DNA of 64,000 nucleotides from Devosia sp. LC5 (lineage in GTDB: Bacteria; Pseudomonadota; Alphaproteobacteria; Rhizobiales; Devosiaceae): assembly GCF_000735585.1 (NCBI RefSeq), contig NZ_JNNO01000013.1:1-64000 (forward strand), written 5' to 3'. Every line of letters starts with the position of its first letter. Position 1 is the first letter of the stretch. Shown piece by piece: positions 1-64,000 of this stretch. A model generated the notes under the pieces. It saw only the letters and a list, made by a program, of their open reading frames with translations. It was not told the DNA's origin and searched no databases. The translations under genes and the position numbers were made by a program.

Positions 1-404
1 GGGCCGATGTGGCGGCGGCCGGGACCGGGGCGGGCGGCGCGTTCCTCGATTTCAGCGACGGCCTCGGCGACCTGGCGGATGACGGTGCCCAGAACGGAAA
101 TATCGGCCTCGACGCCTTCAAGGCGCCCCCCGGCATCCAGATCTGTCAGCGCATTGATGCGCTGGCCCAGCACGGCGCCGGCCTGGGCGTCGGTGGCGAG
201 GAGGCGCGAGAGATCTTCAATGGCTTTTTCGAGCCGGCGTTCGGCACGCTGGCGCAGGCTGCGTTCGAGCAGGACCACGCAGACGCAGCCAAAGACCACC
301 GCGGCGAGAATTGCTTCGGCCGGGGTGAACGTCAGGCCGAAATAGGCGATGGCGCCAATGCCGGCCGCTGCAAACCCGATGAATGTGTAAACCAGTGCCT
401 GCAC
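1..404 (-). CDS. Membrane-anchored coiled-coil protein, N-terminal part (probable EAL-domain phosphodiesterase)
   Basis: The gene runs off the left edge, so only about the first 134 residues are visible. They begin at a GTG at 402-404, with a purine-rich stretch upstream. Two hydrophobic segments (about residues 3-23 and 28-46) are followed by a charged, heptad-like region rich in Glu, Arg and Leu. A segment reading EADISVLGTVIRQVAEAVA resembles, from memory, the linker before the EAL domain of alphaproteobacterial cyclic-di-GMP phosphodiesterases. The catalytic domain would lie outside the window, so the enzymatic assignment is inference. The membrane topology and coiled coil are seen directly. 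It is encoded downstream of the ROK regulator on the same strand, with a hairpin between them. Confidence 0.62.
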   Translation of the reverse strand, partial: MQALVYTFIGFAAAGIGAIAYFGLTFTPAEAILAAVVFGCVCVVLLERSLRQRAERRLEKAIEDLSRLLATDAQAGAVLGQRINALTDLDAGGRLEGVEADISVLGTVIRQVAEAVAEIEERAARPGPGRRHIG

Positions 405-515
405 GGGCGGACCTGAACCCTTTCCACGCGCCGGGATTCGGCTTCCCCTTCTAGCATCGCCCTCCCCCGGGCAAAAGCGGCATAGCTAGGTTTTGCAGGG
501 GATACCCCCTCCTAA

Positions 516-536
516 CCTCCCCCTGATAGGGGGAGG
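516..536. repeat. Perfect 9-bp hairpin between two minus-strand genes
   Basis: CCTCCCCCT and its reverse complement are separated by three bases. The hairpin lies downstream of the ROK regulator on the minus strand. There is no T-run, so it is either a weak terminator or a short copy of the CTCTCC/GGAGAG palindrome family found throughout the window. Confidence 0.5.
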
Positions 537-563
537 GATCTCTCCGCGACCAGGGCCGACGCG

Positions 564-1772
564 TCAGGTAACCAGCAGATGCCAGCTGCGGGAGAAATAG
601 CGGCGGTAGAGGTGGAGCTGGGCGGCGCCGGTGGCGGCGGCAGAACTGGCCTGGACGCCCGGCTCGACACGCGGGCGCGGACGCACCAGATTGGGAATCT
701 GGGACAGATAATGCGTGGTCCGCTCGAGCAGGCGGGTCAGGATGGCGCGGGGAATGACCCCGTCGATCACGGCCTTTTCGATATCGATCATGGCGCGGGT
801 GCTGAGCACGGCGGTGGCCAGGGCCCGGCCGGCCTCATCGATCCAGGCGGAGGCGACGGGCTCGAGCGCAGCCCAATCCCAATCCTGCGGGAAGCCGGGC
901 GGGCGGCGCATTCCGGCCTCGATCAGGCGCCGATCCAGCGCATAGAGCGAGGCCACCATATGGGCATAGGTGGGGGCACCGTCGGGGCCGGCGACGATGA
1001 CACTGCCCAGATCGGCGGCATTGCCGGAAGGGTCCTCCCACAATGCGCCATTCATGACGATGCCGGCACCGACAAAGGTGCCGACCTGGAAATAGGCAAA
1101 GGTGGTGGGGCGCGGCAGCGGCTGGGCCAGAATTTCGGCCCAGCAGGCGGCGCTGCCATCGTTGAACCAATTGGTGGGCAGGCCAGTGGCCGAGGCCAGG
1201 CGGGCGGCCGCATCGGTGCTGCGCCAGAGCTCGACCTGTTCGGGGGGACCGCCGATGCGGACGATACTGCCGTGGATGAAGGTGGGCGTGGCAAGGCCGA
1301 TGCCGACCAGCCGGTCATGGTCCTGGGGGGCCATGGCGTCGCGCATGATTTGTATATCAGCCGCGATATCGGCGAAAATCGTGGTTGCGTCGGGATATTC
1401 GTAGCTGGACCGCAGGGTGGCGAGAGTGCGCCCGGCCAGATCGTAGAGCAGGACTTCGCGGTGGTGCCAGCCGATTTCCACGCCAATGCAATAGGCGCCG
1501 CGCGGATTGAGAAAAATGGGGGTGGCCGGCTGGCCGCGGCGGCCGCGCAGCACCTCGCCGCGCATCACCATGGAGCGGGCTTCGAGATCGGAGACAATGC
1601 GGGAGGTAGTTTGGGGCCCGAGCCCGGTGCGCCGGGCCAGATCGGCATTGGACAGACCGGGGAAAATGGCGACCAGCGTCAGCACCGCCCGTTCATTGGC
1701 GATGCGCACCCCGGCCTGGGCAACGCCGCGGCTGATGGGCTCGAACATATCGATGGGAGATTGGTCTTCCAT
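564..1772 (-). CDS. ROK-family transcriptional regulator
   Basis: This 402-residue cytoplasmic protein has an N-terminal winged helix-turn-helix (about residues 28-75, with LSNADLARRTGLGPQTTSRIV typical of MarR/ROK repressors) joined to a ROK fold. The ROK part lacks the CxCGxxGC zinc motif of ROK sugar kinases and has no DxGGT phosphate loop at its start. It should therefore act as a sugar-responsive regulator rather than a kinase. No sugar transporter or catabolic gene lies next to it, so its ligand cannot be told. It is divergent from the sigma-54 regulator at 1936, with a 163-base gap. The ATG at 1772 is used; a second Met at residue 9 is possible. Confidence 0.85.
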   Translation of the reverse strand: MEDQSPIDMFEPISRGVAQAGVRIANERAVLTLVAIFPGLSNADLARRTGLGPQTTSRIVSDLEARSMVMRGEVLRGRRGQPATPIFLNPRGAYCIGVEIGWHHREVLLYDLAGRTLATLRSSYEYPDATTIFADIAADIQIMRDAMAPQDHDRLVGIGLATPTFIHGSIVRIGGPPEQVELWRSTDAAARLASATGLPTNWFNDGSAACWAEILAQPLPRPTTFAYFQVGTFVGAGIVMNGALWEDPSGNAADLGSVIVAGPDGAPTYAHMVASLYALDRRLIEAGMRRPPGFPQDWDWAALEPVASAWIDEAGRALATAVLSTRAMIDIEKAVIDGVIPRAILTRLLERTTHYLSQIPNLVRPRPRVEPGVQASSAAATGAAQLHLYRRYFSRSWHLLVT

Positions 1773-1935
1773 GGCGGCGACTTAACCGTGTGTGCGTGCG
1801 GCGATCAAGCACCGAAACGACATGCTCGAATACGGTTTATTTACCCTGTTGACCAACAATCGGGGCAACACCGGAGATGGGCGCCATGCCGGCGCGCAGA
1901 AGCCGGGCGGATTTGACGTTTAAAGGACCGGCCGT

Positions 1936-3366
1936 ATGGCGATGCACACTCGAAGCGACAGCATGTCGCAGGGCCGTTTGCTGCTGGTCGAGCGCGACGC
2001 GGCCGCCGCGCAGCTCACCGCCGAAGGCCTGGCGCAGAACCTGGTCACGGCACCGCGAATCACCCTGGCCGCATCCGGACGGCAGGCGGCCGAGGCCCTG
2101 CGTGAGGGACGTTTCGATATTGTATTGGCAGATCTGTCGAGCCTGGGCGACCTGGATGAGCGGAGCGATGAGGCCGTGGCGCGGATGACGCGGCTGGCCA
2201 ATGGCGCGCTAATGCTGGCGCTATCGGACGGGGCATCTGTTTCGGCGGCGGTGGGCGCGATGCGTGCCGGGGCGCATGATTACATGGCCAAGCCCGTGAC
2301 CGGGCCGGCGCTGGCCGCCAAGATCGGCGAATTGGCCGAGCGGCATGGCAAGGGCCGCGCGCTCAGCCTTGAGGCCAATAGTGGCGGGCGAATGGCCGAT
2401 TATGCCGGATTTATCGGCGCCTCGAGCGCCATGCAGTTCGTTTATGAGCAGATCGGGCGGATCGCCACATCGTCAGCCCCGGTCTTCATCACTGGCGAAA
2501 GCGGCACGGGCAAGGATGTGTGCGCCGAGGCGCTGCACGCCGAAGGGCCGCGGGCCGGCAAACGCATGGTGGCGATCAATTGCGCGGCCATTCCGCGCGA
2601 TCTGATGGAAAGCGAATTGTTCGGCGTGGCGCGGGGCGCCTTTACCGGCGCGCATGAGGACCGCAAGGGCGCGGCCGAACTGGCCGATGGCGGCACGCTG
2701 TTTCTCGATGAAATCGGGGAAATGGACCTGTCGTTGCAATCCAAGCTGCTGCGATTCCTGCAAACCGGGACCTTGAGCCGGGTCGGCGAATCGGGCGTGC
2801 GGCGGGTGGATGTGCGGGTGATCTGCGCCACCAATCGCAACCCGATGCAGCTGATTTCGGAGAAAAAGTTCCGCGAGGACCTGTTCTACCGGCTGCATGT
2901 GCTGCCTATTCATCTGCCGCCACTGCGGCAGCGGCCGACCGATATCATGGTGCTGGCGCGGCATTTCCTCGAGCATTACGGGCGGGAAGAGCACAAGGGC
3001 TTTTCGGGCTTTACGAGCGAGGCCGGTGCGGTGCTGGCGGCGGCGAACTGGCCGGGCAATGTGCGGCAATTGCAGAACCTGGTGCGGCGACTGGTGGTGA
3101 TGTTCGACGGCGGGGAAATCACCGCCGCGATGCTGTCAGCGGCCGATGTGGAATCGCGCGGCACGATGGCCGTATCGACACCCTTGGTAGGGCGGCGGCC
3201 GGCGATCCTGCCGATGTGGCAGCAGGAACAGCGCATTATCGAAGACGCGATTGCCAGCTTTGGCGGCAATGTCTCGCTGGCAGCAGCGGCGCTGGAAATC
3301 AGCCCATCGACCATCTATCGCAAGCGGCAAGGCTGGGCGGAAATGGGCGTGGCCGGCGCGGCTTAG
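1936..3366 (+). CDS. Sigma-54-dependent response regulator (NtrC family)
   Basis: The domain order is receiver (about residues 13-125, likely phosphoacceptor D66, conserved Lys in YMAKP), AAA+ sigma-54 activator (about 150-390) and a Fis-type helix-turn-helix (about 440-468). The Walker A GESGTGKD, the intact GAFTGA loop that contacts sigma-54, and the Walker B GGTLFLDEI are all present, so it should activate RpoN promoters. The receiver keeps only one clear acidic residue after its first strand (VERD), which is slightly atypical. No cognate kinase is adjacent. An AAAGGA sequence precedes the ATG at 1936; later Met codons at residues 3 and 10 are alternatives. Confidence 0.92.
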   Translation: MAMHTRSDSMSQGRLLLVERDAAAAQLTAEGLAQNLVTAPRITLAASGRQAAEALREGRFDIVLADLSSLGDLDERSDEAVARMTRLANGALMLALSDGASVSAAVGAMRAGAHDYMAKPVTGPALAAKIGELAERHGKGRALSLEANSGGRMADYAGFIGASSAMQFVYEQIGRIATSSAPVFITGESGTGKDVCAEALHAEGPRAGKRMVAINCAAIPRDLMESELFGVARGAFTGAHEDRKGAAELADGGTLFLDEIGEMDLSLQSKLLRFLQTGTLSRVGESGVRRVDVRVICATNRNPMQLISEKKFREDLFYRLHVLPIHLPPLRQRPTDIMVLARHFLEHYGREEHKGFSGFTSEAGAVLAAANWPGNVRQLQNLVRRLVVMFDGGEITAAMLSAADVESRGTMAVSTPLVGRRPAILPMWQQEQRIIEDAIASFGGNVSLAAAALEISPSTIYRKRQGWAEMGVAGAA

Positions 3367-3375
3367 CGCCAAACG

Positions 3376-3618
3376 CTATTCCAGCCCAGCGCTCGCCCGC
3401 AGGGCGGCGTTGATGCGGTCTTGCCAGCCGGGACCGTCTTCCTGGAAATGCTCCAGCACATCGCGGTCGAGGCGCAGCGAGACCAGTTCCTTGCCGCTGG
3501 GCGGGGTTATCGTCTTTGGCGCGGGCGCGGCTTTGGCCGGCTTGCTGGTTACCGCCTTGAAGGCGGCTTCGGCCTGATCGAGGGCGCTGCCGCCGCGGCG
3601 CATGGGTGGTCGTGTCAT
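3376..3618 (-). CDS. BrnA-type antitoxin, orphan
   Basis: An 80-residue protein whose C-terminal half reads KELVSLRLDRDVLEHFQEDG, followed by GWQDRINAALR. This is the ribbon-helix-helix signature of BrnA antitoxins, which bind DNA and neutralise the BrnT ribonuclease. I chose the ATG at 3618 because AAGGGAG lies about seven bases upstream; a longer version starting at 3666 has no such site. No BrnT-like gene (about 90 residues, normally directly upstream) is present on either side, so this is an orphan antitoxin or a free-standing regulator. It lies just after the groEL terminator and needs its own promoter or read-through. Confidence 0.8.
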   Translation of the reverse strand: MTRPPMRRGGSALDQAEAAFKAVTSKPAKAAPAPKTITPPSGKELVSLRLDRDVLEHFQEDGPGWQDRINAALRASAGLE

Positions 3619-3668
3619 GATCGGCTCCCTTTTCTCCGTTTTGCCATCGGGCGGCATTGCCGACAACG

Positions 3669-3695
3669 AAAAAGGCGCGGTGTTTCCACCGCGCC
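3669..3695 (-). terminator. Rho-independent terminator of groESL
   Basis: A perfect 9-bp stem (GGCGCGGTG / CACCGCGCC) with a four-base loop is followed on the minus strand by five T residues. It is about 60 bases past the groEL stop codon, as expected for the end of the groESL transcript. Confidence 0.85.
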
Positions 3696-3753
3696 TCCTG
3701 CAAAGTCCGTGACTGGGAAGTAACGAGACTTCGTAGCTCGGGATGAGGCTGGA

Positions 3754-5409
<1,656 letters not shown>

Positions 5410-5445
5410 TTAAATTCGGACAAAAAGAATGGGCAACAGAAGGGA

Positions 5446-5736
5446 TTAGCCTTCGATGATGCCCATGATGTCGGATTCTTTCATGATCAGCAGGTCTTCG
5501 CCGTCGACCTTGACCTCGGTGCCGCTCCACTTGCCGAACAGCACGCGGTCGCCGGCCTTGACGTCGAGCGCCACGGTCTTGCCAGCGTCGTCACGGGCGC
5601 CGGGGCCTACGGAGACGATCACGCCCTCGGAGGGCTTTTCCTTGGCGGTGTCGGGGATGATGATCCCGCCTTTAGTCTTTTCTTCGCTGTCGAGGCGACG
5701 GACGACCACGCGGTCGTGCAGAGGACGGAAGCTCAT
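5446..5736 (-). CDS. groES: Co-chaperonin GroES, 10 kDa subunit
   Basis: A 96-residue protein starting [21 protein letters not shown] and containing the mobile loop [16 protein letters not shown], both diagnostic of GroES, which caps the GroEL cavity. TAGGAG precedes the ATG. It is the first gene of the operon, immediately downstream of the CIRCE inverted repeat. Length and sequence are typical of alphaproteobacteria, and nothing is unusual. Confidence 0.99.
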
Positions 5737-5778
5737 GATTGCTCCTATGGCATCAATTTCAATGCAATATCGGACCTG

Positions 5779-5805
5779 TTAGCACTCGATATCGGAGAGT
5801 GCTAA
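5779..5805 (-). promoter_or_regulatory. CIRCE operator (HrcA binding site) of groESL
   Basis: This is a perfect consensus element, TTAGCACTC then nine bases then GAGTGCTAA. It lies 43 bases upstream of the groES ATG and just downstream of the predicted -10 box. HrcA binding here represses groESL until heat shock. The hrcA gene is not in this window. Confidence 0.97.
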
Positions 5806-5817
5806 CAGGGTGCCGTG

Positions 5818-5846
5818 GATATAGGAGGGGGGCTTTGCGGAGTCAA
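5818..5846 (-). promoter_or_regulatory. groESL promoter, RpoH-like
   Basis: On the minus strand there is a -35 TTGACT (within CTTGACT), a 17-base spacer and a -10 TATATC (within CCTATATC). This fits both sigma-70 and the alphaproteobacterial RpoH consensus (CTTGAC, 17 bases, CYTATNT). Transcription should start at about 5808-5812, at the upstream edge of CIRCE. Confidence 0.8.
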
Positions 5847-5926
5847 GACAAACGCACCCGGCCGAAAGCAAACTTTGCCTAGTCCGCGACAGTGAATTTA
5901 TCACGACAGCCATCCCAAAACTCGAA

Positions 5927-5952
5927 GTCACCCCGGCGCAGGCCGGGGTGAC
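5927..5952. repeat. Palindromic repeat, family C (copy 1)
   Basis: GTCACCCCGG and CCGGGGTGAC surround a GCGCAG centre, between groES and the glycosyltransferase. Related CCGGCCTGCGCCGG palindromes recur at 22000, 36897 and 38281. It may also end transcription, but there is no T-run. Confidence 0.7.
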
Positions 5953-6067
5953 ACCGTGGGCGTGTGAAATGTGGCCGTCAGCTCTGCCACCCTAAAATCA
6001 AACCATTGCCGCCTAGCCATCGCCGCTATACCACAAGGGCCGATTTTCCCAGGTATTTGGACGCGTC

Positions 6068-7873
6068 ATGGCCAGCACCGATGTTTCTCCCCGCTCGTCC
6101 GCCAATCCAGCGGTTTGGGCGCTTGTTCTAATCGGCGTTGCGCTGGTGCTGCGGCTGTGGGGGGCGACGACCATCGGGCTGGGCACGGGGGAGGCCTATT
6201 ATGTCAGCAGCGCCCGCGAGCTGCATCTGAGCTATTTCGACCAACCGCCGCTGTCGCTGTGGATCATCTGGGCGACCATGCAACTGACCGGCTCGGAAGC
6301 GGTGTGGGTGCTGCGGCTGCCGTTTGTGCTGATGTTCGTGGTGACCTCGTGGCTGGTGTACCGGCTGGGCGAGCGGGTGCATTCGGGCTGGGCAGGCTTT
6401 TATGCCGTGCTGATCCTGAATGCCTCGGCGATCTTTTCGCTCTCGGTGGGCAGCTGGCTGCAACCAGATGCGCCGATGATGCTGTTCTGGGCGGCCACGT
6501 GTCTGGTGCTGGTCGATATTTTCTGCGGGCAAGGTGGAGAGCGGCCCTGGCGCAGTTGGCTGCTGGCCGGGCTATGGCTGGGGCTGACGCTGCTGTCGAA
6601 ATATCATGGCGCCTTTATCGGGCTGGGCGCGGCTATTTTCATGCTGGCCAACGCCAATGCGCGCCGCTGGTTTGCCCATCCGGCGCCCTATGCCGCAGCG
6701 CTCCTGGCGCTGGTCATCTTCCTGCCGGTGCCGATCTGGAATGCACAGAACCACTGGGTGTCCTTCGCCTTCCAGGGCGGGCGGGCGCTGGCCGAGGAAG
6801 GCTGGGACTGGGCGCGGCTGATCCGCATGATCGTGGGGCAATTGCTGTATATCGTGCCATGGCTGGCGCTGCCGGCTATCTGGGTTGGGCTGCGCGCCAT
6901 TTTTGCCGGACCACGTGCGCAATATCCGGAAGGCAGTGTACCGGGCGCTGCCGCGCTGCTGGCCTATATCGGTGTGCCGCCGGTGATCTTCTTCACGCTC
7001 GTCGCCCTGTGGTCGGATACCCAGTTCCATTTTCACTGGCAGGCGCCAGGCTATATGTCGCTGTTCATCATCCTCGCAGCCGCCACCGCCGTCATCGCGC
7101 GCCGCCACGCATGGCTGATCCGCTCGTGGCTGGGCGCGACCGTGGCTGTTACCGTGCTGCTGATCGGGGCGCTGCTGAGCCATGCGGCGACGGGCTGGGC
7201 GCGGCAGGCATTTCCGGGCCAATGGGAGGACCCCACCGTGCCGCAAATGGCCTGGACCGAGGTGGGCGAAGCGCTCGACCGGCTCGGTGCCTTTGCCAAT
7301 CCCGCTACGTTTGTGGGCAGCCTCAACTGGATCGATTGCGGGTATCTGGACGCGCAGACCGCCGGCCGCGTGCCGCTGCCCTGCATTGGCGAGGATCCGC
7401 GCAATATCGCCTTCAATGTGGACCTGGCGGACCTGGCCGGGCGGAGCGGCTATTTCGTCACCCGCACCAGTGATCCGCAGGCGGCGATTGCGTATCTGTC
7501 GCCATTGTTCGACAGCGTGACACTGGCCGAGAAGGTCGATATCCACCGCAATGGACTGGTGGAAATTCCCGACCTGCAAATCCTGGCGGCGACCAATTTC
7601 CATTTCGAGGGGCCAGTGCCCGGGGTTTCGGGCCGGAGTGTTTCGCTGCTGGAACTGCCACGTACCGCCATTACCCATGTCGAGGGGGAGTTGAGCGGCT
7701 CGGGCAATGTGGAGCTGTGGTTTGATGGCGCGCTGCTGGGCTCGGCCCAGGGCTCCGCGCCCTTCGCCTTCGACACCACTGCTGGCTGGAATGTCGGGGC
7801 GCGCAATGTGACGCTGGAAATCCGTGGTGACGAGGGTGTGCAATTCACCAACGTCTCGATCACCCGGCAGTAG
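6068..7873 (+). CDS. Glycosyltransferase family 39-like integral membrane protein
   Basis: This 601-residue protein has about ten hydrophobic segments in its first 400 residues and a soluble C-terminal domain of about 200 residues. That is the ArnT/PMT (GT39/GT83) layout, which moves sugars from polyprenyl-phosphate donors on the periplasmic side. The first periplasmic loop carries the signature TGEAYYVSSARELHLSYFDQPP; family members usually have an acidic pair (DEAYY), and here the Asp is Gly while the Glu (E42) remains. The acceptor could be lipid A, a lipoglycan or a protein. No polysaccharide genes are nearby. Weak ribosome binding site (GGA) before the ATG. Confidence 0.82.
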   Translation: MASTDVSPRSSANPAVWALVLIGVALVLRLWGATTIGLGTGEAYYVSSARELHLSYFDQPPLSLWIIWATMQLTGSEAVWVLRLPFVLMFVVTSWLVYRLGERVHSGWAGFYAVLILNASAIFSLSVGSWLQPDAPMMLFWAATCLVLVDIFCGQGGERPWRSWLLAGLWLGLTLLSKYHGAFIGLGAAIFMLANANARRWFAHPAPYAAALLALVIFLPVPIWNAQNHWVSFAFQGGRALAEEGWDWARLIRMIVGQLLYIVPWLALPAIWVGLRAIFAGPRAQYPEGSVPGAAALLAYIGVPPVIFFTLVALWSDTQFHFHWQAPGYMSLFIILAAATAVIARRHAWLIRSWLGATVAVTVLLIGALLSHAATGWARQAFPGQWEDPTVPQMAWTEVGEALDRLGAFANPATFVGSLNWIDCGYLDAQTAGRVPLPCIGEDPRNIAFNVDLADLAGRSGYFVTRTSDPQAAIAYLSPLFDSVTLAEKVDIHRNGLVEIPDLQILAATNFHFEGPVPGVSGRSVSLLELPRTAITHVEGELSGSGNVELWFDGALLGSAQGSAPFAFDTTAGWNVGARNVTLEIRGDEGVQFTNVSITRQ

Positions 7874-7943
7874 GCCGGGGTGGTGCTTCTATCGCAACCC
7901 AGGCCAAATTGCTGCGTTGGGATAGGGTAACAGGAGACGCCTC

Positions 7944-8306
7944 ATGGCAAGCCAATGCCTCGACAAGGATATCAAGATCAGACCGGCACAGGGCCGGGTG
8001 CATGTCATTTATGACGGCGCCGAGATTGCCAGTTCGCTCAATGCGCTTGAACTGGACGAGCCGGGTGCGCCGCTGCGGATCTATCTGCCGCGCGAGGATG
8101 TGCAGCCGGGGATTCTGGAAGCCTCGGAAACCAAGACGGTGTGCCCCTATAAGGGGGAAGCGTCCTATTATACGCTCAAGACACTGACCGCGACCGGGCC
8201 GGACCAAGCCTGGTATTATCCCGACCCTTGCCCGCTGGTCGAACCGATCCGCGACTATCTGGCCTTTTGGGGCGATCGCATCGAATACAGGCGCAGCGAC
8301 GTGTAG
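7944..8306 (+). CDS. DUF427 domain protein
   Basis: A 120-residue cytoplasmic protein of the DUF427 family, whose biochemical role is not known. The conserved core is visible: VHVIYDGAEIASS, the YLPREDV segment, and CPYKGEASYYTL. AGGAG precedes the ATG by about seven bases. It lies 70 bases after the glycosyltransferase on the same strand and may be co-transcribed, though the link looks incidental. Confidence 0.85.
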   Translation: MASQCLDKDIKIRPAQGRVHVIYDGAEIASSLNALELDEPGAPLRIYLPREDVQPGILEASETKTVCPYKGEASYYTLKTLTATGPDQAWYYPDPCPLVEPIRDYLAFWGDRIEYRRSDV

Positions 8307-8364
8307 AGGCCAAATCGCCAAAAACCCTCTTCCCCCTCGCCGCCACCTGCTGCATAAGACGGCC

Positions 8365-8559
8365 ATGACCCAATTCACCGCACCCCTCGCCATCAAGCTG
8401 CGCCTCAAGGGCGGCAGCGGCCCCAATGCAAACTGGCACTGGGAGATTCACGACGCCGACGCCAAGGTCATCAAGACCGGTAGCGCTGTGGGCCCCGAGC
8501 ACAAGGCTTTCGCTACCGCGCGTATCGCCAAGGAAAAGCTAGAGCAGACCGCCGGCTAA
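8365..8559 (+). CDS. Small hypothetical protein, 64 residues
   Basis: I do not recognise this protein with certainty. It reads as a compact beta-beta-alpha unit (WHWEIHDADAKVIKTGSAVGPEHKAFATARIAKEKL), loosely like small DUF1508/YegP-type folds. Codon use matches its neighbours. A palindromic GCCGGC pair spans the stop codon. No clear ribosome binding site is seen, so the start is uncertain. Confidence 0.5.
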   Translation: MTQFTAPLAIKLRLKGGSGPNANWHWEIHDADAKVIKTGSAVGPEHKAFATARIAKEKLEQTAG

Positions 8560-8598
8560 AAGGCCGGCCCAACGCTGCCCTGGCAGCACGAGAGTTTC

Positions 8599-9564
8599 GT
8601 GACCGTTCCGAAAGCCGCCAGTGCCCCTTCCGCTCACGCCGGTGGCACACGTCCGCTGCGCGGCATCGGGCTCAAGATCGCTTCGGTCTGCATTTTTGTC
8701 ATCATGGCCACCTGCCTGAAGGCGGCCGAAGGCATTCCGGCCGGCCAGCTGGTGTTCTATCGCTCGCTCTTTGCCATTATTCCGGTGATCGGCTGGCTGG
8801 TGTGGAAACGCCAGCTCGTTGCCGGCCTCAAGACCGCCAATCCGCTGGGGCATGTGCTGCGGGGGCTGATCGGGGTGGCCTCGATGGGGCTGGGCTTTTT
8901 CGGGCTGACCAAGCTGCCGCTGCCCGAATCCACTGCCATTGGCTATGCCTCGCCGCTGCTGCTGGTCATTTTGGGCGCGCTGCTGCTCAAGGAACGCGTG
9001 TTCATCTATCGCTGGACGGCGGTCATTGTCGGGCTCGCGGGCGTCGGCATCATGCTGTGGCCGCGGCTGACGCTGTTGACCCATCCCGCAGGCCTGGGCG
9101 CCGAGGAAACGCTGGGTGTCATCGCGGCCCTCGGCGCGGCATTTCTCAGCGCCTTTGCCATGCTGCAGGTGCGCCGCCTGGTGCAGACCGAGCGCACCGA
9201 AGCCATTGTGCTATATTTCTTCGTCACGGCGAGCCTGCTCTCGCTGCTGACCGCGCCCTTTGGCTGGGTCTGGCCCAATCCGCAGCAGGCGGCATTGCTG
9301 GTCACGGCCGGGATAGCGGGCGGTATCGCACAGATTCTGCTCACGGCCTGCTATCGCTATGCGGACCTGTCGGTCATCGCGCCGTTTGAATATACCTCGC
9401 TGCTGCTGAGCCTGATTATCGGCTATGTGATTTTTGGTGATATTCCCACGCTGATGATGATGATCGGCGCCTCGATCGTGGTTTGCTCGGGCATATTCGT
9501 GGTGCTGCGCGAGCACTATCTGGGGCTCGACCGGATCAAGTCGCGCGAAGCTAATACACCTTAG
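8599..9564 (+). CDS. DMT-superfamily (EamA) transporter
   Basis: A 321-residue inner-membrane protein with ten predicted helices arranged as two five-helix EamA repeats. The first repeat contains LPLPESTAIGYASPLLLVILGALLLKER and the second ADLSVIAPFEYTSLLLSLIIGYVIFGD; both are characteristic of drug/metabolite exporters. The start is GTG with a weak GAGAG upstream, and I see no better ATG. The substrate cannot be inferred from the neighbours. Confidence 0.88.
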   Translation: MTVPKAASAPSAHAGGTRPLRGIGLKIASVCIFVIMATCLKAAEGIPAGQLVFYRSLFAIIPVIGWLVWKRQLVAGLKTANPLGHVLRGLIGVASMGLGFFGLTKLPLPESTAIGYASPLLLVILGALLLKERVFIYRWTAVIVGLAGVGIMLWPRLTLLTHPAGLGAEETLGVIAALGAAFLSAFAMLQVRRLVQTERTEAIVLYFFVTASLLSLLTAPFGWVWPNPQQAALLVTAGIAGGIAQILLTACYRYADLSVIAPFEYTSLLLSLIIGYVIFGDIPTLMMMIGASIVVCSGIFVVLREHYLGLDRIKSREANTP

Positions 9565-9602
9565 GACCGGTCAATATTCAGGTGATGCTTGGCATGGGAA
9601 AG

Positions 9603-9652
9603 GCCCCCTCACCCGGCCAAAGGGGCCGACCTCTCCCCCAAAGGGAGAGGTG
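9603..9652. repeat. Palindromic repeat, family A (copy 1)
   Basis: CCCCTCACCCGG, GGCCAAAGGGGCC and CCTCTCCCCCAAAGGGAGAGG lie between convergent transporter genes. This is the commonest intergenic repeat in the window and can fold into two hairpins. Confidence 0.75.
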
Positions 9653-9656
9653 AAGA

Positions 9657-10409
9657 TCAGCGGAAAAAGATCAGCTTCAGCGCCAGGGCGATCGACACTA
9701 TTGCGACGACGGGCCGGATGACCTTGGCGCCGTAGCGGATGCCGGTGCGGGCGCCGATATAGCCGCCGGCCAATTGGCCGATCGCCATGGCGATGGCGGC
9801 GGGCCAGACCACGTCACCGGCCGGGATGAAAATGACCAGCGCCGCAAGATTGGACACCAGGTTCAGCGCCTTGGTGTGGCCCGAGGCGCGGGTGAGCCCG
9901 AGGCCGAACAGGGTGACGAAGCCGATAGTGAAGAACGAACCGGTGCCGGGGCCGAAAATGCCGTCGTAAAAGCCGATGACCAGGCCCATGAGCGGCACGA
10001 AGCGGGCAAAGGGCAGGCGCGCGGCCTTATCGGCATCGGACAGGTTTGGCGCGAAGACGAAGTAGAGCGCGATGCCGATCAGCGCGATGGGCACAGCCAG
10101 GGTCAGCAGGCTGGTATCGAGCTGCTTGACCGCCAAGGCGCCGCAGAAGCTGCCGGCGAAGGTGAGCGCGATGGCGGGGAGCAGCGTCTTGAACGCGATG
10201 AAGCCGCGGCGCCAATAGGTGAAGGTGGCCATGGCGGTGCCGACCACGCCCTGCAGCTTGTTGGTGGCAAGGGCCGCGACCGGCGGCAGGCCGGCTGCCA
10301 GGAGCGCGGGAATGCCGACCATGCCGCCGCCGCCGGCAATGGCATCGACAAAACCGGCCAGCATGCCGACCGCAGCCAGCGCGAGGAGAATCAGTGGGTC
10401 GGAAATCAT
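9657..10409 (-). CDS. TSUP (TauE/SafE) family membrane transporter
   Basis: A 250-residue protein with about eight hydrophobic helices and the two family signatures: AGFVDAIAGGGGMVGIPALL at the start and GFYDGIFGPGTGSFFTIGF in the middle. TSUP proteins export or import small organosulfur or carboxylate anions. The start is set at the ATG at 10409, where the membrane region begins; the longest frame adds 20 polar Arg/Pro-rich residues of low coding quality. It is convergent with the DMT gene. Confidence 0.87.
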   Translation of the reverse strand: MISDPLILLALAAVGMLAGFVDAIAGGGGMVGIPALLAAGLPPVAALATNKLQGVVGTAMATFTYWRRGFIAFKTLLPAIALTFAGSFCGALAVKQLDTSLLTLAVPIALIGIALYFVFAPNLSDADKAARLPFARFVPLMGLVIGFYDGIFGPGTGSFFTIGFVTLFGLGLTRASGHTKALNLVSNLAALVIFIPAGDVVWPAAIAMAIGQLAGGYIGARTGIRYGAKVIRPVVAIVSIALALKLIFFR

Positions 10410-10475
10410 GTCGGGCCTGGTGGGTCGGGAGCGGCGGCGTGTTGTGGGGCAAATAGCGGCAGCCGGCAAGCTGGC

Positions 10476-10721
10476 TTAGTCGCCGCCGCCCCCGCCATCT
10501 CCACCGCCACCACTATCTCCGCCGCTGTCGTAGCTGGAATGACCATCGCCGTGGTGGCGATCGCTGCCATCGGGGCTGGCTCCATTGTCGCCATAGCTTG
10601 AGCCGGAATCGCCGGAACTGCGCGAGAGGCGGCGCCGGTTGATACGGCCACGGCGCTTCCGGACGACGGACCAGGCCGAGAGGCCAATCAGGGCGAGCGG
10701 GAGGAGAAAGAGCCAATCCAT
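10476..10721 (-). CDS. Small membrane-anchored Gly/Asp-rich protein
   Basis: An 81-residue protein with one N-terminal membrane helix (residues 2-20), a basic stretch (RKRRGRINRRR) and a tail of Ser, Asp, His and Gly ending GGGGDGGGGGD. The basic block after the helix predicts that the tail faces the cytoplasm. Its function is unknown. It starts 13 bases after the hisG stop on the same strand, with GGCAGG just upstream, so it is probably the last gene of the histidine cluster. The low-complexity tail could bind metals, but that is speculation. Confidence 0.6.
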   Translation of the reverse strand: MDWLFLLPLALIGLSAWSVVRKRRGRINRRRLSRSSGDSGSSYGDNGASPDGSDRHHGDGHSSYDSGGDSGGGGDGGGGGD

Positions 10722-10734
10722 CTGCCTGCCCCGA

Positions 10735-11442
10735 TCAGAAACTGGTTTCCGCCGATAGGCGAGTCAGCAGCGATTGCATGCTGGCGCGGCGCTCGGGCGA
10801 CCAGCCGGCAGTGCGCGAGACGATCAGGCAGGCCTGGCTTTGCAGCATGACGCCATCTTCGAGGACGCGCAGATTGTTGGCGGCCAGGGTCGAGCCGGTG
10901 GTGGTGATATCGACCACGATATCGGCAACGCCCGAAGCGGGGGCCGCTTCGGTGGCGCCCAGGCTTTCGACGGTACGATATTCGGCAATGCCGGCCTTGG
11001 CGAAATGCTGGCGGGTGATGGTGATATATTTGGTGGCAATGCGCAGCCAGCGGCCGTGGCGCGAGCGGAAATCGGACGCCACATCGGCCAGATCGTGCAG
11101 ATGAGTGACATCGATCCAGGCATCGGGCACGGCGACGACGACATCGGCATGGCCGAAATCGAGCGTCTTGGCGAAGGCGACCGATTGGGGACCGGTTTCG
11201 CTGGTTTCGTGGATGAGATCGCGCCCGGTGACACCGATATCGATATTGCCGCGGATCAGTTCGCGGGCGATTTCGGAGGCGGGGAAGAAACGCACGGTGA
11301 CGTCGGGCAGCCCCTCAATGGCCCCGAGATAGGAGCGCGCGCCGCCAGGGCGGGAAATGGTCAGGCCGTTTTGAGCGAACCAATCGCGGGTGAGTTCTTC
11401 AAGGCGGCCCTTGGAGGGGACGGCGAGGGTGATGCCGGTCAT
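10735..11442 (-). CDS. hisG: ATP phosphoribosyltransferase catalytic subunit, short form
   Basis: HisG joins ATP and PRPP in the first step of histidine synthesis. At 235 residues it lacks the C-terminal regulatory domain of long HisG, so it must work with HisZ, encoded just upstream. Canonical features include ITLAVPSKGRL at the N terminus, the GVTGRD motif, and a PRPP-binding region DIVVDITTTGSTLAANNL. The start codon overlaps the hisZ stop (ATGA), which indicates translational coupling. Confidence 0.96.
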   Translation of the reverse strand: MTGITLAVPSKGRLEELTRDWFAQNGLTISRPGGARSYLGAIEGLPDVTVRFFPASEIARELIRGNIDIGVTGRDLIHETSETGPQSVAFAKTLDFGHADVVVAVPDAWIDVTHLHDLADVASDFRSRHGRWLRIATKYITITRQHFAKAGIAEYRTVESLGATEAAPASGVADIVVDITTTGSTLAANNLRVLEDGVMLQSQACLIVSRTAGWSPERRASMQSLLTRLSAETSF

Positions 11443-12503
11443 GAGCGGACCTCCTGCTCGAGGCGATCGACCCAGACGGCGCAGCCGGAAGCGGCGATGG
11501 GGGCTTTGGCGCCGAGGCGTTCGAGCAGGCGGTCATATTGGCCGCCCGAGGCCAGCACGTCGCCATTGGGCCCGGTCATTTCGAAAACGATGCCGGTGTA
11601 ATAATCGAGCCGCGGGGAAAAGCTGGCATCGAAGCTGACGCGCGCTTCGCCCAGGCCATTGAGATGACGGCGAATGGCGCGGATGGGGGCCCCGAGCATG
11701 AGGCGGTGTTCAGCGGCAAGACCCTCAATGCGGGTTAGCGCCTGCAGGACCGGGCCAGAAATGGCCAGGTAATCGCGCAGCAATTTGAGCGTGCTGGCGG
11801 GCACGTGGGCGGCGTCCAGCGCCTGTTGTTCGAGATAGCGGTCGGCGATTTCTTCGGGGGTACGGCCCTCGGAAAGGCTGAGGCCGGCGGCAACCATTTG
11901 CTCGGTAACATCGGCCACGAGCGCGTCGCGGGACAGCTGCTGTTCGCGCGGAAGGTCGGGGGCCAGTTCGAGCCGGGTCAGCAGGCGATCGAGCGCTTCG
12001 GTATGGCCGAAACGGTGACGGATGCGCGAGCGCCATGGATCGGGCATGTCGGCCTGGGCCAGGAGCGCTTCGAAGAGCCCTACCCCGCCCAGACGGACGA
12101 CGGGGCTGACGCCGAAAATGGAGAGCGCGGCGCGGGCGAAGGTGAGCACCTGATCGAGCGCCACATCGCCATCGCGCTGGGCGAGCAATTCAATGCCGCC
12201 CTGATCGAATTCGGCAGCGCCGGTTTCGCGCTGGCGGAAGATGGCACCGAGATAGGAGAAGGCCGCCGGTTCGCCCACGCCATTGGCGATGTAATCGGCC
12301 ACGATGGGGAGGGTAAAATCGGGGCGCAGGCAATATTCGGCGCCGGAGGCATCCGTGGTGAGCAAGAGGCGGCGGCCGAATTCCTCGCCGGCGAGATCGA
12401 AATAGGGATCGGCCGAGAGCAGCAATGGCGGAGTGGCGCGGGTGGCGCCCTGGGCTTCGACCAGGGATTCGAGGTTAGCGCGGCGGAGGGCGGCGCCGGT
12501 CAT
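11439..12503 (-). CDS. hisZ: ATP phosphoribosyltransferase regulatory subunit
   Basis: A 354-residue paralogue of histidyl-tRNA synthetase lacking the anticodon-binding domain, used as the allosteric partner of short HisG. Class II synthetase-like segments are visible (LRPDFTLPIVADY, FSYLGAIFRQRETGAAEFDQGGIE, RLDYYTGIVFEMTGPNG). The ATG at 12503 is used because GGGGAG lies nine bases upstream; the longer frame would run into a palindromic repeat. Its stop overlaps the hisG start by four bases. Confidence 0.94.
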   Translation of the reverse strand: MTGAALRRANLESLVEAQGATRATPPLLLSADPYFDLAGEEFGRRLLLTTDASGAEYCLRPDFTLPIVADYIANGVGEPAAFSYLGAIFRQRETGAAEFDQGGIELLAQRDGDVALDQVLTFARAALSIFGVSPVVRLGGVGLFEALLAQADMPDPWRSRIRHRFGHTEALDRLLTRLELAPDLPREQQLSRDALVADVTEQMVAAGLSLSEGRTPEEIADRYLEQQALDAAHVPASTLKLLRDYLAISGPVLQALTRIEGLAAEHRLMLGAPIRAIRRHLNGLGEARVSFDASFSPRLDYYTGIVFEMTGPNGDVLASGGQYDRLLERLGAKAPIAASGCAVWVDRLEQEVRS

Positions 12504-12517
12504 GATGTGGCTCCCCT

Positions 12518-12644
12518 TGCCTCTCCCTGGGGGGAGAGGTCGGCGCAACGCGCCGGGTGAGGGGGCCTCCCGCGATCAGCGAACCAAGAAAAGGCCCCCT
12601 CACCCGACCCTGACGGGTCGACCTCTCCCCCAAAGGGAGAGGTG
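12518..12644. repeat. Palindromic repeat, family A (two inverted copies) inside the his operon
   Basis: One copy (about 12518-12567) and an inverted copy (about 12591-12644) of the CTCTCCC / CACCCG element lie between hisS and hisZ. The block can form a large hairpin and may modulate downstream expression or RNA stability. Confidence 0.75.
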
Positions 12645-12678
12645 AAGGAGCGCAACGCCAGCGATAGAGTGATGAGCA

Positions 12679-14175
12679 TCATTGTTCGCTCAGCAGTTTC
12701 TGGATGGCGGCCACCAAGTCACCGCGCTTGACTTCGAACTGGCCAGGCCTTGCGGCTTTCCATTCGGCGTTGTCGGTGATGGCGGCGGCGGCTTCTTTCC
12801 CGGCGATCAAATCCTTGATCTGGATGATGCCCTGGTCGCGCTCCTGGCTGCCTTCGATGATGACGGCGGGCGAATTGCGCTTATCGGCATAGGAGACCTG
12901 TTTGCCGAAATTCTTGGTATTGCCGAGGAACATTTCGGCGCGGATGCCGGCATTGCGCAACTCGGCCACCATGGCCTGGTAGGAGGGCGTCTGGTCCTTG
13001 TCCATGACGAGGACGACGACGGGGCCGACCGGCTCGCTCGAGGCGATATTGCCGGTGAGCTTGAGCGCGTTGAACAGGCGCGAGACGCCGACGGAAAAGC
13101 CGGTGGCGGGCACGGGTTCGCGACGGAAGCGGGAGACCAGGCCATCATAACGGCCACCGCCGCCCACCGAGCCGAAGACCACGTCCTGGCCCTTTTCGTT
13201 CTGGACCTTGAAGGTCAGTTCGATCTCGAAGACCGGGCCGGTGTAATATTCGAGGCCGCGCACGACGGAGGGGTCGAGAATGACGCGGCCACCAAAGCCG
13301 GCGGCACTGACCAGGCCAAAAATGGCGGCCAGTTCCTGCACGCCTTGCAGGCCCGTTTCCGAGCCGCCGATCAGGCCAGCAAGGGCATTGATAGTGGCGA
13401 TGACATGGGCATTGCTGCCCTTTTCCACGCCATCGGCGGGTACGCCGCTTTCGATATAGCCGACAAGGGTCGCGATCTGGGCTTCGGTGAGGCCGGCACC
13501 TTTGGTGAAGTCGCCGCTTTCGTCCTTGCGCCCGGCCCCGAGCAGCAGCTTGACGCCATTGGTGCCGAACTTATCGAGCTTGTCGATGGCGCGGAGCACG
13601 GTGAGCTTTTGCTCGTCGGTGGTGACGCCGGCGGCGTCAAGCACGCCATCGAGCACTTTGCGATTGTTGACGCGGACCACGTATTTGCCGGCCAGGCCGA
13701 GCGCATCCATGACATCGGCCATCATCATGCACATTTCGGCATCGGCCTCGGGGCCACCGGCGCCGACCGTATCGGCATCGAATTGCATGAATTGACGGAA
13801 GCGGCCGGGGCCGGGCTTTTCGTTGCGGAAAACATAGCCCTGGCGATAGGAGCGGTAGGGCTTGGGCAGGGTTTCGAAATTTTCGGCAAAATAACGGGCG
13901 AGCGGCGCAGTGAGATCATAGCGCAGGCTCATCCACTGCTCGTCATCGTCCTGCAAGGAGAAGACGCCGGCATTGGGCCGGTCGGTATCGGGCAGGAACT
14001 TGCCGAGGGTTTCGGTGAGTTCGAGCAACGGGGTTTCGACCGGGTCGAAGCCATAACGCTCATAGACTTTCCTGATCGTGTCGATCATGGCGCCAACGGC
14101 AGCGATTTCGCCGGGCGTACGGTCCTCGAAGCCACGCGGCAGGCGCGGGGCGATGAGCTTGGCTTTTTCGGTCAT
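12679..14175 (-). CDS. hisS: Histidyl-tRNA synthetase, alphaproteobacterial type
   Basis: A class II aminoacyl-tRNA synthetase of 498 residues, longer than the roughly 420 of E. coli HisRS. Motif 2 reads [16 protein letters not shown], and the histidine loop reads [16 protein letters not shown] instead of the usual VRGLDYY. The E. coli motif-2 loop residues that contact the G-1:C73 pair (RPQ in ERPQKGR) are KPG here. That fits the tRNA-His at 17710, which encodes no G-1. Its AAGGA start signal precedes the ATG at 14175. It heads a hisS-hisZ-hisG group on the minus strand, interrupted by repeats. Confidence 0.96.
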
Positions 14176-14250
14176 TTTGGGCAGTCCTTCGGGAACGGGC
14201 CGTTGTTAGCGGATCGGGCATGGAGGGGCAACAGCAGAGCGGGGGAATGT

Positions 14251-14282
14251 GCCCCCTCGCTTTCGGGTAAAAGCGAGGGGGC
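14251..14282. terminator. Perfect 13-bp hairpin after the DUF1127 gene
   Basis: GCCCCCTCGCTTT and its exact reverse complement enclose six bases, starting six bases past the stop of the small minus-strand gene. The stem is very stable, but no T-run follows. I read it as a terminator or RNA-stabilising hairpin; it may derive from the family A repeats. Confidence 0.55.
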
Positions 14283-14287
14283 TGGGG

Positions 14288-14554
14288 CTACAAGCCAGGC
14301 CTCCACAGGGGCGGTGGGATCTGGGGGCTGTCCCCAGGCTGCAGCCATTGGTCAAAGCCGTCGGCAGGCGGCAGGCCCACATCGGCCCGCAGGCGAGCGG
14401 GCAGATGGTCAGCCCGTGCGATGCGGGGCCGGTTCCACCAGGCCACAATTGCAGCGCGCAGAACGGAGAACAGGCCACGTTGATGGACGGCATCGGCGAT
14501 GGAGAATTCAAGGCGCAGCACGACGCTGCCCTCATTGAGTGCATTGTAGGACAT
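14288..14554 (-). CDS. DUF1127-like small protein
   Basis: An 88-residue protein whose centre reads WWNRPRIARADHLPARLRADVGL. This resembles the DUF1127 pattern of a basic/aromatic stretch followed by L..L....L.DIGL. Some members of the family affect RNA turnover or phosphate/carbon responses in rhizobia and agrobacteria; this one is untested. I used the Met at 14554 rather than the longest start at 14608. Neither has a strong ribosome binding site, and the proline-rich tail is unusual. Confidence 0.5.
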   Translation of the reverse strand: MSYNALNEGSVVLRLEFSIADAVHQRGLFSVLRAAIVAWWNRPRIARADHLPARLRADVGLPPADGFDQWLQPGDSPQIPPPLWRPGL

Positions 14555-14982
14555 GGTTTTGTCCGGCAGCGCTGTTACGCGGACCGGCCTTCTGGGGTTG
14601 AGGAGCATCGGAGGGGGCGGAATCAGAGAGTCGGAAAGACCCTGGGCTTCAACCGATTACGATGCTGGTCTGGGGGGAAGTGTCCGCGACGGCAGAACCG
14701 GCGGAGGTGACAACAAGGAGGCGTTAACCTCGGGCCATTGGCCACGCATGTTCGCCCAGATGGAGATCACATACAGTATTCATGTAGCGCCTCCCTCTGG
14801 TCTGGCGTTGTTGGACAATTTGCTTCTAGCTCACGGCCCTGTGAGCCGCAATATGGGGTGTGGCGGGTTGTCGCAGAAAGTGTCGGGTGTTGCCGATGGG
14901 CAACAGGGTCGAGCGCAGCATTCACCGACGCGGGGCCATATCGTCCCCTCGCCCCTCAGGGGAGAGGTGAGACCGTCCGGTG
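14555..14982. other. Intergenic region, no convincing gene
   Basis: About 430 bases between the DUF1127-like gene and tag. Open frames here have poor composition. It contains a TACA-N7-TGTA imperfect palindrome near 14774-14788 and a family A repeat at about 14938-14972, just after the tag stop codon. A promoter for the DUF1127-like gene is expected here, but I could not assign one. Confidence 0.5.
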
Positions 14983-15612
14983 CTATCTGACCGGGCGCTG
15001 CAAAGCCGCCCGCGCGGCTTCCACTTCGGGGCGGCAGAAGCAGGTTTCGATGTGGTCGTTGACCATGCCCATGGACTGCATGAAGGCATAACAGGTGGTA
15101 GGGCCGACAAAGTTGAAGCCGCGCTTGCGCAAATCCTTGGAGAGGGCGCGGGAGGCGTCGGTCTGGGCGACGGCGCTGAGGGCGGACCAGGAATAGTCAT
15201 CGGCGCGATGGCCCGGCTGGGGCTCGAAGCGCCAGATATAGGCGGCGAGCGAGCCGAATTCCTGCTGGATTTCCAGCGTGCGCCGGGCATTGTTGATGGC
15301 AGCAGCGATCTTGCCGCGATGGCGGATGATGCCGGCATCAAGCAGGAGGTGCTCGATATCGGCCTGGGTCATGGCGGCGACCTTGGCGATATCGAAGCCA
15401 TGGAAAACCTCGCGGAATCGGTCGCGCTTGCGCAGGATGGTGATCCAGGAGAGGCCCGACTGGAAGCCTTCGAGGCAGATCTTTTCGAAGAGGCGCGTGT
15501 CCGAGGTGACCGGGCGGCCCCATTCGTTGTCGTGATAATGGCGGTAGAGCGCGTCATCGCCCGGCCAGGGGCAACGCGGCAGGCCATCCTGGGGCGAGAT
15601 TTCGGTGGGCAT
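14983..15612 (-). CDS. tag: DNA-3-methyladenine glycosylase I
   Basis: A 209-residue base-excision repair enzyme that removes 3-methyladenine from alkylated DNA. The N-terminal CPWPGDDALYRHYHDNEWG and the C-terminal GPTTCYAFMQSMGMVNDH, then IETCF, carry the zinc ligands C14, H27, H187 and C191 by comparison with E. coli Tag. EGFQSGLSW is the conserved base-binding segment. I placed the start at 15612, where GGAG lies seven bases upstream; the longest frame begins 28 residues earlier without support. It is a single-gene unit. Confidence 0.95.
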   Translation of the reverse strand: MPTEISPQDGLPRCPWPGDDALYRHYHDNEWGRPVTSDTRLFEKICLEGFQSGLSWITILRKRDRFREVFHGFDIAKVAAMTQADIEHLLLDAGIIRHRGKIAAAINNARRTLEIQQEFGSLAAYIWRFEPQPGHRADDYSWSALSAVAQTDASRALSKDLRKRGFNFVGPTTCYAFMQSMGMVNDHIETCFCRPEVEAARAALQRPVR

Positions 15613-15801
15613 GGCGGGCTCCGCTGATCGAGGATGATTGGCGCATAGGGGTAGCGGGGTGGCGCGATTCGGGGAATTGGATGGATGGAATTCCATAGCG
15701 CCGAGTTATTTAGAGTATTGGGCAGGCGCGTAACTAACGCGATTGTGAGCGGTGCTTGCCGCCGGGTAAAACTTTATTGGCTCCTGGTGGTCTTTTAATA
15801 A

Positions 15802-15820
15802 GGAATATCACCGATATTCC
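15802..15820. promoter_or_regulatory. Perfect palindrome, candidate operator
   Basis: GGAATATC, three bases, then GATATTCC, 46 bases before the start of the vWA/TadG-like gene. An 8-bp perfect inverted repeat with a 3-bp spacer is a usual shape for a dimeric regulator site. The regulator is unknown. Confidence 0.45.
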
Positions 15821-15865
15821 GGCCTGCTCCGCTGTGGGGCGACAGATCCCACGGGTGCTTGCGTC

Positions 15866-17692
15866 ATGCGTCCTTTCCTTCGGCTTGTCGCGCGATTTGG
15901 CCGCGACGAGAGCGGTGTGTTCGCAATCATGTTCGGCCTGATGGCCGTGGTGCTGATCGCCATGGGCGGCGCCGTGGTCGACTATGTGCGGCTGGAGCAG
16001 ACGCGCAACCGGGCACAGATCGCACTGGATGCGGCGGCGCTGGCTTTGCACCACGAGATTTTCGAGGACGCTACGGAAGCGACGATCAAGAAGCTGGCGG
16101 GGGCACTGGTTGTCGAGCGCGTCGGCGACAGTGCGGTTTTTGCAAATGTCGATGTGGCCCACATCGATCTTGAAAAGGGATCGCTCTATCTCGAGGCCGA
16201 GATGAAAATGCCGACCTTGTTCGTGGGACTGGTCGGCGTAAACGAGCTTGGCGCGCGCATTGTCTCGGAATCGACCCGGCGCAGAAGCGAACTCGAAGTG
16301 GTCATGGTGCTCGATAATTCGGGCTCGATGGAGGACTATTTTCAGGGCCTGGACCAATTCCGCATGACCAATCTGGTCAATGCCGCGCAGAACGCCGTCA
16401 GTATCCTATATGGCGATGACGCGGCGCAGGCTCAGAAAAACGTCAAGATCGGCATCGTGCCGTTTACCCAGTTCGTCAATGTGGGTACGGCAAACGCCAA
16501 CAAGCCATGGCTCAACCGCTCCGGCACCAATGCCATCATGCGCGACAATTTCGACAATGACGGCAATCCGGCAACCAGCTTCATCGACAGCTTCGACCGA
16601 ATTGCCCTGTTTGATCAATTATCGGGAACATATAGCTGGGGCGGATGCGTCGAGGCCAGGCAGAGCCCGTACGATACCAACGACACGGCACCAACGACGC
16701 CCGAAACCAAATTCGTGCCGCTGTTCGCGCCGGATGAGCCTGACGCACAAGGCTTTGGCAACAATTACCTCAGCGACACGGGCGGTACTTGCACAGCCGC
16801 TGCGACCTGCACTGCTGTAACGACGTATAATAGCTGCAATTCCTGGAGGCAAACCTGCTCTGGGGAAATATCAACGAAGTACAGCTTCAAAGCGGCTAAC
16901 GGCACCGTGACCAACAATCTCACCGCCTGTCCGCAGATGGCCGGTGAGCCCTGGGTAGCCCAGAGAAGTGAGATAAATTTTAGTGCACGCACCAAAACGA
17001 CGCCCCAGGTGCTGGGACGGGCAATGCAGGAGCGCATCTGCAAATATGATGGTGGCGTGGTAACCAAAGCCAGCCGCACCCAAGCAACTGGCCCCAATGC
17101 GGACTGTCCCATTCACCCCGTCGTGCCACTGACGCTCACCAAGCAAACCGTTGTCGATGCCATCGAGGCGATGAGGCCACTGGACGAAGACAGCAACCAG
17201 CCTGAGGGTGGCACCAATATCGCGCAGGGCGCGGTGTGGGGGCTGCATGCCCTGACATCAGGCGAGCCACTTACCGAAGCCGCCCAACCGTCGCCCTATC
17301 TGCAAAAGGTGATGATCCTGATGACGGACGGCGATAACTTTCACAGGCCGAGCGACAATATGAATGGCTCGGCCTTCTTCCCGGCCTACGGTTATCCATA
17401 CAATAATACCCGCATGAATGCAGGGCGACTGGGCACGCCCGGCCAGACCGAAGTAGAGCTGATGGACGAAATGAACCGGCGCACCCTGGCGACCTGTGCG
17501 GCGGCAAAAGCGGAACCGAACAATATCCAGATCTACACGATCGGGCTCTATTCGACTAACGAGACCACTATCCAGATGCTCAAAGATTGCTCAAGCGGGT
17601 CAGGATACTACTATCCGGCGACTGCAACCAATCTGTCGGCCGTGTTCCAGTCGATTGCTCAAAGGCTGCAAGCGCTCCGGGTGAGCCAGTGA
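15866..17692 (+). CDS. TadG-like protein with von Willebrand factor A domain
   Basis: A 608-residue protein with one membrane helix (about residues 17-40) preceded by RFGRDESGVFAIMFGLM, the TadE/TadG-type N terminus. A large extracytoplasmic vWA domain follows. MIDAS metal-site elements are visible: DNSGSM (150-155), GGTN within EGGTNIAQGAVWG, and MTDGDN. A Cys-rich insert at about 290-340 could form disulfides. TadG-like proteins accompany Tad/Flp pilus systems, but no other tad gene is nearby, so this is a solitary copy, perhaps in surface adhesion. It is convergent with tRNA-His. Confidence 0.85.
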   Translation: MRPFLRLVARFGRDESGVFAIMFGLMAVVLIAMGGAVVDYVRLEQTRNRAQIALDAAALALHHEIFEDATEATIKKLAGALVVERVGDSAVFANVDVAHIDLEKGSLYLEAEMKMPTLFVGLVGVNELGARIVSESTRRRSELEVVMVLDNSGSMEDYFQGLDQFRMTNLVNAAQNAVSILYGDDAAQAQKNVKIGIVPFTQFVNVGTANANKPWLNRSGTNAIMRDNFDNDGNPATSFIDSFDRIALFDQLSGTYSWGGCVEARQSPYDTNDTAPTTPETKFVPLFAPDEPDAQGFGNNYLSDTGGTCTAAATCTAVTTYNSCNSWRQTCSGEISTKYSFKAANGTVTNNLTACPQMAGEPWVAQRSEINFSARTKTTPQVLGRAMQERICKYDGGVVTKASRTQATGPNADCPIHPVVPLTLTKQTVVDAIEAMRPLDEDSNQPEGGTNIAQGAVWGLHALTSGEPLTEAAQPSPYLQKVMILMTDGDNFHRPSDNMNGSAFFPAYGYPYNNTRMNAGRLGTPGQTEVELMDEMNRRTLATCAAAKAEPNNIQIYTIGLYSTNETTIQMLKDCSSGSGYYYPATATNLSAVFQSIAQRLQALRVSQ

Positions 17693-17709
17693 CCTGTGCC
17701 TGGAAAGAA

Positions 17710-17786
17710 TGGTACCACCTCTCGGGATCGAACCGAGGACCTCTAGATCCACAATCTAGCGCTCTAACCAACTGAGCTAAGGCGGC
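17710..17786 (-). tRNA. tRNA-His (anticodon GTG), no encoded G-1, A73
   Basis: The cloverleaf folds fully: acceptor GCCGCCT / AGGTGGT, D-stem GCTC/GAGC, anticodon stem CTAGA/TCTAG with loop TTGTGGA (anticodon GTG), T-stem CTCGG/CCGAG, and an encoded CCA. The base before position 1 is T, not G; the 1-72 pair is G-T (G-U in RNA); and the discriminator is A73. Most bacterial tRNA-His have G-1:C73. This is the reduced type known from some alphaproteobacteria, and it matches the variant HisRS at 12679-14175. Confidence 0.97.
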
Positions 17787-18119
17787 AGGGGCCTGTCAAG
17801 GGACACCATCAAGGTCGTCCCGAAAGCGGGCGGAACATAGGTCGAGAATTTCTCGATGACAAGCACCCATTTTGCCTCATTCCACCGCTGAAGGCTGCGC
17901 ATTTCCACAACAAGTGCATGACGGGCACGCAAACGTGACCATTCGTAAGGTTTTTGCACTTAACCATGGCGATCAAAGCGTACGGAAGCGTGTGCCACCC
18001 GCTCTGGACCATGCGACACGCGCACTATATTGAAGAAACCGTAAGGACTTTGGGCACATTTGTGCCGATCTGGCACAGCGCGGCGGAGCCCGCCCCTTCT
18101 CGACGGAATTTGGCTGTAT
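17787..18119. other. Intergenic region upstream of the PAS/pseudokinase gene
   Basis: About 330 bases with lower GC than the genes, holding the tRNA-His promoter side and the leader of the gene at 18120. An inverted pair (GTGCCGATCTGGCAC, 18062-18076) lies in the leader. I see no gene. Confidence 0.5.
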
Positions 18120-20708
18120 ATGGATGCCGACTGGATCACATCGCCGAGCGCCCGTCGCGTGCTGCAGCATGCCGATGATGCTCGTCCGGCCTGGCTGTGG
18201 TCGCGCGAGGGCGACCAGCTGATCTGGCAGAATGCCGCCGCCGGGCTATTCCTCGCCAAAATCAAGAAACATGGGCTCAAGCGCGCCCCGCTCGCCGCCC
18301 CGATCAAAGGGCAGGTGGCGCGCAATATCCGGCTCGGCTCGACCGGGCGGACCAGCCTGGCGCGAGTTCAGTTTCTGGCAGGCGACAAGCCGGCCTCGAG
18401 CACCTGTGCGACGACGCCACTGATCTGGCAGGACGGGCAGCCGGTTCTGCTGATTGTGGGGGTGGACCCGATCGCGGCGGAAATTCTGGCGGCAGGTGCG
18501 GCAGAGGATGATGCGGCGGAAGCGGAGGCCATGCGGCAGGACGATTCTGTCGCAGGATCCGTAACTGCCGATGGCGACGCGGATGCACCACCCGAATCTG
18601 TCACTGAGGTTCAGAGCAGCGACGCGCCGGATGAGGAGATGATCGCAAACGACGTGGTTGGCGATCTCATCGTCGCGGATGAACAGGCCTATGAGCAGGA
18701 ATTAGCCAATTGGCACGCGGCCGAACAGGATACCGCGCCGGCCACCGAAACTGCGGGCGGAGAGCCTGAGGGGCCGGCAGCGTTTCGGGATGGGCCGGGG
18801 GCTGAATGGCACGAGAACGAGGATGATGTGGCGGCCGAATCGGTTAGCCGGCTCGCGGCGCTGGTCGATCGGCTGGCGGCGGATGAGGCGCTGTTTACCC
18901 CGCTGACGGCGGATGATGACGTAATGTATGCGGCGCAGGATCCGGATGAGCCTGAAGCGCCCGTACCAGAGCAGCTTTTCCGGGTGACGGGGCGCGGATT
19001 TGTGGCCAATGCAGGCGATGATGATGCGGAAGACGCAGAAGCGGCGGTGACAGAGCTGGCAGGCACGGATCCGGAAAGCGTGGCGGCGGCGGTGGCCGAG
19101 ATTGCGCCGACCTTGCCAGAGGATCCCGAAGCTGTCGAGCGGGTGTCGCGCTATAATTTTGATGAATTGTCGCGGATTTTGAATGATCGGGTGGGTGCGG
19201 GCGAACCTGCCCAGCCGGCGACGCCGACCGCGGCGGGACCGCCAATGCCAGCGCCGCAGCCGCAGCGAGCGGCCGGGGCGCTGATCAATCTGGGCGGGGA
19301 AACGCTGGTACTCAACCGGCTGCCGCTGGGCATATTGGTGTTTCGCGACCAGCAGGTGCTGTTTGCCAATCGGGCCATTACCGAAATGGTGGGCTATGAT
19401 TCGGTGGAGCAATTGCGCGCGGCGGGGCTGGCCTCGGTGTTTCCCTCGGCGGGACCGGATGAGCAGGAAGCCGGGCCGGTCAACCATTTGATGCAGCGTG
19501 ACGGCACGCTGGTGCCGGTGACGGCGCGGCTGCAATCGATCTCCTGGCAGGGGCGCCCTGCCCTGATGCTGTCGGCCAGCGCCACCGAAGTGCGCACCGG
19601 GCACGAGGCGGCGGTGCGCGCCTTTGCCGAATCGTTTGCCGAGCTGCGCGGCGACGGCTTTTTCGACGCCAACCGGGCCGGGGTGATCAATCTGGCCAGT
19701 CCGCACGCCGTGACGCTATTGGCGGAACCGGGCGCGGGCCTGGCCGGTCGGCCGCTGAGCGGGCTGGTGGCGGAAGACGAATTGCCGGCTTTGCGCGAAT
19801 TTCTGGAGCGGCCGGCCCGCTTTGCCGAGACGGCGCGTCCCTGCCTCGTGCTGGCCAGCGATGGCGGCAAGGCGGAAATGACGATTTTCGCGCAGGGCCA
19901 GGCGGGGATCGTCACCGGCTATTTCGGCTTTGTCAAAGAGCGCGGCACGGCTCCGGTCCGGCTGCCGGGTGCCGGCGAACCCGATCCGGCGCTGCTGGCA
20001 CGGATCAGCCGCGGCGTGCGGCGGCCGCTCAATACGATTGTCGGATTCTCCGAACTGATCCGCTCGGAAGCCTTCGGGGCGCTGGGCAATGAGCGCTATG
20101 AAGAATATGCGCAGGACATTGCGGCGGCGGGGCAGGAAATCGCCGCGCTGGTCGATGAGCTGGACGATTATGCGCGGCTGCGCGACGGGCGCTATATGCC
20201 GCAGCGCGCCAGCATCGAGCTGACAAGCCTGCTGGAAAGCTGCGTGATGCGCATTCGCCAGCAGGCGAGCAATGCCCGCGTCATCGTGCGCAATGCGATT
20301 TCGGAGAGCCTGCCGCGGGTGACGGCGGATCGCGCGTCGCTGGCGCAGGCGGTGCTCAACCTGTTGGCTTCGGCGATCGACCAGACACCGACCGGTGGCG
20401 CGGTGGTGATTTCGGCGCAGCGCGAAGATGATGGCGGCATTGCCATTCATGTGCGCGATAGCTCGACCGCCCCGGTGGACATGGCGGAGCGCTTCGTGGT
20501 GTTTCGCGACGGGCTGAGCCGGGAGGGCCGCGCGCTGGCGCCGGTGCGCTCCAGCGTGGGCCTGGCGCTGACGCGTTCGCTGCTGGCGGTCAATGGCTTT
20601 GCGCTGTCGGTGGACCCGGCGGGGGCGACGGGCATGCTGTTTACGCTGGTGATCCCGTCGGACCTGGTGGACCGGCCCGCCCTGAAATCGGACCAGCCGA
20701 GCAGTTAA
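18120..20708 (+). CDS. PAS-domain protein with degenerate histidine-kinase core (pseudokinase)
   Basis: An 862-residue cytoplasmic protein. Its parts are an N-terminal PAS-like region (about 20-120), a long acidic Ala/Asp/Glu-rich linker (about 125-340), a PAS domain (about 395-490), a second sensor-like domain (about 500-610) and a HisKA-HATPase module (about 622-850). The kinase core is damaged. The usual SHELRTPL is SRGVRRPL, putting Arg at 631 where the phosphorylated His belongs. The N-box Asn is Ser (751), the G1 glycines in DxGxG are lost (DSSTA, 780-784), and the G2 box is partly lost. It probably acts as a regulatory scaffold, in the way DivL does in Caulobacter. ATG at 18120 chosen; the longer frame uses TTG. 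Confidence 0.85.
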   Translation: MDADWITSPSARRVLQHADDARPAWLWSREGDQLIWQNAAAGLFLAKIKKHGLKRAPLAAPIKGQVARNIRLGSTGRTSLARVQFLAGDKPASSTCATTPLIWQDGQPVLLIVGVDPIAAEILAAGAAEDDAAEAEAMRQDDSVAGSVTADGDADAPPESVTEVQSSDAPDEEMIANDVVGDLIVADEQAYEQELANWHAAEQDTAPATETAGGEPEGPAAFRDGPGAEWHENEDDVAAESVSRLAALVDRLAADEALFTPLTADDDVMYAAQDPDEPEAPVPEQLFRVTGRGFVANAGDDDAEDAEAAVTELAGTDPESVAAAVAEIAPTLPEDPEAVERVSRYNFDELSRILNDRVGAGEPAQPATPTAAGPPMPAPQPQRAAGALINLGGETLVLNRLPLGILVFRDQQVLFANRAITEMVGYDSVEQLRAAGLASVFPSAGPDEQEAGPVNHLMQRDGTLVPVTARLQSISWQGRPALMLSASATEVRTGHEAAVRAFAESFAELRGDGFFDANRAGVINLASPHAVTLLAEPGAGLAGRPLSGLVAEDELPALREFLERPARFAETARPCLVLASDGGKAEMTIFAQGQAGIVTGYFGFVKERGTAPVRLPGAGEPDPALLARISRGVRRPLNTIVGFSELIRSEAFGALGNERYEEYAQDIAAAGQEIAALVDELDDYARLRDGRYMPQRASIELTSLLESCVMRIRQQASNARVIVRNAISESLPRVTADRASLAQAVLNLLASAIDQTPTGGAVVISAQREDDGGIAIHVRDSSTAPVDMAERFVVFRDGLSREGRALAPVRSSVGLALTRSLLAVNGFALSVDPAGATGMLFTLVIPSDLVDRPALKSDQPSS

Positions 20709-20792
20709 GCGCCTGCCTGCAGATCGGGCTGCGATGCCGCAGATTTTAATATGAATTCCGCGCTCAGCTAACGGCTTGTTTTCGCACCGGAT

Positions 20793-20820
20793 TTGACACC
20801 TGAATTTGAATGATTCTAAG
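20793..20820 (+). promoter_or_regulatory. Candidate iron-regulated promoter of the iron importer
   Basis: A -35 TTGACA (20793-20798), a 16-base spacer and a weak -10 TCTAAG (20815-20820). Overlapping the -10 is an imperfect palindrome, ATTTGAA-TGA-TTCTAAG (20804-20820). It matches 11 of 14 fixed positions of the Irr-box/ICE pattern TTTAGAA-N3-TTCTAAA as I remember it. Assignment to Irr is inference. Confidence 0.4.
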
Positions 20821-20922
20821 GTGCAAGCCTTTGTTATTATTGTATTTTATTGACATGGCGGAGCGCTGCCGACACAACGCCTCCATTAGCGGGCCTTTAA
20901 CGCTCCGCCTTGGGAGAGAACC

Positions 20923-21969
20923 ATGACAAAGACGACGCGCCTTGCCTTTGCCCTGCTGAGTTCAACATTCCTGTTGGGCCTGGGCACCCCCAGCTTTGCC
21001 CAGAGCGGCGAAGTCAATATTTACAGCTATCGCGAACAGGGTCTGCTGCAGCCGCTGCTGGACAAGTTCACCGCCGAGACCGGTATCGAGGCCAATGTGC
21101 TCTATGCCGGCGATGGCCTGCTGGAACGCGTGGCGGCCGAGGGCGAGCTGTCGCCCGCCGACGTGGTGCTGACCGTCGATATCGGCAATCTGGTGGGTGC
21201 CGAAGAGCAAGGCCTGACCCAGCCCATCACCACCGCCGCGCTGGCAGAGCGCGTGCCCGAAGCATTCCGCGATGACGATGCCAATTGGACTGCGCTGTCG
21301 CTGCGCGCCCGCGTGTTCTACGTCTCCAAGGATCGCGTCACCGAGACGGCGCTGACCTATGAGGACATCGCTGGACCCGAATGGAAGGGCCGCCTTTGCA
21401 CCCGCCCGGGCGATCATGCTTACAATATCGGGCTGATCGCGCAGCGCATCGCCGCCACTGGGCTTGATGCGACCCGCACCTGGCTGGCCGCCGTGCGCGA
21501 CAACATGGCCTATGCGCCATCGGGCAATGACCGTGAAGGCGTCAAGAATATCATGGCGGGGACGTGTGATCTGTCGATCACCAACACCTATTATATGGGC
21601 GCCATGCTGAACAACGAGGCTGAGCCGGAGCAGAAGGAATGGGCCAATTCGGCACGGATCATCTATCCCGATGCCGAGGGTGAAGGCACCCAGGTCAATG
21701 TCGCCGGCGGATTCATTGCCAAGCATGCGCCCAATGCTGAAAATGCCAATGCGCTGATCGCGTTCCTCTTGTCAGACGAAGCCCAGCAGATCTATGCCGA
21801 CACCAATTACGAATTCCCGGTGGTGGCGTCGGTAGCGCCGGCCGAATTGACCCTGTCCTGGGGTGCGCTCAACCCGGTGGACACCCCGCTGGTCGAGGTC
21901 GCAGCGAACCGTGCGGCGGCGGCGGCACTTGTCGATGAGCTCAAGTTCAACGAAGGTGCGCAGAACTAG
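20923..21969 (+). CDS. Ferric-iron ABC transporter, periplasmic binding protein
   Basis: A 348-residue FbpA/FutA-type protein. It has a 26-residue signal peptide ending in SFA, a first strand VNIYSYREQ, and the tyrosine pair in ITNTYYMGAM (Y223, Y224) that, with Y34/Y36, fits Fe(III) ligation in this family. The folding pattern GFIAKHAPNAENA near the C terminus is typical. GGGAGAG precedes the ATG. The permease gene follows after a palindromic repeat; no ATPase gene is present in this cluster. Confidence 0.93.
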   Translation: MTKTTRLAFALLSSTFLLGLGTPSFAQSGEVNIYSYREQGLLQPLLDKFTAETGIEANVLYAGDGLLERVAAEGELSPADVVLTVDIGNLVGAEEQGLTQPITTAALAERVPEAFRDDDANWTALSLRARVFYVSKDRVTETALTYEDIAGPEWKGRLCTRPGDHAYNIGLIAQRIAATGLDATRTWLAAVRDNMAYAPSGNDREGVKNIMAGTCDLSITNTYYMGAMLNNEAEPEQKEWANSARIIYPDAEGEGTQVNVAGGFIAKHAPNAENANALIAFLLSDEAQQIYADTNYEFPVVASVAPAELTLSWGALNPVDTPLVEVAANRAAAAALVDELKFNEGAQN

Positions 21970-21999
21970 GCGCTGTCCAGCCCCGATGCCGCTGCAGCC

Positions 22000-22038
22000 T
22001 TTCAGCATGGATTCCGGCCTGCGCCGGAATGACACGGT
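22000..22038. repeat. Palindromic repeat, family C (copy 2) between binding protein and permease
   Basis: TTCAGCATGGATTCCGGCC followed by TGCGCCGGAATGACA. It sits between the stop of the iron-binding protein and the permease start. Such hairpins often protect the upstream mRNA, giving more binding protein than permease. Confidence 0.75.
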
Positions 22039-22044
22039 GGTTGT

Positions 22045-23694
22045 TTGACGGCTCTGAAACGCGTGACCAAGAATCAGACCGGTGGGGTGAAAGCCCTGCC
22101 GGTCGTCGCGTTTGTGCTGGCCGTGGCGGCGGGGCTGCCGATTCTGTGGCTGGGCTGGGCGGCACTGGCGAGCGGCAGCAATGGGCTGACCGCAAACATG
22201 CTGCCGGCTGCGCTGCGGGAAACCGGCATTTTGATGGGATCGGTGGGGGTATTGACCGGCGTCGTGGGCCTGACCGCGGCGTGGCTGGTAACGCATTACG
22301 ATTTTCCGCTGCGCCGGGTGTTCGACTGGATGCTGGTATTGCCACTGGCGGTGCCGACGTATCTGGCGGCCTATGGCTATGTGGAATTTCTGGGTTTTAC
22401 CGGGCCGCTACAGACCGCCTTGCGCGGGGTGAGCGGGGCGCGGACGCTGCGGGATTACTGGTTTCCTGACATTCGCAGCCATTGGGGCGCGGCGATCGTG
22501 CTGTCCTCGGTGCTGTATCCATACGTCTATGTGGCCTGCCGCGGCTTTTTCCTGATGCAGTCAGCCTCGCTCAATATTGCGGCGCGTACACTGGGCGCGG
22601 GCGGCATGCGCACGTTTTTTGCCATCATCCTGCCGACCTCGCGGCCGGCGCTCGTCGTTGGCGTGACGCTGGCGATGATGGAAGTGGTCAACGATCTGGG
22701 GGCGGTGCAGTATTTCGGCGTCAATGCCATTACCGCCATCATCTATTCGACCTGGATCAACCGCTCGGACTTTGGCGGGGCAGCGCAATTGGCGGTGACA
22801 GTGGTGCTGGTCATTGGCCTCTTGATCGCGGCCGAACAGCGGGCGCGGCATAATCGGGTTTATCTGGCCAATCGGGATAGCCGGGTGCCGCCGGCGCGCG
22901 AGCAATTGAGCGGGGGGCGGGCCTGGGCGGCATTTGGATTCTGCGTGGTGCTGCTGGGCATGGGCTTTGGCATTCCGGTGGGAGAATTGAGCTATCTGGC
23001 GTTCCGGCTGGTGTTGCCTGAAACGATCAAGATGACGTTGGCGGCGCTGTGGCCGACGCTGATCCTGGCGTCAGCGGGAGCGGTCATCACGGTGATCCTG
23101 GGGCTGGTGGCGGCCAAGATCGGCCAGCATGCCGGCAGTATTTCGCGCGGCGCGATCCGGCTGGCGACTTTAGGCTATGCCATTCCCGGCACGGTGCTGG
23201 CGCTGGGGCTGCTGCAGCCGCTGGGACAGGCCGATCTATGGTTCAACCGCATGACAATGGCGCTGGCGGGCTGGCGGCCGGGGTTGATCCTGTCGGGCTC
23301 GATGGCGGCGCTGCTTTATGTCTATGCGATCCGGTTTCTGGCGGTGAGCCATTCAACGCTGGACGCTGCGATCAAGAAGCGCGGCGATTCCATGCTGCAT
23401 GCCGGGCGGGTGCTGGGGCAGAGCGGGCTGGGGCTGTTGCTGCGGGTGGATTTGCCGACGCTGATGCCGGCCATTGTGAGCGCGGCGACGCTGGTTTTCG
23501 TCGAAATCGTCAAGGAATTGCCGGCGACTTTGCTGTTGCGGCCGCTGGGGGTGGATACGCTGGCAACGCTGGTCTATGGGCGGGCCAATGTGGGGCTATT
23601 TGCGCAGGCGGCCATGCCGGCGCTGTTCATTGTGCTGGCGGGGCTGGTTCCGGTGATCCTTGCTACGCGGCTGGGCGATCGGCGGAAAGTATAA
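22045..23694 (+). CDS. Ferric-iron ABC transporter, fused permease
   Basis: A 549-residue inner-membrane protein with about twelve helices in two binding-protein-dependent permease domains, as in FbpB/FutB. Each half has the EAA-type loop that docks the ATPase (about residues 185-205, with AARTLGAGGMRTFFAIILPTS, and about 440-465). The N-terminal start is unsure: the frame opens with TTG at 22045, while GTG codons at 22063 and 22090 are alternatives, and none has a strong ribosome binding site. No fbpC-type ATPase gene follows, so the importer must borrow an ATPase from elsewhere. Confidence 0.9.
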   Translation: MTALKRVTKNQTGGVKALPVVAFVLAVAAGLPILWLGWAALASGSNGLTANMLPAALRETGILMGSVGVLTGVVGLTAAWLVTHYDFPLRRVFDWMLVLPLAVPTYLAAYGYVEFLGFTGPLQTALRGVSGARTLRDYWFPDIRSHWGAAIVLSSVLYPYVYVACRGFFLMQSASLNIAARTLGAGGMRTFFAIILPTSRPALVVGVTLAMMEVVNDLGAVQYFGVNAITAIIYSTWINRSDFGGAAQLAVTVVLVIGLLIAAEQRARHNRVYLANRDSRVPPAREQLSGGRAWAAFGFCVVLLGMGFGIPVGELSYLAFRLVLPETIKMTLAALWPTLILASAGAVITVILGLVAAKIGQHAGSISRGAIRLATLGYAIPGTVLALGLLQPLGQADLWFNRMTMALAGWRPGLILSGSMAALLYVYAIRFLAVSHSTLDAAIKKRGDSMLHAGRVLGQSGLGLLLRVDLPTLMPAIVSAATLVFVEIVKELPATLLLRPLGVDTLATLVYGRANVGLFAQAAMPALFIVLAGLVPVILATRLGDRRKV

Positions 23695-23749
23695 CTACAC
23701 TTGCTACTGCCATATCGGCGCCATTGCCCTATACCATCGGGCGATGGGA

Positions 23750-23811
23750 GCTGGCGCCTCATGCGCCAGCACGCGCGATTCTTCCGGAGGGACGCCGGAA
23801 GCGCCGTTTTT
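23750..23811 (+). terminator. Two hairpins between the iron and peptide importers
   Basis: An 8-bp perfect stem (GCTGGCGC / GCGCCAGC, 23750-23770) is followed by a 7-bp stem (CTTCCGG / CCGGAAG, 23781-23801) and, five bases later, a run of five T. This could end the iron operon or act as an attenuator right before the next gene's ribosome binding site. Confidence 0.4.
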
Positions 23812-23822
23812 GGAGCGAGTGA

Positions 23823-25307
23823 ATGGGCAGGATTTTGACGGGCGCTGCGTTGGCGCTGGCCGTGGCGGGCGCACTGAGTGGCGCGGCTCTCGCGCAGCAG
23901 CCGACCGAAGTGCGGATCGGGGTGGCGCTGGAGCCACCAATTCTGGACCCGACAGCGGGCGCGGCTGAGGCCATCGACATCGTGGTCTACCAGAACATTT
24001 TCGAGGGCCTGACCGCCATCGACGAAAATGGCGCGGTGCAGCCAGGGCTGGCCAGTTCATGGACCATTTCGGACGACAGCCTGACCTATACGTTCAAACT
24101 GCATGAGGGGGTGACCTTTCATGACGGTACGGCTTTCGATGCCGACGACGTCAAATTCACCTTCGAGCGGATTCTGGCGGCTGACAGCGTCAATGCGCAT
24201 AAGGAACTCTATACCGACATCGCTGAAGTTAGCGTGGTCGACCCGTTCACGGTCAGCTTCACGCTGAGCAAGCCAGTGGGGCTGTTCCTGTTCAATTTGG
24301 GCCGGGGTGACGCGGTGATCGTGGCGCCGGAAAGCGCCGGCAATAATGCGACCACACCGATCGGCACCGGGCCATTTGCCTTTGTGCAATGGGACAAGGG
24401 CAATCGCGTATTGCTCGAGCGTTATGAGCCCTATTGGGGCGAGTTGCCGGCGCTGACCAAGGCGAGCTACCGGTTCATTGGCGACACGGCGGCGATGACC
24501 AGTGCGCTATTGGCCGGGGATATCGACGGCACCAATAATTTTGCGCCGGATTCGCTGGCGGTGTTCGAGGGCAATCCGCAATTCAAGGTGCTGGTAGGCA
24601 CGACCGAGGGCGAAACAATCCTGGGGACCAATAATCGCAAGCCACCGTTCGATAATCTGAAGGTACGGCAGGCCATGGCCCATGCCATCGATCGCCAGGC
24701 GATCATCGATGGGGCGACCTATGGCTATGGCACGCCAATCGGGGCGCCGTTTGCGCCGCATAATGCCTATTATACCGACCTGACCGGCACCTATCCCTAT
24801 GACCCGGACGCGGCCAAGGCGCTATTGGCGGAAGCGGGTTATCCCGATGGGTTCAACGCCACGCTGAAACTGCCGCCCCTGGGTTATGCGCGGCTCTCCG
24901 GGCAGATCATTGCCAGCCAGTTCGCGGCAGTGGGCATCAAGCTCGAGCTGATCAATGTGGAGTTCGCGCAATGGCTGCAGGATGTCTATACCAATCATGA
25001 TTTCGACCTGACCATCATCAGCCATGTCGAGCCGTTCGACATTGGAAATTATGCCAATCCGGACTACTACTTCGGCTATGACAATCCCGACTTCCAGGCG
25101 CTGATCAAGACACTCAATGAGACGGTTGACGACGCCAAACGCAAGGAACTGGCTATCGAGGCACAGACCATCCTGGCCAAGGATGCGGTCAATGGCTATC
25201 TGTTCGAGCTTGCCCAGACCGGCGTGTGGAACGCCAAGCTGGCGGGCATGTGGCAGAATTCGCCGATCGAGGGGCTGGTATTGCGGGGGATATACTGGGT
25301 GGAATAG
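23823..25307 (+). CDS. Peptide/nickel-type ABC transporter, periplasmic binding protein (family 5)
   Basis: A 494-residue DppA/OppA-type protein. A signal peptide of about 25 residues ends in ALAQQ, and the family 5 core is seen in EPPILDPTAGAAEAIDIVVYQNIFEGL, LHEGVTFHDGTAFDADDV and VRQAMAHAIDRQAII. GGAGCGAG lies before the ATG. It begins a four-gene importer operon with two permeases and a double ATPase, so it is likely the ligand receptor for short peptides or a similar solute. The ligand cannot be named from sequence. Confidence 0.93.
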   Translation: MGRILTGAALALAVAGALSGAALAQQPTEVRIGVALEPPILDPTAGAAEAIDIVVYQNIFEGLTAIDENGAVQPGLASSWTISDDSLTYTFKLHEGVTFHDGTAFDADDVKFTFERILAADSVNAHKELYTDIAEVSVVDPFTVSFTLSKPVGLFLFNLGRGDAVIVAPESAGNNATTPIGTGPFAFVQWDKGNRVLLERYEPYWGELPALTKASYRFIGDTAAMTSALLAGDIDGTNNFAPDSLAVFEGNPQFKVLVGTTEGETILGTNNRKPPFDNLKVRQAMAHAIDRQAIIDGATYGYGTPIGAPFAPHNAYYTDLTGTYPYDPDAAKALLAEAGYPDGFNATLKLPPLGYARLSGQIIASQFAAVGIKLELINVEFAQWLQDVYTNHDFDLTIISHVEPFDIGNYANPDYYFGYDNPDFQALIKTLNETVDDAKRKELAIEAQTILAKDAVNGYLFELAQTGVWNAKLAGMWQNSPIEGLVLRGIYWVE

Positions 25308-25365
25308 CGCCCTCCCGTCGGTGGGCAGAAGGCAGATGCGACGATCCAGCGGCTCTATAGTCCTC

Positions 25366-25392
25366 TTGCCCCTCAGGGGAGAAGGTTAGGGT
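25366..25392. repeat. Partial palindromic repeat, family A
   Basis: CTTGCCCCTCAGGGGAGAAGG, a shortened copy between the binding-protein gene and the first permease gene of the same operon. Confidence 0.55.
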
Positions 25393-25452
25393 GAGCATCG
25401 CTGATTGGTCCGCCGCAATGCCGGAACCGGCCAACGGTTGGGGCAACGCATT

Positions 25453-26406
25453 ATGATCCTCTTCGCCCTGCGCCGCTTTCTCGGTTTTGCCGCCACGCTA
25501 CTGCTGGCGGCAGTGGTGATTTTCTATCTGCTCGATCTGCTGCCCGGCGATCCGGCGCGGTTCACCCTGGGCGTTACCGCCACGCCCGAGGCGGTGGCCA
25601 ATTTGCGGGCGCAGATGGGGCTGGATGCGCCGGCGCATGAGCGGTTGCTGAGCTGGCTTGGGGGCATGCTGCGCGGGGATTTCGGCATGTCCTATACCCA
25701 GCGCGCGCCGGTGGCGGGCTTGCTGTGGGAGCGGCTGGCGGTGACGCTGCCGTTGACCGTCATGGCCATGATCATTTCGATGGTGATCGGGCTGCCGCTG
25801 GGGATCGTTTCGGCGCGGGCGCGCGGCAAGGCGCCGGATACGGCCATTATGGTGTTGGCGCAATTGGGAGTCGCAGTGCCCAATTTCTGGTTTGGCATGA
25901 TGCTGACGCTGGTGTTTGCCGTGGGGCTGCGCTGGCTGCCGCCAGGCGGGTTTACGCCCTGGGACGAAGACCCATGGCTATCGCTGCGCGGGCTGATATT
26001 GCCGAGCCTGGCCCTGGCGCTGCCGCAGGCTTCGATCCTGGCGCGGGTGATGCGCACGGCGCTGGTGGATGTGCAGGGGCAGGATTTCATCCGCACGGCG
26101 CGGGCCAAGGGGCTGACCATGGGCGAGGCTGTGTGGCGGCATGGGGTGCGCAATGCATTGCTGCCGGTACTGACCATTCTGGGGCTGCAATTTGCCTTTC
26201 TCATCGCCGGCACGATCATCGTCGAGAATGTGTTCTACCTGCCGGGGCTGGGGCGGCTGGTTTTCACCGCGATTTCCGAGCGTGACCTGATCCTGGTGCG
26301 CGGGGCGATTGTGGTGCTGATCGTGGCGGTGACAGCGACGATGTTCGTGGTCGACCTGACTTATGGGCTGGTCGATCCACGCCTGCGGGGGCGCAGCACG
26401 CCATGA
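25453..26406 (+). CDS. Peptide/nickel-type ABC transporter, permease 1 (DppB type)
   Basis: A 317-residue inner-membrane permease starting MILFALRRFLGFAATLLLAAVVIFYLLDLLPGDPA, the hallmark N terminus of DppB/OppB proteins. About six helices, and the EAA-type loop reads RTARAKGLTMGEAVWRHGVRNALLPV. The ATG at 25453 is preferred to the upstream frame because the membrane helix starts there. Its stop overlaps the next permease start by four bases (ATGA). Confidence 0.93.
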   Translation: MILFALRRFLGFAATLLLAAVVIFYLLDLLPGDPARFTLGVTATPEAVANLRAQMGLDAPAHERLLSWLGGMLRGDFGMSYTQRAPVAGLLWERLAVTLPLTVMAMIISMVIGLPLGIVSARARGKAPDTAIMVLAQLGVAVPNFWFGMMLTLVFAVGLRWLPPGGFTPWDEDPWLSLRGLILPSLALALPQASILARVMRTALVDVQGQDFIRTARAKGLTMGEAVWRHGVRNALLPVLTILGLQFAFLIAGTIIVENVFYLPGLGRLVFTAISERDLILVRGAIVVLIVAVTATMFVVDLTYGLVDPRLRGRSTP

Positions 26407-27242
26407 ATTTCCTGAAGCGGCATCCCAATCTGACGATCGGCCTTGCCGGGACGATCCTGTTTGCCCTTTTGGGGCTGATCTCGCTGGTTTGGACCCCCTA
26501 CCCCATCGCCCAGATCGATATTGCCCGGCGCTTCCTCGGGCCCGATGCCGCACACTGGCTGGGTACGGACAATCTGGGCCGAGACATGGCTTCACTGGTC
26601 ATGTCGGGAACGCTGACGAGCTTTGTGGTGGCGGCTTTGGCCGTGACCATCGGGGCCGGCATTGGCGTGCCGCTGGGGCTGGCGGCGGCAGCCTGGGGCG
26701 GGCCGGTGGAATGGCTGGTGCTACGCTTTTCCGATTTCCTCTTTGCCTTCCCTGCCATCATTGTTGCGATTCTGGTGACGGCTTTGTTCGGGCCGGGGGC
26801 AATCAATGCCGTACTGGCGATCGGGCTGTTCAATATTCCGGTGTTTGCGCGGGTGGCGCGGGGCGGCGCATTGAGTATAGCAGTGCTGGATTTCGTGGCG
26901 GCGGGACGGCTGCCGGGGCTGGGGCCGGCCTCCATCGCCTATCGGCATCTGCTGCCCAATATCATGAGCCTGATCATCGTGCAGGGGACCATCCAGCTGT
27001 CGCTGGGCATATTGGCCGAGGCGGGGCTGAGCTATGTGGGGCTGGGCACCCAGCCGCCGGCCACCAGCCTGGGGCTGATGCTGCGCGATGCGCAATCGAT
27101 GTTCCTGATCCACCCATGGCTGACGCTGGTGCCGGGGCTGTGCATCGTGCTGATCGTGATCGGTCTCAATATTGCCGGGGACGGATTGCGCGACGCCATC
27201 GATCCGCGGCTGCGGCAGGTGAATGCCAATGTCGTTGCTTGA
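26403..27242 (+). CDS. Peptide/nickel-type ABC transporter, permease 2 (DppC type)
   Basis: A 279-residue inner-membrane protein pairing with the preceding permease. Family features: a first helix followed by HWLGTDNLGRDMASLVMSGT, then the docking loop VAAGRLPGLGPASIAYRHLLPNI. The start overlaps the upstream stop, and its own end overlaps the ATPase start by 14 to 20 bases, so expression of the three genes is coupled. Confidence 0.93.
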   Translation: MNFLKRHPNLTIGLAGTILFALLGLISLVWTPYPIAQIDIARRFLGPDAAHWLGTDNLGRDMASLVMSGTLTSFVVAALAVTIGAGIGVPLGLAAAAWGGPVEWLVLRFSDFLFAFPAIIVAILVTALFGPGAINAVLAIGLFNIPVFARVARGGALSIAVLDFVAAGRLPGLGPASIAYRHLLPNIMSLIIVQGTIQLSLGILAEAGLSYVGLGTQPPATSLGLMLRDAQSMFLIHPWLTLVPGLCIVLIVIGLNIAGDGLRDAIDPRLRQVNANVVA

Positions 27243-28809
27243 GGTCAAAGGGCTTTCCGTGCGCTTCGGAAATAGCGAGGCGGTCAGCGATGTGAGCTTT
27301 ACGCTCGAGCGCGGCGAGCGGTTCGGCATTGTCGGGGAGAGCGGGTCGGGCAAGACGCTGACCGCCCTGGCGGTGACGGGGCTCTTGCCCGAGGGCGCCG
27401 TGATGGGCGGCAGCATCAGCATTGATGGAATGCCCCTGCCCGCCAATGAGCGCGAGATGGCGCGGCTGCGTGGCAAGCGGATCGGCATGGTGTTTCAGGA
27501 GCCGATGACGGCGCTGAACCCGCTGATGCGAGTGACCGAGCAGATCAAGGAGGCCATCACTCTCAACCGCAGCGACAGCGCGCAGCTGGATGTGCCCTAC
27601 CTGCTTGAGGAAGTGGGGCTGGAACTGCGCCATGGCGAGCGGTTTCCGCATGAGCTGTCGGGCGGGCAGCGGCAGCGCGTGATGATCGCCATGGCGCTGG
27701 CGAGCCAGCCGGACATCCTGATTGCGGATGAGCCGACTTCGGCGCTGGACCTGATCACCCAGAAGCGCGTGCTGGATCTGATTGCCGAGATCTGTACGCG
27801 GCGGCATATGGCGCTGCTGTTTATCAGCCATGACCTGAAAGCCGTGAACGTGCTGTGCAGCCGGGTGGCGGTGATGCATCGCGGGCGGCTGGTGGAGACT
27901 GGCCCGGCGGCCAGCGTGTTCTCGAGCCCGCAGCAGGATTATACGCGGCGGCTGGTGGCGTCGTCGCGGTTCGAGGTCACGCGGGAGGACCACCAGTCCG
28001 GCGGCGCGCCATTGCTGGTGGTGGACGACGTGGTGCGCGACTATCGGCAGGGCGGGATTTGGCTATGGCGGGAGAAGCCGTTGCGGGCGGTGGCCGGGGT
28101 GGGCCTCGCCATCGGGAATGGCGAATGCGTGGCGCTGGTGGGGCCTTCGGGTTGCGGCAAGACCACGCTGGCCAAGATCATTGTCGGGCTCGACAGCGCG
28201 ACCTCGGGCCAGGTGCGGCTAGACGGGACGGCGTATCGCGGTACGGACCTGCCGCGGGAGCAAAGGCGCGACGTTTCTCTGGTGTTTCAGGATCCATTTG
28301 GCAGCTTCAATCCGCGATTGACCATCGCCCAATCGCTGGGCGAGCCATTGCGGCTGGAAGAGAATCTGGACCTGGTGGAAAAGCAGCGCCGGCTGGTCGA
28401 AGCCATTGAGGCGGTGGGGCTGCGCAGCGACATGCTGGCGCGGTATCCGCATGAATTTTCGGGCGGGCAGCGGCAGCGGCTGGCCATTGCGCGGGCGCTG
28501 GTGACGCGGCCCAAGCTGGTGGTGCTGGACGAGCCGGTTTCGGCACTGGACGTGTCGGTTCGCGGCGAAGTGCTGGCGCTGTTGGCGCGGCTGCAGGCGG
28601 AGTTCGGGCTGACCTACCTGATCATCAGCCACGATATCGACATGGTGCGCGCCGTGGCCGATCGGGTACTGGTGATGGAGGCGGGGCGGATCGTCGAGGA
28701 AGGTTCGCCGGAGACGATATTTGCCGAGCCGCAGCACAGGCTGACGCGCGAACTGATGGCCGCGCGCCTGCCGGATGTGGGCGAGCCGCTACTGGATCGT
28801 CGCGCCTGA
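27229..28809 (+). CDS. Peptide/nickel-type ABC transporter, fused double ATPase
   Basis: A 526-residue protein with two complete ABC ATPase domains in tandem (DppD and DppF equivalents, GsiA-like). Walker A motifs are GESGSGKT and GPSGCGKT, both halves carry LSGGQRQR or FSGGQRQR, and the Walker B regions are [12 protein letters not shown] and [12 protein letters not shown]. Both sites look active. I favour the ATG at 27229, with AGGTGA eight bases upstream; an ATG at 27223 in the same frame is too close to that site. The 3' end overlaps the convergent TctC-like gene by 21 bases. Confidence 0.94.
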
Positions 28810-29760
28810 GGCCTCGACCACTGGAGCCCAGCGCTCGACTTCGGTGGCGACATGGGTGGCCAGCTCTTCCGGCGTTGAGCCGATAACGATGGCGCCGACT
28901 TCGGCAAGCCGTTCATGGACCGCTGGATCGTGCACGGCGGCGACGGCGGCTTCGTTGAGCTTGGCGACCACTTCGGGCGGAGTGCCCGCCGGCGCAAAGA
29001 GGGCATTCCAGGTGTTGGTTTCGTAGCCGGGAACGCCGGCTTCATCCATGGTGGGCACATCGGGGAAGCTGGCGGCGCGTTCGAGCGTTGTGACGGCCAG
29101 CGGACGCAGCGTGCCACCCTTCATATGCTCGGTGGCCGAGGGCAGATTGTCGAAGATGATCGGCACGGCGCCGCTCAGCGCATCGACCAAAGCGGGGCCG
29201 GACCCCTGATAGGGCACGTGGACCATGTCGACGCCGGCCATGGACTTGAATAATTCGCCGGACAGATGCAGCGGGGTGCCATTGCCCGAAGACGCATAGG
29301 CATGGGCTTCGGGCTCGGCCTTGAGCAGAGCGATCAGTTCTTCGACATTGGTTGCGGGAAATTCAGGGTTGACCAACAGCACATTGGGCACGGTCACCAG
29401 CAGCGAGATCGGGGTGAAATCGGCGGAGGGATCGAAGGGCGGCGTGGCGTAGAGCGAAGCGCTGAGCGCGTGGGTGGCGATGGTGCCCATCAGGATGGTG
29501 TAGCCATCGGGAGACGCATCGGCCACTGCAGTGGCGCCGAGTACGCCGCCGGCGCCGGCCTGGTTGACCACCAGGACCTGCTGGCCCAATTGGGCGCTCA
29601 TGGCCTCCGCGACGATGCGGCCGACCAGATCGGTTGACCCGCCGGCGGCGAAGGGGACGATCAGATTGATGGATTTACTGGGAAAATCCTGCGCCATGGC
29701 AGGCAAGGACACGGCAAGCGCCCCGGCCGCAATGGCCAGGGTTGATAGAAGCGACTTCAT
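28789..29760 (-). CDS. TctC-like tripartite tricarboxylate transporter binding protein (orphan)
   Basis: A 323-residue periplasmic protein. A 23-residue signal peptide ends in AMA, followed by PSKSINLIVPFAAGGSTDLVGRI and ASPDGYTILMG, the Bug/TctC signatures for carboxylate binding. The ATG at 29760 has GGAGG eight bases upstream; the longer frame adds a low-quality Arg-rich stretch. No tctA or tctB is next to it, so it is one of the many orphan Bug-type receptors of proteobacteria. It follows the GH13 gene on the same strand. Confidence 0.93.
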   Translation of the reverse strand: MKSLLSTLAIAAGALAVSLPAMAQDFPSKSINLIVPFAAGGSTDLVGRIVAEAMSAQLGQQVLVVNQAGAGGVLGATAVADASPDGYTILMGTIATHALSASLYATPPFDPSADFTPISLLVTVPNVLLVNPEFPATNVEELIALLKAEPEAHAYASSGNGTPLHLSGELFKSMAGVDMVHVPYQGSGPALVDALSGAVPIIFDNLPSATEHMKGGTLRPLAVTTLERAASFPDVPTMDEAGVPGYETNTWNALFAPAGTPPEVVAKLNEAAVAAVHDPAVHERLAEVGAIVIGSTPEELATHVATEVERWAPVVEASGATIQ

Positions 29761-29840
29761 CAATGGGTTCCTCCCCGGGGTGACGGGGAGGCAATTGCGG
29801 GTGGGTGGGTTTGGTTCCATCCGAGCGGCAAAATAATCGC

Positions 29841-31514
29841 TCAGTTCAGAACACCGATATAGGCGCCGAAGGGTTCCAGATCGAGTTCGCCATCGATCGG
29901 CGCGGCGATAACGCCGGGGCATTCGGCATGGTGGGGATCAAGCCCGGTGGGAATGGCGAACTCGGCGGCGCGGTCGCCCATGTTGAAGACGCAGAGCAGG
30001 CGGTCGTCCCCCTCCTCGCGCGTAAAAGCGAGGATATCGCCGGTGGAGTCGAGCAGGGTGATCTTGCCCTTGGCGAGGGCCGGATGGGTTTTGCGGAAGG
30101 CCAGCAGAGCGCGGTAGAATTCGAGCACGGAGCCATCGACACCGTGCTGGGTATCGACGGCATGGGTCAGGTGTTCGGCGGGGACGGGCAGCCAGGTGCG
30201 TTCGGCTGTGGAGAAGGCGCCGTTGCGAACATGGGCCTGCCAGACCATGGGCGTACGGCAGCCGTCGCGGCCCTTGAACTCGGGCCAGAATTCAAGGCCA
30301 TAGGGGTCGACCAGATCGGCAAAGGAAAGTTCGGCTTCCTTGAGGCCCAGTTCCTCGCCCTGATAGAGGCAGACCGAGCCGCGCATGGCCAGAATCAGCG
30401 TGGCAGCAAGGCGGGTGAAGGCGGCTTCCTGCCCATGTACGGCCCAGCGGCTGACATGGCGCACCACATCGTGGTTGGAGAAGGCAAGGCAGATCCAGCC
30501 ATCGGGGGCCTGGCTTTCGGCGGCGGCAATCGAGGTCTTGAAGTGCCTGGCGGAAAATTCGCCGCCCAGATAGTCGAATGTGTAGGCCATGTGCAGGTGG
30601 TCATCGCCCGAAGTGTATTGGGCCATGAGATCGAGCTGGTGCTGGCTGTCCCCGATCTCCCCCACCGTGGTGGTGCCGGGATATTGGTCCATCAAGGCGC
30701 GCAGGCGGGTGAGGAAGGCGAGATTTTCCGGGCGGGACTTATCGTAGATATGTTCCTGGAAATTATAGGGATTTACCGCGGGGGCAGTCGAGGCGTTGAA
30801 ATCCTCGGGGCGGACCACTGGATTGTCCTCAAAGCCCAGCGAGCAGAAATAGAAGTTGACCGTGTCGAGGCGGAAGCCATCGACGCCCCGCTCGAGCCAG
30901 AAGCGCATTTCGGCCAGCACGGCATCCTGCACTTCAGGATTGTGGAAATTCAGATCGGGCTGGGAGACCAGGAAATTGTGCAGGTAATATTGCATGCGCC
31001 GGCTATCCCAGGACCAGGCGGAACCACCGAAGATGGACAGCCAATTATTGGGCGGGGTGCCATCGGGCTTGGGATCGGCCCAGACATACCAGTCGGATTT
31101 GGCATTGGTGCGGGACTGGCGGCTCTCCGAGAACCAGGCATGCTTGTCCGATGAATGGGAAATCACCTGATCGATGATGACTTTGAGGCCCAAAGAATGG
31201 GCCTTTTGCACGAGGCGATCGAAGTCCTCGAGCGTGCCGAAGCTGGGATCGATGTCACGATAATTGGAGACGTCGTAGCCGAAATCCTTCATCGGGGAGG
31301 TAAAAACCGGCGACAGCCAGATGGCGTCGACGCCCAGATCGGCAACGTAATCGAGCCGGCTGGTAATGCCGACGAGATCCCCCACGCCATCCCCATTCTG
31401 GTCCTGATAGGAGCGCGGATAGATCTGGTAGATCACCGCACCACGCCACCAATCGCGGTCGCGAGAGGCTTCGTCCGGGTGCTTCTGCTCGGTCATCAGG
31501 GAAGTGGCGGTCAT
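29841..31514 (-). CDS. GH13 alpha-glucosidase, copy 1
   Basis: A 557-residue cytoplasmic TIM-barrel enzyme of the oligo-1,6-glucosidase / alpha-glucosidase group. The N-terminal WWRGAVIYQIYPRSYQDQNG is diagnostic. The catalytic nucleophile is D217 (GFRLD), the acid/base E286 (TVGE) and the transition-state stabiliser D349 (FSNHD). It should hydrolyse alpha-glucosides such as isomaltose, sucrose or trehalose imported into the cell, or transglucosylate them. GGAG precedes the start at 31514. No sugar importer is adjacent. A paralogue lies at 40379-42004. Confidence 0.93.
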   Translation of the reverse strand: MTATSLMTEQKHPDEASRDRDWWRGAVIYQIYPRSYQDQNGDGVGDLVGITSRLDYVADLGVDAIWLSPVFTSPMKDFGYDVSNYRDIDPSFGTLEDFDRLVQKAHSLGLKVIIDQVISHSSDKHAWFSESRQSRTNAKSDWYVWADPKPDGTPPNNWLSIFGGSAWSWDSRRMQYYLHNFLVSQPDLNFHNPEVQDAVLAEMRFWLERGVDGFRLDTVNFYFCSLGFEDNPVVRPEDFNASTAPAVNPYNFQEHIYDKSRPENLAFLTRLRALMDQYPGTTTVGEIGDSQHQLDLMAQYTSGDDHLHMAYTFDYLGGEFSARHFKTSIAAAESQAPDGWICLAFSNHDVVRHVSRWAVHGQEAAFTRLAATLILAMRGSVCLYQGEELGLKEAELSFADLVDPYGLEFWPEFKGRDGCRTPMVWQAHVRNGAFSTAERTWLPVPAEHLTHAVDTQHGVDGSVLEFYRALLAFRKTHPALAKGKITLLDSTGDILAFTREEGDDRLLCVFNMGDRAAEFAIPTGLDPHHAECPGVIAAPIDGELDLEPFGAYIGVLN

Positions 31515-31589
31515 TGAGGGCTCCGGGACACGCGGGTTTGCGCCGCATGTCCTAGAGTGCTGACACGGCGCAGCTATGGCAAGAGATCG

Positions 31590-32666
31590 CTAGCGCCGCA
31601 ACGTGGGCGAGCCTTGCAGGATTCTTGTGGCGATGGCGCGGAAAGCCTGGGCTTCGGGACCATTGGGGGCGGAGACGACGGGGGGCTGGCCGATGTCGGA
31701 GTTTTCGCGGATCGACATGACCAGCGGCACGGCGCCGAGGAAGGGCATGTCGAGTGACCTGGCCGCATTTTCGGCGCCGCCAGTGCCGAAAATATCGTAG
31801 CGGGTGCCGGTATCGGGGGCGATGAAATAGCTCATATTCTCGATCAGGCCGAGCAGCGGCACACCCATGCGGCGCAGCATGTCGACGGCTTTTTTGGCAT
31901 CGATCAGCGCCAATTCCTGCGGGGTGGAGACGATGACGACACCATCGACTTCGGACTGCTGGAACAGGGAAATATGGATATCGCCCGTGCCGGGGGGCAG
32001 GTCTACGACGAGAATGTCGAGATCGCCCCAATCGGTTTCGCGCAGCAATTGGCGGAGCGCGGAGGTCGCCATGGGGCCGCGCCAGACCACGGCCTGGTCG
32101 GGATTGAGCATGGAGCCGATCGACATAGCCTTGAGGCCGAAGGCGCTATGGGGCGTGAAAATGCCGTCTTCCCGCACGGCCGGCTTGCCTTCGAGGCCCA
32201 GGAGTTTGGGAATGGAGGGGCCGTAGAGATCGGCATCGAGAATACCGACGCGCAAGCCTTCGGCGGCGAAGGCCAGGGCCAGATTGACCGCGGTGGTGGA
32301 TTTGCCGACGCCGCCCTTGCCCGAACCGACAGCGATGATGGCCTTGACGCCGGGCACGGCTTGTTTAGGTGCGGGGCCGGGGCGCCCCTGGGCCGCTGCC
32401 TGGCCGGTGGCGGGGGCTTTGCCGGAGGTCAGCGACACCATGATCTTGCGGCCGGGCGCGACGGCTTGAGCGGCCTGCTGGGCCGCGTCGCGGGCGGGAC
32501 CGAAGGCGGCCTCCATACCGGGCGCAACGGCGATGGCGAAGGCCACGGCACTGGGGGTGACGATGATTTCGGAGAGCCCGGCATAGCCGGACAGCATGCC
32601 GCCGCCGGGGATTTCGACGGCGTCGAGCGCGGATTTGATGGCTGCGGCGAGTTCGGTATCGGCCAT
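31590..32666 (-). CDS. Mrp/ApbC-family P-loop ATPase without the Cys pair
   Basis: A 358-residue protein with an N-terminal DUF59-like part (about 5-75), an Ala/Pro-rich linker and a deviant Walker A ATPase (VGSGKGGVGKSTTAVNLA, about 113-130). Family members carry and insert Fe-S clusters using a CxxC in ENMSYFxCPxC. Here the same place reads ENMSYFIAPDTG, so both cysteines are replaced (around residues 283-286). Cluster handling must therefore differ, or use a partner. Start placed at 32666, with AGG ten bases upstream; the longer frame enters a repeat. Confidence 0.92.
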   Translation of the reverse strand: MADTELAAAIKSALDAVEIPGGGMLSGYAGLSEIIVTPSAVAFAIAVAPGMEAAFGPARDAAQQAAQAVAPGRKIMVSLTSGKAPATGQAAAQGRPGPAPKQAVPGVKAIIAVGSGKGGVGKSTTAVNLALAFAAEGLRVGILDADLYGPSIPKLLGLEGKPAVREDGIFTPHSAFGLKAMSIGSMLNPDQAVVWRGPMATSALRQLLRETDWGDLDILVVDLPPGTGDIHISLFQQSEVDGVVIVSTPQELALIDAKKAVDMLRRMGVPLLGLIENMSYFIAPDTGTRYDIFGTGGAENAARSLDMPFLGAVPLVMSIRENSDIGQPPVVSAPNGPEAQAFRAIATRILQGSPTLRR

Positions 32667-32693
32667 TGGGGACCTTTGCTGCGCTTGGCCCCT

Positions 32694-32850
32694 GCCCTTG
32701 CCCTCACCCGTTGCGGGCGAAAGCGGATCGGCCGCAGGCCGAGACGGTGAGGGGCTAACCACCCCTCACGCGATTATCATATGGGTCGTAGACCCCTCAT
32801 CCGCCCCTGTGGGGCACCTTCTCCCATGGGAGAAGGAAGAGCAGAGCGCT
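32694..32850. repeat. Palindromic repeat, family A (two copies)
   Basis: CCCTCACCCGTTGCGGGCG, its inverted partner GGTGAGGGGC and a second unit CCCCTCATCCGCCCC with CACCTTCTCCC lie between fsa and mrp. Confidence 0.7.
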
Positions 32851-32852
32851 CC

Positions 32853-33506
32853 TTAGACGATCGTCTGGCCCGTGGCTTTCCAATCCTTGAGGAAGCCTTC
32901 GATGCCCGCATTGGTCAGCGGGTGATTGGCCAGCTTGCGGATCACGTCGGGCGGGATGGTGGCGACGTCGGCGCCAGCCAAAGCGACCTGGGTCACGTGG
33001 TTGGGCGAGCGGATCGAGGCGGCCAGGATCTGGGTTTCGAACTGGTAGTTGTCGTAGATCTGGCGGATGTTTTCGATCAGCTCGACGCCATCGAGATTGA
33101 TGTCATCGAGGCGGCCCAGGAAGGGCGAGATATAGGTTGCGCCAGCCTTGGCTGCGAGCAGGGCCTGATTGGCCGAGAAGCAGAGCGTGACATTGGTCTT
33201 GATGCCGCGTTCCTTGAAGGTCTTGGCGGCCTTGAGGCCATTGAGCGTCAGGGGGAGCTTGACCACGACATTATCGGCCAGCTTGGCCAGCACTTCGCCT
33301 TCGGCAATCATGCCGTCATATTCGAGCGAAGCGACTTCGGCCGAGACCGGGCCGGGAACGATGCCGCAGATTTCCTTGACGACTTCCTTGAAATCGCGGC
33401 CGGACTTGGCAATCAGCGACGGATTGGTGGTGACACCATCGAGCAGGCCTGTATCGTACAGCTCCTTGATGTCCTTGATTTCTGCAGTGTCGACGAAGAA
33501 CTTCAT
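32853..33506 (-). CDS. fsa: Fructose-6-phosphate aldolase / short transaldolase
   Basis: A 217-residue single-domain member of the transaldolase family. [29 protein letters not shown] and the Schiff-base lysine K83 in NVVVKLPLT are present, then [24 protein letters not shown]. Short members act as transaldolases of the pentose phosphate pathway or as fructose-6-phosphate aldolases; sequence alone does not decide. Strong AGGAGG before the ATG. It is the only transaldolase-like gene in the window. Confidence 0.9.
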
Positions 33507-33578
33507 GGTTCCCTCCTAAGAGCTGTTCAGCAAAATGTGTAGCACGGCGGGGCCGGGCTGCAAGGCGAATGGACTGGC

Positions 33579-34763
33579 TTATTTGATCGCCGAGAGCATG
33601 GCTTCCGCCAAGTCGCCGACCCGATCCTCCGGGATGCCGGCGACATTGATGCGACTGTCACCAATCATATAAACACCATTGGCGGCTTTTAAATGTTCGA
33701 CAACGTCATTGGGCAGTCCAAGCAGCGAAAACATGCCGCGATGGGCGGCGATGAAGTCGAAATCCTTGGAATTTGAGCGCTGGCGGATAGCTTCGGCCAG
33801 CTTTTCGCGCAGCGTGATCATGCGGCCGCGCATCTGATTGAGCTCGGTTTCCCACTCGGCGCGCAAACCCTTGTCTTCAAGGATGACGCGGATGATCTCG
33901 GCACCATGATCGGGCGGCTGCGAATAGGCGCCGCGGATGATGTTGAGGAGCTGAGAATTGGTGACATCGGCCTGTTCCGCATCCCTGGCGATGAGGATGG
34001 CGGCGCCGATGCGTTCGCGATAAAGGCCGAAATTCTTGGAACCCGAGAAGGCGATCAGCGCTTCGGGGACCGAGGCGATCACCTTGCGGGTACCATAGGC
34101 GTCTTCGAGCAGGCCATCGCCGAAGCCCAGATAGGCCAGGTCGATGAAGGGCAAAGCACCGGTGCGGGCCAGGCTCTGCGCGACCTGATCCCATTGTTCA
34201 TTGGTGAGATTGGCGCCGGTCGGGTTATGGCAGCAGCCATGCAGCAGAACGACGTCATCCTTGCCCAATTTATCAAGTGCGGCAAGCATTTGCGCGAATT
34301 TGACGCCACGGGTTTCGGTGTCAAAATAGGGGTATTTCTCGACCTTGAGACCGGAATTTTCGGCGATCGGATTGTGGTTGGGCCAGGTCGGATCGGAGAC
34401 CCAGACCGTGGCGCCGGGCTTGGCGCGGTTGATCAACTGCATCAGAACCCAGAGCGAGCCGGTGCCGCCGGGGGCCTGGGCGATGCGGACGCGGGAGCGG
34501 TCGACGCTATCGGCCAAGGCCAGGTCGAGCACGGCGGCACCGAACCCCTTATTGCCTGCAATGCCCAGATAAGTCTTGGTTTTTTCGTTTTCGAGAATGC
34601 GCTGCTCGGCCTTGCGGACGGCGGACATGACGGGCGTGACGCCCTTTTCGTCCTTGTAGACGCCGACGCCGAGGTCGATCTTGGTGGAGCGCGGGTCGGC
34701 CGCGTATTCGCCCATGAGCGCCAGGATCTTGTCGCCGGGGGCCTTGGTGAGGGTCTCGAACAT
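33579..34763 (-). CDS. Aromatic/aspartate aminotransferase (class I, TyrB/AspC type)
   Basis: A 394-residue PLP enzyme beginning MFETLTKAPGDKILALMGEY. PLP contacts are the catalytic lysine K243 in SGSKNFGLYRER and the HNPTGANLT segment with N180. It moves an amino group between aromatic amino acids or aspartate and 2-oxoglutarate. The long insertions of eukaryotic enzymes are absent, and length is normal. No strong ribosome binding site is visible before the ATG at 34763. Monocistronic, between fsa and etfBA. Confidence 0.92.
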   Translation of the reverse strand: MFETLTKAPGDKILALMGEYAADPRSTKIDLGVGVYKDEKGVTPVMSAVRKAEQRILENEKTKTYLGIAGNKGFGAAVLDLALADSVDRSRVRIAQAPGGTGSLWVLMQLINRAKPGATVWVSDPTWPNHNPIAENSGLKVEKYPYFDTETRGVKFAQMLAALDKLGKDDVVLLHGCCHNPTGANLTNEQWDQVAQSLARTGALPFIDLAYLGFGDGLLEDAYGTRKVIASVPEALIAFSGSKNFGLYRERIGAAILIARDAEQADVTNSQLLNIIRGAYSQPPDHGAEIIRVILEDKGLRAEWETELNQMRGRMITLREKLAEAIRQRSNSKDFDFIAAHRGMFSLLGLPNDVVEHLKAANGVYMIGDSRINVAGIPEDRVGDLAEAMLSAIK

Positions 34764-34835
34764 TTTGTGGAGCAGTTCCGGTGGGAAGGCGGGGTCTTTA
34801 TAGGCGGCGGAGGATTTTTTGCAATTGGTATCGGT

Positions 34836-35780
34836 TCAGCGTTTAAGGCCGGTCTTGTCCAGCTCGGAGATCAATTGCGGAATGATTTCAAAGAGATCGC
34901 CGATCAAAGCAATGTCGGCCAGCTTGACCAGCGGGGCTTCGGCATCGCTATTGATGGCGATGATCTTCTTGGCGCCCTGGATGCCGGCAAGGTGTTGCAG
35001 CGCCCCGGAAATACCGATGGCGATGTAGAGATCGGGGGCGATGATCTTGCCGGTCTGGCCGACTTGCCAATCATTGGGAGCGTAACCGGCATCGACCGCG
35101 GCGCGGGTGGCGCCGATGGCGGCCCCGAGCTTTTTGGCAAGGGATTCAATGAGTTGGAAGCCCTCGGCCGAGCCGACGGCAATGCCGCCGCCGACCACGA
35201 TCTGGGCGGTGGCGAGATCGGGGGTGTCGCTTTGGGTGCGATGCGATGCGATGACCTTGGCGGCAGAGGAAATGCCTGAAACATCAATGGGTTCGATGGG
35301 GGCGGCATTGCCCGATGCGGCGGCGCGGAAGGCCGAGGCGCGCAGGGTGAGGATGTGCTTGGGCTGGTTCGAGGTGACCGTTTGCAGGGCATTGCCGGCA
35401 TAGATCGGGCGCTCGAAGCGGTTGGGGCCGAGTATGGCGACGACATCGGTGACCGGCATGAGGTCGAGCCTGGCGGCCAGACGGGGCATTAACTCACGAC
35501 CCGATGCGCCAGCGCTCATGACCACGTAGTGATAACGTTCGGCCAGCGTTTCGAGCAACGCAGCGCTCGCATCGGCGACAGGCGCGGCAAAGCCAGCACC
35601 CTGCCCCACCAGCACTTTTGCGACTCCAGCAATGGTTGCAGCTGCTTCGGCCACCTGGCCGATGCCTTCGCCCAGCACCAGCACATCGACCGGGCCCAGT
35701 TCGGCGACCGCATGGACGATGCGGGGGGCCGATGGCGAGAGCGTGCCGAGGTCATGGTCGGCAAGGATCAGGACAGCCAT
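34836..35780 (-). CDS. etfA: Electron transfer flavoprotein, alpha subunit
   Basis: A 314-residue FAD-carrying subunit that accepts electrons from acyl-CoA and other dehydrogenases and passes them to ETF-ubiquinone oxidoreductase. The C-terminal FAD domain reads YIAIGISGALQHLAGIQGAKKI and then INSDAEAPLVKLADIALIGD, both canonical. The start codon overlaps the etfB stop by one base (TAATG), so the two subunits are co-translated. Confidence 0.96.
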   Translation of the reverse strand: MAVLILADHDLGTLSPSAPRIVHAVAELGPVDVLVLGEGIGQVAEAAATIAGVAKVLVGQGAGFAAPVADASAALLETLAERYHYVVMSAGASGRELMPRLAARLDLMPVTDVVAILGPNRFERPIYAGNALQTVTSNQPKHILTLRASAFRAAASGNAAPIEPIDVSGISSAAKVIASHRTQSDTPDLATAQIVVGGGIAVGSAEGFQLIESLAKKLGAAIGATRAAVDAGYAPNDWQVGQTGKIIAPDLYIAIGISGALQHLAGIQGAKKIIAINSDAEAPLVKLADIALIGDLFEIIPQLISELDKTGLKR

Positions 35781-36538
35781 TACAGCGCCTCCATCTGCGA
35801 AACATCGCCGGCGATGAAGGCGGCCAGTTCGGCAACCGACCCTACAGTCTTTCCTGCCATACGTTCGAGCGGCGGGGATATCTTTTCGACGGTCAGGCGC
35901 GGGGCGAGGTCGACGCCGAAATCGGCGGCGGAGCGGGTGACCAAGGGCTTGGAGCGAGCCTTCATGACTTGCGGCAGGGCGGCGTTGCGCGGGGTATTGA
36001 GGCGGAGGTCCGCGGTGACCACGGCGGGTAGCGGCAGGGAAAGGGTCTGGCGGCCGGAATCGACCTCGCGGGTGACTTCGAGCCCTGTTCCGGTGACCTT
36101 GATTTCGGAGGCGAAAGTGGCCTGGGGGCGGCCGGTGAGGGCGGCGAGCATCTGGCCGACATGGTTGGAATCGTCGTCTACGGCCTGCTTGCCGAGGAGG
36201 ACCAGGCCGGGATTTTCCTCAGCGACGATCTTGGCCAGGAGCTTGGCAATGGCGAGGGTTTCGAGCTCGGCATCGGTTTCGACCAGGATGCCGCGATGGG
36301 CACCCATGGCGAGTGCGGTGAGGATGACGTCAGTCGCCGGCTTGGGGCCGATGGAGACGACGACGATTTCCTCGGCCTGACCGGCTTCGGCAAGCTGGAC
36401 AGCGGCTTCCACCGCGTGCTTGCAGAAGGGGTTCATCGACATGCGCACACCATTGGTCTCGACGCCCGAACCATCGGGGCGGACGCGAATGCGAACGTTG
36501 TGATCGACGACGCGCTTGACGGCGACAAGTATTTTCAT
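35780..36538 (-). CDS. etfB: Electron transfer flavoprotein, beta subunit
   Basis: A 252-residue subunit starting MKILVAVKRVVDHNVRIRVRPDG. It holds the AMP site and the docking surface for dehydrogenases, with the recognition-loop region around GKQAVDDDSNHVGQMLAALTGRPQATFAS. It is the first gene of etfBA. The upstream 120 bases must contain the promoter; repeats begin at about 36670. Length is normal. Confidence 0.96.
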   Translation of the reverse strand: MKILVAVKRVVDHNVRIRVRPDGSGVETNGVRMSMNPFCKHAVEAAVQLAEAGQAEEIVVVSIGPKPATDVILTALAMGAHRGILVETDAELETLAIAKLLAKIVAEENPGLVLLGKQAVDDDSNHVGQMLAALTGRPQATFASEIKVTGTGLEVTREVDSGRQTLSLPLPAVVTADLRLNTPRNAALPQVMKARSKPLVTRSAADFGVDLAPRLTVEKISPPLERMAGKTVGSVAELAAFIAGDVSQMEAL

Positions 36539-36669
36539 GGGTGTTCTGCAAATCCCTCGAAGCTCGGCCTGTCATGGCAAAGTTGGGCGAGGCCGACAAG
36601 GCTGGCAGGGGAAATTCTGACCAGCGGGGGCGGGATTTTTGGAAAAGGGTGCTGGGGTGGTACTTCCAG

Positions 36670-36774
36670 CAGACCTCATCCTGAGCTTGTCGAAGGGTGG
36701 GGTCGTGGCGGGATGGTGCCACGACCTCGTGGTTCGCCCTTCGGCGAGCTCAGGAGACCCACCATGAGGTCTAC
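36670..36774. repeat. Inverted-repeat element, family B (copy 1)
   Basis: AGACCTCATCCTGAGCTTG on one side and its near reverse complement CGAGCTCAGGAGACCCACC, then ATGAGGTCT, on the other. Nested in the middle is GTGCCACGACCTCGTGG. The unit recurs at 40304, 51921 and 55760. Confidence 0.8.
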
Positions 36775-36819
36775 TTGGGAGCTCTCGCCAAACGCCGCTG
36801 TCTCGGTGCAAGCGAAGAG

Positions 36820-36856
36820 TGGCCCTCGGGTCGAGCCCGAGGGAGAGCGGTGGGGA
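36820..36856. repeat. Palindromic repeat, family E (copy 1)
   Basis: GGCCCTCGGGTCGAGCCCGA followed by GGGAGAGCGGTGGGG. The CTCGGG / CCCGAG arms form a hairpin. Also found at 42511 and 53838. Confidence 0.75.
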
Positions 36857-36896
36857 GGAGGGATCGGGGACGGGTCGCGCCATGCAGTGTATGGAT

Positions 36897-36940
36897 GGCC
36901 TTCAGCATGGATTCCGGCCTGCGCCGGAATGACATTGTGG
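36897..36940. repeat. Palindromic repeat, family C (copy 3)
   Basis: GGCCTTCAGCATGGATTCCGG followed by a matching CCGGAATGACATTGTGG, nearly identical to the copy at 22000. Confidence 0.8.
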
Positions 36941-37060
36941 GTGGGGTGTGGTTGGGAGCCAGGAACACGACATGGTTTGCGGCGGACAGCGTGGGCAAGG
37001 TTGACGGCGGGCTTTGGGGCAGCGACATTGACGTTAGCTTTGCCTGTTTTGGACGTTTTG

Positions 37061-38230
37061 ATGCCCGTATTGAACCGAATTGCCGAATTTCATGACGAGA
37101 TTGCCGCCTGGCGACGGGATTTCCACACGCATCCGGAAATCCTGTTCGATGTGGAGCGGACGGCGGGCAAGGTTGCGGGGCTGCTGGCCGAATTCGGGGT
37201 CGATGAAATCGTGACCGGGCTGGGCCGGACCGGGGTGGTGGGAATCATCAATGGGCGCAGCAATGGCAGCGGCAAGACGATCGGGCTGCGTGCGGATATG
37301 GATGCGCTGCCGGTGACGGAAAAGACCGGGAAGGATTATGCCAGCAGCGTGGCGGGCCGCATGCATGCCTGCGGGCATGACGGGCACACGGCCATGCTGC
37401 TGGGCGCGACAAAATATCTGGCTGAGACGCGCAATTTCGATGGCCGCGTGGCGGTGATTTTCCAGCCGGCGGAAGAAGGCGGCGGCGGCGGCAAGGAAAT
37501 GGTGCAGGACGGGCTGATGGAGCGCTTCGGCATTTCCGAAGTCTATGGCATGCACAATTGGCCGGGCATGCCGGTGGGGCATTTCGGCATCCGGGTCGGC
37601 GGCATCATGGCGGCGACCGACAGGTTTTATATCGACATTACGGGCGTGGGCGGGCATGCGGCGCGGCCGCAGCAGACGATCGATCCGATCATGGTGGCGG
37701 CGCATCTGGTGACGGCGCTGCAGACAATTGTGTCGCGCAATGTCGATCCGCTCAAAAGCGCCGTTGTGTCGGTGACGATGGTCGAGGCCGGGGAAGCCGA
37801 CAATGTGATTTCCCGGACGGCCAAGATTACCGGGACGGTGCGCACGCTGGATAGCGAAGTGCAGGATTTTATCGAAGCGCGGCTGGGCGAGATGGTGCCG
37901 CAGTTTGCTGCGAGCTTTGGCGCAACGGCGAGCATTCGCTATGCGCGGGGCTATCCGGTGACGGTGAATGAGCCGGGGCGGACGGCCTTTGCGGCGGAGG
38001 TGGCGAGTGAGATCGCCGGGCCGGATCGGGTGGATGCGGATGTGCCGCCTTCGATGGGCGGGGAGGATTTTTCCTTCATGCTGGAGGAGCGGCCGGGGGC
38101 CTATATATTCCTGGGCAATGGGGACAGCTCGGAACTGCATACCGATACGTATGATTTCAACGATGCGGCTATTCCGGTGGGCGCGAGCTATTGGGTGCGG
38201 CTGGCGGAACGGGCAATGCCGGTGGGGTGA
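37061..38230 (+). CDS. M20-family amidohydrolase (hippurate hydrolase type)
   Basis: A 389-residue metallopeptidase-like enzyme that cleaves N-acyl amino acids. Metal-binding motifs are RMHACGHDGHTAMLLG and QPAEEGGGGGKEM, with HTHPEILFD at the N terminus and MGGEDFSFMLEERPGA near the C terminus, matching HipO/IAA-amino-acid hydrolases. The ATG at 37061 starts MPVLNRIAEFHDEIAAWRRDFH and has GGA ten bases upstream. A 689-residue reading through the upstream repeats is an artefact. Natural substrate unknown. Confidence 0.93.
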   Translation: MPVLNRIAEFHDEIAAWRRDFHTHPEILFDVERTAGKVAGLLAEFGVDEIVTGLGRTGVVGIINGRSNGSGKTIGLRADMDALPVTEKTGKDYASSVAGRMHACGHDGHTAMLLGATKYLAETRNFDGRVAVIFQPAEEGGGGGKEMVQDGLMERFGISEVYGMHNWPGMPVGHFGIRVGGIMAATDRFYIDITGVGGHAARPQQTIDPIMVAAHLVTALQTIVSRNVDPLKSAVVSVTMVEAGEADNVISRTAKITGTVRTLDSEVQDFIEARLGEMVPQFAASFGATASIRYARGYPVTVNEPGRTAFAAEVASEIAGPDRVDADVPPSMGGEDFSFMLEERPGAYIFLGNGDSSELHTDTYDFNDAAIPVGASYWVRLAERAMPVG

Positions 38231-38280
38231 CCACACCCTGTTCCTTACCACCGGGTCATTCCGGCGCTGGATGGTGCTGA

Positions 38281-38390
38281 TGGCCTTCAGCATGGATCCC
38301 GGCCTGCGCCGGGATGACATTGTGGCTGGGAGAGTTCGGGGCCACAAAAACGGAGGTTCCCGCTTTCGCGGGAATGACATTGTGGGGGTG
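38281..38390. repeat. Palindromic repeat, family C (copies 4 and 5)
   Basis: A CATGGATCCCGGCCTGCGCCG / GGGATGACATTGTGG unit is followed by a shorter TTCCCGCTTTCGCGGGAATGA unit, downstream of the M20 gene. Confidence 0.8.
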
Positions 38391-38483
38391 AAATGACCCT
38401 GTGCGGGCTGATGGTCCTATGAAGGGTCGACACCCGGGTGGCGTGGACGACGCCCTGAATTGCAAGAAACTCGTATTGGCCAA

Positions 38484-39545
38484 ATGACTGCTTCTCCCTC
38501 CCGATCATTGCTGCAAGCGGCATACCCTACCCTGCTGACCCTGGCCGTTTCGGCGGGCGGGGGTGCGGTTGCGACCGCGCTCAGCATGCCGGCGGGGTGG
38601 TTGATGGGCGGGGCGCTGGCGGTGACGACGGCGGCGATGGCGGGACTGCCGATGCGCATTCCCAACCGGTTGCGCGATGTGGTGTTCGTGCTGGTGGGCA
38701 TGATGATGGGGGCGAGTGTCGCCCCCGACAGTTTGAGCCTGATCGCCAGCTGGCCGGTGAGCCTGGCGGCGCTGGCGCTGGAATTAGTGCTGATCATTTC
38801 GCTGACTGGCTGGATGCTGTCGGCGGTGTTCAAGCTGGACCGGGGAACGGCCTATATGAGCTCGTTTCCGGGGCATTTGTCGTTTGTGATGGGCATTGCC
38901 TCGGCGGGAGTGGGCGAGCCGCGGCAGATCGCCATTATCCAGGTGATCCGCATTTTGATGCTGACCATTGTGGTGCCGATCGGGGCGATGTTTTTGCCGA
39001 TCGATCATTTCCCGCCGCCGGTGGCGGGCGAGTTCCTGAACGTCTGGCAATTGCTGGCGCTGGCCGCGGGGTGCATTGCGGTGGGGTTGGTGTTTATCCG
39101 GCTCAAAGTGCCGGCGGGGCTGGTGCTGGGATCGATGGCGGCGGCGACGGCGGCCAAGCTGGGCGGGCTTTATAGCGAGGCCATGCCGGGGCCGCTGGTG
39201 GTGCTGACCTTTATCCTGGTGGGGGCACAGATCGGCTCGCGCTTTGCCGGCATCACGGCTCGCGAATTCATCACTGCGGCCAAGGGCGGCATCGTGGCGA
39301 CGGCAATGACAGTGGGCATCGTGACAATCATGGCATGGATCGTCAGCCTGCTCGTCGACATGCCCTATGGGCAGATCTGGCTGGGGCTATCGCCCGGGGC
39401 GCTGGAGGGCATGGGCGCGCTGGGGATTGCGCTGGGCTATGACACGGCGTTTATTGCGGCACACCATGTGATCCGGCTGTTGATGCTGAGCTTTGCCATT
39501 CCGGCGGTGGTGGTATTGATCCGGCGGCGGGAAAAGCCGGCGTGA
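38484..39545 (+). CDS. AbrB-family integral membrane protein
   Basis: A 353-residue protein with ten or so helices in two related halves, each with the family signature: MPAGWLMGGALAVTTAAMAG in the first, VPAGLVLGSMAAATAAKLGG in the second. These proteins (often mislabelled as ammonia monooxygenase or as regulators) are probable transporters with unknown substrate. I use the ATG at 38484; the longer frame starts with TTG. Ribosome binding is weak. It follows M20 on the same strand with repeats between. Confidence 0.85.
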   Translation: MTASPSRSLLQAAYPTLLTLAVSAGGGAVATALSMPAGWLMGGALAVTTAAMAGLPMRIPNRLRDVVFVLVGMMMGASVAPDSLSLIASWPVSLAALALELVLIISLTGWMLSAVFKLDRGTAYMSSFPGHLSFVMGIASAGVGEPRQIAIIQVIRILMLTIVVPIGAMFLPIDHFPPPVAGEFLNVWQLLALAAGCIAVGLVFIRLKVPAGLVLGSMAAATAAKLGGLYSEAMPGPLVVLTFILVGAQIGSRFAGITAREFITAAKGGIVATAMTVGIVTIMAWIVSLLVDMPYGQIWLGLSPGALEGMGALGIALGYDTAFIAAHHVIRLLMLSFAIPAVVVLIRRREKPA

Positions 39546-39592
39546 CTCTGCCACAATCGCCCTTCACATGAAGGCGGAATGAGGAGATTTCC

Positions 39593-39898
39593 ATGTCCAA
39601 GAAATTGATGAGTGTTTTCGCGCTGGCCTTGCTGGTGGCGACGCCCGCCACGGCAGCGCCGTTTTGCAGCGGGGGCGATTGGGGCTCGGGCGGCATCCGC
39701 ATCAGCGGGGGAATCCGTATCGGCACGATAGATTCGGATGACCGCCACGAGCTCAACCTGATGCGGCTGCGCCGGATCGGGGTGGATGCCACGCGCGCCG
39801 AGGAATGGAATGGCTGTATCCGCGCCTTTGTGCGCCAGCCGGGCGGCGGGGAAATCATGCAATTCTTCGATCCGAACACGCTCGAGCAGGTTTATTGA
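39593..39898 (+). CDS. Small secreted protein of unknown function
   Basis: A 101-residue protein with a clear signal peptide (MSKKLMSVFALALLVATPATA) and a mature part of about 80 residues with two Cys residues. I do not recognise a family. GAGGAG precedes the ATG. It ends in MQFFDPNTLEQVY. A similar phrase, VAFFDPLTLKPV, is encoded just downstream at about 39943-39982 in another frame, which hints at a frameshifted or lost C-terminal repeat. Confidence 0.7.
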   Translation: MSKKLMSVFALALLVATPATAAPFCSGGDWGSGGIRISGGIRIGTIDSDDRHELNLMRLRRIGVDATRAEEWNGCIRAFVRQPGGGEIMQFFDPNTLEQVY

Positions 39899-40030
39899 GA
39901 TTACCGGCCTGTCCGAAGCGTAATGCAGGTCACGGCAGCCAGACCGTGGCGTTTTTTGACCCGCTGACGCTCAAGCCGGTCGGCCCGAACGCGGCGAAAG
40001 GATAAGCCGGCGCTGCATTGGCACATGCAA

Positions 40031-40064
40031 AGAGCCCCTCGGGAGCGCCCGGGGGTCTTTTTTT
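40031..40064 (+). terminator. Rho-independent terminator
   Basis: A GC-rich stem (AGAGCCCCTCGGG ... GCCCGGGGGTCT, with small bulges) is followed by seven T residues on the plus strand. It ends the small secreted-protein transcript. Confidence 0.75.
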
Positions 40065-40115
40065 GTTTGCGGGGGAGTTATGCCTTCCGGGAGAGGGCTA
40101 TCGCGTGTGCCCCGG

Positions 40116-40240
40116 CTCACCTCGCCCCTCAGGGGAGAGGTCGGCGCGTAGCGCCGGGTGAGGGGTGCGATGCTACAGCAGGTGTGATGCCCCAGCATCG
40201 CACCCCTCACCCTGGCCCTCTCCCCTCAGGGGAGAGGGGG
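40116..40240. repeat. Large nested palindrome, family A
   Basis: Two family A units face each other. At the centre, AGGGGTGCGATGCT (40160-40173) pairs with AGCATCGCACCCCT (40194-40207). The whole block can fold into one long hairpin or cruciform. Confidence 0.8.
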
Positions 40241-40303
40241 CGATAGAACCGACGCGCCGGTGGGTATGCGGTTCGCCCAGTGCAGCGGTGGCTCGCCTAG
40301 TGG

Positions 40304-40362
40304 GTGCCACGACCTCGTAGTTCGTCCTTCGACAAGCTCAGGAGGCTCACCATGAGGTCTGC
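40304..40362. repeat. Inverted-repeat element, family B (half copy)
   Basis: GTGCCACGACCTCGTAGTTCG then CGACAAGCTCAGGAGGCTCAC and ATGAGGTCT. Only one arm of the longer element is present. Confidence 0.75.
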
Positions 40363-40378
40363 TGCAAGGGCCTCGGGC

Positions 40379-42004
40379 TTAGCTCAGTTTTATCTTGCCG
40401 TCGGGTATGGCGATGAAGGCGTAGCCGTTGGGGCCGAGGGTTAGCGCACCATTGTCGAGATTGGCGTGTTGGGAGATGGGCTCGGGCGTGGCGGTTGCGC
40501 CAGTCAGGGTGAGCTGGTGCGGTTCGGGGGAGAGGTTGAAGACGCAGAGCATGGTGGCGGCGGGGCCGGTGCGGCGGAAGGCCAGGATGGGTTCGGGGGT
40601 TTTGAGGAAATCGATGTCGCCGCCGCTGAGGACCGGATGGGTGCGGCGCCAGGCGAGGATGGCGCGGTAGAAGGCCAGTGTGGAGTTTGCGTCGGCGTTT
40701 TGCAGGGCGATGTTGAGGGCGGATTGGGGCGGCTTGACCGGGAGCCATGGGGTGCCGGTGGTGAAGCCGTTGGGCGCCTCGCCGTCGTCCCAGGGCATGG
40801 GGGTGCGGCAGCCGTCGCGGCCCTTGTCTTCGGGCCAGAAGCGGATGCCGCGCGGGTCGGTCAGTTCCTCGAACAATAGATCGGTTTCGGGCAGGCCCAG
40901 CTCCTCCCCCTGATAGAGGCAGACCGAGCCCTTGAGACTGAGCAGGAGCGCGGCGGCCTGCCGGCCCAGGGCTGCGGGATCGAGACTATGGGGCGCCCAG
41001 CGGGTGATGTGGCGGGGCACGTCGTGGTTGGAAAAGCTCCAGCAGGGCCAGCCGTCGGTGCTGTGCTTGAAGAATTGCTCGATGCGGGTGCGGAAGTGTT
41101 TGGCGGTGAACTGGGGGCCCAGGAACTCGAAGGAATAGCACATATGCAGCTTGTCGCCGCCCGAAGTGTATTCGGCCATCAATTCCACGGCCTTGTGGCT
41201 GTCGCCCACTTCGCCCACTGAAGTCGTGCCGGGGAATTGGTCGAGCAGGGCGCGGACGCGCTGGAGGAAAGCGACGTTTTCGGGCCGGCTCTTGGAATAT
41301 TTGTGCTCCTGCATGTCATAGGGATTGACCGCATAGGGCAGATGCTCGTCGCGCTTGTTGGGCGGGTTGGAGCGCAGCTTCTTGTCGTGGAAATAGTAAT
41401 TTACGGTGTCGAGGCGGAAGCCATCGACGCCGCGCTCGAGCCAGAAGCGCATGATATCGAGCACCGCGTCCTGCACTTCGGGATTGTGGAAGTTGAGGTC
41501 GGGCTGGCTGGTGAGGAAATTGTGCAGGTAATATTGCCCGCGGGTGGGGTTCCACTCCCAGGCGCGGCCGCCGAACACTGCGGGCCAATTGTTGGGCGGG
41601 GAGCCATCGGGGAGCGGATCGGCCCAGACATACCAATCGGCGCGGGCATTATCGCGCGAGAGGCGGGATTCGCGGAACCAGGGGTGCTGGTCGGAGGTGT
41701 GGCTGACCACCTGATCCATGATGACCTTGAGGCCAAGGGCATGGGCGCGCTCGATCAGGCTATCGAAATCTTCCATCGTGCCAAAGAGCGGATCGACATC
41801 GATATAGTTGGAGACGTCGTAGCCCATATCCTCTTGCGGGGATTGGGTGATGGGGGAGAGCCAGATGCAATCAACGCCCAGGCCCGCGATGTGATCGAGC
41901 CGGCGGAGGATGCCGGGCAGATCGCCGACGCCATCGCCATCGCTGTCCTGGAACGAGCGGGGATAAACCTGGTAGATCACGCCGCCGCGCCACCAATCAG
42001 CCAT
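40379..42004 (-). CDS. GH13 alpha-glucosidase, copy 2
   Basis: A 541-residue paralogue of the enzyme at 29841-31514. N terminus MADWWRGGVIYQVYPRSFQDS; nucleophile D199, acid/base E265, stabiliser D328. The conserved barrel segments nearly match copy 1 (YVWADP.PDG, LTSQPDLNFHNPEVQDAVL). The ATG at 42004 has AGGAG nine bases upstream; the track-length start 28 residues earlier is not supported. It is divergent from the cupin gene, 149 bases away. Likely hydrolyses short alpha-glucosides in the cytoplasm. Confidence 0.93.
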   Translation of the reverse strand: MADWWRGGVIYQVYPRSFQDSDGDGVGDLPGILRRLDHIAGLGVDCIWLSPITQSPQEDMGYDVSNYIDVDPLFGTMEDFDSLIERAHALGLKVIMDQVVSHTSDQHPWFRESRLSRDNARADWYVWADPLPDGSPPNNWPAVFGGRAWEWNPTRGQYYLHNFLTSQPDLNFHNPEVQDAVLDIMRFWLERGVDGFRLDTVNYYFHDKKLRSNPPNKRDEHLPYAVNPYDMQEHKYSKSRPENVAFLQRVRALLDQFPGTTSVGEVGDSHKAVELMAEYTSGGDKLHMCYSFEFLGPQFTAKHFRTRIEQFFKHSTDGWPCWSFSNHDVPRHITRWAPHSLDPAALGRQAAALLLSLKGSVCLYQGEELGLPETDLLFEELTDPRGIRFWPEDKGRDGCRTPMPWDDGEAPNGFTTGTPWLPVKPPQSALNIALQNADANSTLAFYRAILAWRRTHPVLSGGDIDFLKTPEPILAFRRTGPAATMLCVFNLSPEPHQLTLTGATATPEPISQHANLDNGALTLGPNGYAFIAIPDGKIKLS

Positions 42005-42153
42005 GTCGTCGTCTCCTGTTTGCTGGCGTGAGGCTAGCCTGTTGCAGCGGATATGGGAATCGCCCCGGAATGCAATTGGCCAATGCAAGGAAGGCGTGTC
42101 GAAACCGGCAAGGCTGGTCCGTCGTGTGGTCAGAGAGGCAGAGGAGACAGGCG

Positions 42154-42489
42154 ATGCATGTATTGCGGGCGGCGGAAAGACCGCCGAGCAAAAGCCGGAC
42201 GATCCGGTTCGAGGGGGATGGCTATGGCGCGGGCATTTCGTTTTTCTCGGTGGACAATGATCCGGGGCAAGGGCCGGGACTGCATGTGCATCCCTATGCC
42301 GAAACCTGGATCGTCAAATCGGGCCGGGCGCGCGTGGTGGCGGGGGATGAGGTGATCGAGGTGGGGCCGAACGACATTGCGGTGGTGCCGGGCGGGGTGC
42401 CGCATAAATTCACCAATATCGGGCCGGGGCGGCTGGAGATCGTGTGTATCCATGCTGCCGGGACGATGGTGCAGACGGATTTGGAGTGA
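42154..42489 (+). CDS. Cupin-domain protein
   Basis: A 111-residue single-cupin protein. Motif 1 is GLHVHPYAETWIVKSG (His-x-His and Glu metal ligands) and motif 2 is VVPGGVPHKFTN, with a His ligand. A metal-dependent small-molecule enzyme or sensor is likely, but no substrate is evident. GAGGAGACAGG precedes the ATG at 42154; the longer frame starting at 42028 is not supported. It shares a divergent promoter region with the GH13 gene. Confidence 0.85.
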   Translation: MHVLRAAERPPSKSRTIRFEGDGYGAGISFFSVDNDPGQGPGLHVHPYAETWIVKSGRARVVAGDEVIEVGPNDIAVVPGGVPHKFTNIGPGRLEIVCIHAAGTMVQTDLE

Positions 42490-42510
42490 GGGGCCTCGCG
42501 CAAGCGGGGA

Positions 42511-42552
42511 GTGGCCCTCGGGTCGAGCCCGAGGGAGAGCGGTGGGTGGGGG
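42511..42552. repeat. Palindromic repeat, family E (copy 2)
   Basis: GTGGCCCTCGGGTCGAGCCC then GAGGGAGAGCGGTGGGTGGG, between the cupin gene and the convergent dehydrogenase. Confidence 0.75.
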
Positions 42553-42555
42553 AGC

Positions 42556-43488
42556 CTAGACCACCTGGCTAAGGAGGGGTTCGCCGGCGAAGTGGGCGTC
42601 GAGATTGGCGACGAGCATGGCGCCCATCGCGTCGCGGGTTTGTACCGTGGCGCTGCCCTGGTGGGGGGAGAGGACGACATTGTCGAGGGCGAAAAAGGCC
42701 TCTGGCACCTGGGGCTCGTTTTCGAAGACGTCGAGCGCGGCGCCGCCCAGGCCGCCATTCTGCAGTAGCTCGAGCATGGCCGGCTCGTCGACCAGCGTGC
42801 CGCGGGCGACATTGACCAGCATGCCCTTGGGGCCCAGAGCGGTGAGGACGTCGCGCGACACGATGCGTTCGGTGCCTTTGCCGCCGGGGGCGATGATCAC
42901 CAGCCAATCGCTGTCGCGGGCCATGTCGACCAAGTTGTCGTAATAGATATGCGGCTCGGAAAGCTGGCGATGGCGGCCGTGATAGACGACGCGCATCTTC
43001 ATGGCCTGGGCGCGGGACGCGATTTCCTTGCCGATGCGGCCGAGGCCCAGAATGCCCAAGGTCTTGCCGGTGAGTTCGGTAAACAGCGGCATGCTGGCGC
43101 CGGGCTGCCACTTGCCCTGGCGGACATATTGATCGGCCTGGGGGATGCGGCGAGCCAAGGCGATCATCAGGCCGATGGTGAGTTCGGCCACGGCGTCGTT
43201 GAGCACGTCGGGGGTGTTGGTGACGCGGATATTGCGGGCCTTGGCGGCCCTGGTGTCGATATTGTCATAGCCGACGCCGAAGCTGGCGATGATTTCCAGA
43301 TTAGGCAGCGCGTCCATCAGATCGGCCTGCACCCCCGAGCCGGCATGGGCGCGAATGCGGGCGCCGTTTTGGGCAAGCCAGGTTTTGGGATCGGCCTGTT
43401 CGTGCAACTTATGGACGGTGTAGCGGGCGGCGAGCGCGGCTTCGCAGGAGGCGAGGAGCTTGCCGGTTTGCAGGATTTCGATGGTCAT
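42556..43488 (-). CDS. D-isomer-specific 2-hydroxyacid dehydrogenase (glyoxylate/hydroxypyruvate reductase-like)
   Basis: A 310-residue NAD(P)-dependent enzyme that reduces 2-oxoacids. The Rossmann motif is LGILGLGRIGKEIA, followed by NVARGTLVDE. The catalytic Arg lies in NVARG, the Glu near ENEPQVPE, and the His in VVLSPHQGSAT. The ATG at 43488 has GGAGGAG upstream and starts MTIEILQTGKLL; an upstream extension of 52 residues is not coding-like. Glyoxylate, hydroxypyruvate or a related ketoacid is the probable substrate. Confidence 0.92.
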   Translation of the reverse strand: MTIEILQTGKLLASCEAALAARYTVHKLHEQADPKTWLAQNGARIRAHAGSGVQADLMDALPNLEIIASFGVGYDNIDTRAAKARNIRVTNTPDVLNDAVAELTIGLMIALARRIPQADQYVRQGKWQPGASMPLFTELTGKTLGILGLGRIGKEIASRAQAMKMRVVYHGRHRQLSEPHIYYDNLVDMARDSDWLVIIAPGGKGTERIVSRDVLTALGPKGMLVNVARGTLVDEPAMLELLQNGGLGGAALDVFENEPQVPEAFFALDNVVLSPHQGSATVQTRDAMGAMLVANLDAHFAGEPLLSQVV

Positions 43489-43686
43489 GAATGGGGCTCC
43501 TCCGGGTGATGCTGGCGACACCATAATGGGCATGGGCCGCATCGCAAGCCCTGTGGGGAGCGATCCGTCAGGTGGGGTTCTCGCGATGAAGTCTTGCGAT
43601 TGTCGCGCTGACCGGCTGGACGGCTGCGTACAAATGTGTAGCAATGTGAAGGCGATGGGCTAAGCCGTAACACCACGCGGAGCATA

Positions 43687-45108
43687 ATGGCCGAAACTGC
43701 GCCGTTCGATGAAATGTACAATGCGGATGGTTCTGTCCGCGAACCTTATCGGGCCCTGAACGCCTGGCTGGAGGAACAGCCCGACAAAGCCCTGACCCTG
43801 ATGCAATCGGATGCCGAAGCGATTTTTCGCAAGCTGGGCATTACCTTTGCGGTTTACGGGTCGGAGGAAGGCACCGAAAAGGTCATCCCCTTCGATGTGA
43901 TCCCGCGTATTATCGCGGCACAGGAATGGCGCAAGCTCTCCAAGGGGATCGAGCAGCGCGTCAAGGCGCTCAACGCGTTTTTGTATGACATCTATCACCG
44001 CCAGGAAATTCTGAAGGCGGGACGAATCCCCGAAAAGCTGATCCTGCAGAATGCCGCTTTCGCGCCCGAAATGATGGGGCTGGAGCCGGCCAAGGGCGTT
44101 TATGCCCATATTATCGGGGTCGATATCGTGCGGGTGGGACCGGACGAATATTATGTGCTGGAAGACAATCTGCGCACGCCTTCGGGGGTCAGCTATATGC
44201 TGGAAGACCGCGAGGCGATGATGCAGCTGGCGCCCGACCTGTTCCACCGCTGCAAGGTGGCGCCGGTGGAAACTTACCCCGAAAACCTGCGGCGGACGCT
44301 GGAAAGCGTGGCGCCGGCCGGCGCTGGGCAATCGCCCAATATCGCGGTGCTGACGCCGGGCATTTATAATTCGGCCTATTTCGAACATTCGTTCCTGGCC
44401 GACCAGATGGGCGCACAGCTCTGCGAGGGACCCGATCTGTTTGTCGATGGCGGCAAGGTTTATATGCGCACCACGACCGGGCCGGAGCGGGTGGATGTGA
44501 TCTATCGCCGGATCGACGACGATTATCTCGATCCCCTCACCTTCCGGCCTGATTCCATGCTGGGGGTGCCGGGCCTGTTCAACGCCTATCGGGCGGGCAA
44601 TGTGACGCTGGTCAATGCGCCGGGCACCGGGATTGCCGATGACAAGGCCGTCTATACCTATGTGCCCGAAATCGTGGAATTCTATCTCGGAGAAAAAGCA
44701 CTGCTGAGCAATGTGCCGACCTATAATTGCACCGATGAGGAACAGCGCAATTGGGTGCTGGCCAATATCGCTGACCTGGTCGTCAAGGAAGTGCATGGCT
44801 CGGGCGGCTATGGGATGATGGTGGGGCCGACCTCGACCAAGGCCATGCATGCCGAATTCCGCCGGAAAATCGAGGCGCGGCCGGATAATTACATCGTGCA
44901 GCCGACCTTGGCGCTCAGCACCTGCCCCACTTATGTCAATGCCGGGGTGGCGCCGCGGCATGTGGATTTGCGGCCCTATGTGCTGGTAGGCGATAGGGTG
45001 CGGATCACGCCGGGCGGGTTGACGCGAGTGGCGCTGAAGAAGGGCTCGCTAGTGGTCAATTCGAGCCAGGGCGGCGGGACCAAGGATACGTGGGTGCTGG
45101 AAGATTGA
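43687..45108 (+). CDS. Circularly permuted ATP-grasp protein
   Basis: A 473-residue member of the CP_ATPgrasp group (COG2308). It starts MAETAPFDEMYNADGSVREPYRAL and contains GITFAVYGSEEGTEKVIPFDVIPRII, YYVLEDNLRTPSGVSYMLEDREAM, YKEVHGSGGYGMMVGP-like and LALSTCPTYV segments, all conserved in the family. ATP-grasp folds ligate carboxylates to amines; a peptide or protein modification role has been proposed on the basis of gene neighbourhoods. GGAGC precedes the ATG. It is the first of three genes with alpha-E and transglutaminase-like proteins. Confidence 0.93.
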   Translation: MAETAPFDEMYNADGSVREPYRALNAWLEEQPDKALTLMQSDAEAIFRKLGITFAVYGSEEGTEKVIPFDVIPRIIAAQEWRKLSKGIEQRVKALNAFLYDIYHRQEILKAGRIPEKLILQNAAFAPEMMGLEPAKGVYAHIIGVDIVRVGPDEYYVLEDNLRTPSGVSYMLEDREAMMQLAPDLFHRCKVAPVETYPENLRRTLESVAPAGAGQSPNIAVLTPGIYNSAYFEHSFLADQMGAQLCEGPDLFVDGGKVYMRTTTGPERVDVIYRRIDDDYLDPLTFRPDSMLGVPGLFNAYRAGNVTLVNAPGTGIADDKAVYTYVPEIVEFYLGEKALLSNVPTYNCTDEEQRNWVLANIADLVVKEVHGSGGYGMMVGPTSTKAMHAEFRRKIEARPDNYIVQPTLALSTCPTYVNAGVAPRHVDLRPYVLVGDRVRITPGGLTRVALKKGSLVVNSSQGGGTKDTWVLED

Positions 45109-45137
45109 TGATGGATTCCGGTATTTCGCGCGTGTTG

Positions 45138-45368
45138 AGAGACACCCCCACCCTAGGCCATTCGAGCGTAGCTCTCATGGCCTTGATCGCTCAAATCGCT
45201 CCACTGGAGCGATTTGCCCCTAACGGGTCGCTCACAAGCCCCACAAGGGGGAGGGTGACATCGAGTTTTTGGCATAATAGCGCCATACCTGCCGGCTTCA
45301 CCTCCCCCCTTGTGGGGGAGGCAAGCAGAGCTTGGCGCGCAGCGCCTAGCGGCGCTCGGAGGGGGGGT
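45138..45368. repeat. Long inverted repeat, family A variant, inside the ATP-grasp cluster
   Basis: CACCCCCACCCTAGGCCATTC and related text, ATCGCTCCACTGGAGCGATTT (perfect palindrome), CCCCACAAGGGGGAGG and, inverted, CCTCCCCCCTTGTGGGGGAGG fill the 283-base gap between the ATP-grasp and alpha-E genes. The same ATCGCTCCACTGGAGCGATTT core recurs near 51839. Confidence 0.75.
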
Positions 45369-45391
45369 GCCGCCGCGCACTCGATCTGCTC

Positions 45392-46339
45392 ATGATGCTC
45401 GGGCGGACGGCACAAAATCTGTTCTGGCTCAGCCGCTATGTGGAGCGGGCCGAGAATATGGCGCGGCTGCTCGAGGTGGGCTATCGCATGAGCCTGACCA
45501 GCCGGCGCGAGGGTGGGTCGAGCGAGCATTTGATGTCGATGATGCAGGCGGCGGAGGTCGATGAGGCTTTTGCGGCCAAGCACAAGACGGCCGATGTGGA
45601 TACGGTCGCCCATTTCATGATGTTCGACCCGGATAATTCGAGCTCGGTCTATTCGTGCCTGTTGGCGGCACGGACCAATGCGCGCTCGGTGCGCACCGCC
45701 ATCACCACCGATATGTGGGAGAGCATGAACGGGGCGTGGCTGGAATATTCCCAGATCAAGCCGCGCGATGTGCGCGGGGCCAAGCTGCTTGGTTTGCTGC
45801 AATGGGTGAAGCAGCGCAGCCATGAATTCCGCGGGGCGCTGCTCGGCACGATCCTGCGCGATGACGGGTTTGCGTTCTTGCAGGCGGGCAATTTCGTGGA
45901 GCGGGCGGATAATACCGCCCGCATCCTGGACATGAAATATTATGTGCTGCTGCCCCGCGCCACGCTGGTGGGGGGCGAACTCGACATCCAGCAATGGACG
46001 CTGATCTTGCGGGCGGCATCGGCGCATCGCAGCTATCGCCATGTCTATCACGACCGCTACAAGGCACAGAACATCGCCGACTTCCTGATCCTGCGGCCGG
46101 AAATGCCGCGCTCGCTGAATTTCTGTGCGCAATTCGTGCAGCAGAATCTGGATCTGCTGGCAGATTTTTACGGGCGCAAGCAGGAATGCCAGGAGGCGGC
46201 GAGCCAATTGCTGGCCATGGTGGAAGATACCAGCATGGAAAAGATCTTCAGCCATGGGCTGCATGAATTTCTCACCGAATTCATTGCCCGGAACAATCGG
46301 GTCACCGATGCCTTGTCCGAAAGCTACAATTTCTACTAG
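45392..46339 (+). CDS. Alpha-E domain protein (DUF403)
   Basis: A 315-residue all-helical protein with the family start MLGRTAQNLFWLSRYVERAENMARLLEVGYRM and a conserved AGNFVERADNTARILDMKYYVLLP segment. The biochemical role is unknown; it occurs with ATP-grasp and transglutaminase genes across many bacteria (COG2307). Two adjacent ATG codons (45392, 45395) are possible starts, and the second matches the family N terminus. Ribosome binding is weak. Its stop codon touches the 141-bp inverted-repeat element. Confidence 0.93.
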   Translation: MMLGRTAQNLFWLSRYVERAENMARLLEVGYRMSLTSRREGGSSEHLMSMMQAAEVDEAFAAKHKTADVDTVAHFMMFDPDNSSSVYSCLLAARTNARSVRTAITTDMWESMNGAWLEYSQIKPRDVRGAKLLGLLQWVKQRSHEFRGALLGTILRDDGFAFLQAGNFVERADNTARILDMKYYVLLPRATLVGGELDIQQWTLILRAASAHRSYRHVYHDRYKAQNIADFLILRPEMPRSLNFCAQFVQQNLDLLADFYGRKQECQEAASQLLAMVEDTSMEKIFSHGLHEFLTEFIARNNRVTDALSESYNFY

Positions 46340-46479
46340 GTGTGTGGACATTTAGGTGATGGAGGTCTGCAAATGGCGATTTTCTGCGCTTCCGGTGCTC
46401 ACGTACCCGAACGTACGCTGCGCGCCGGTTCTCAAAAACCACCATTTTCGCCTCTCCCTGACCTAACTGTCCACACACC
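46339..46479. repeat. 141-bp element with 19-bp terminal inverted repeats
   Basis: The left arm GGTGTGTGGACATTTAGGT (46339-46357) and the right arm (46461-46479) match at 18 of 19 positions as inverted copies. The 103-bp interior has no gene and holds two direct copies of a CTGCGC...CCGGT.CTCA motif and two ACGTAC words. It has the form of a small non-autonomous mobile element. It sits exactly between alpha-E and the transglutaminase-like gene. Confidence 0.8.
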
Positions 46480-46491
46480 GTAAGGAAGTCG

Positions 46492-47295
46492 ATGCGCATT
46501 GCCATACGCCACCAGCTCAGCGTGACGCCGCCGGCCGGCACGGCCAATGCCGTGCTGCAATTGCTGCTGACGCCGCAGGGTGGGCCGACACAGAGCATAG
46601 AAAGCTGGAGCGTGGAAATGGCGGGGATCGGCAATGCCGGCCGCTTTATCGACGCCTATGGCAATATCGCCCATCTGGTGAACCAGAGCCGGCCCGAGGG
46701 CGAACTGGTGGTGACGGTCAAGGGCGTGATCGAGACGACCGACCGGCATGGCGTGCTCGGAAGGATCGGAGGCGAACCGGTGCCCGCGCTCTATCGACGG
46801 GTAACGCCACTGACCAAGGCGCCGGTGGCGCTGTATGGCAAATATCGCAATGCCAAGGAAACCAGGCTCGACATCTTGCACGGGCTGATGGCGCGGGTGG
46901 GCGAGGCGCTGGGCGTGGATGCCCCGGGCCAGAGCCAGATGCAGGCCGATGGCGGGCAGAGCCAGGGCCAGGGCGGGGTGGCAAAGCCCCTGCCCCCGGC
47001 CAGTGATTATGCGCATAGCTTTGTGGGCGGCGCGCGGGCGCTCGATATTCCGGCGCGCTATGTGACAGGCTACCTGATGGGCGCCGAGGGTGGCGTGGCC
47101 GCGTTCCATGCCTGGGCGGAGGCGTTTGACGATGGTTTGGGCTGGATCGGGTTTGATCCAAGGCTGCAGATATGTCCCACCGACCGGCATGTGCGGCTGG
47201 CAGCGGGGCTGGACGGGCTCTCGACACAACCGCTACGGCTGGTGCCGGCGGAGGATGGCGTGCGCGAGCTTGAGGTGAGCGTGGCGGCGGCCTAA
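46492..47295 (+). CDS. Transglutaminase-like protein lacking the catalytic Cys
   Basis: A 267-residue protein. An N-terminal beta-rich region (about 1-110) precedes a transglutaminase core. Core residues are DYAHSFVGGARALDIPARYVTGYL, FHAWAEAF (H206) and WIGFDP (D222). The active-site cysteine that normally precedes DxAH (G-x-C-x-D-x-A-H) is Ala170, and the only Cys in the whole protein is C228, after the His. A Gln/Gly/Ser-rich insert (145-162) sits just before the missing Cys. It is likely non-catalytic. AAGGA lies nine bases before the ATG. Its stop overlaps the convergent AEC stop. Confidence 0.88.
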   Translation: MRIAIRHQLSVTPPAGTANAVLQLLLTPQGGPTQSIESWSVEMAGIGNAGRFIDAYGNIAHLVNQSRPEGELVVTVKGVIETTDRHGVLGRIGGEPVPALYRRVTPLTKAPVALYGKYRNAKETRLDILHGLMARVGEALGVDAPGQSQMQADGGQSQGQGGVAKPLPPASDYAHSFVGGARALDIPARYVTGYLMGAEGGVAAFHAWAEAFDDGLGWIGFDPRLQICPTDRHVRLAAGLDGLSTQPLRLVPAEDGVRELEVSVAAA

Positions 47296-48227
47296 AGGCT
47301 CAGAATATAGAGCCAGCCCGAAATGGTGACGGCGGATGCGAGGGTCGTGATCAGCACCGTATTGGTGGCAACGCTGACGCTGCGATTGTAATAGGTGGCA
47401 AAGATATAGGCGTTGACGCCGACCGGCATGGCGGAGAGCAGGATGCCGTAGCGGGCAATGGCCATGTCGACATGGAACACCCAGATCATCAGTCCATAGG
47501 CGATGGCGGGGTGGAGGATCAGCTTGATGGAGGAAGCGACCAATGCGTGCTTCCAGCTGTCGCTGAGCTTATATTCATTGAGCGCGCCGCCGACGCCGAA
47601 CAGGGCTGCCGGGACCACGGCCTGGCTCATCATGACGAAAAAGGCTTCGGCCGGCTCGATCAGGGTGACGCCGGCGAAGGAGGCGATCATGCCAGCGGCA
47701 ATGCCCCAAATCAGCGGATTGGAGCCGACGCGCTTGCCCGCGACGATCAGCGTCTTGCCCAGGGACTGGCCATCGCGGCGGACCAGTTCCATGGTGAGCA
47801 TGCCGATGGTGAGCAGGATCGCGCCATGAAGGCCAATGATGGAGAGCGTGACCGGGAGCGCTTCGGGGCCATAGGCGCGCTGGATGATGGGCAGGCCGAC
47901 CAGCACCGTATTGGTGAAAGTGCCGGAAAAGGCGGCCGAGACGCCTTCGCCGGGACGATTGCGGAAGAATTTGATGGCGATGAAAATGCCCAGGGCGAAG
48001 CAGATCAGCGCGCCGGCATAAAAGGGCACGATGATGGATAGGTTGAACGCCGAGCGGAAATCGCTGGTGAGCAGGGAATGAAACAGCAGGCAGGGCGTCG
48101 CGAAATTGTTCACGAAGGCGATTAGGCTCTTGATGCCATCGGCGGGGAACAGGCGGAAGCGCACGGCGCCGTAGCCGAGCGCCATCAGGGCGAAAACCGG
48201 GGCAATGACAGTGATAATGGCGAGCAT
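47292..48227 (-). CDS. AEC (auxin efflux carrier) family transporter
   Basis: A 311-residue inner-membrane protein with about ten helices in two inverted halves. Family features include MLAIITVIAPVFALMALGYGAVRF at the start, FVNNFATPCLLFHSLLTSDF, FSGTFTNTVLVGLPIIQRAYG and, near the end, GVNAYIFATYYNRSVSVATNTVLITT. Members export or import small carboxylates such as malonate or malate. The start at 48227 has only a weak ribosome binding site. Monocistronic, divergent from glpD by 280 bases. Confidence 0.9.
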   Translation of the reverse strand: MLAIITVIAPVFALMALGYGAVRFRLFPADGIKSLIAFVNNFATPCLLFHSLLTSDFRSAFNLSIIVPFYAGALICFALGIFIAIKFFRNRPGEGVSAAFSGTFTNTVLVGLPIIQRAYGPEALPVTLSIIGLHGAILLTIGMLTMELVRRDGQSLGKTLIVAGKRVGSNPLIWGIAAGMIASFAGVTLIEPAEAFFVMMSQAVVPAALFGVGGALNEYKLSDSWKHALVASSIKLILHPAIAYGLMIWVFHVDMAIARYGILLSAMPVGVNAYIFATYYNRSVSVATNTVLITTLASAVTISGWLYILSL

Positions 48228-48321
48228 GGCCGGGACCCGGGGCCGAAGGACACCCCTGCCCTAGCCTGTCACGCCATATGGGTCAACTTGGATCTTGTAT
48301 GGAAGATAGACCGGGGTCCGG

Positions 48322-48378
48322 TTTCACCTCGCCCCTCAGGGGGAGGTCGGCCCGCAGGGCCGGGTGAGGGGCGAGGGA
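48322..48378. repeat. Palindromic repeat, family A
   Basis: TTTCACCTCGCCCCTCAGGG, then GGAGGTCGGCCCGCAGGGCCG and GGTGAGGGGCGAG, between the AEC gene and glpD. Confidence 0.75.
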
Positions 48379-48454
48379 CGAAAGAGCCGCTGGATCAGTT
48401 CATAGGCGATATGCTGTTCCGCACATTGGAATTTGCAACGCTTGACGGCCTTTC

Positions 48455-48496
48455 AAAACGAAAACATTTCGCGTAGAAACGAAAGCATAACGAAAG
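48455..48496 (+). promoter_or_regulatory. Tandem AACGAAA repeats, candidate glpD operator
   Basis: AACGAAA occurs at 48457, 48478 and 48489, spaced 21 and 11 bases (near whole helical turns), with an inverted TTTCG at 48467. Direct repeats of this kind are typical of DeoR/GlpR-type repressors. A possible -35 TTGACG is at 48442, without a good -10. GlpR itself is not in the window. Confidence 0.45.
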
Positions 48497-48507
48497 AGGC
48501 TGAAGCG

Positions 48508-50004
48508 ATGACCGAGCAAGTCGATGTCTTTGTGATTGGCGGAGGCATTAATGGGGCCAGCGTCGCCCGCGATGCGGTGGGGCGCGGCTATTCGGTAATG
48601 CTGGCCGAGATGCATGATCTGGCATCGGGCACCTCATCGGCGGCGACCAAGCTCGTGCATGGCGGGCTGCGCTATCTCGAGCATTATGAATTCCGGCTGG
48701 TGCATGAAGCCCTGGCGGAGCGCGAAGTGCTGTGGGCCAATGCGCCCCATATCATCAAGCCGCTGCGGTTCGTGCTGCCGCACCACAAGGGGCTGCGGCC
48801 GGCAATGGTGCTGCGGGCGGGGCTGGCCATGTATGATTATATGGGCGGCCGCCGGCTATTGCCGCCGACCAAGACGCTGGACCTGACGCGGAACGAGGTG
48901 GGCAAGCCGCTGAAACCCGGCTACCGGCTGGGGTTTGAATATTCCGATTGCTGGGTGGACGATGCGCGCTTTGTGGTGCTGAACGCGCGCGATGCGGCGG
49001 ATCGGGGCGCTATTGTGCAGGTGCGGACCAAGGTGACGAGTGCGCGGCGGGATGCCGGCGGCTGGACCGTGGAACTGGATGGCGAAGGCGGGCGGCAGAG
49101 TGTACGGGCCAAGCTGGTTGTGAATGCGGCGGGGCCGTGGGTGGACAGTGTCATCAACGGCACGATGGGCAAGAACGGTGCGCATAATGTGCGGCTGGTC
49201 AAGGGCAGCCATATCGTGGTGAACAAGCTCTATGACCATGACCGTTGCTATATTTTTCAGAATGCGGACGGGCGGATCATTTTCGCCATTCCCTATGAAG
49301 GCGATTTCACGCTGATCGGCACGACCGACGAGGACTATTCCGGCGACCCCAAGGATGTGGCGATTTCGGACCGGGAGACGGATTATCTCTGCGCGGCGGC
49401 GAGCGAATATTTCGCCAAGCCGGTGACACGGGGCGATATCGTCTGGACCTATTCGGGGGTGCGGCCGCTGTTCGATGATGGGGCGAGCGCGGCGCAGGAA
49501 GCGACGCGGGATTATGTGCTCAAGGTCGATGGCGACGCCCAGAGCGGGGCGGCAATCAATGTGTTTGGCGGCAAGCTGACCACCTCGCGGCGGTTGGCCG
49601 AGTCGGTGCTGGACAAGATCGAGGGCGTGCTGGGCAAGAAGGGGCCGGCCTGGACCAAGGTGAGCAAGCTGCCGGGCGGAGACTTCGAGCCGCTGTCGTT
49701 CGAGGCCGAAGTGCGGCGGCTGCACAAGGATTATGCCGGCATGCCCGATGGGCTGGTGCGGCGGCTGATGCGGCTTTATGGCACCAAGGCGCGGGTGATC
49801 TTGGGCGATGCCAGCGATGTCGGCGGGCTGGGGCGGCATTTCGGGGCGGATTTGTATCAGGCCGAGGTGGATTATCTGATGGCGCACGAATGGGCGCGGG
49901 TGGGGCAGGACGTGCTGTGGCGGCGGACCAAGCTGGGGCTGCGGGTGAGTGCGGATGAGGCGGTGGAGCTGGATGGGTATATGGCGGGGCGCGTGAGCCA
50001 CTGA
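48508..50004 (+). CDS. glpD: Aerobic glycerol-3-phosphate dehydrogenase
   Basis: A 498-residue FAD enzyme of the inner-membrane surface that oxidises glycerol-3-phosphate to dihydroxyacetone phosphate and feeds the quinone pool. The FAD site is DVFVIGGGINGASVARDAVGRGY, followed by TSSAATKLVHGGLRYLEHYEF and the GTTDEDYSGDPKDV and TYSGVRPLFDDG segments. The ATG at 48508 gives MTEQVDVFVIGG; the longer frame covers the operator repeats. AGAGG lies about eleven bases upstream. glpK follows 170 bases downstream. Confidence 0.97.
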   Translation: MTEQVDVFVIGGGINGASVARDAVGRGYSVMLAEMHDLASGTSSAATKLVHGGLRYLEHYEFRLVHEALAEREVLWANAPHIIKPLRFVLPHHKGLRPAMVLRAGLAMYDYMGGRRLLPPTKTLDLTRNEVGKPLKPGYRLGFEYSDCWVDDARFVVLNARDAADRGAIVQVRTKVTSARRDAGGWTVELDGEGGRQSVRAKLVVNAAGPWVDSVINGTMGKNGAHNVRLVKGSHIVVNKLYDHDRCYIFQNADGRIIFAIPYEGDFTLIGTTDEDYSGDPKDVAISDRETDYLCAAASEYFAKPVTRGDIVWTYSGVRPLFDDGASAAQEATRDYVLKVDGDAQSGAAINVFGGKLTTSRRLAESVLDKIEGVLGKKGPAWTKVSKLPGGDFEPLSFEAEVRRLHKDYAGMPDGLVRRLMRLYGTKARVILGDASDVGGLGRHFGADLYQAEVDYLMAHEWARVGQDVLWRRTKLGLRVSADEAVELDGYMAGRVSH

Positions 50005-50039
50005 CATTGAGGCTGGATCGAGGCTTGATACCTCGCAAT

Positions 50040-50128
50040 CGTCATCACCCGGCTGTCCGGGTGATCCATACGATGCGATCACGATTGCTGAAGCATGGAT
50101 TGCCCGGACAAGCCAGGCAATGACGGCG
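50040..50128. repeat. Palindromic repeat, family D (copy 1) between glpD and glpK
   Basis: CGTCATCACCCGGCTGTCCG then GGTGATCC, followed by an inverted partner GGATTGCCCGGACAAGCC and GGCAATGACGG. Two hairpins in the glpD-glpK spacer, a likely mRNA-processing site. The other copy is at 63171. Confidence 0.8.
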
Positions 50129-50176
50129 GGTGAGAGCTAGGAGGGGAACCACAGAGTTCCTGCGGAGGAGACTTTA

Positions 50177-51664
50177 ATGAGCGGATATATTCTGGCGATT
50201 GATCAGGGGACGACGTCGAGCCGGGCGATCGTGTTTGGCGCGGACCGCCGGATTGCCGGGTCGGGGCAGAAGGAATTTACCCAGATTTTTCCGCGCGACG
50301 GCTGGGTGGAGCATGACCCCGAGGAAATCTGGGAGAGTGTGGTCTGGGCGGTCCAGGAGGCGCTGAAGGCGGCCGGGATCGGCGCGAAGGATGTAGCGGC
50401 AATCGGCATTACCAACCAGCGCGAGACGACGCTGATCTGGGACCGGCAGACGGGCAAGCCCATTCACAATGCCATTGTGTGGCAGGACCGGCGGACGGCG
50501 GCGTTTTGCGCCAAGCTCAAGGCGGCGGGCCATGAAAAGGCGATCACCAAAAAGACCGGGCTGCTGCTCGACCCCTATTTTGCCGGCACGAAAGTGCGCT
50601 GGCTGCTGGACAATGTGAAGGGCGCCCGCAAGCGCGCGGAAAAGGGCGAACTGGCGTTCGGCACGGTGGATAGCTTCCTGATCTGGCGGCTGACGGGCGG
50701 CAAGCGGCATGTGACCGACGCGACCAATGCGGGGCGCACGCTGCTGTTCGATATTGGCAAGAACCGTTGGGACAAGGGGCTGCTGGAACTGTTCGAGGTG
50801 CCGGCGGCGCTGTTGCCGGAGGTGGAAGATTGCGCGGCCGATTTCGGGGTGACCGAGCCGGAATTGTTTGGCGCGGCGATCCCCATTCTGGGGGTGGCGG
50901 GCGACCAGCATGCGGCGACGATCGGGCAGGCTTGCTTTGAGCCGGGCATGCTTAAATCGACCTATGGCACGGGGTGTTTTGCGCTGCTCAATACCGGCAA
51001 GGACATGGTGGCGAGCAAGAACAGGCTGCTCACGACCATCGCCTATCGGCTGGATGGCCAGACCACCTATGCGCTGGAAGGCTCGATCTTCATCGCCGGG
51101 GCGGCAGTGCAGTGGATTCGCGATGGGCTGAAGCTGGTCAAACATGCCAGCGAGACCGGACCGCTGGCGCAAAGCGCCGATCCCAGCCAGCATGTCTATA
51201 TGGTGCCCGCCTTTGTGGGGCTGGGGGCGCCCTGGTGGGATGCCGAGGCGCGCGGGGCGATTTATGGACTGACGCGCAATTCGGGGCCGGCGGAAATTGC
51301 CCGGGCGGCACTGGAGGCGGTTTGCTACCAGACGCTGGACCTGCTGGCAGCGATGCGCAAGGACTGGAAGGGCGGACAGGACACGGTGTTGCGGGTGGAT
51401 GGCGGCATGGTGGCATCGGACTGGACCATGCAGTTCCTGGCCGATGTGCTGGACGCACCGGTGGACCGGCCGGTGATTCTGGAAACCACGGCGCTGGGCG
51501 CGGCGTGGCTGGCCGGATCGCGGGCCGGAGTATGGCCGGGCATGGCCGAGTTTGCGGCGAGCTGGGCCCGGGATCGCCGGTTTGAGCCCAAAATGGCGGC
51601 GGCCGAGCGCAAGGGCAAGATCAAGGGCTGGGACATGGCGGTGCGGCGGACGCTGAGTTCGTAG
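50177..51664 (+). CDS. glpK: Glycerol kinase
   Basis: A 495-residue FGGY-family kinase that phosphorylates glycerol with ATP. Canonical segments are [64 protein letters not shown] and, near the C terminus, [28 protein letters not shown] before the ATG is a strong ribosome binding site. With glpD it forms the glycerol catabolic pair; no glycerol importer is within the window. Confidence 0.97.
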
Positions 51665-51671
51665 CGGGAGA

Positions 51672-51905
51672 TCGCCCTTTTCCCCTTGAGGGAGAAGATG
51701 CCCGAAGGGCGGATGAGGGGTCTCTTTCTGCGTTTCTGGCATGGGAGAGCGCAGAACCCCTCACCCTGTAATTTCTTCTGGACGAAGAAATTACTGTCCT
51801 AGCCATTCGAGCATAGCTCTCATGGCCTTCTCCCCTCAAATCGCTCCACTGGAGCGATTTGCCCTGCGGGACGGCTCGAAGTCCCTCAAGGGGCGAGGGG
51901 GGCCG
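51672..51905. repeat. Palindromic repeats, family A (several units)
   Basis: CCTTTTCCCCTTGAGGGAGAA, GCCCGAAGGGCGGATGAGGGG, AATTTCTTCTGGACGAAGAAATT (palindromic) and the CGCTCCACTGGAGCG unit in series, after glpK. Confidence 0.7.
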
Positions 51906-51920
51906 GTGGGTGCTGGAGAT

Positions 51921-52025
51921 GGTGCCACGACCTCGTGGTTCGACGGGCTCACCATGAGGTCTACTTAGACCGCCGCTATAGCAGTAGACCTCATCCTGAG
52001 CTTGTCGAAGGACGAGGTCGTGCCC
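51921..52025. repeat. Inverted-repeat element, family B (copy 3)
   Basis: GGTGCCACGACCTCGTGGTTC and ACCATGAGGTCTACTTAGAC, then the inverted GTAGACCTCATCCTGAGCTTG and GACGAGGTCGTGCC. Arms are near-perfect inverses. Confidence 0.8.
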
Positions 52026-52027
52026 CG

Positions 52028-52555
52028 CTATTGATATACCCGCCAGGCGTCGAAGCTGCCGCCGGCGATCAGGGCCCAGTAGAGGCGGCCGGCTTGGGTG
52101 CGGGTGACGGCGAGGCCGAATTCGGTGAATTTGGGGCTGAGCAGGGTGCCGCGATGGCCGGCGGAATTCATCCAGCCCTGCAGGGCCGCTTCGAGCGAGA
52201 TGTGGCCACGGGCCAGGTTCTCCCCGACTGCGCCGATATAGCCGGCCTCGGTGACGCGTTCGCGCAGGGTGACGCCCAGATCGTGGCTGAGCGTGTCGCG
52301 CTGGGCCATGAGGCGAGCCTGGGAGCGGGCGGCGTCTTCGAGGCGCTGGCTATAGCTCCAGGGCGGGGCGCCATTGGCCCGGCGCACGGCATTGACCGCC
52401 GCCATGATCTGATCGCCGGTGAGGGTTTCGGGCGTGGGGGTTGCCACAGCCGGTGCCAAAGCCGGCATGGTGGAGGCGCAGGCCGAAAGCGTCAGGGCCG
52501 CGCCCAACATGAGCAGGCCGCGGCGCGAAGTAGTCAGCATCGTGGATGATTCCAT
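52028..52555 (-). CDS. CAP-domain (SCP/PR1) lipoprotein
   Basis: A 175-residue secreted protein. Its lipoprotein signal ends in LTLSAC (Cys26 as the likely lipidated residue), followed by a Pro/Ala linker and a CAP domain with VNAVRRANGAPPWSYSQRLEDAA and WMNSAGHRGTLLSPKFTEFGLAV. Bacterial CAP proteins bind lipids or act on the cell wall; function here is unknown. The ATG directly follows the stop codon of the kinase gene upstream (TAAATG), so the two are co-translated. A second Met at residue 6 is an alternative. Confidence 0.88.
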   Translation of the reverse strand: MESSTMLTTSRRGLLMLGAALTLSACASTMPALAPAVATPTPETLTGDQIMAAVNAVRRANGAPPWSYSQRLEDAARSQARLMAQRDTLSHDLGVTLRERVTEAGYIGAVGENLARGHISLEAALQGWMNSAGHRGTLLSPKFTEFGLAVTRTQAGRLYWALIAGGSFDAWRVYQ

Positions 52556-53416
52556 TTAGACGGCCTGGTCGTAGGCGCTGAGCAGATTGGGCAGGACGGC
52601 GAGTTGATGGGTGATGGAGCGTCCTTCGGCAAGCTCCCAGCAGGCCGAGAGCGCCGCATGGGCGGCGGCCCAGCCCAGGATGCGCTTGCGCGGATAGGCC
52701 AGGCGCTCGGAGAGGATATCAGCGCGGGCGGCGATGCGGCGGGGGTCGGCGGCGATGTGGCCGGCACCCTTGGGGTTGATGAACACATTGGCCACATCAT
52801 AGGCCGGATCGCCGAGCAGGCCCTTGGGATCGATAGCCAGCCAGCCGCGATCCGAACTCAGCACATTATCGTGGTGCATATCGCCATGCAGCGGAATCTG
52901 GGCGCTGGGCCGGTCGAACAAGCGGAGCGCGATGCCGCTGGCGCGGGCATAGAGATCGCGCGCCGTATGCGGCCAACTCCGCACATCAGTGTCGAACAGA
53001 GTCTGGAAACGGTCGCGCAGCGGCTCGAGGCCCTCAGGAGCGCCCTCGCGGGGGCGATGCAGACTGGCAATGACCGTAGCGATAGCGATGGTGCCCTCAT
53101 CATCATGGCCGGCGCGGACGGCGTCGCCCAGCGTCTTGCCCTCGAGCCATTCCATGAAAATGGTATTGCCGTGAATGTCGAAGACCGTGGCGGCCCCCTC
53201 CCCGCCATACCAGTTCAGCAACTGGGCGCCGCGGCTTTCCTCTTCCAAAGCCAGGGGCTTGAGGATTTTGAGGGCGGCGAAGTTGCGGCCATTCTGCTCG
53301 ACGCGGAAGACCCAACTGGTGGCGGTTTCCGCCACGGGCATCGACTTGGTCAGGGACCAGCGGATCATGGCGCGGCTCAGCGCGGTTTCGGCGGGAGACT
53401 GATTCATGTCAGCCAT
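52556..53416 (-). CDS. Aminoglycoside/streptomycin 6-kinase-like phosphotransferase
   Basis: A protein kinase-like fold of about 286 residues of the APH(6)/hydroxyurea kinase family. The catalytic loop is IPLHGDMHHDNVL (HGDxxxxN), and the metal-binding Asp follows in LAIDPKGLLGDPAYDVAN. Many chromosomal members phosphorylate unknown small molecules, so resistance should not be assumed. The start is uncertain: Met codons at 53416 (chosen) and 53407 fit the family length, but neither has a ribosome binding site. The longest frame adds 45 unsupported residues. Coupled to the CAP lipoprotein gene. Confidence 0.87.
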   Translation of the reverse strand: MADMNQSPAETALSRAMIRWSLTKSMPVAETATSWVFRVEQNGRNFAALKILKPLALEEESRGAQLLNWYGGEGAATVFDIHGNTIFMEWLEGKTLGDAVRAGHDDEGTIAIATVIASLHRPREGAPEGLEPLRDRFQTLFDTDVRSWPHTARDLYARASGIALRLFDRPSAQIPLHGDMHHDNVLSSDRGWLAIDPKGLLGDPAYDVANVFINPKGAGHIAADPRRIAARADILSERLAYPRKRILGWAAAHAALSACWELAEGRSITHQLAVLPNLLSAYDQAV

Positions 53417-53629
53417 TAGATCAGAAGGCGGGCTTGCTTTCGACATTAACTGCGCTTGGCAAAAGAACTTGATCGAAATGCGGCGCGGTAGCTTTTTGGT
53501 AAGCAAGACGCTTTGCACGATGGCAACCTTAACGCCAGCAAACCGGGCCACGGCAAGTTTTGATAAAGTTGGCCGGAGTTAGACTGATCGCGACGCAGAA
53601 GACAGCGCCCAATGCAGGGGAACTGGACC

Positions 53630-53803
53630 ATGACGTATCGAGGCATGAACGGGGACGACCCCCACAAACTCTCCGACATCATTGCGGCCGACGAGGCGAC
53701 GCCCAGCCTGGGGCGGCAGGTGTTCAACGGGGTGACCGGGACACTGGTGCTGCTGGTGACGGGGATTTTGGTATTGCTGGTGGTGTTGTGGAAGTCGCCG
53801 TGA
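53630..53803 (+). CDS. Small single-helix membrane protein, 57 residues
   Basis: MTYRGMNGDDPHKLSDIIAAD is a polar N-terminal half, followed by a C-terminal membrane helix (VTGTLVLLVTGILVLLVVLW). No family recognised. GGGGA lies about ten bases before the ATG at 53630, while the longer frame starts at 53612 without a site. Codon use matches local genes. Probably real. Confidence 0.5.
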   Translation: MTYRGMNGDDPHKLSDIIAADEATPSLGRQVFNGVTGTLVLLVTGILVLLVVLWKSP

Positions 53804-53837
53804 GGGACGACGGGCTTCTGGCAGACAGCATTTCTTC

Positions 53838-53955
53838 GTCCCACCCACCGCTCTCCCTCGGGCTTGACCCGAGGGTCGCTGGGGCCAAGCACCGTATTTG
53901 GTGCGGCGGAGAATGGCCCTCGGGTCAAGCCCGAGGGAGAGCGGTGGGTGGGGAT
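53838..53955. repeat. Inverted pair of palindromic repeats, family E
   Basis: CCCACCCACCGCTCTCCCTCG and CTTGACCCGAGGGTCGCTGG face an inverted GGCCCTCGGGTCAAGCCCGAG and GGAGAGCGGTGGGTGGG. The two copies form a long stem between convergent genes. Confidence 0.8.
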
Positions 53956-53965
53956 GGATTGAGGC

Positions 53966-55381
53966 CTAGCTGATCTTGTAGGCGTCTTTCGCGGCTTGAT
54001 AGCTCAAATGCTTGGCCAGCTCTTCGGCGGTGCGCTTGCTGAGGCGGTTTTCGGCGACCCAGGTGGCGAGGAACCCGCAGACTTCGCGGCGCCAGACGTC
54101 GTGGCGGGCGGGGATGGAGAGCAGGGCGCGGGTGTCGTCGTTGAAACCGGCGAGATTGTAGAAGCCGGCGGTTTCAACGACCTGGTCGAGATAGCGGCGG
54201 ATGCCTTGCGGGCTATCGTGGAACCACCAGGGCGGACCGATCATCAGGCTCGGCCAATAGCCGGCCATGGGGCCCAGCTCGCGGGCATAGGTGGTTTCGT
54301 CCAACACGAACATGATCAGCCGCAGGTTTGGCTCATTGCCGCAGCGGGCGAGCAAAGCGCGCAGGCCGTTGACATAGTCGGTGGTGCCGGGGATGTCGGC
54401 GCCCAGATCCGGGCCGCGCTCGGCAAAGAGCAAGGGATCGGTATTGCGGCGCGAACCGGCATGGAGCTGCATGACCATGCCGTCTTCGACGGACAGCAGG
54501 GCCATTTCGGTCATCATCTGGGCGCGGAACAGCTCGGCATCGGCGGCGTCGTGCTTGCCGGCGAGAATCTTGTCGAGCAGAGCCTGCTTTTCGATCAGCG
54601 GCAGATCAGCCGTGTTGGCCGAGGGCACACCATGGTCGGTGGCGACGGCGCCGTAGCGGCGGAAATATTCGCGGCGAGCCCGGTGGGCGTTGATCAGCCC
54701 ACCCCAATTGGTGACGTCCTCGCCGGTCAGTTCGGCGAATTTCCTGAGATTGTCGACAATGGCGGGGCGGCTCGGATCGGTCACGTCATCGGGGCGGTAG
54801 GTGGTGCGGACGCGACCCAGAATACCGGTTTCGGCCATTTTCTGGTGATGGACCAGGGGATCGAGGGCGAATTCGGTGGTGGCGATGACTTCGACCCTGG
54901 CGCGGTCGAGCAAAGCCAGCGGCAGCAGGTCGGGCGTGGCGAGGGCGGCGTCGATCGTGTCGTAGATGGCGTCGGCCGTGGCGGGGGACAGCTCATCGGT
55001 GATGCCGAAGGCCCAGTGCAGGGAATGGTCGATCCAGGTCTTGGATGGGGTGCCAGCAAAGAGGTGATAATTGGCGGCAAAGAGACGCCAGGCGGTGCGC
55101 CCATCGGCAACGGGCTTGCCATCCTTACGGGGGACGCCCAGCGCATCGTAATCGAGCCCGCGGCTGCGCAGCATGCGCAGGACATAGTGGTCGGGCGTGA
55201 GGAAGAGCGCAGCCGGATCGGAGAAGCGCCCATTGTTGGCGAACCAGGACGGATCGGTATGACCATGCGGGCAAATCAGCGGCAGGCCGGCTACGGCGGG
55301 ATAAAGCTCGCGGGCAATCGACTGGGCCGGTTGGGAGGCAGGGAACAAACGATCGGGGTGGAGATGGGCTGAATGGGTCAT
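53966..55381 (-). CDS. uxaC: Glucuronate isomerase
   Basis: A 471-residue enzyme that converts D-glucuronate to D-fructuronate (and galacturonate to tagaturonate) at the head of uronate catabolism. Diagnostic segments: LHPDRLFPASQPAQSIARELY, LPLICPHGHTDPSWFA with the metal-binding HGH, PSKTWIDHSLHWAFG and MQLHAGSRRNTD. I use the ATG at 55381, where the family alignment begins; the longest frame adds 37 residues. Ribosome binding is weak. Other uronate genes (uxaB, kdgK, kduD) are not in the window. Confidence 0.95.
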   Translation of the reverse strand: MTHSAHLHPDRLFPASQPAQSIARELYPAVAGLPLICPHGHTDPSWFANNGRFSDPAALFLTPDHYVLRMLRSRGLDYDALGVPRKDGKPVADGRTAWRLFAANYHLFAGTPSKTWIDHSLHWAFGITDELSPATADAIYDTIDAALATPDLLPLALLDRARVEVIATTEFALDPLVHHQKMAETGILGRVRTTYRPDDVTDPSRPAIVDNLRKFAELTGEDVTNWGGLINAHRARREYFRRYGAVATDHGVPSANTADLPLIEKQALLDKILAGKHDAADAELFRAQMMTEMALLSVEDGMVMQLHAGSRRNTDPLLFAERGPDLGADIPGTTDYVNGLRALLARCGNEPNLRLIMFVLDETTYARELGPMAGYWPSLMIGPPWWFHDSPQGIRRYLDQVVETAGFYNLAGFNDDTRALLSIPARHDVWRREVCGFLATWVAENRLSKRTAEELAKHLSYQAAKDAYKIS

Positions 55382-55595
55382 GGGCAATGTTCTGCCACGA
55401 CGCGCGGGCGGGATCAAGCATCTACCATACAAGATCAGGATAGATCGGATTTTATGTAAATTAACCGCTTTGGCAGGGAGGCTTTCGCGCAATGGGCGCG
55501 GCGAGGTTAGCTTTTCCGCGTGGGTGAGAAGAGCCTAATGGCGGCAAACTCCGACAAATCGCTGGCGCAGTGGCCGGCACTATAAGGGGCGGCAT

Positions 55596-55748
55596 ATGAC
55601 ACATCTGGATACATCGGACATCAAGGCGACACGGCTTGCGGCGCATCGCTCGGCGCAGATGCAGCGCATGCAGGCCATGTTGATGGCGGCAGGGCTGGCG
55701 GCGCTGGGTATCGTGGCGGTGGCGGCTTCGATGATGGCGGTGTTTTAG
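55596..55748 (+). CDS. Small single-helix membrane protein, 50 residues
   Basis: The predicted protein has a polar, His/Arg-containing N-terminal half with several Met and Gln, then a C-terminal membrane helix (AAGLAALGIVAVAASMMAV). AAGGGG six bases before the ATG is a good ribosome binding site. No family recognised. It is upstream of the TctD-like regulator but separated by a family B repeat, so a functional link is not implied. Confidence 0.5.
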   Translation: MTHLDTSDIKATRLAAHRSAQMQRMQAMLMAAGLAALGIVAVAASMMAVF

Positions 55749-55759
55749 GAGCATCCTTC

Positions 55760-55851
55760 AGTAGACCTCATCCTGAGCTTGTCGAAGGAGGAGGTCGCGA
55801 CTGAATAGTGCCACGACCTCGTGGTTCGACAGGCTCACCATGCGGTCTACT
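55760..55851. repeat. Inverted-repeat element, family B (copy 4)
   Basis: AGTAGACCTCATCCTGAGCTT and the inverted GGTTCGACAGGCTCACCATG, then CGGTCTACT, with GTGCCACGACCTCGTGG between. Located in the leader of the response regulator gene. Confidence 0.8.
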
Positions 55852-55941
55852 GGGGCGAGGGATGATGGGGGCTTCCCAGCGCTGGTGCTGACACGCAAGG
55901 CGAAACTCCATACTGTGCCGGCAGGGAGACCATCGGCGCTG

Positions 55942-56613
55942 ATGCGAATATTGCTTGTCGAAGATAATGAAGACCTGGGCGAGGCCATCGAGAAGCGGCT
56001 GCGTACGGCGGGGCATTCGGTGGAATGGGTGCGGGACGGCAATGACGTGGTGCCGGCCGCCGAGGGTGATGTTTTCGATGCGGTGGCGCTCGATCTGATG
56101 CTGCCCAATCGCGACGGGATCGGGCTGATCGCCGAATTGCGCAAGCGCAAGTTCAATGCGCCGATCCTGGTGATTACGGCGCGCTCGGAAATCGACGACA
56201 AGGTGAGCCTGCTCGATCTGGGGGCCGATGATTATCTGGTGAAACCCTTCGATCTGCGCGAGCTGGAAGCGCGGCTGCGGGCGCTGATGCGGCGGACCGG
56301 CGGGCAGACCACCAGCACGCTGGGCGTGGGCAATCTGGCGCTGGACATGGCGGGGCTCAATGCCTCGATCGGCGGCAAATCGCTGGAGCTGGGGCGGCGC
56401 GAATTCCGGCTGCTGGAAATTCTGGTGACCAATGCGGGCAAGGTGGTACCCAAGGAGCGGCTGATGAACCAGCTGTTCAATTTCGACGAGGCGGTGTCGG
56501 TCAATGCGCTGGAGCTGCATATCTCGCGGCTGCGCAAGAAGCTGGAAGCGGCGAGCATTGAGATCGGCACGGTGCGTGGCGTGGGCTATGTGTTGCGGGC
56601 GCCGCATGGGTAG
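55942..56613 (+). CDS. OmpR-family response regulator, TctD-like
   Basis: A 223-residue regulator with a receiver (phosphoacceptor D51, T79, K101 in LVKPFD) and a winged-helix DNA-binding domain (about 125-220; LGRREFRLLEILVTNAGKVVPKERL and VNALELHISRLRKKL). The ATG at 55942 gives MRILLVEDNEDLGEA; the longer frame upstream is repeat sequence. It is encoded 153 bases before the kinase/binding-protein fusion and convergent to tctCBA, so it probably controls citrate/tricarboxylate uptake. Confidence 0.93.
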   Translation: MRILLVEDNEDLGEAIEKRLRTAGHSVEWVRDGNDVVPAAEGDVFDAVALDLMLPNRDGIGLIAELRKRKFNAPILVITARSEIDDKVSLLDLGADDYLVKPFDLRELEARLRALMRRTGGQTTSTLGVGNLALDMAGLNASIGGKSLELGRREFRLLEILVTNAGKVVPKERLMNQLFNFDEAVSVNALELHISRLRKKLEAASIEIGTVRGVGYVLRAPHG

Positions 56614-56624
56614 GGCTTTTTCTT

Positions 56625-56760
56625 CGTCACCTCTCCCTTGGGGGGAGAGGTCGGCTCGCCCTCGCGAGACGGGTGAGGGGGCCTTTCTCCACCACCCCGC
56701 CAGGAAAAGGCCCCCTCACCCGCCCCTTCGGGTCGACCTCTCCCCCAAAGGGAGAGGTGT
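56625..56760. repeat. Palindromic repeats, family A, overlapping the kinase ribosome binding site
   Basis: TCACCTCTCCCTTGGGGGGAG with AGGTCGGCTCGCCCTCGCGAG, then inverted GGCCCCCTCACCCGCC and CCTCTCCCCCAAAGGGAGAGG. The final GGGAGAGG lies 11-18 bases before the kinase GTG and would act as its ribosome binding site. Confidence 0.8.
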
Positions 56761-56766
56761 GGTGCC

Positions 56767-59238
56767 GTGACCGAGCCCAGAAGTTCCTTTTCCATCAGGC
56801 GGCGGATTTTGGCGCTGGCGGTGGCGTTGCTGCTGGGCGCTGCGGTAATCCTGGTGGTGTTCATCCGCGATTATGCGGAGCGGGCGGCCGACCGGGCGTT
56901 TGACCGGTTGCTGGCTGCGTCGGCACTGACCATTGCCGGGGCGGTACAGGTGGAAAACGATGCGGTGATCGTGGAATTGCCGTTTGCCTCGTTTGGCATG
57001 TTTTCCGGGCGCGACCGGGTGTTTTATGCGGTGGAAGACCCGCGTGGACGGGCGGTGACCGGCTATGGTGACCTGTCGGCAGACCTTGAAGAAATGCAGT
57101 CGGCGGGGCCGGTGTTTCAGGACGCGATGTATCGCGGCGAACTGGTGCGGGTGGCCAGCGTTGGGCGGCTGACCTCGTCGGCCAGCGAGACCGATTGGGT
57201 GACCATTCATGTGGCCGAAACGCAGAATGAGCGCGAGGCGCTGGCCAATGAGATATTGGGCAATGCCATCGTGCCGGTGGTGGCGCTGACGCTGCTGGCG
57301 GTGGCGCTGGTGTGGTTTGGCATCGGGCGGATGTTTGCCCCGCTCTACCAGTTGGAACAGGCTTTGCGCGGGCGGGCGCCCGATGACCTGTCGCCGCTGG
57401 ATGTGCCGGTGCCGGTGGAGGTGAGCCAGCTGGTGGGGGCGCTCAATGCCTTCATGGCGCGGCTGGGCAGCAGCATGGAGCGGCTGAGCGGGCTGGTGGC
57501 GGAGGCGGCCCATGAAGTGCGCACGCCGCTGGCTTCGCTAAGGGCGCAGGCGGAAGTGGCGATGGATGAGCAGGACCCCGATGCGCTGCGGCGGCGGGTG
57601 GGGCGCATTCACCAGGGGGCGATCCATGCCAGCCAATTGGTGTCGCAATTGCTGATGGACGCGACGATTTCCCATCGGCTGGAGAACCAGGAAAGCGACA
57701 CGACGCCATTCGGAGCAGTGATCGAGGATGTGCGGCAGCGGCTGGATGGCGATCAGGCGGCGCGGCTCAGCCTCGATATTCCCGAGGCGGTGGCGGCGGC
57801 GCAAATCCGTGGCGACCGGGTGGCGCTGCGAGAGATGGTCCGCAATGTGGTTGATAATGCCATGATCTATTCGGAGGGATCGGTTTCCATTGCCGGAGTG
57901 GCGCAGGATGGCTTGCTGACCATGGTGGTGACCGATAGCGGGCCGGGCATTCCCGAGGGGGAAAAAGCGGTGGTACTGGAGCGATTCAAGCGGGGCAGCA
58001 GCGCCAGCGCCAAGGTGGGATCGGGCCTGGGGCTATCGATCGTCAAGCGGGTGGTGGTGGCGCATCGCGGGGCGCTGCGGCTGAAGGACCGGGAGGGCGG
58101 CGGGCTGGCGGTGGAAATCGAATTGCCGCTGGTGGGGCGCAATGCCAGGCTCGAGCAGTTGCGCAAGGCGCTGGGGAGCGTCGCCATGCTGGCGCTGTGC
58201 CTGCTGCTGGTGCAGCCGCAGGCGGCGCGGGCGGTGGAGTCGCGGTATCCGGCGCCCGATGGCAGCACCGAGCAGGTGCTGACCATACTGGGCGTGACCG
58301 ATACGCCGCTATTCGCCCAGTTCGTGGCGGGGTTTCAGCTGCGCTGGCCGGGAGTGACGGTGATTTACGAAGAGACGGATTCGGTGCCGCTGTATGAGCG
58401 GTTTCTGGCGGGGGATACCGACCCCAAGCCGGATCTGGTGATCAGTTCGGCCTCGGATTTGCAGGTCAAGCTGGCCAATGATGGCTATGCGCTGGCCTAT
58501 GACAGCCCCTATCTGGCGCAGCTGCCGGAATGGGCGCATTGGCGCAATGAGCTGTTCGGGTTCACCTTCGAGCCGGCGGTGATCATCTATAATCCCGACC
58601 TGATCGGGGCCGACGAAGTGCCGCGCACACATCTGACGCTGGCTGAGTTGCTGGAGAACCAGACCGCGCGGTTCCGCGGCAAGATCGCGACCTATCATAT
58701 CGGGGTCTCGGGCGTGGGCTATCTGCTGGCGGCACAGGACCAGACGATTTCATCGAACTTCTGGCGGCTGGCGGCAGCATTTGGCCGGGTGAATGCGCAA
58801 TTCAGCGGGTCGAGCCCGGCAATTCTGAACGGCGTGGCCGATGGCTCGCTGGCGCTGGGCTATAATGTGCTGGGCTCCTACGCCTTTGCGCGCAAGGCCG
58901 CAGGGGCCAATATCGAAATCGTGGTGCCCGACGATTATGTGCTGGTGCTGACGCGCTCGATGATGATCCCGCGGGATGCGCCCTACCCCGAACTGGGCAA
59001 GGCGTTTGTCGATTTTGCACTATCGCCGGAGGGGCAGGCCATTGCGGCGGGGCAGACAGCGTTGGGGTCGGTGGTGGCCGGCGGCGTTGGAGAATGGAGC
59101 AGCGAGGCCATTGCGGCGCGCGGGCGCGGGGTGATCCAGCCGATACCACTGGGTCCGGCGCTACTGGTGTCGCTCGACCAGCAGAGGAAGCGGCGGTTTC
59201 TGGATACCTGGCAGGAAATTGTTTCGCCCAAGCCTTAG
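56767..59238 (+). CDS. Sensor histidine kinase (TctE-like) fused to a periplasmic solute-binding protein
   Basis: One 823-residue frame. TM1 (about 13-33), periplasmic sensor (34-165), TM2 (166-186), HAMP-like linker, HisKA with H249 in EAAHEVRTPL, and an ATPase with N364, TDSGPG (389-394) and GSGLGL (418-423): an intact kinase. Then a signal-peptide-like stretch (about 460-489, LALCLLLV then QAARA) leads into a periplasmic binding protein (about 500-820; PDLVISSASDLQVKLAND, VIIYNPDLIG, FVDFALSPEGQAIA). An internal ATG at 58186 with GGGGAG seven bases upstream could also start the binding protein alone. GTG start at 56767. Located beside the regulator and tctCBA. Confidence 0.88.
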   Translation: MTEPRSSFSIRRRILALAVALLLGAAVILVVFIRDYAERAADRAFDRLLAASALTIAGAVQVENDAVIVELPFASFGMFSGRDRVFYAVEDPRGRAVTGYGDLSADLEEMQSAGPVFQDAMYRGELVRVASVGRLTSSASETDWVTIHVAETQNEREALANEILGNAIVPVVALTLLAVALVWFGIGRMFAPLYQLEQALRGRAPDDLSPLDVPVPVEVSQLVGALNAFMARLGSSMERLSGLVAEAAHEVRTPLASLRAQAEVAMDEQDPDALRRRVGRIHQGAIHASQLVSQLLMDATISHRLENQESDTTPFGAVIEDVRQRLDGDQAARLSLDIPEAVAAAQIRGDRVALREMVRNVVDNAMIYSEGSVSIAGVAQDGLLTMVVTDSGPGIPEGEKAVVLERFKRGSSASAKVGSGLGLSIVKRVVVAHRGALRLKDREGGGLAVEIELPLVGRNARLEQLRKALGSVAMLALCLLLVQPQAARAVESRYPAPDGSTEQVLTILGVTDTPLFAQFVAGFQLRWPGVTVIYEETDSVPLYERFLAGDTDPKPDLVISSASDLQVKLANDGYALAYDSPYLAQLPEWAHWRNELFGFTFEPAVIIYNPDLIGADEVPRTHLTLAELLENQTARFRGKIATYHIGVSGVGYLLAAQDQTISSNFWRLAAAFGRVNAQFSGSSPAILNGVADGSLALGYNVLGSYAFARKAAGANIEIVVPDDYVLVLTRSMMIPRDAPYPELGKAFVDFALSPEGQAIAAGQTALGSVVAGGVGEWSSEAIAARGRGVIQPIPLGPALLVSLDQQRKRRFLDTWQEIVSPKP

Positions 59239-59613
59239 GGGGCTTGCCTTCGCCCCTTGAGGAGAAGGTGCCCGAAGGGCGGATGAGGGGTTTTCTTTCC
59301 CCAGCTTCTGGCATGGGATGACGCAGGACCCCTCACCCTGTCATTTCTGCTGGACGCAGAAATGTCGTCCCTCTCCCACAAGGGGAGAGGGTTGGCTCCG
59401 TGTTCGGTCTCACTCCCGCGCAAATCCCCATGCGCTCAGCGCATGGCAGCGGGTGGGTGTTTGGAATATCGGCCGGAAATGGGCGTTTGCGGGCAGGCAT
59501 TCGCGCTGGACGCATGGCTGGAATGATGGAATTGCCCTACCGGCGGGGGCCGGATGAGCCCATTTACACAATCATGAAAGCGAGCGGCGATCTGGCCGGG
59601 GCTTTAGAGGAAA
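59239..59613. other. Intergenic region with family A repeats
   Basis: About 375 bases after the fusion gene. The first half (59242-59392) is family A repeat with the palindrome ATTTCTGCTGGACGCAGAAAT. The second half is unique and must hold the promoter of the small gene at 59620; CATGCGCTCAGCGCATG is a perfect palindrome near 59439-59455. No other gene seen. Confidence 0.6.
59242..59392. repeat. Palindromic repeats, family A
   Basis: CTTCGCCCCTTGAGGAGAAGG, GCCCGAAGGGCGGATGAGGGG and, inverted, CCCCTCACCCTG with CCCTCTCCCACAAGGGGAGAG. Confidence 0.75.
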
Positions 59614-59619
59614 ATGGCA

Positions 59620-59790
59620 ATGAGCACTCATCGGAACAATCGTTTCTTTGCAGCCCTTGGCACCTTCGTGGAAGTGTTCGGCAGCGCTGCTGCCGTGTCC
59701 AACGCGGTGGAAGCCGGGCGTGCGCCCAAGGCCAAGCACCTCAAGACCCTTGGCATCGACGCCGACGCTTTCCGTTCGATCGGCAGGTAA
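59620..59790 (+). CDS. Small DUF1127-like protein, 56 residues
   Basis: Sequence begins MSTHRNNRFFAALGTFVEVF and ends LKTLGIDADAFRSIGR. The basic middle (NAVEAGRAPKAKH) and the final LxxLGIDxxxFxxIGR match a group of 50-60 residue proteins common in Rhizobiales and related to DUF1127. AGAGG sits nine bases before the ATG at 59620; an ATG at 59614 in frame is too close to it. A strong terminator follows, which supports a real short transcript. Role unknown, possibly RNA binding. Confidence 0.7.
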   Translation: MSTHRNNRFFAALGTFVEVFGSAAAVSNAVEAGRAPKAKHLKTLGIDADAFRSIGR

Positions 59791-59858
59791 GTCTCCTGCT
59801 CGAAGCGGGGCGCTGGCCCCTCCCTGTGCGACCCGTATCGAGTTGCCGGTCAACGTGA

Positions 59859-59905
59859 AAAAGCCCGGATGCGCTGTGATGGCGCGTCCGGGCTTTTGCT
59901 TTTTC
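59859..59905 (+). terminator. Rho-independent terminator (bidirectional)
   Basis: AAAGCCCGGATGCGC and GCGCGTCCGGGCTTTT form a long stem followed by TTTTGCTTTTT on the plus strand. A-rich flank on the other side lets it also serve the convergent tctA. Confidence 0.85.
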
Positions 59906-59924
59906 GGGCCATGCCCGCGCCTGA

Positions 59925-61472
59925 CTAGTCCTCGTCGCTGGCCAATTGCCCCAATACCTGACCCTTGCCGCGCAGACGGAACCAGAGCGGAACCAGCACT
60001 GCCGCCGCCGCCAAGACATAGAGCGTGATGGCAATGGGGGAGTGGAACAGCACCAGCGGATCGCCCTGGCTGATGGCAAGGGCACGGCGCAATTGCTGTT
60101 CGGCCATGGGACCAAGGATCAGCCCCACGACCACCGGGGCAATAGGATAGCCGAAGCGGCGCAGCAGATAGCCCAATATGCCGAAGGCAAGCAGCAGCAT
60201 CAGCTCGAACGAGAAGCGGATACCGAAGAGGTTTCCCGACATCGCGCCATTGGCACCAAGCGTGCCCAGGGTGGCGAAGACCAGGATGCCGCCATAGAGC
60301 CAGGGCTTGGGGATGGTCAGCAATTTCACCCAGAGGCCGATTAGCGGCAGATTGAGCACGATCAGCATGAAATTGGCGACCAGCAGGCTGGCAATCAACG
60401 CCCAGACCAGGCTGGCATTATTGGTGAAAAGCAGCGGGCCGGGCTGTAGGCCGAATTGCTGGAAGCCGGCCAGCATGATGGCGGCGGTAGCCGTGGTGGG
60501 CAGGCCCAGCGTCAATAGCGGCACCAGTGTGCCGGCGGCCGACGCATTATTGGCAGCCTCGGGACCCGCCACGCCCTCGATGGCGCCGTGACCGAATTCC
60601 TCAGGTTTTTTGGCGAAGGTCTTTTCGGCGCTGTAGGACAGGAAACTGGCCACATCGGCGCCACCAGCCGGCATGGCGCCAATCGGAAAGCCCACAGCGG
60701 TGCCGCGCAGCCAGGGCAGCCAGGACCGTTTCCAATCTTCCCTGGTCATCCAGACCGAGCCTTTGACGGACAGAACCTCGTCATTCACCTGGCTGCGATC
60801 GGCTGCCATCTTGAGGGTTTCCCCGATGGCGAAAAGCGCCACCGCCAGCGTCGTCACCTCGATGCCGTCGAGCAGATCGGGGATGCCGAAGGACATGCGC
60901 GCCTGACCGGTCTGCAGATCGATGCCGATAATGCCCAGGCCCAGGCCCAGGAACAGCGCAGTGAGCCCGCGTAAAGCGCTGTCGCCAAACGCTGCAGATA
61001 CGGTGATGAAGGCCAGCACCATCAGCGCGAAATATTCGGCCGGTCCAAAGGCCAGCGCGAACTTGACGACCCATGGGGCGACAAACGCCAGCGCCAGGGT
61101 AGCGATCAGGCCGGCGACGAAAGAGCCAATTGCCGCGGTGGCAAGCGCCGGGCCGCCGCGGCCTTTGCGGGCCATCTTGTTGCCTTCTAGCGCAGTGACG
61201 ATCGATGCGCTCTCGCCCGGCGTGTTGAGCAGGATGGAGGTGGTCGAGCCGCCATACATGCCGCCATAATAGATGCCGGCGAACATGATGAGCGAGCCGG
61301 CCGGATCAAGTTTGTAAGTGACGGGCAGCAGCAGCGCCACGGTGAGCGCCGGGCCGATGCCAGGCAAAACGCCGACGGCGGTGCCCAAGGTGACACCGAT
61401 CAGTGCATAGATGAGGTTTTGCCATTGCAGGGCGGCGATCAGGCCCTGCGCGAGAAGTCCGAAAGTATCCAT
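59925..61472 (-). CDS. tctA: Tripartite tricarboxylate transporter, large membrane subunit
   Basis: A 515-residue inner-membrane protein with about eleven helices. TctA signatures are [45 protein letters not shown] and, in the second half, [33 protein letters not shown]. It forms the transport path for citrate-like tricarboxylates, fed by TctC. It starts 15 bases after tctB. The last gene of tctCBA, convergent with the small DUF1127-like gene. Confidence 0.97.
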
Positions 61473-61487
61473 GGCGGCAGCTTCCGA

Positions 61488-61973
61488 TCAGGGAATTAGG
61501 CGTTCGAGGGGACCCGAGGGCAGCGAGAGCTGCAGGCCCTTGGCGAAGGCAAACCAGACAAGGAAGGCAAAGACCGCCCCGATGGGAATGGTTTGCCATA
61601 GCGGTCCACGCCCGAAGGCCTTGGCCGTGAAGGCGAAAAGAACGCCGGTCGCGATGGAAAATCCGGCGGTCGACAACAGCAGGAGCTGGGCTACCAGCCC
61701 CGCCACGATCCACATGATGGGCCGGTAATTGTCTGCCTCGCGCGCCGGAAAGCCATGGCGGAATGCCGACACGACGGTGCCGACGGAGAGCAGCAGCAGC
61801 CCACCCGCGATGATGTAGGGGAAGACCGTGGGGCCAACCCGCGCCTGGACGGGCGGCAGGCGCATCTGGCTGGTCTGCCAGATGATGACCACCGCGATGG
61901 CGGCGAGAATGGCCGCGATGACAAGCGCCGCCCCATCGGGGCGGCGCGAGAGATTGGGTTCGCCGGAGCTCAC
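61488..61973 (-). CDS. tctB: Tripartite tricarboxylate transporter, small membrane subunit
   Basis: A 161-residue protein with four hydrophobic helices, the usual shape of TctB, which is poorly conserved in sequence. Position between tctC and tctA supports the call. The start overlaps the tctC stop by four bases (ATGA). A cytoplasmic N terminus of 16 polar residues precedes the first helix. Confidence 0.93.
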   Translation of the reverse strand: MSSGEPNLSRRPDGAALVIAAILAAIAVVIIWQTSQMRLPPVQARVGPTVFPYIIAGGLLLLSVGTVVSAFRHGFPAREADNYRPIMWIVAGLVAQLLLLSTAGFSIATGVLFAFTAKAFGRGPLWQTIPIGAVFAFLVWFAFAKGLQLSLPSGPLERLIP

Positions 61974-62914
61974 TGCACCAGCCCGATGTCTTTCAGGATG
62001 GCGGCAGTCGCCTCGGTGTCGGCGGCAAGCTGAGCAGTGAACTCGTCACCAGCGAGATAGGTGTTGACCCAGCCCTTGGTTTCGAGCGTGGTCTGCCAGG
62101 CGGCCGAATTCACCATCTTTTCGATATCGGCGGTAATGGCGGCCTTCTGCTCGTCGGTGATGCCGGGGGCAGCGGCAACCATGCGCCAGTTCTGCAGCGC
62201 CATATCGACGCCGGCTTCCTTGAGGGTCGGTGCATCGACGCCCGGAATGCGGGTGTCGCTGGACACGGCCAGCAGGCGGAGTTCGCCGGCAGCAATCTGG
62301 CTCGAGAATTCGGAATAGCCCGAGATGCCCACGGTGACCTGGCCGCCAAGCAGGGCAGCAAGGGCTTCGCCACCGCCCGAATAGGCGATGTAGTTGACAG
62401 TGGTCGGATCGACTCCGACCGTCTTGGCGATGAGACCGGCCGTGATATGGTCGGCGCCGCCGGCCGAACCGCCGGCCCAGGCAACCGAGCCCGCGTCGGC
62501 CTTCAGCTTGGCGACCAGGTCGTCCATGGTCTGCAGCTCGGACGCCGCAGGCACAACGATAACCACCGCCTCGCCGGTGAGGCGGGCGATCGGGGTAACC
62601 TGCTCAAGGGTTACGGGCGAGGCATTGGTGAGAATGGCACCCACCATCACGTAACCGCCGACGATCAGGGCATCGGGATTGCCGCTTTCCTGATTGACGA
62701 ACTGGGCAAGGCCGATCGTGCCACCGGCGCCCGGCACGTTGGTGACCTGGACATTGCCCGAAATGCCCTCCGATTGCAGGGCCTCCTGCATGGAACGGGC
62801 GGTCTGGTCCCAGCCGCCGCCGGGGGCAGCAGGGGCCAGAATGGTGTAATCGGCGGCGAAAGCGGGAACGGCCATAGCGCCGGACATCAGCGCGGCCAAA
62901 AGCAGCTTGTTCAT
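61970..62914 (-). CDS. tctC: Tripartite tricarboxylate transporter, periplasmic binding protein
   Basis: A 314-residue receptor. The 21-residue signal peptide ([20 protein letters not shown]) is followed by [24 protein letters not shown], typical of TctC; citrate is the best guess for the ligand. GGGAGGATCT before the ATG at 62914 is a near-perfect ribosome binding site, which rules out the ATG four codons earlier. First gene of tctCBA, with candidate operator repeats 66-84 bases upstream. Confidence 0.95.
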
Positions 62915-62964
62915 AGATCCTCCCATGTAAAAATCCGAACGTCGTTCCGTCCGGCAGGTCCGCC

Positions 62965-62998
62965 ATATTAGGGCGGCTCCCTGTCACCGTCCTGTCAC
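62965..62998 (-). promoter_or_regulatory. Candidate tctCBA promoter with tandem activator sites
   Basis: On the minus strand, GTGACAGG-ACG-GTGACAGG gives two identical octamers exactly 11 bases apart. TAATAT follows as a possible -10 (62965-62970), without a matching -35. Eleven-base direct repeats upstream of a poor -35 are the usual layout for OmpR-family activators, so the TctD-like regulator at 55942 is the obvious candidate. Inference. Confidence 0.5.
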
Positions 62999-63170
62999 GC
63001 CAGGCATTCGTCTGGTGCCGGCTGTAAGTGGCGGTTTTTCTGAAGGAAGACTGCGCCTGGGGCGGGCAAAAGGCAAGGAGGGGGGACGTGTCGGGAATTT
63101 CCAATGCAGCCCCCTCCCCTTGCGGGGCATTGTTCACTTTAAGGAACTATGCCGCTTTCTCTCCATTCAG

Positions 63171-63256
63171 CGTCATCACCCGGCTTGTCCGGGTGATCCA
63201 TGCCTGAAGCATATGCGGAAGCAATGGATTGCCCGGACGAGCCGGGCAATGACGGC
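63171..63256. repeat. Palindromic repeat, family D (copy 2)
   Basis: CGTCATCACCCGGCTTGTCCG then GGTGATCC, and the inverted GGATTGCCCGGACGAGCCGGG then CAATGACGG. Nearly the same as the glpD-glpK spacer copy. Confidence 0.8.
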
Positions 63257-63383
63257 AGGGGGATGGTTTGGGAGAATGTGGCGGGGCGATATCTGGAGAG
63301 GCGCGATCTGCTACCCTCTTGTGGGAGGGATTGAGCGTGGGGTTCTGAGGTATTCACCCGCTTTGAACGTATTGAAGGCGCAG

Positions 63384-63422
63384 CACCCCGACCCTAACCC
63401 TCACCCACAAGGGGAAGGGAAT
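63384..63422. repeat. Partial palindromic repeat, family A
   Basis: CCCCGACCCTAACCCTCACCC then ACAAGGGGAAGGGA, just after the chemoreceptor stop codon. Only one arm is well kept. Confidence 0.5.
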
Positions 63423-63437
63423 GGGATCGGGGCTTTC

Positions 63438-64000
63438 CTAGAACTCGGACCAGTCCTTGGCGATGGCGGCGCCGCCTTGGCTCAGATAGGAGTGCGAGGC
63501 GGAGCGGACGCGTTCGATGGTGCTTGGCGGGACGGCGCGGCGGGGTTTTGCTTGGGCCGGTTCAGCACTGCTGGGTTCGAGGGTGAACACATCAACGGCC
63601 ATGTCGAGTTGGCTCGCCTGGTTTTCGCTCTGCTCGATGGCCGCGTTCATTTCCTCGACCAGGGCGGCATTGTGCTGGGTCATTTCGTCCAGAGTGCGGA
63701 CAGCGACATTGACCTGGCCGATTGCGGCGGCCTGTTCGAGGCTCGACTTGGCGATGGCTTGCATCAGGCGGGCATTTTCGTCGACCGCGGCCAGCATGGA
63801 CGCCAATTGCTCGGCGGCGTTGGAGACGAGCTTGGTGCCGCCGCGCACTTCGCTGGCGCTCTGCTCGACCAGATGCTTGACGTCGGCAGAGGCGGAGGCC
63901 GCCGATTGGGCCAGGCGTCGCACTTCGACGGCCACCACGGCAAAGCCCTTGCCAGCATCGCCGGCACGGGCGGCTTCGACGGAGGCATTGAGCGCCAGAA
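63438..64000 (-). CDS. Methyl-accepting chemotaxis protein, C-terminal part
   Basis: The gene runs off the right edge, and about 187 C-terminal residues are visible. The signalling tip LALNASVEAARAGDAGKGFAVVAVEVRRLAQ is the conserved CheA/CheW-binding hairpin. The returning coiled coil (EQAAAIGQVNVAVRTLDEMTQHNAALVEEM) carries the adaptation region. The protein ends in DWSEF, a match to the xWxxF pentapeptide that tethers the CheR methyltransferase in other chemoreceptors. Sensor and membrane parts lie outside the window, so the ligand is unknown. Confidence 0.95.
   Translation of the reverse strand, partial: LALNASVEAARAGDAGKGFAVVAVEVRRLAQSAASASADVKHLVEQSASEVRGGTKLVSNAAEQLASMLAAVDENARLMQAIAKSSLEQAAAIGQVNVAVRTLDEMTQHNAALVEEMNAAIEQSENQASQLDMAVDVFTLEPSSAEPAQAKPRRAVPPSTIERVRSASHSYLSQGGAAIAKDWSEF

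Follow-up and report, generated by a model that had tools for sequence, protein, structure and literature searches.

What does a bacterium make from a gene in which a sensor histidine kinase runs on, in one frame, into a periplasmic solute-binding protein (SBP)? Such a gene lies at 56767..59238 (+) in the 64,000-nucleotide stretch of Devosia sp. LC5 analysed here (contig NZ_JNNO01000013.1, positions 1 to 64,000; the window). It opens with GTG, encodes 823 amino acids and, on translation of the window, has zero internal stops. With kinase and SBP in one chain and an apparently cuttable export signal between them, the two partners are probably produced in equal numbers and afterwards cut apart. 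Here, we argue, with a probability of about 0.7, that the product would be a polyprotein that signal peptidase I cleaves after A489, yielding a kinase and a free SBP for citrate-like, possibly metal-bound, acids.

By domain criteria, the kinase half is a TctE-type (2CSK_N) sensor histidine kinase. The periplasmic sensor domain 2CSK_N (residues 23-163, 56833..57255, +; Pfam E 2e-34, 119 bits, cutoff 23) sits between two transmembrane helices, TM1 (residues about 14-33, 56806..56865, +) and TM2 (residues about 166-186, 57262..57324, +), both placed from the sequence and from hydrophobicity across relatives. Next are the Pfam HisKA dimerisation/phosphoacceptor domain (residues 241-301, 57487..57669, +; 40 bits, cutoff 27), with H249 at 57511-57513, and the Pfam HATPase_c domain (residues 349-455, 57811..58131, +; 75 bits, cutoff 26), with N364 and GSGLGL (418-423), i.e., the phospho-accepting histidine and the N and G boxes are all present. 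Across 33 aligned fusions neither H249 nor N364 varies, nor does GSGLGL save for the nearly invariant S419. The rest of the chain consists of a predicted internal signal peptide (residues 458-489, 58138..58233, +), placed by the joint analyses below, and a predicted mature, MctA-like SBP (residues 490-823, 58234..59235, +), placed by sequence and fold matches; Pfam SBP_bac families match residues about 514-769 of the fusion. The single 823-residue frame and its Pfam domains bear out the original prediction of an intact TctE-like kinase leading, stop-free, into a signal-like segment and a full SBP. Seventy-five NCBIfam models match the fusion, and none of the 25 listed reaches its own cutoff.

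The fusion is kept full length and in one frame in 53/75 Devosia genomes (its own included). Two genomes (G013, G052) have the frame interrupted within the kinase part rather than at the joint, two (G056, G066) have the fusion cut by contig ends, two (G058, G065) carry two separate genes, four (G002, G018, G030, G062) hold weaker relatives only, and 12/75 gave no match at E 1e-60. A second, diverged fused copy is found in G060 (39% identity) and G024 (35% identity). Among the best 80 of 566 named loci of the SBP family, 33 are fused, 8 in the genus and 25 outside it; the 80 are the best-scoring ones, so this share is not a frequency. The fused loci outside the genus include Aureimonas, Pararhizobium, Yoonia, Azospirillum, Consotaella and Oleisolibacter and the betaproteobacteria Achromobacter, Alcaligenes and Pollutimonas. 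Mesorhizobium sediminum (L214) is counted with them too, although its frame is interrupted inside the SBP. A class-wide draw of 385 genomes held the SBP family at E 1e-40 in 26 (own included), at 30 loci, two of which are fused besides the window's own (G664, G743; flanks only 1.5 kb). The idea that the domain fusion would recur in relatives thus holds within and outside the genus, and a sequencing error near 58130-58190 is rejected as its origin, the frame being conserved in most genus genomes and beyond. It had also been foreseen that relatives might show two genes with a stop between them; this is so for many, yet the fused form is conserved and turns up repeatedly. The loci L107, L108, L112 and L113 form a second, diverged fused group, to which the 39% and 35% copies of the two genus genomes belong; it has no tct gene in the fetched stretch and may have a different ligand.

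Fused frames also stand in six plasmid records (Peteryoungia, Azospirillum (two), Sulfitobacter, Salipiger, Palleronia), where the annotation reads 'extracellular solute-binding protein' only, so the kinase is hidden by an annotation gap. In one SBP catalogue, proteins whose SBP domain covers under 60% go to manual curation (PMC9602780), and a catalogue of this kind could miss fusions of kinase and SBP. Among the open-licence literature listed, no title matched a kinase-SBP fusion or bacterial polyproteins with internal signals, and print elsewhere is possible.

How might such a gene arise? In 19 of 26 separate loci the kinase gene immediately precedes the SBP gene, both on one strand, and 18/19 offer an NTG start overlapping the kinase TGA (NTGA), the remaining one reading TGATG; please note that among these 19 the record of L161 sets the SBP start further on and the kinase frame of L128 is itself broken. 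The other seven comprise four with kinase and regulator on the opposite strand, one without a kinase in the fetched stretch, and L126 and L127, with the order regulator, SBP, kinase; in L126 all three genes overlap, as read from the sequence. By eye, the separate SBPs begin with signal peptides. One of them, in L110, has a lipoprotein-like signal ending LVLAGCTEEE (by eye) and may be lipid-anchored rather than free. Many SBP-activated kinases are encoded beside their own SBP gene (PMC11113362). We infer that loss of the stop, or a small frame change, within the kinase/SBP overlap would give a fusion that retains the signal peptide inside its product.

In quick trees (LG+G4; groups tested after the trees were seen), the kinase tree (61 rows) and the SBP tree (63 rows) each require 6 fused/separate changes, at least 4 of them forced, and the joined alignments of 82 chosen rows (46 fused) require 6, at least 5 forced. 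On these trees, fusion and separation have switched more than once, and a single origin of all fusions in one clade is rejected (p 2e-8). L126 and L127, the split loci of genomes G058/G065, nest within the main fused clade (AU p 1.2e-4, on 32 rows, when compared with keeping 27 fusions together to their exclusion). This points to a split at a later time, probably a separation that came with relocation of the gene. Since their SBP is a separate gene placed before the kinase, the covalent link is dispensable there.

The joint between the halves carries most of the argument. Its layout is a basic n-region (R458-K467), a hydrophobic core (L469-V482) and a predicted signal peptidase I site, A487-x-A489; it ends QPQAARA, and VESRY follows. 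Of the 73 fusions, 58, picked by score, were aligned. Their -1 column holds 57 A and one T and changes once on the tree, whereas the 38 other joint columns (those with residues in 30 or more rows) between the flanking invariant P and the conserved Y change 6-32 times each. The -2 column has 29 changes and the -3 column 15, with A in 42 of the 58 rows and then T, V, S and P. The sole T at -1, in L154, comes with an own site, TEA/Q, two columns on. A loose -3/-1 rule is passed by 73/73 fusions. A stricter one is passed by 94/100 distinct joints (from 109 fused loci, identical joints dropped) vs 29/96 TM1 and 8/96 TM2, the TM1 figure meaning that the A-x-A pattern is no rarity in such proteins; the six joints that miss it have, by eye, A at -1 with G-x-A, P-x-A or L-A-A. 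The medians of the best 19-mer hydrophobicity are 1.84 for the joint (n 73) and 1.71 for free signal peptides (n 54), vs 3.14 for TM1 and 2.52 for TM2 (n 70 each); a larger set gave 1.82 for the joint vs 2.52 and 3.05 for the TM helices. From these values the joint looks like a retained signal peptide rather than a third membrane anchor, and the suggested AxA-type release site is favoured.

A home-made weight-matrix scan, for which 54 N-termini of TctC/SBP proteins served as training set, failed to tell joints from TM controls: the share above the training 5th percentile was 15% for joints, 26% for TM2, 7% for TM1 and 4% for TctA helices. The scan placed sites inside the hydrophobic core. In our opinion it deserves less weight, as many rows had their site beyond the end of the scanned segment; the column parsimony and the fixed-rule tests, on the other side, were designed after this result and after the joints had been seen. 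At L207 (Aureimonas ureilytica) the fused joint reads GRRHVLSGLALTAATLALPRRARA, by eye twin-arginine-like, and it would be odd for a Tat-type signal to lie inside a chain; MKRRSFLSL likewise opens the separate SBP of L130.

There is a known arrangement of this kind. FbcH of Bradyrhizobium japonicum is a fused cytochrome b/c1 that is processed by cutting. Like the kinase-SBP fusion, it joins a membrane and a periplasmic protein in one frame via a signal-peptide-like segment, but FbcH is an electron-transfer enzyme and the window's fusion a putative receptor. We found such a cytochrome b/c1 gene at L285 (690 aa in one frame, both Pfam families, the same membrane-then-periplasmic order), and its joint, with a 19-mer value of 1.92 and SAKA/AEGG, is of the same kind as the kinase-SBP joint. 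A second long cytochrome c1 frame (L303) had no hydrophobic peaks upstream and was dropped as a control. In the window's own genome, cytochrome c1 lies in a 432-aa open frame. Compared with the FbcH type, the fusion has the one frame and the signal-peptide-like joint with a conserved signal peptidase I site, with the weight-matrix scan against it. Signal peptidase I family proteins are encoded (3 PF10502 matches). To our knowledge, bacterial polyproteins separated by signal peptidase are rare.

The joint has also been read as a third transmembrane helix that stays uncut, so that the tethered SBP would report, within the same dimer, to the sensor domain whether ligand is bound, i.e., a one-protein receptor kinase. 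The topology fits, with the C-terminus of the kinase inside, a positive flank, and the SBP outside; the fusion is conserved throughout much of the genus and the fused state has changed more than once; and cleavage is itself a prediction, with one cut-site scan that failed. However, the hydrophobicity of the joint matches that of signal peptides and lies well under TM1 and TM2, the -1 alanine is the sole near-invariant column in a fast-changing joint, and split relatives with a moved SBP gene lie inside the clade. In the window's form there is also no linker, the first strand of the SBP starting at residue 2 after the proposed cut in the predicted model. The third-helix tether is not favoured because of the signal-peptide-like hydrophobicity and of a fold that starts about two residues past the cut; we consider a tethered receptor possible, at a low probability, and less likely than the cut polyprotein.

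A free SBP could, alternatively, come from a second start of translation, used in addition to the full-length chain. The original prediction pointed to the in-frame ATG of M474 (58186..58188, +), with GGGGAG seven bases upstream, a good distance. This ATG does exist in the window, but as a general start it is not supported, as it is present in only 4/73 fusions (the window and its close relatives L009, L010 and L132). Elsewhere ATG, GTG or TTG codons are scattered, none at a fixed position. That some such codon occurs in 69/73 fusions, with an SD-like match in 36/73, and that the SBP of unfused relatives begins at the same place would speak for initiation at this ATG or a nearby GTG/TTG; however, an abundance of GTG and TTG may be expected from Val and Leu codons in GC-rich DNA, and L094, L096, L155 and L156 (4/73) have no ATG/GTG/TTG in the stretch scanned. 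A product from M474 would begin MLALCLLLV, with no basic n-region. As a general mechanism the internal start is not supported, the ATG not being conserved and its product having no basic n-region, and two products made in this way are quite unlikely.

The SBP half is MctA-like in whole-domain sequence and predicted fold. The model of the mature SBP has a pLDDT of 94.1. The AlphaFold model of the full-length fusion (mean pLDDT 67.8, below 50 for residues 459-488 and poor over much of the SBP) was set aside. The best structural match is MctA with Mg-citrate (Z 44.5, rmsd 1.7, 319 residues, 32% identity), and an Agrobacterium structure, 3c9h, gives Z 43.8 and 36% identity; phmmer finds 7f6e at E 1e-42 and 3c9h at 1e-66. 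Residues D512, S561, S648, S683 and Y705 stand at positions mutated in the MctA structures. Six mutant positions are named in the PDB titles: D28, S79, S164 and Y221 are identical in 38-39 of 40 rows, T199 is S/T (S in the window, conservative), and S26 is replaced by V. Both MctA (7f6e-7f6u) and 3c9h have the fold in common with the window SBP, in which most of the mutated MctA positions recur; their PDB titles, though, place them with ABC transporters, whereas the SBP of the window is joined to a kinase. Matches to an ABC permease or ATPase family were absent among 15 neighbouring ORFs scanned, the fusion included, of which one batch of ten had five that matched no family at all. On this comparison, a citrate-like, possibly metal-bound, acid is the likely ligand for the window, and sugar acids may also fit.

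The neighbourhood suggests what the pair might serve. Upstream lies a TctD/OmpR-type response regulator (Response_reg + Trans_reg_C in Pfam; 55942..56613, +; ORF from 55840, the domain starting at the ORF's Met35), whose best NCBIfam match is TctD with 197 bits, below the cutoff of 337. Downstream, on the opposite strand, are the genes of a tripartite tricarboxylate transporter: the TctA permease (59925..61472, -; Pfam E 7e-152), TctB (61488..61973, -; Pfam E 7e-21) and the solute-binding TctC (61970..62926, -; Pfam E 1e-26). Beyond the regulator stands a UxaC family gene, near which is also a gene of the APH_6_hur (aminoglycoside/hydroxyurea phosphotransferase) family (52556-53551, -, 198 bits). 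Between the regulator and the kinase lies a dispersed palindromic repeat of about 130 bases (56628..56759), with 31-nt arms that are 90% complementary and an inner 17-nt inverted repeat; it has 73 genome matches (itself included, and many being both strands of one copy), with identity up to 85% over nearly the full length. Among the 37 fused loci L094-L153, a TctD-like regulator precedes the fusion in 36/37, as in the window (the exception, L133, is a fragment), a tct gene is within the fetched stretch in 22/37 and absent there in 15/37, and uxaC is present in 13; in Azospirillum thermophilum, citC and a malic enzyme gene are near the fusion. The 15 loci with no tct gene in that stretch and the 13 with uxaC speak against a firm assignment of the ligand.

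In Bordetella, BctE is activated by a citrate-loaded SBP (PMC5812351, PMC9602780). BctDE-BctC of Bordetella pertussis (TctDE family) resembles the window in having kinase and regulator beside a TctCBA-type transporter, and differs in that its SBP is a TctC-type protein that belongs to the transporter and has a gene of its own, whereas the window has a second SBP, of another family, in the kinase frame. A plasmid of Mariluticola halotolerans (L160) carries the same three proteins in the same order, also beside tctCBA, but as separate frames, SBP and kinase overlapping by ATGA. Our reading of the fusion as an SBP-activated kinase of the BctC-BctE type draws on this context and on kinase and SBP distances that correlate (r 0.84, 82 rows; common descent by itself also produces a correlation). 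By analogy with Bordetella, TctC itself could be the sensing SBP, and the fused SBP would then be a stop-loss passenger without a signalling function; the BctC-BctE precedent (PMC5812351, PMC9602780) and the separate TctC next door are consistent with this. The conserved pocket positions, the correlated distances and the SBP gene that unfused relatives keep overlapping the kinase gene argue against it, and we regard it as very improbable.

We therefore return to the cut polyprotein and set out how it would work. TM1 and TM2 would insert the kinase and leave its C-terminus in the cytoplasm. The segment 458-489, the former N-terminal signal peptide of a downstream SBP that was kept upon loss of the kinase stop, would re-engage the translocon and export the SBP, and signal peptidase I would cut after A489. 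One predicted product is the kinase, 1-489 (about 53 kDa, estimate), which would still end in the spent signal, and the other is the free mature SBP, 490-823 (about 36 kDa, estimate). Loaded with a citrate-like, possibly metal-bound, carboxylate, this SBP would dock on the kinase's own 2CSK_N domain; the kinase would phosphorylate the TctD-like regulator whose gene lies right before its own, and the tctCBA genes close by would respond. In place of the overlap of the unfused genes, the fusion would fix the SBP:kinase ratio at 1:1. What the sequences show is the fusion and its recurrence, a constrained cut site, a predicted fold and the neighbouring genes. Cleavage, protein products and ligand are predictions throughout, and it is not our wish to read the docking and the target genes as more than what we infer from likeness and context.

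A further feature counts against the polyprotein. From the end of HATPase to the hydrophobic stretch there is a median of 11 residues (n 73), 0-3 in some fusions and 0 in four loci of one clade (L102, L157-L159), so that the kinase would keep a C-terminal anchor. An ATPase domain tied to the membrane by a spent signal would be odd, as it must reach H249, and we know of no other histidine kinase with a C-terminal membrane anchor that pins its ATPase domain. Known parts are here in an unusual, repeatedly evolved arrangement. It is a tentative proposal, to which we give somewhat less than even odds, that these fusions form a repeatedly evolved class of receptor polyproteins, in which a kinase and its own sensor would be made as one chain and separated by signal peptidase, strictly 1:1, the spent signal serving as the C-terminal anchor of the ATPase domain.

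If true, a receptor-sensor polyprotein would be a natural way of fixing stoichiometry in SBP-dependent signalling. Azospirillum and Devosia would offer ready systems for asking whether one SBP per kinase suffices, how an internal signal peptide is cut, and whether a kinase can function when its catalytic domain is held at the membrane.
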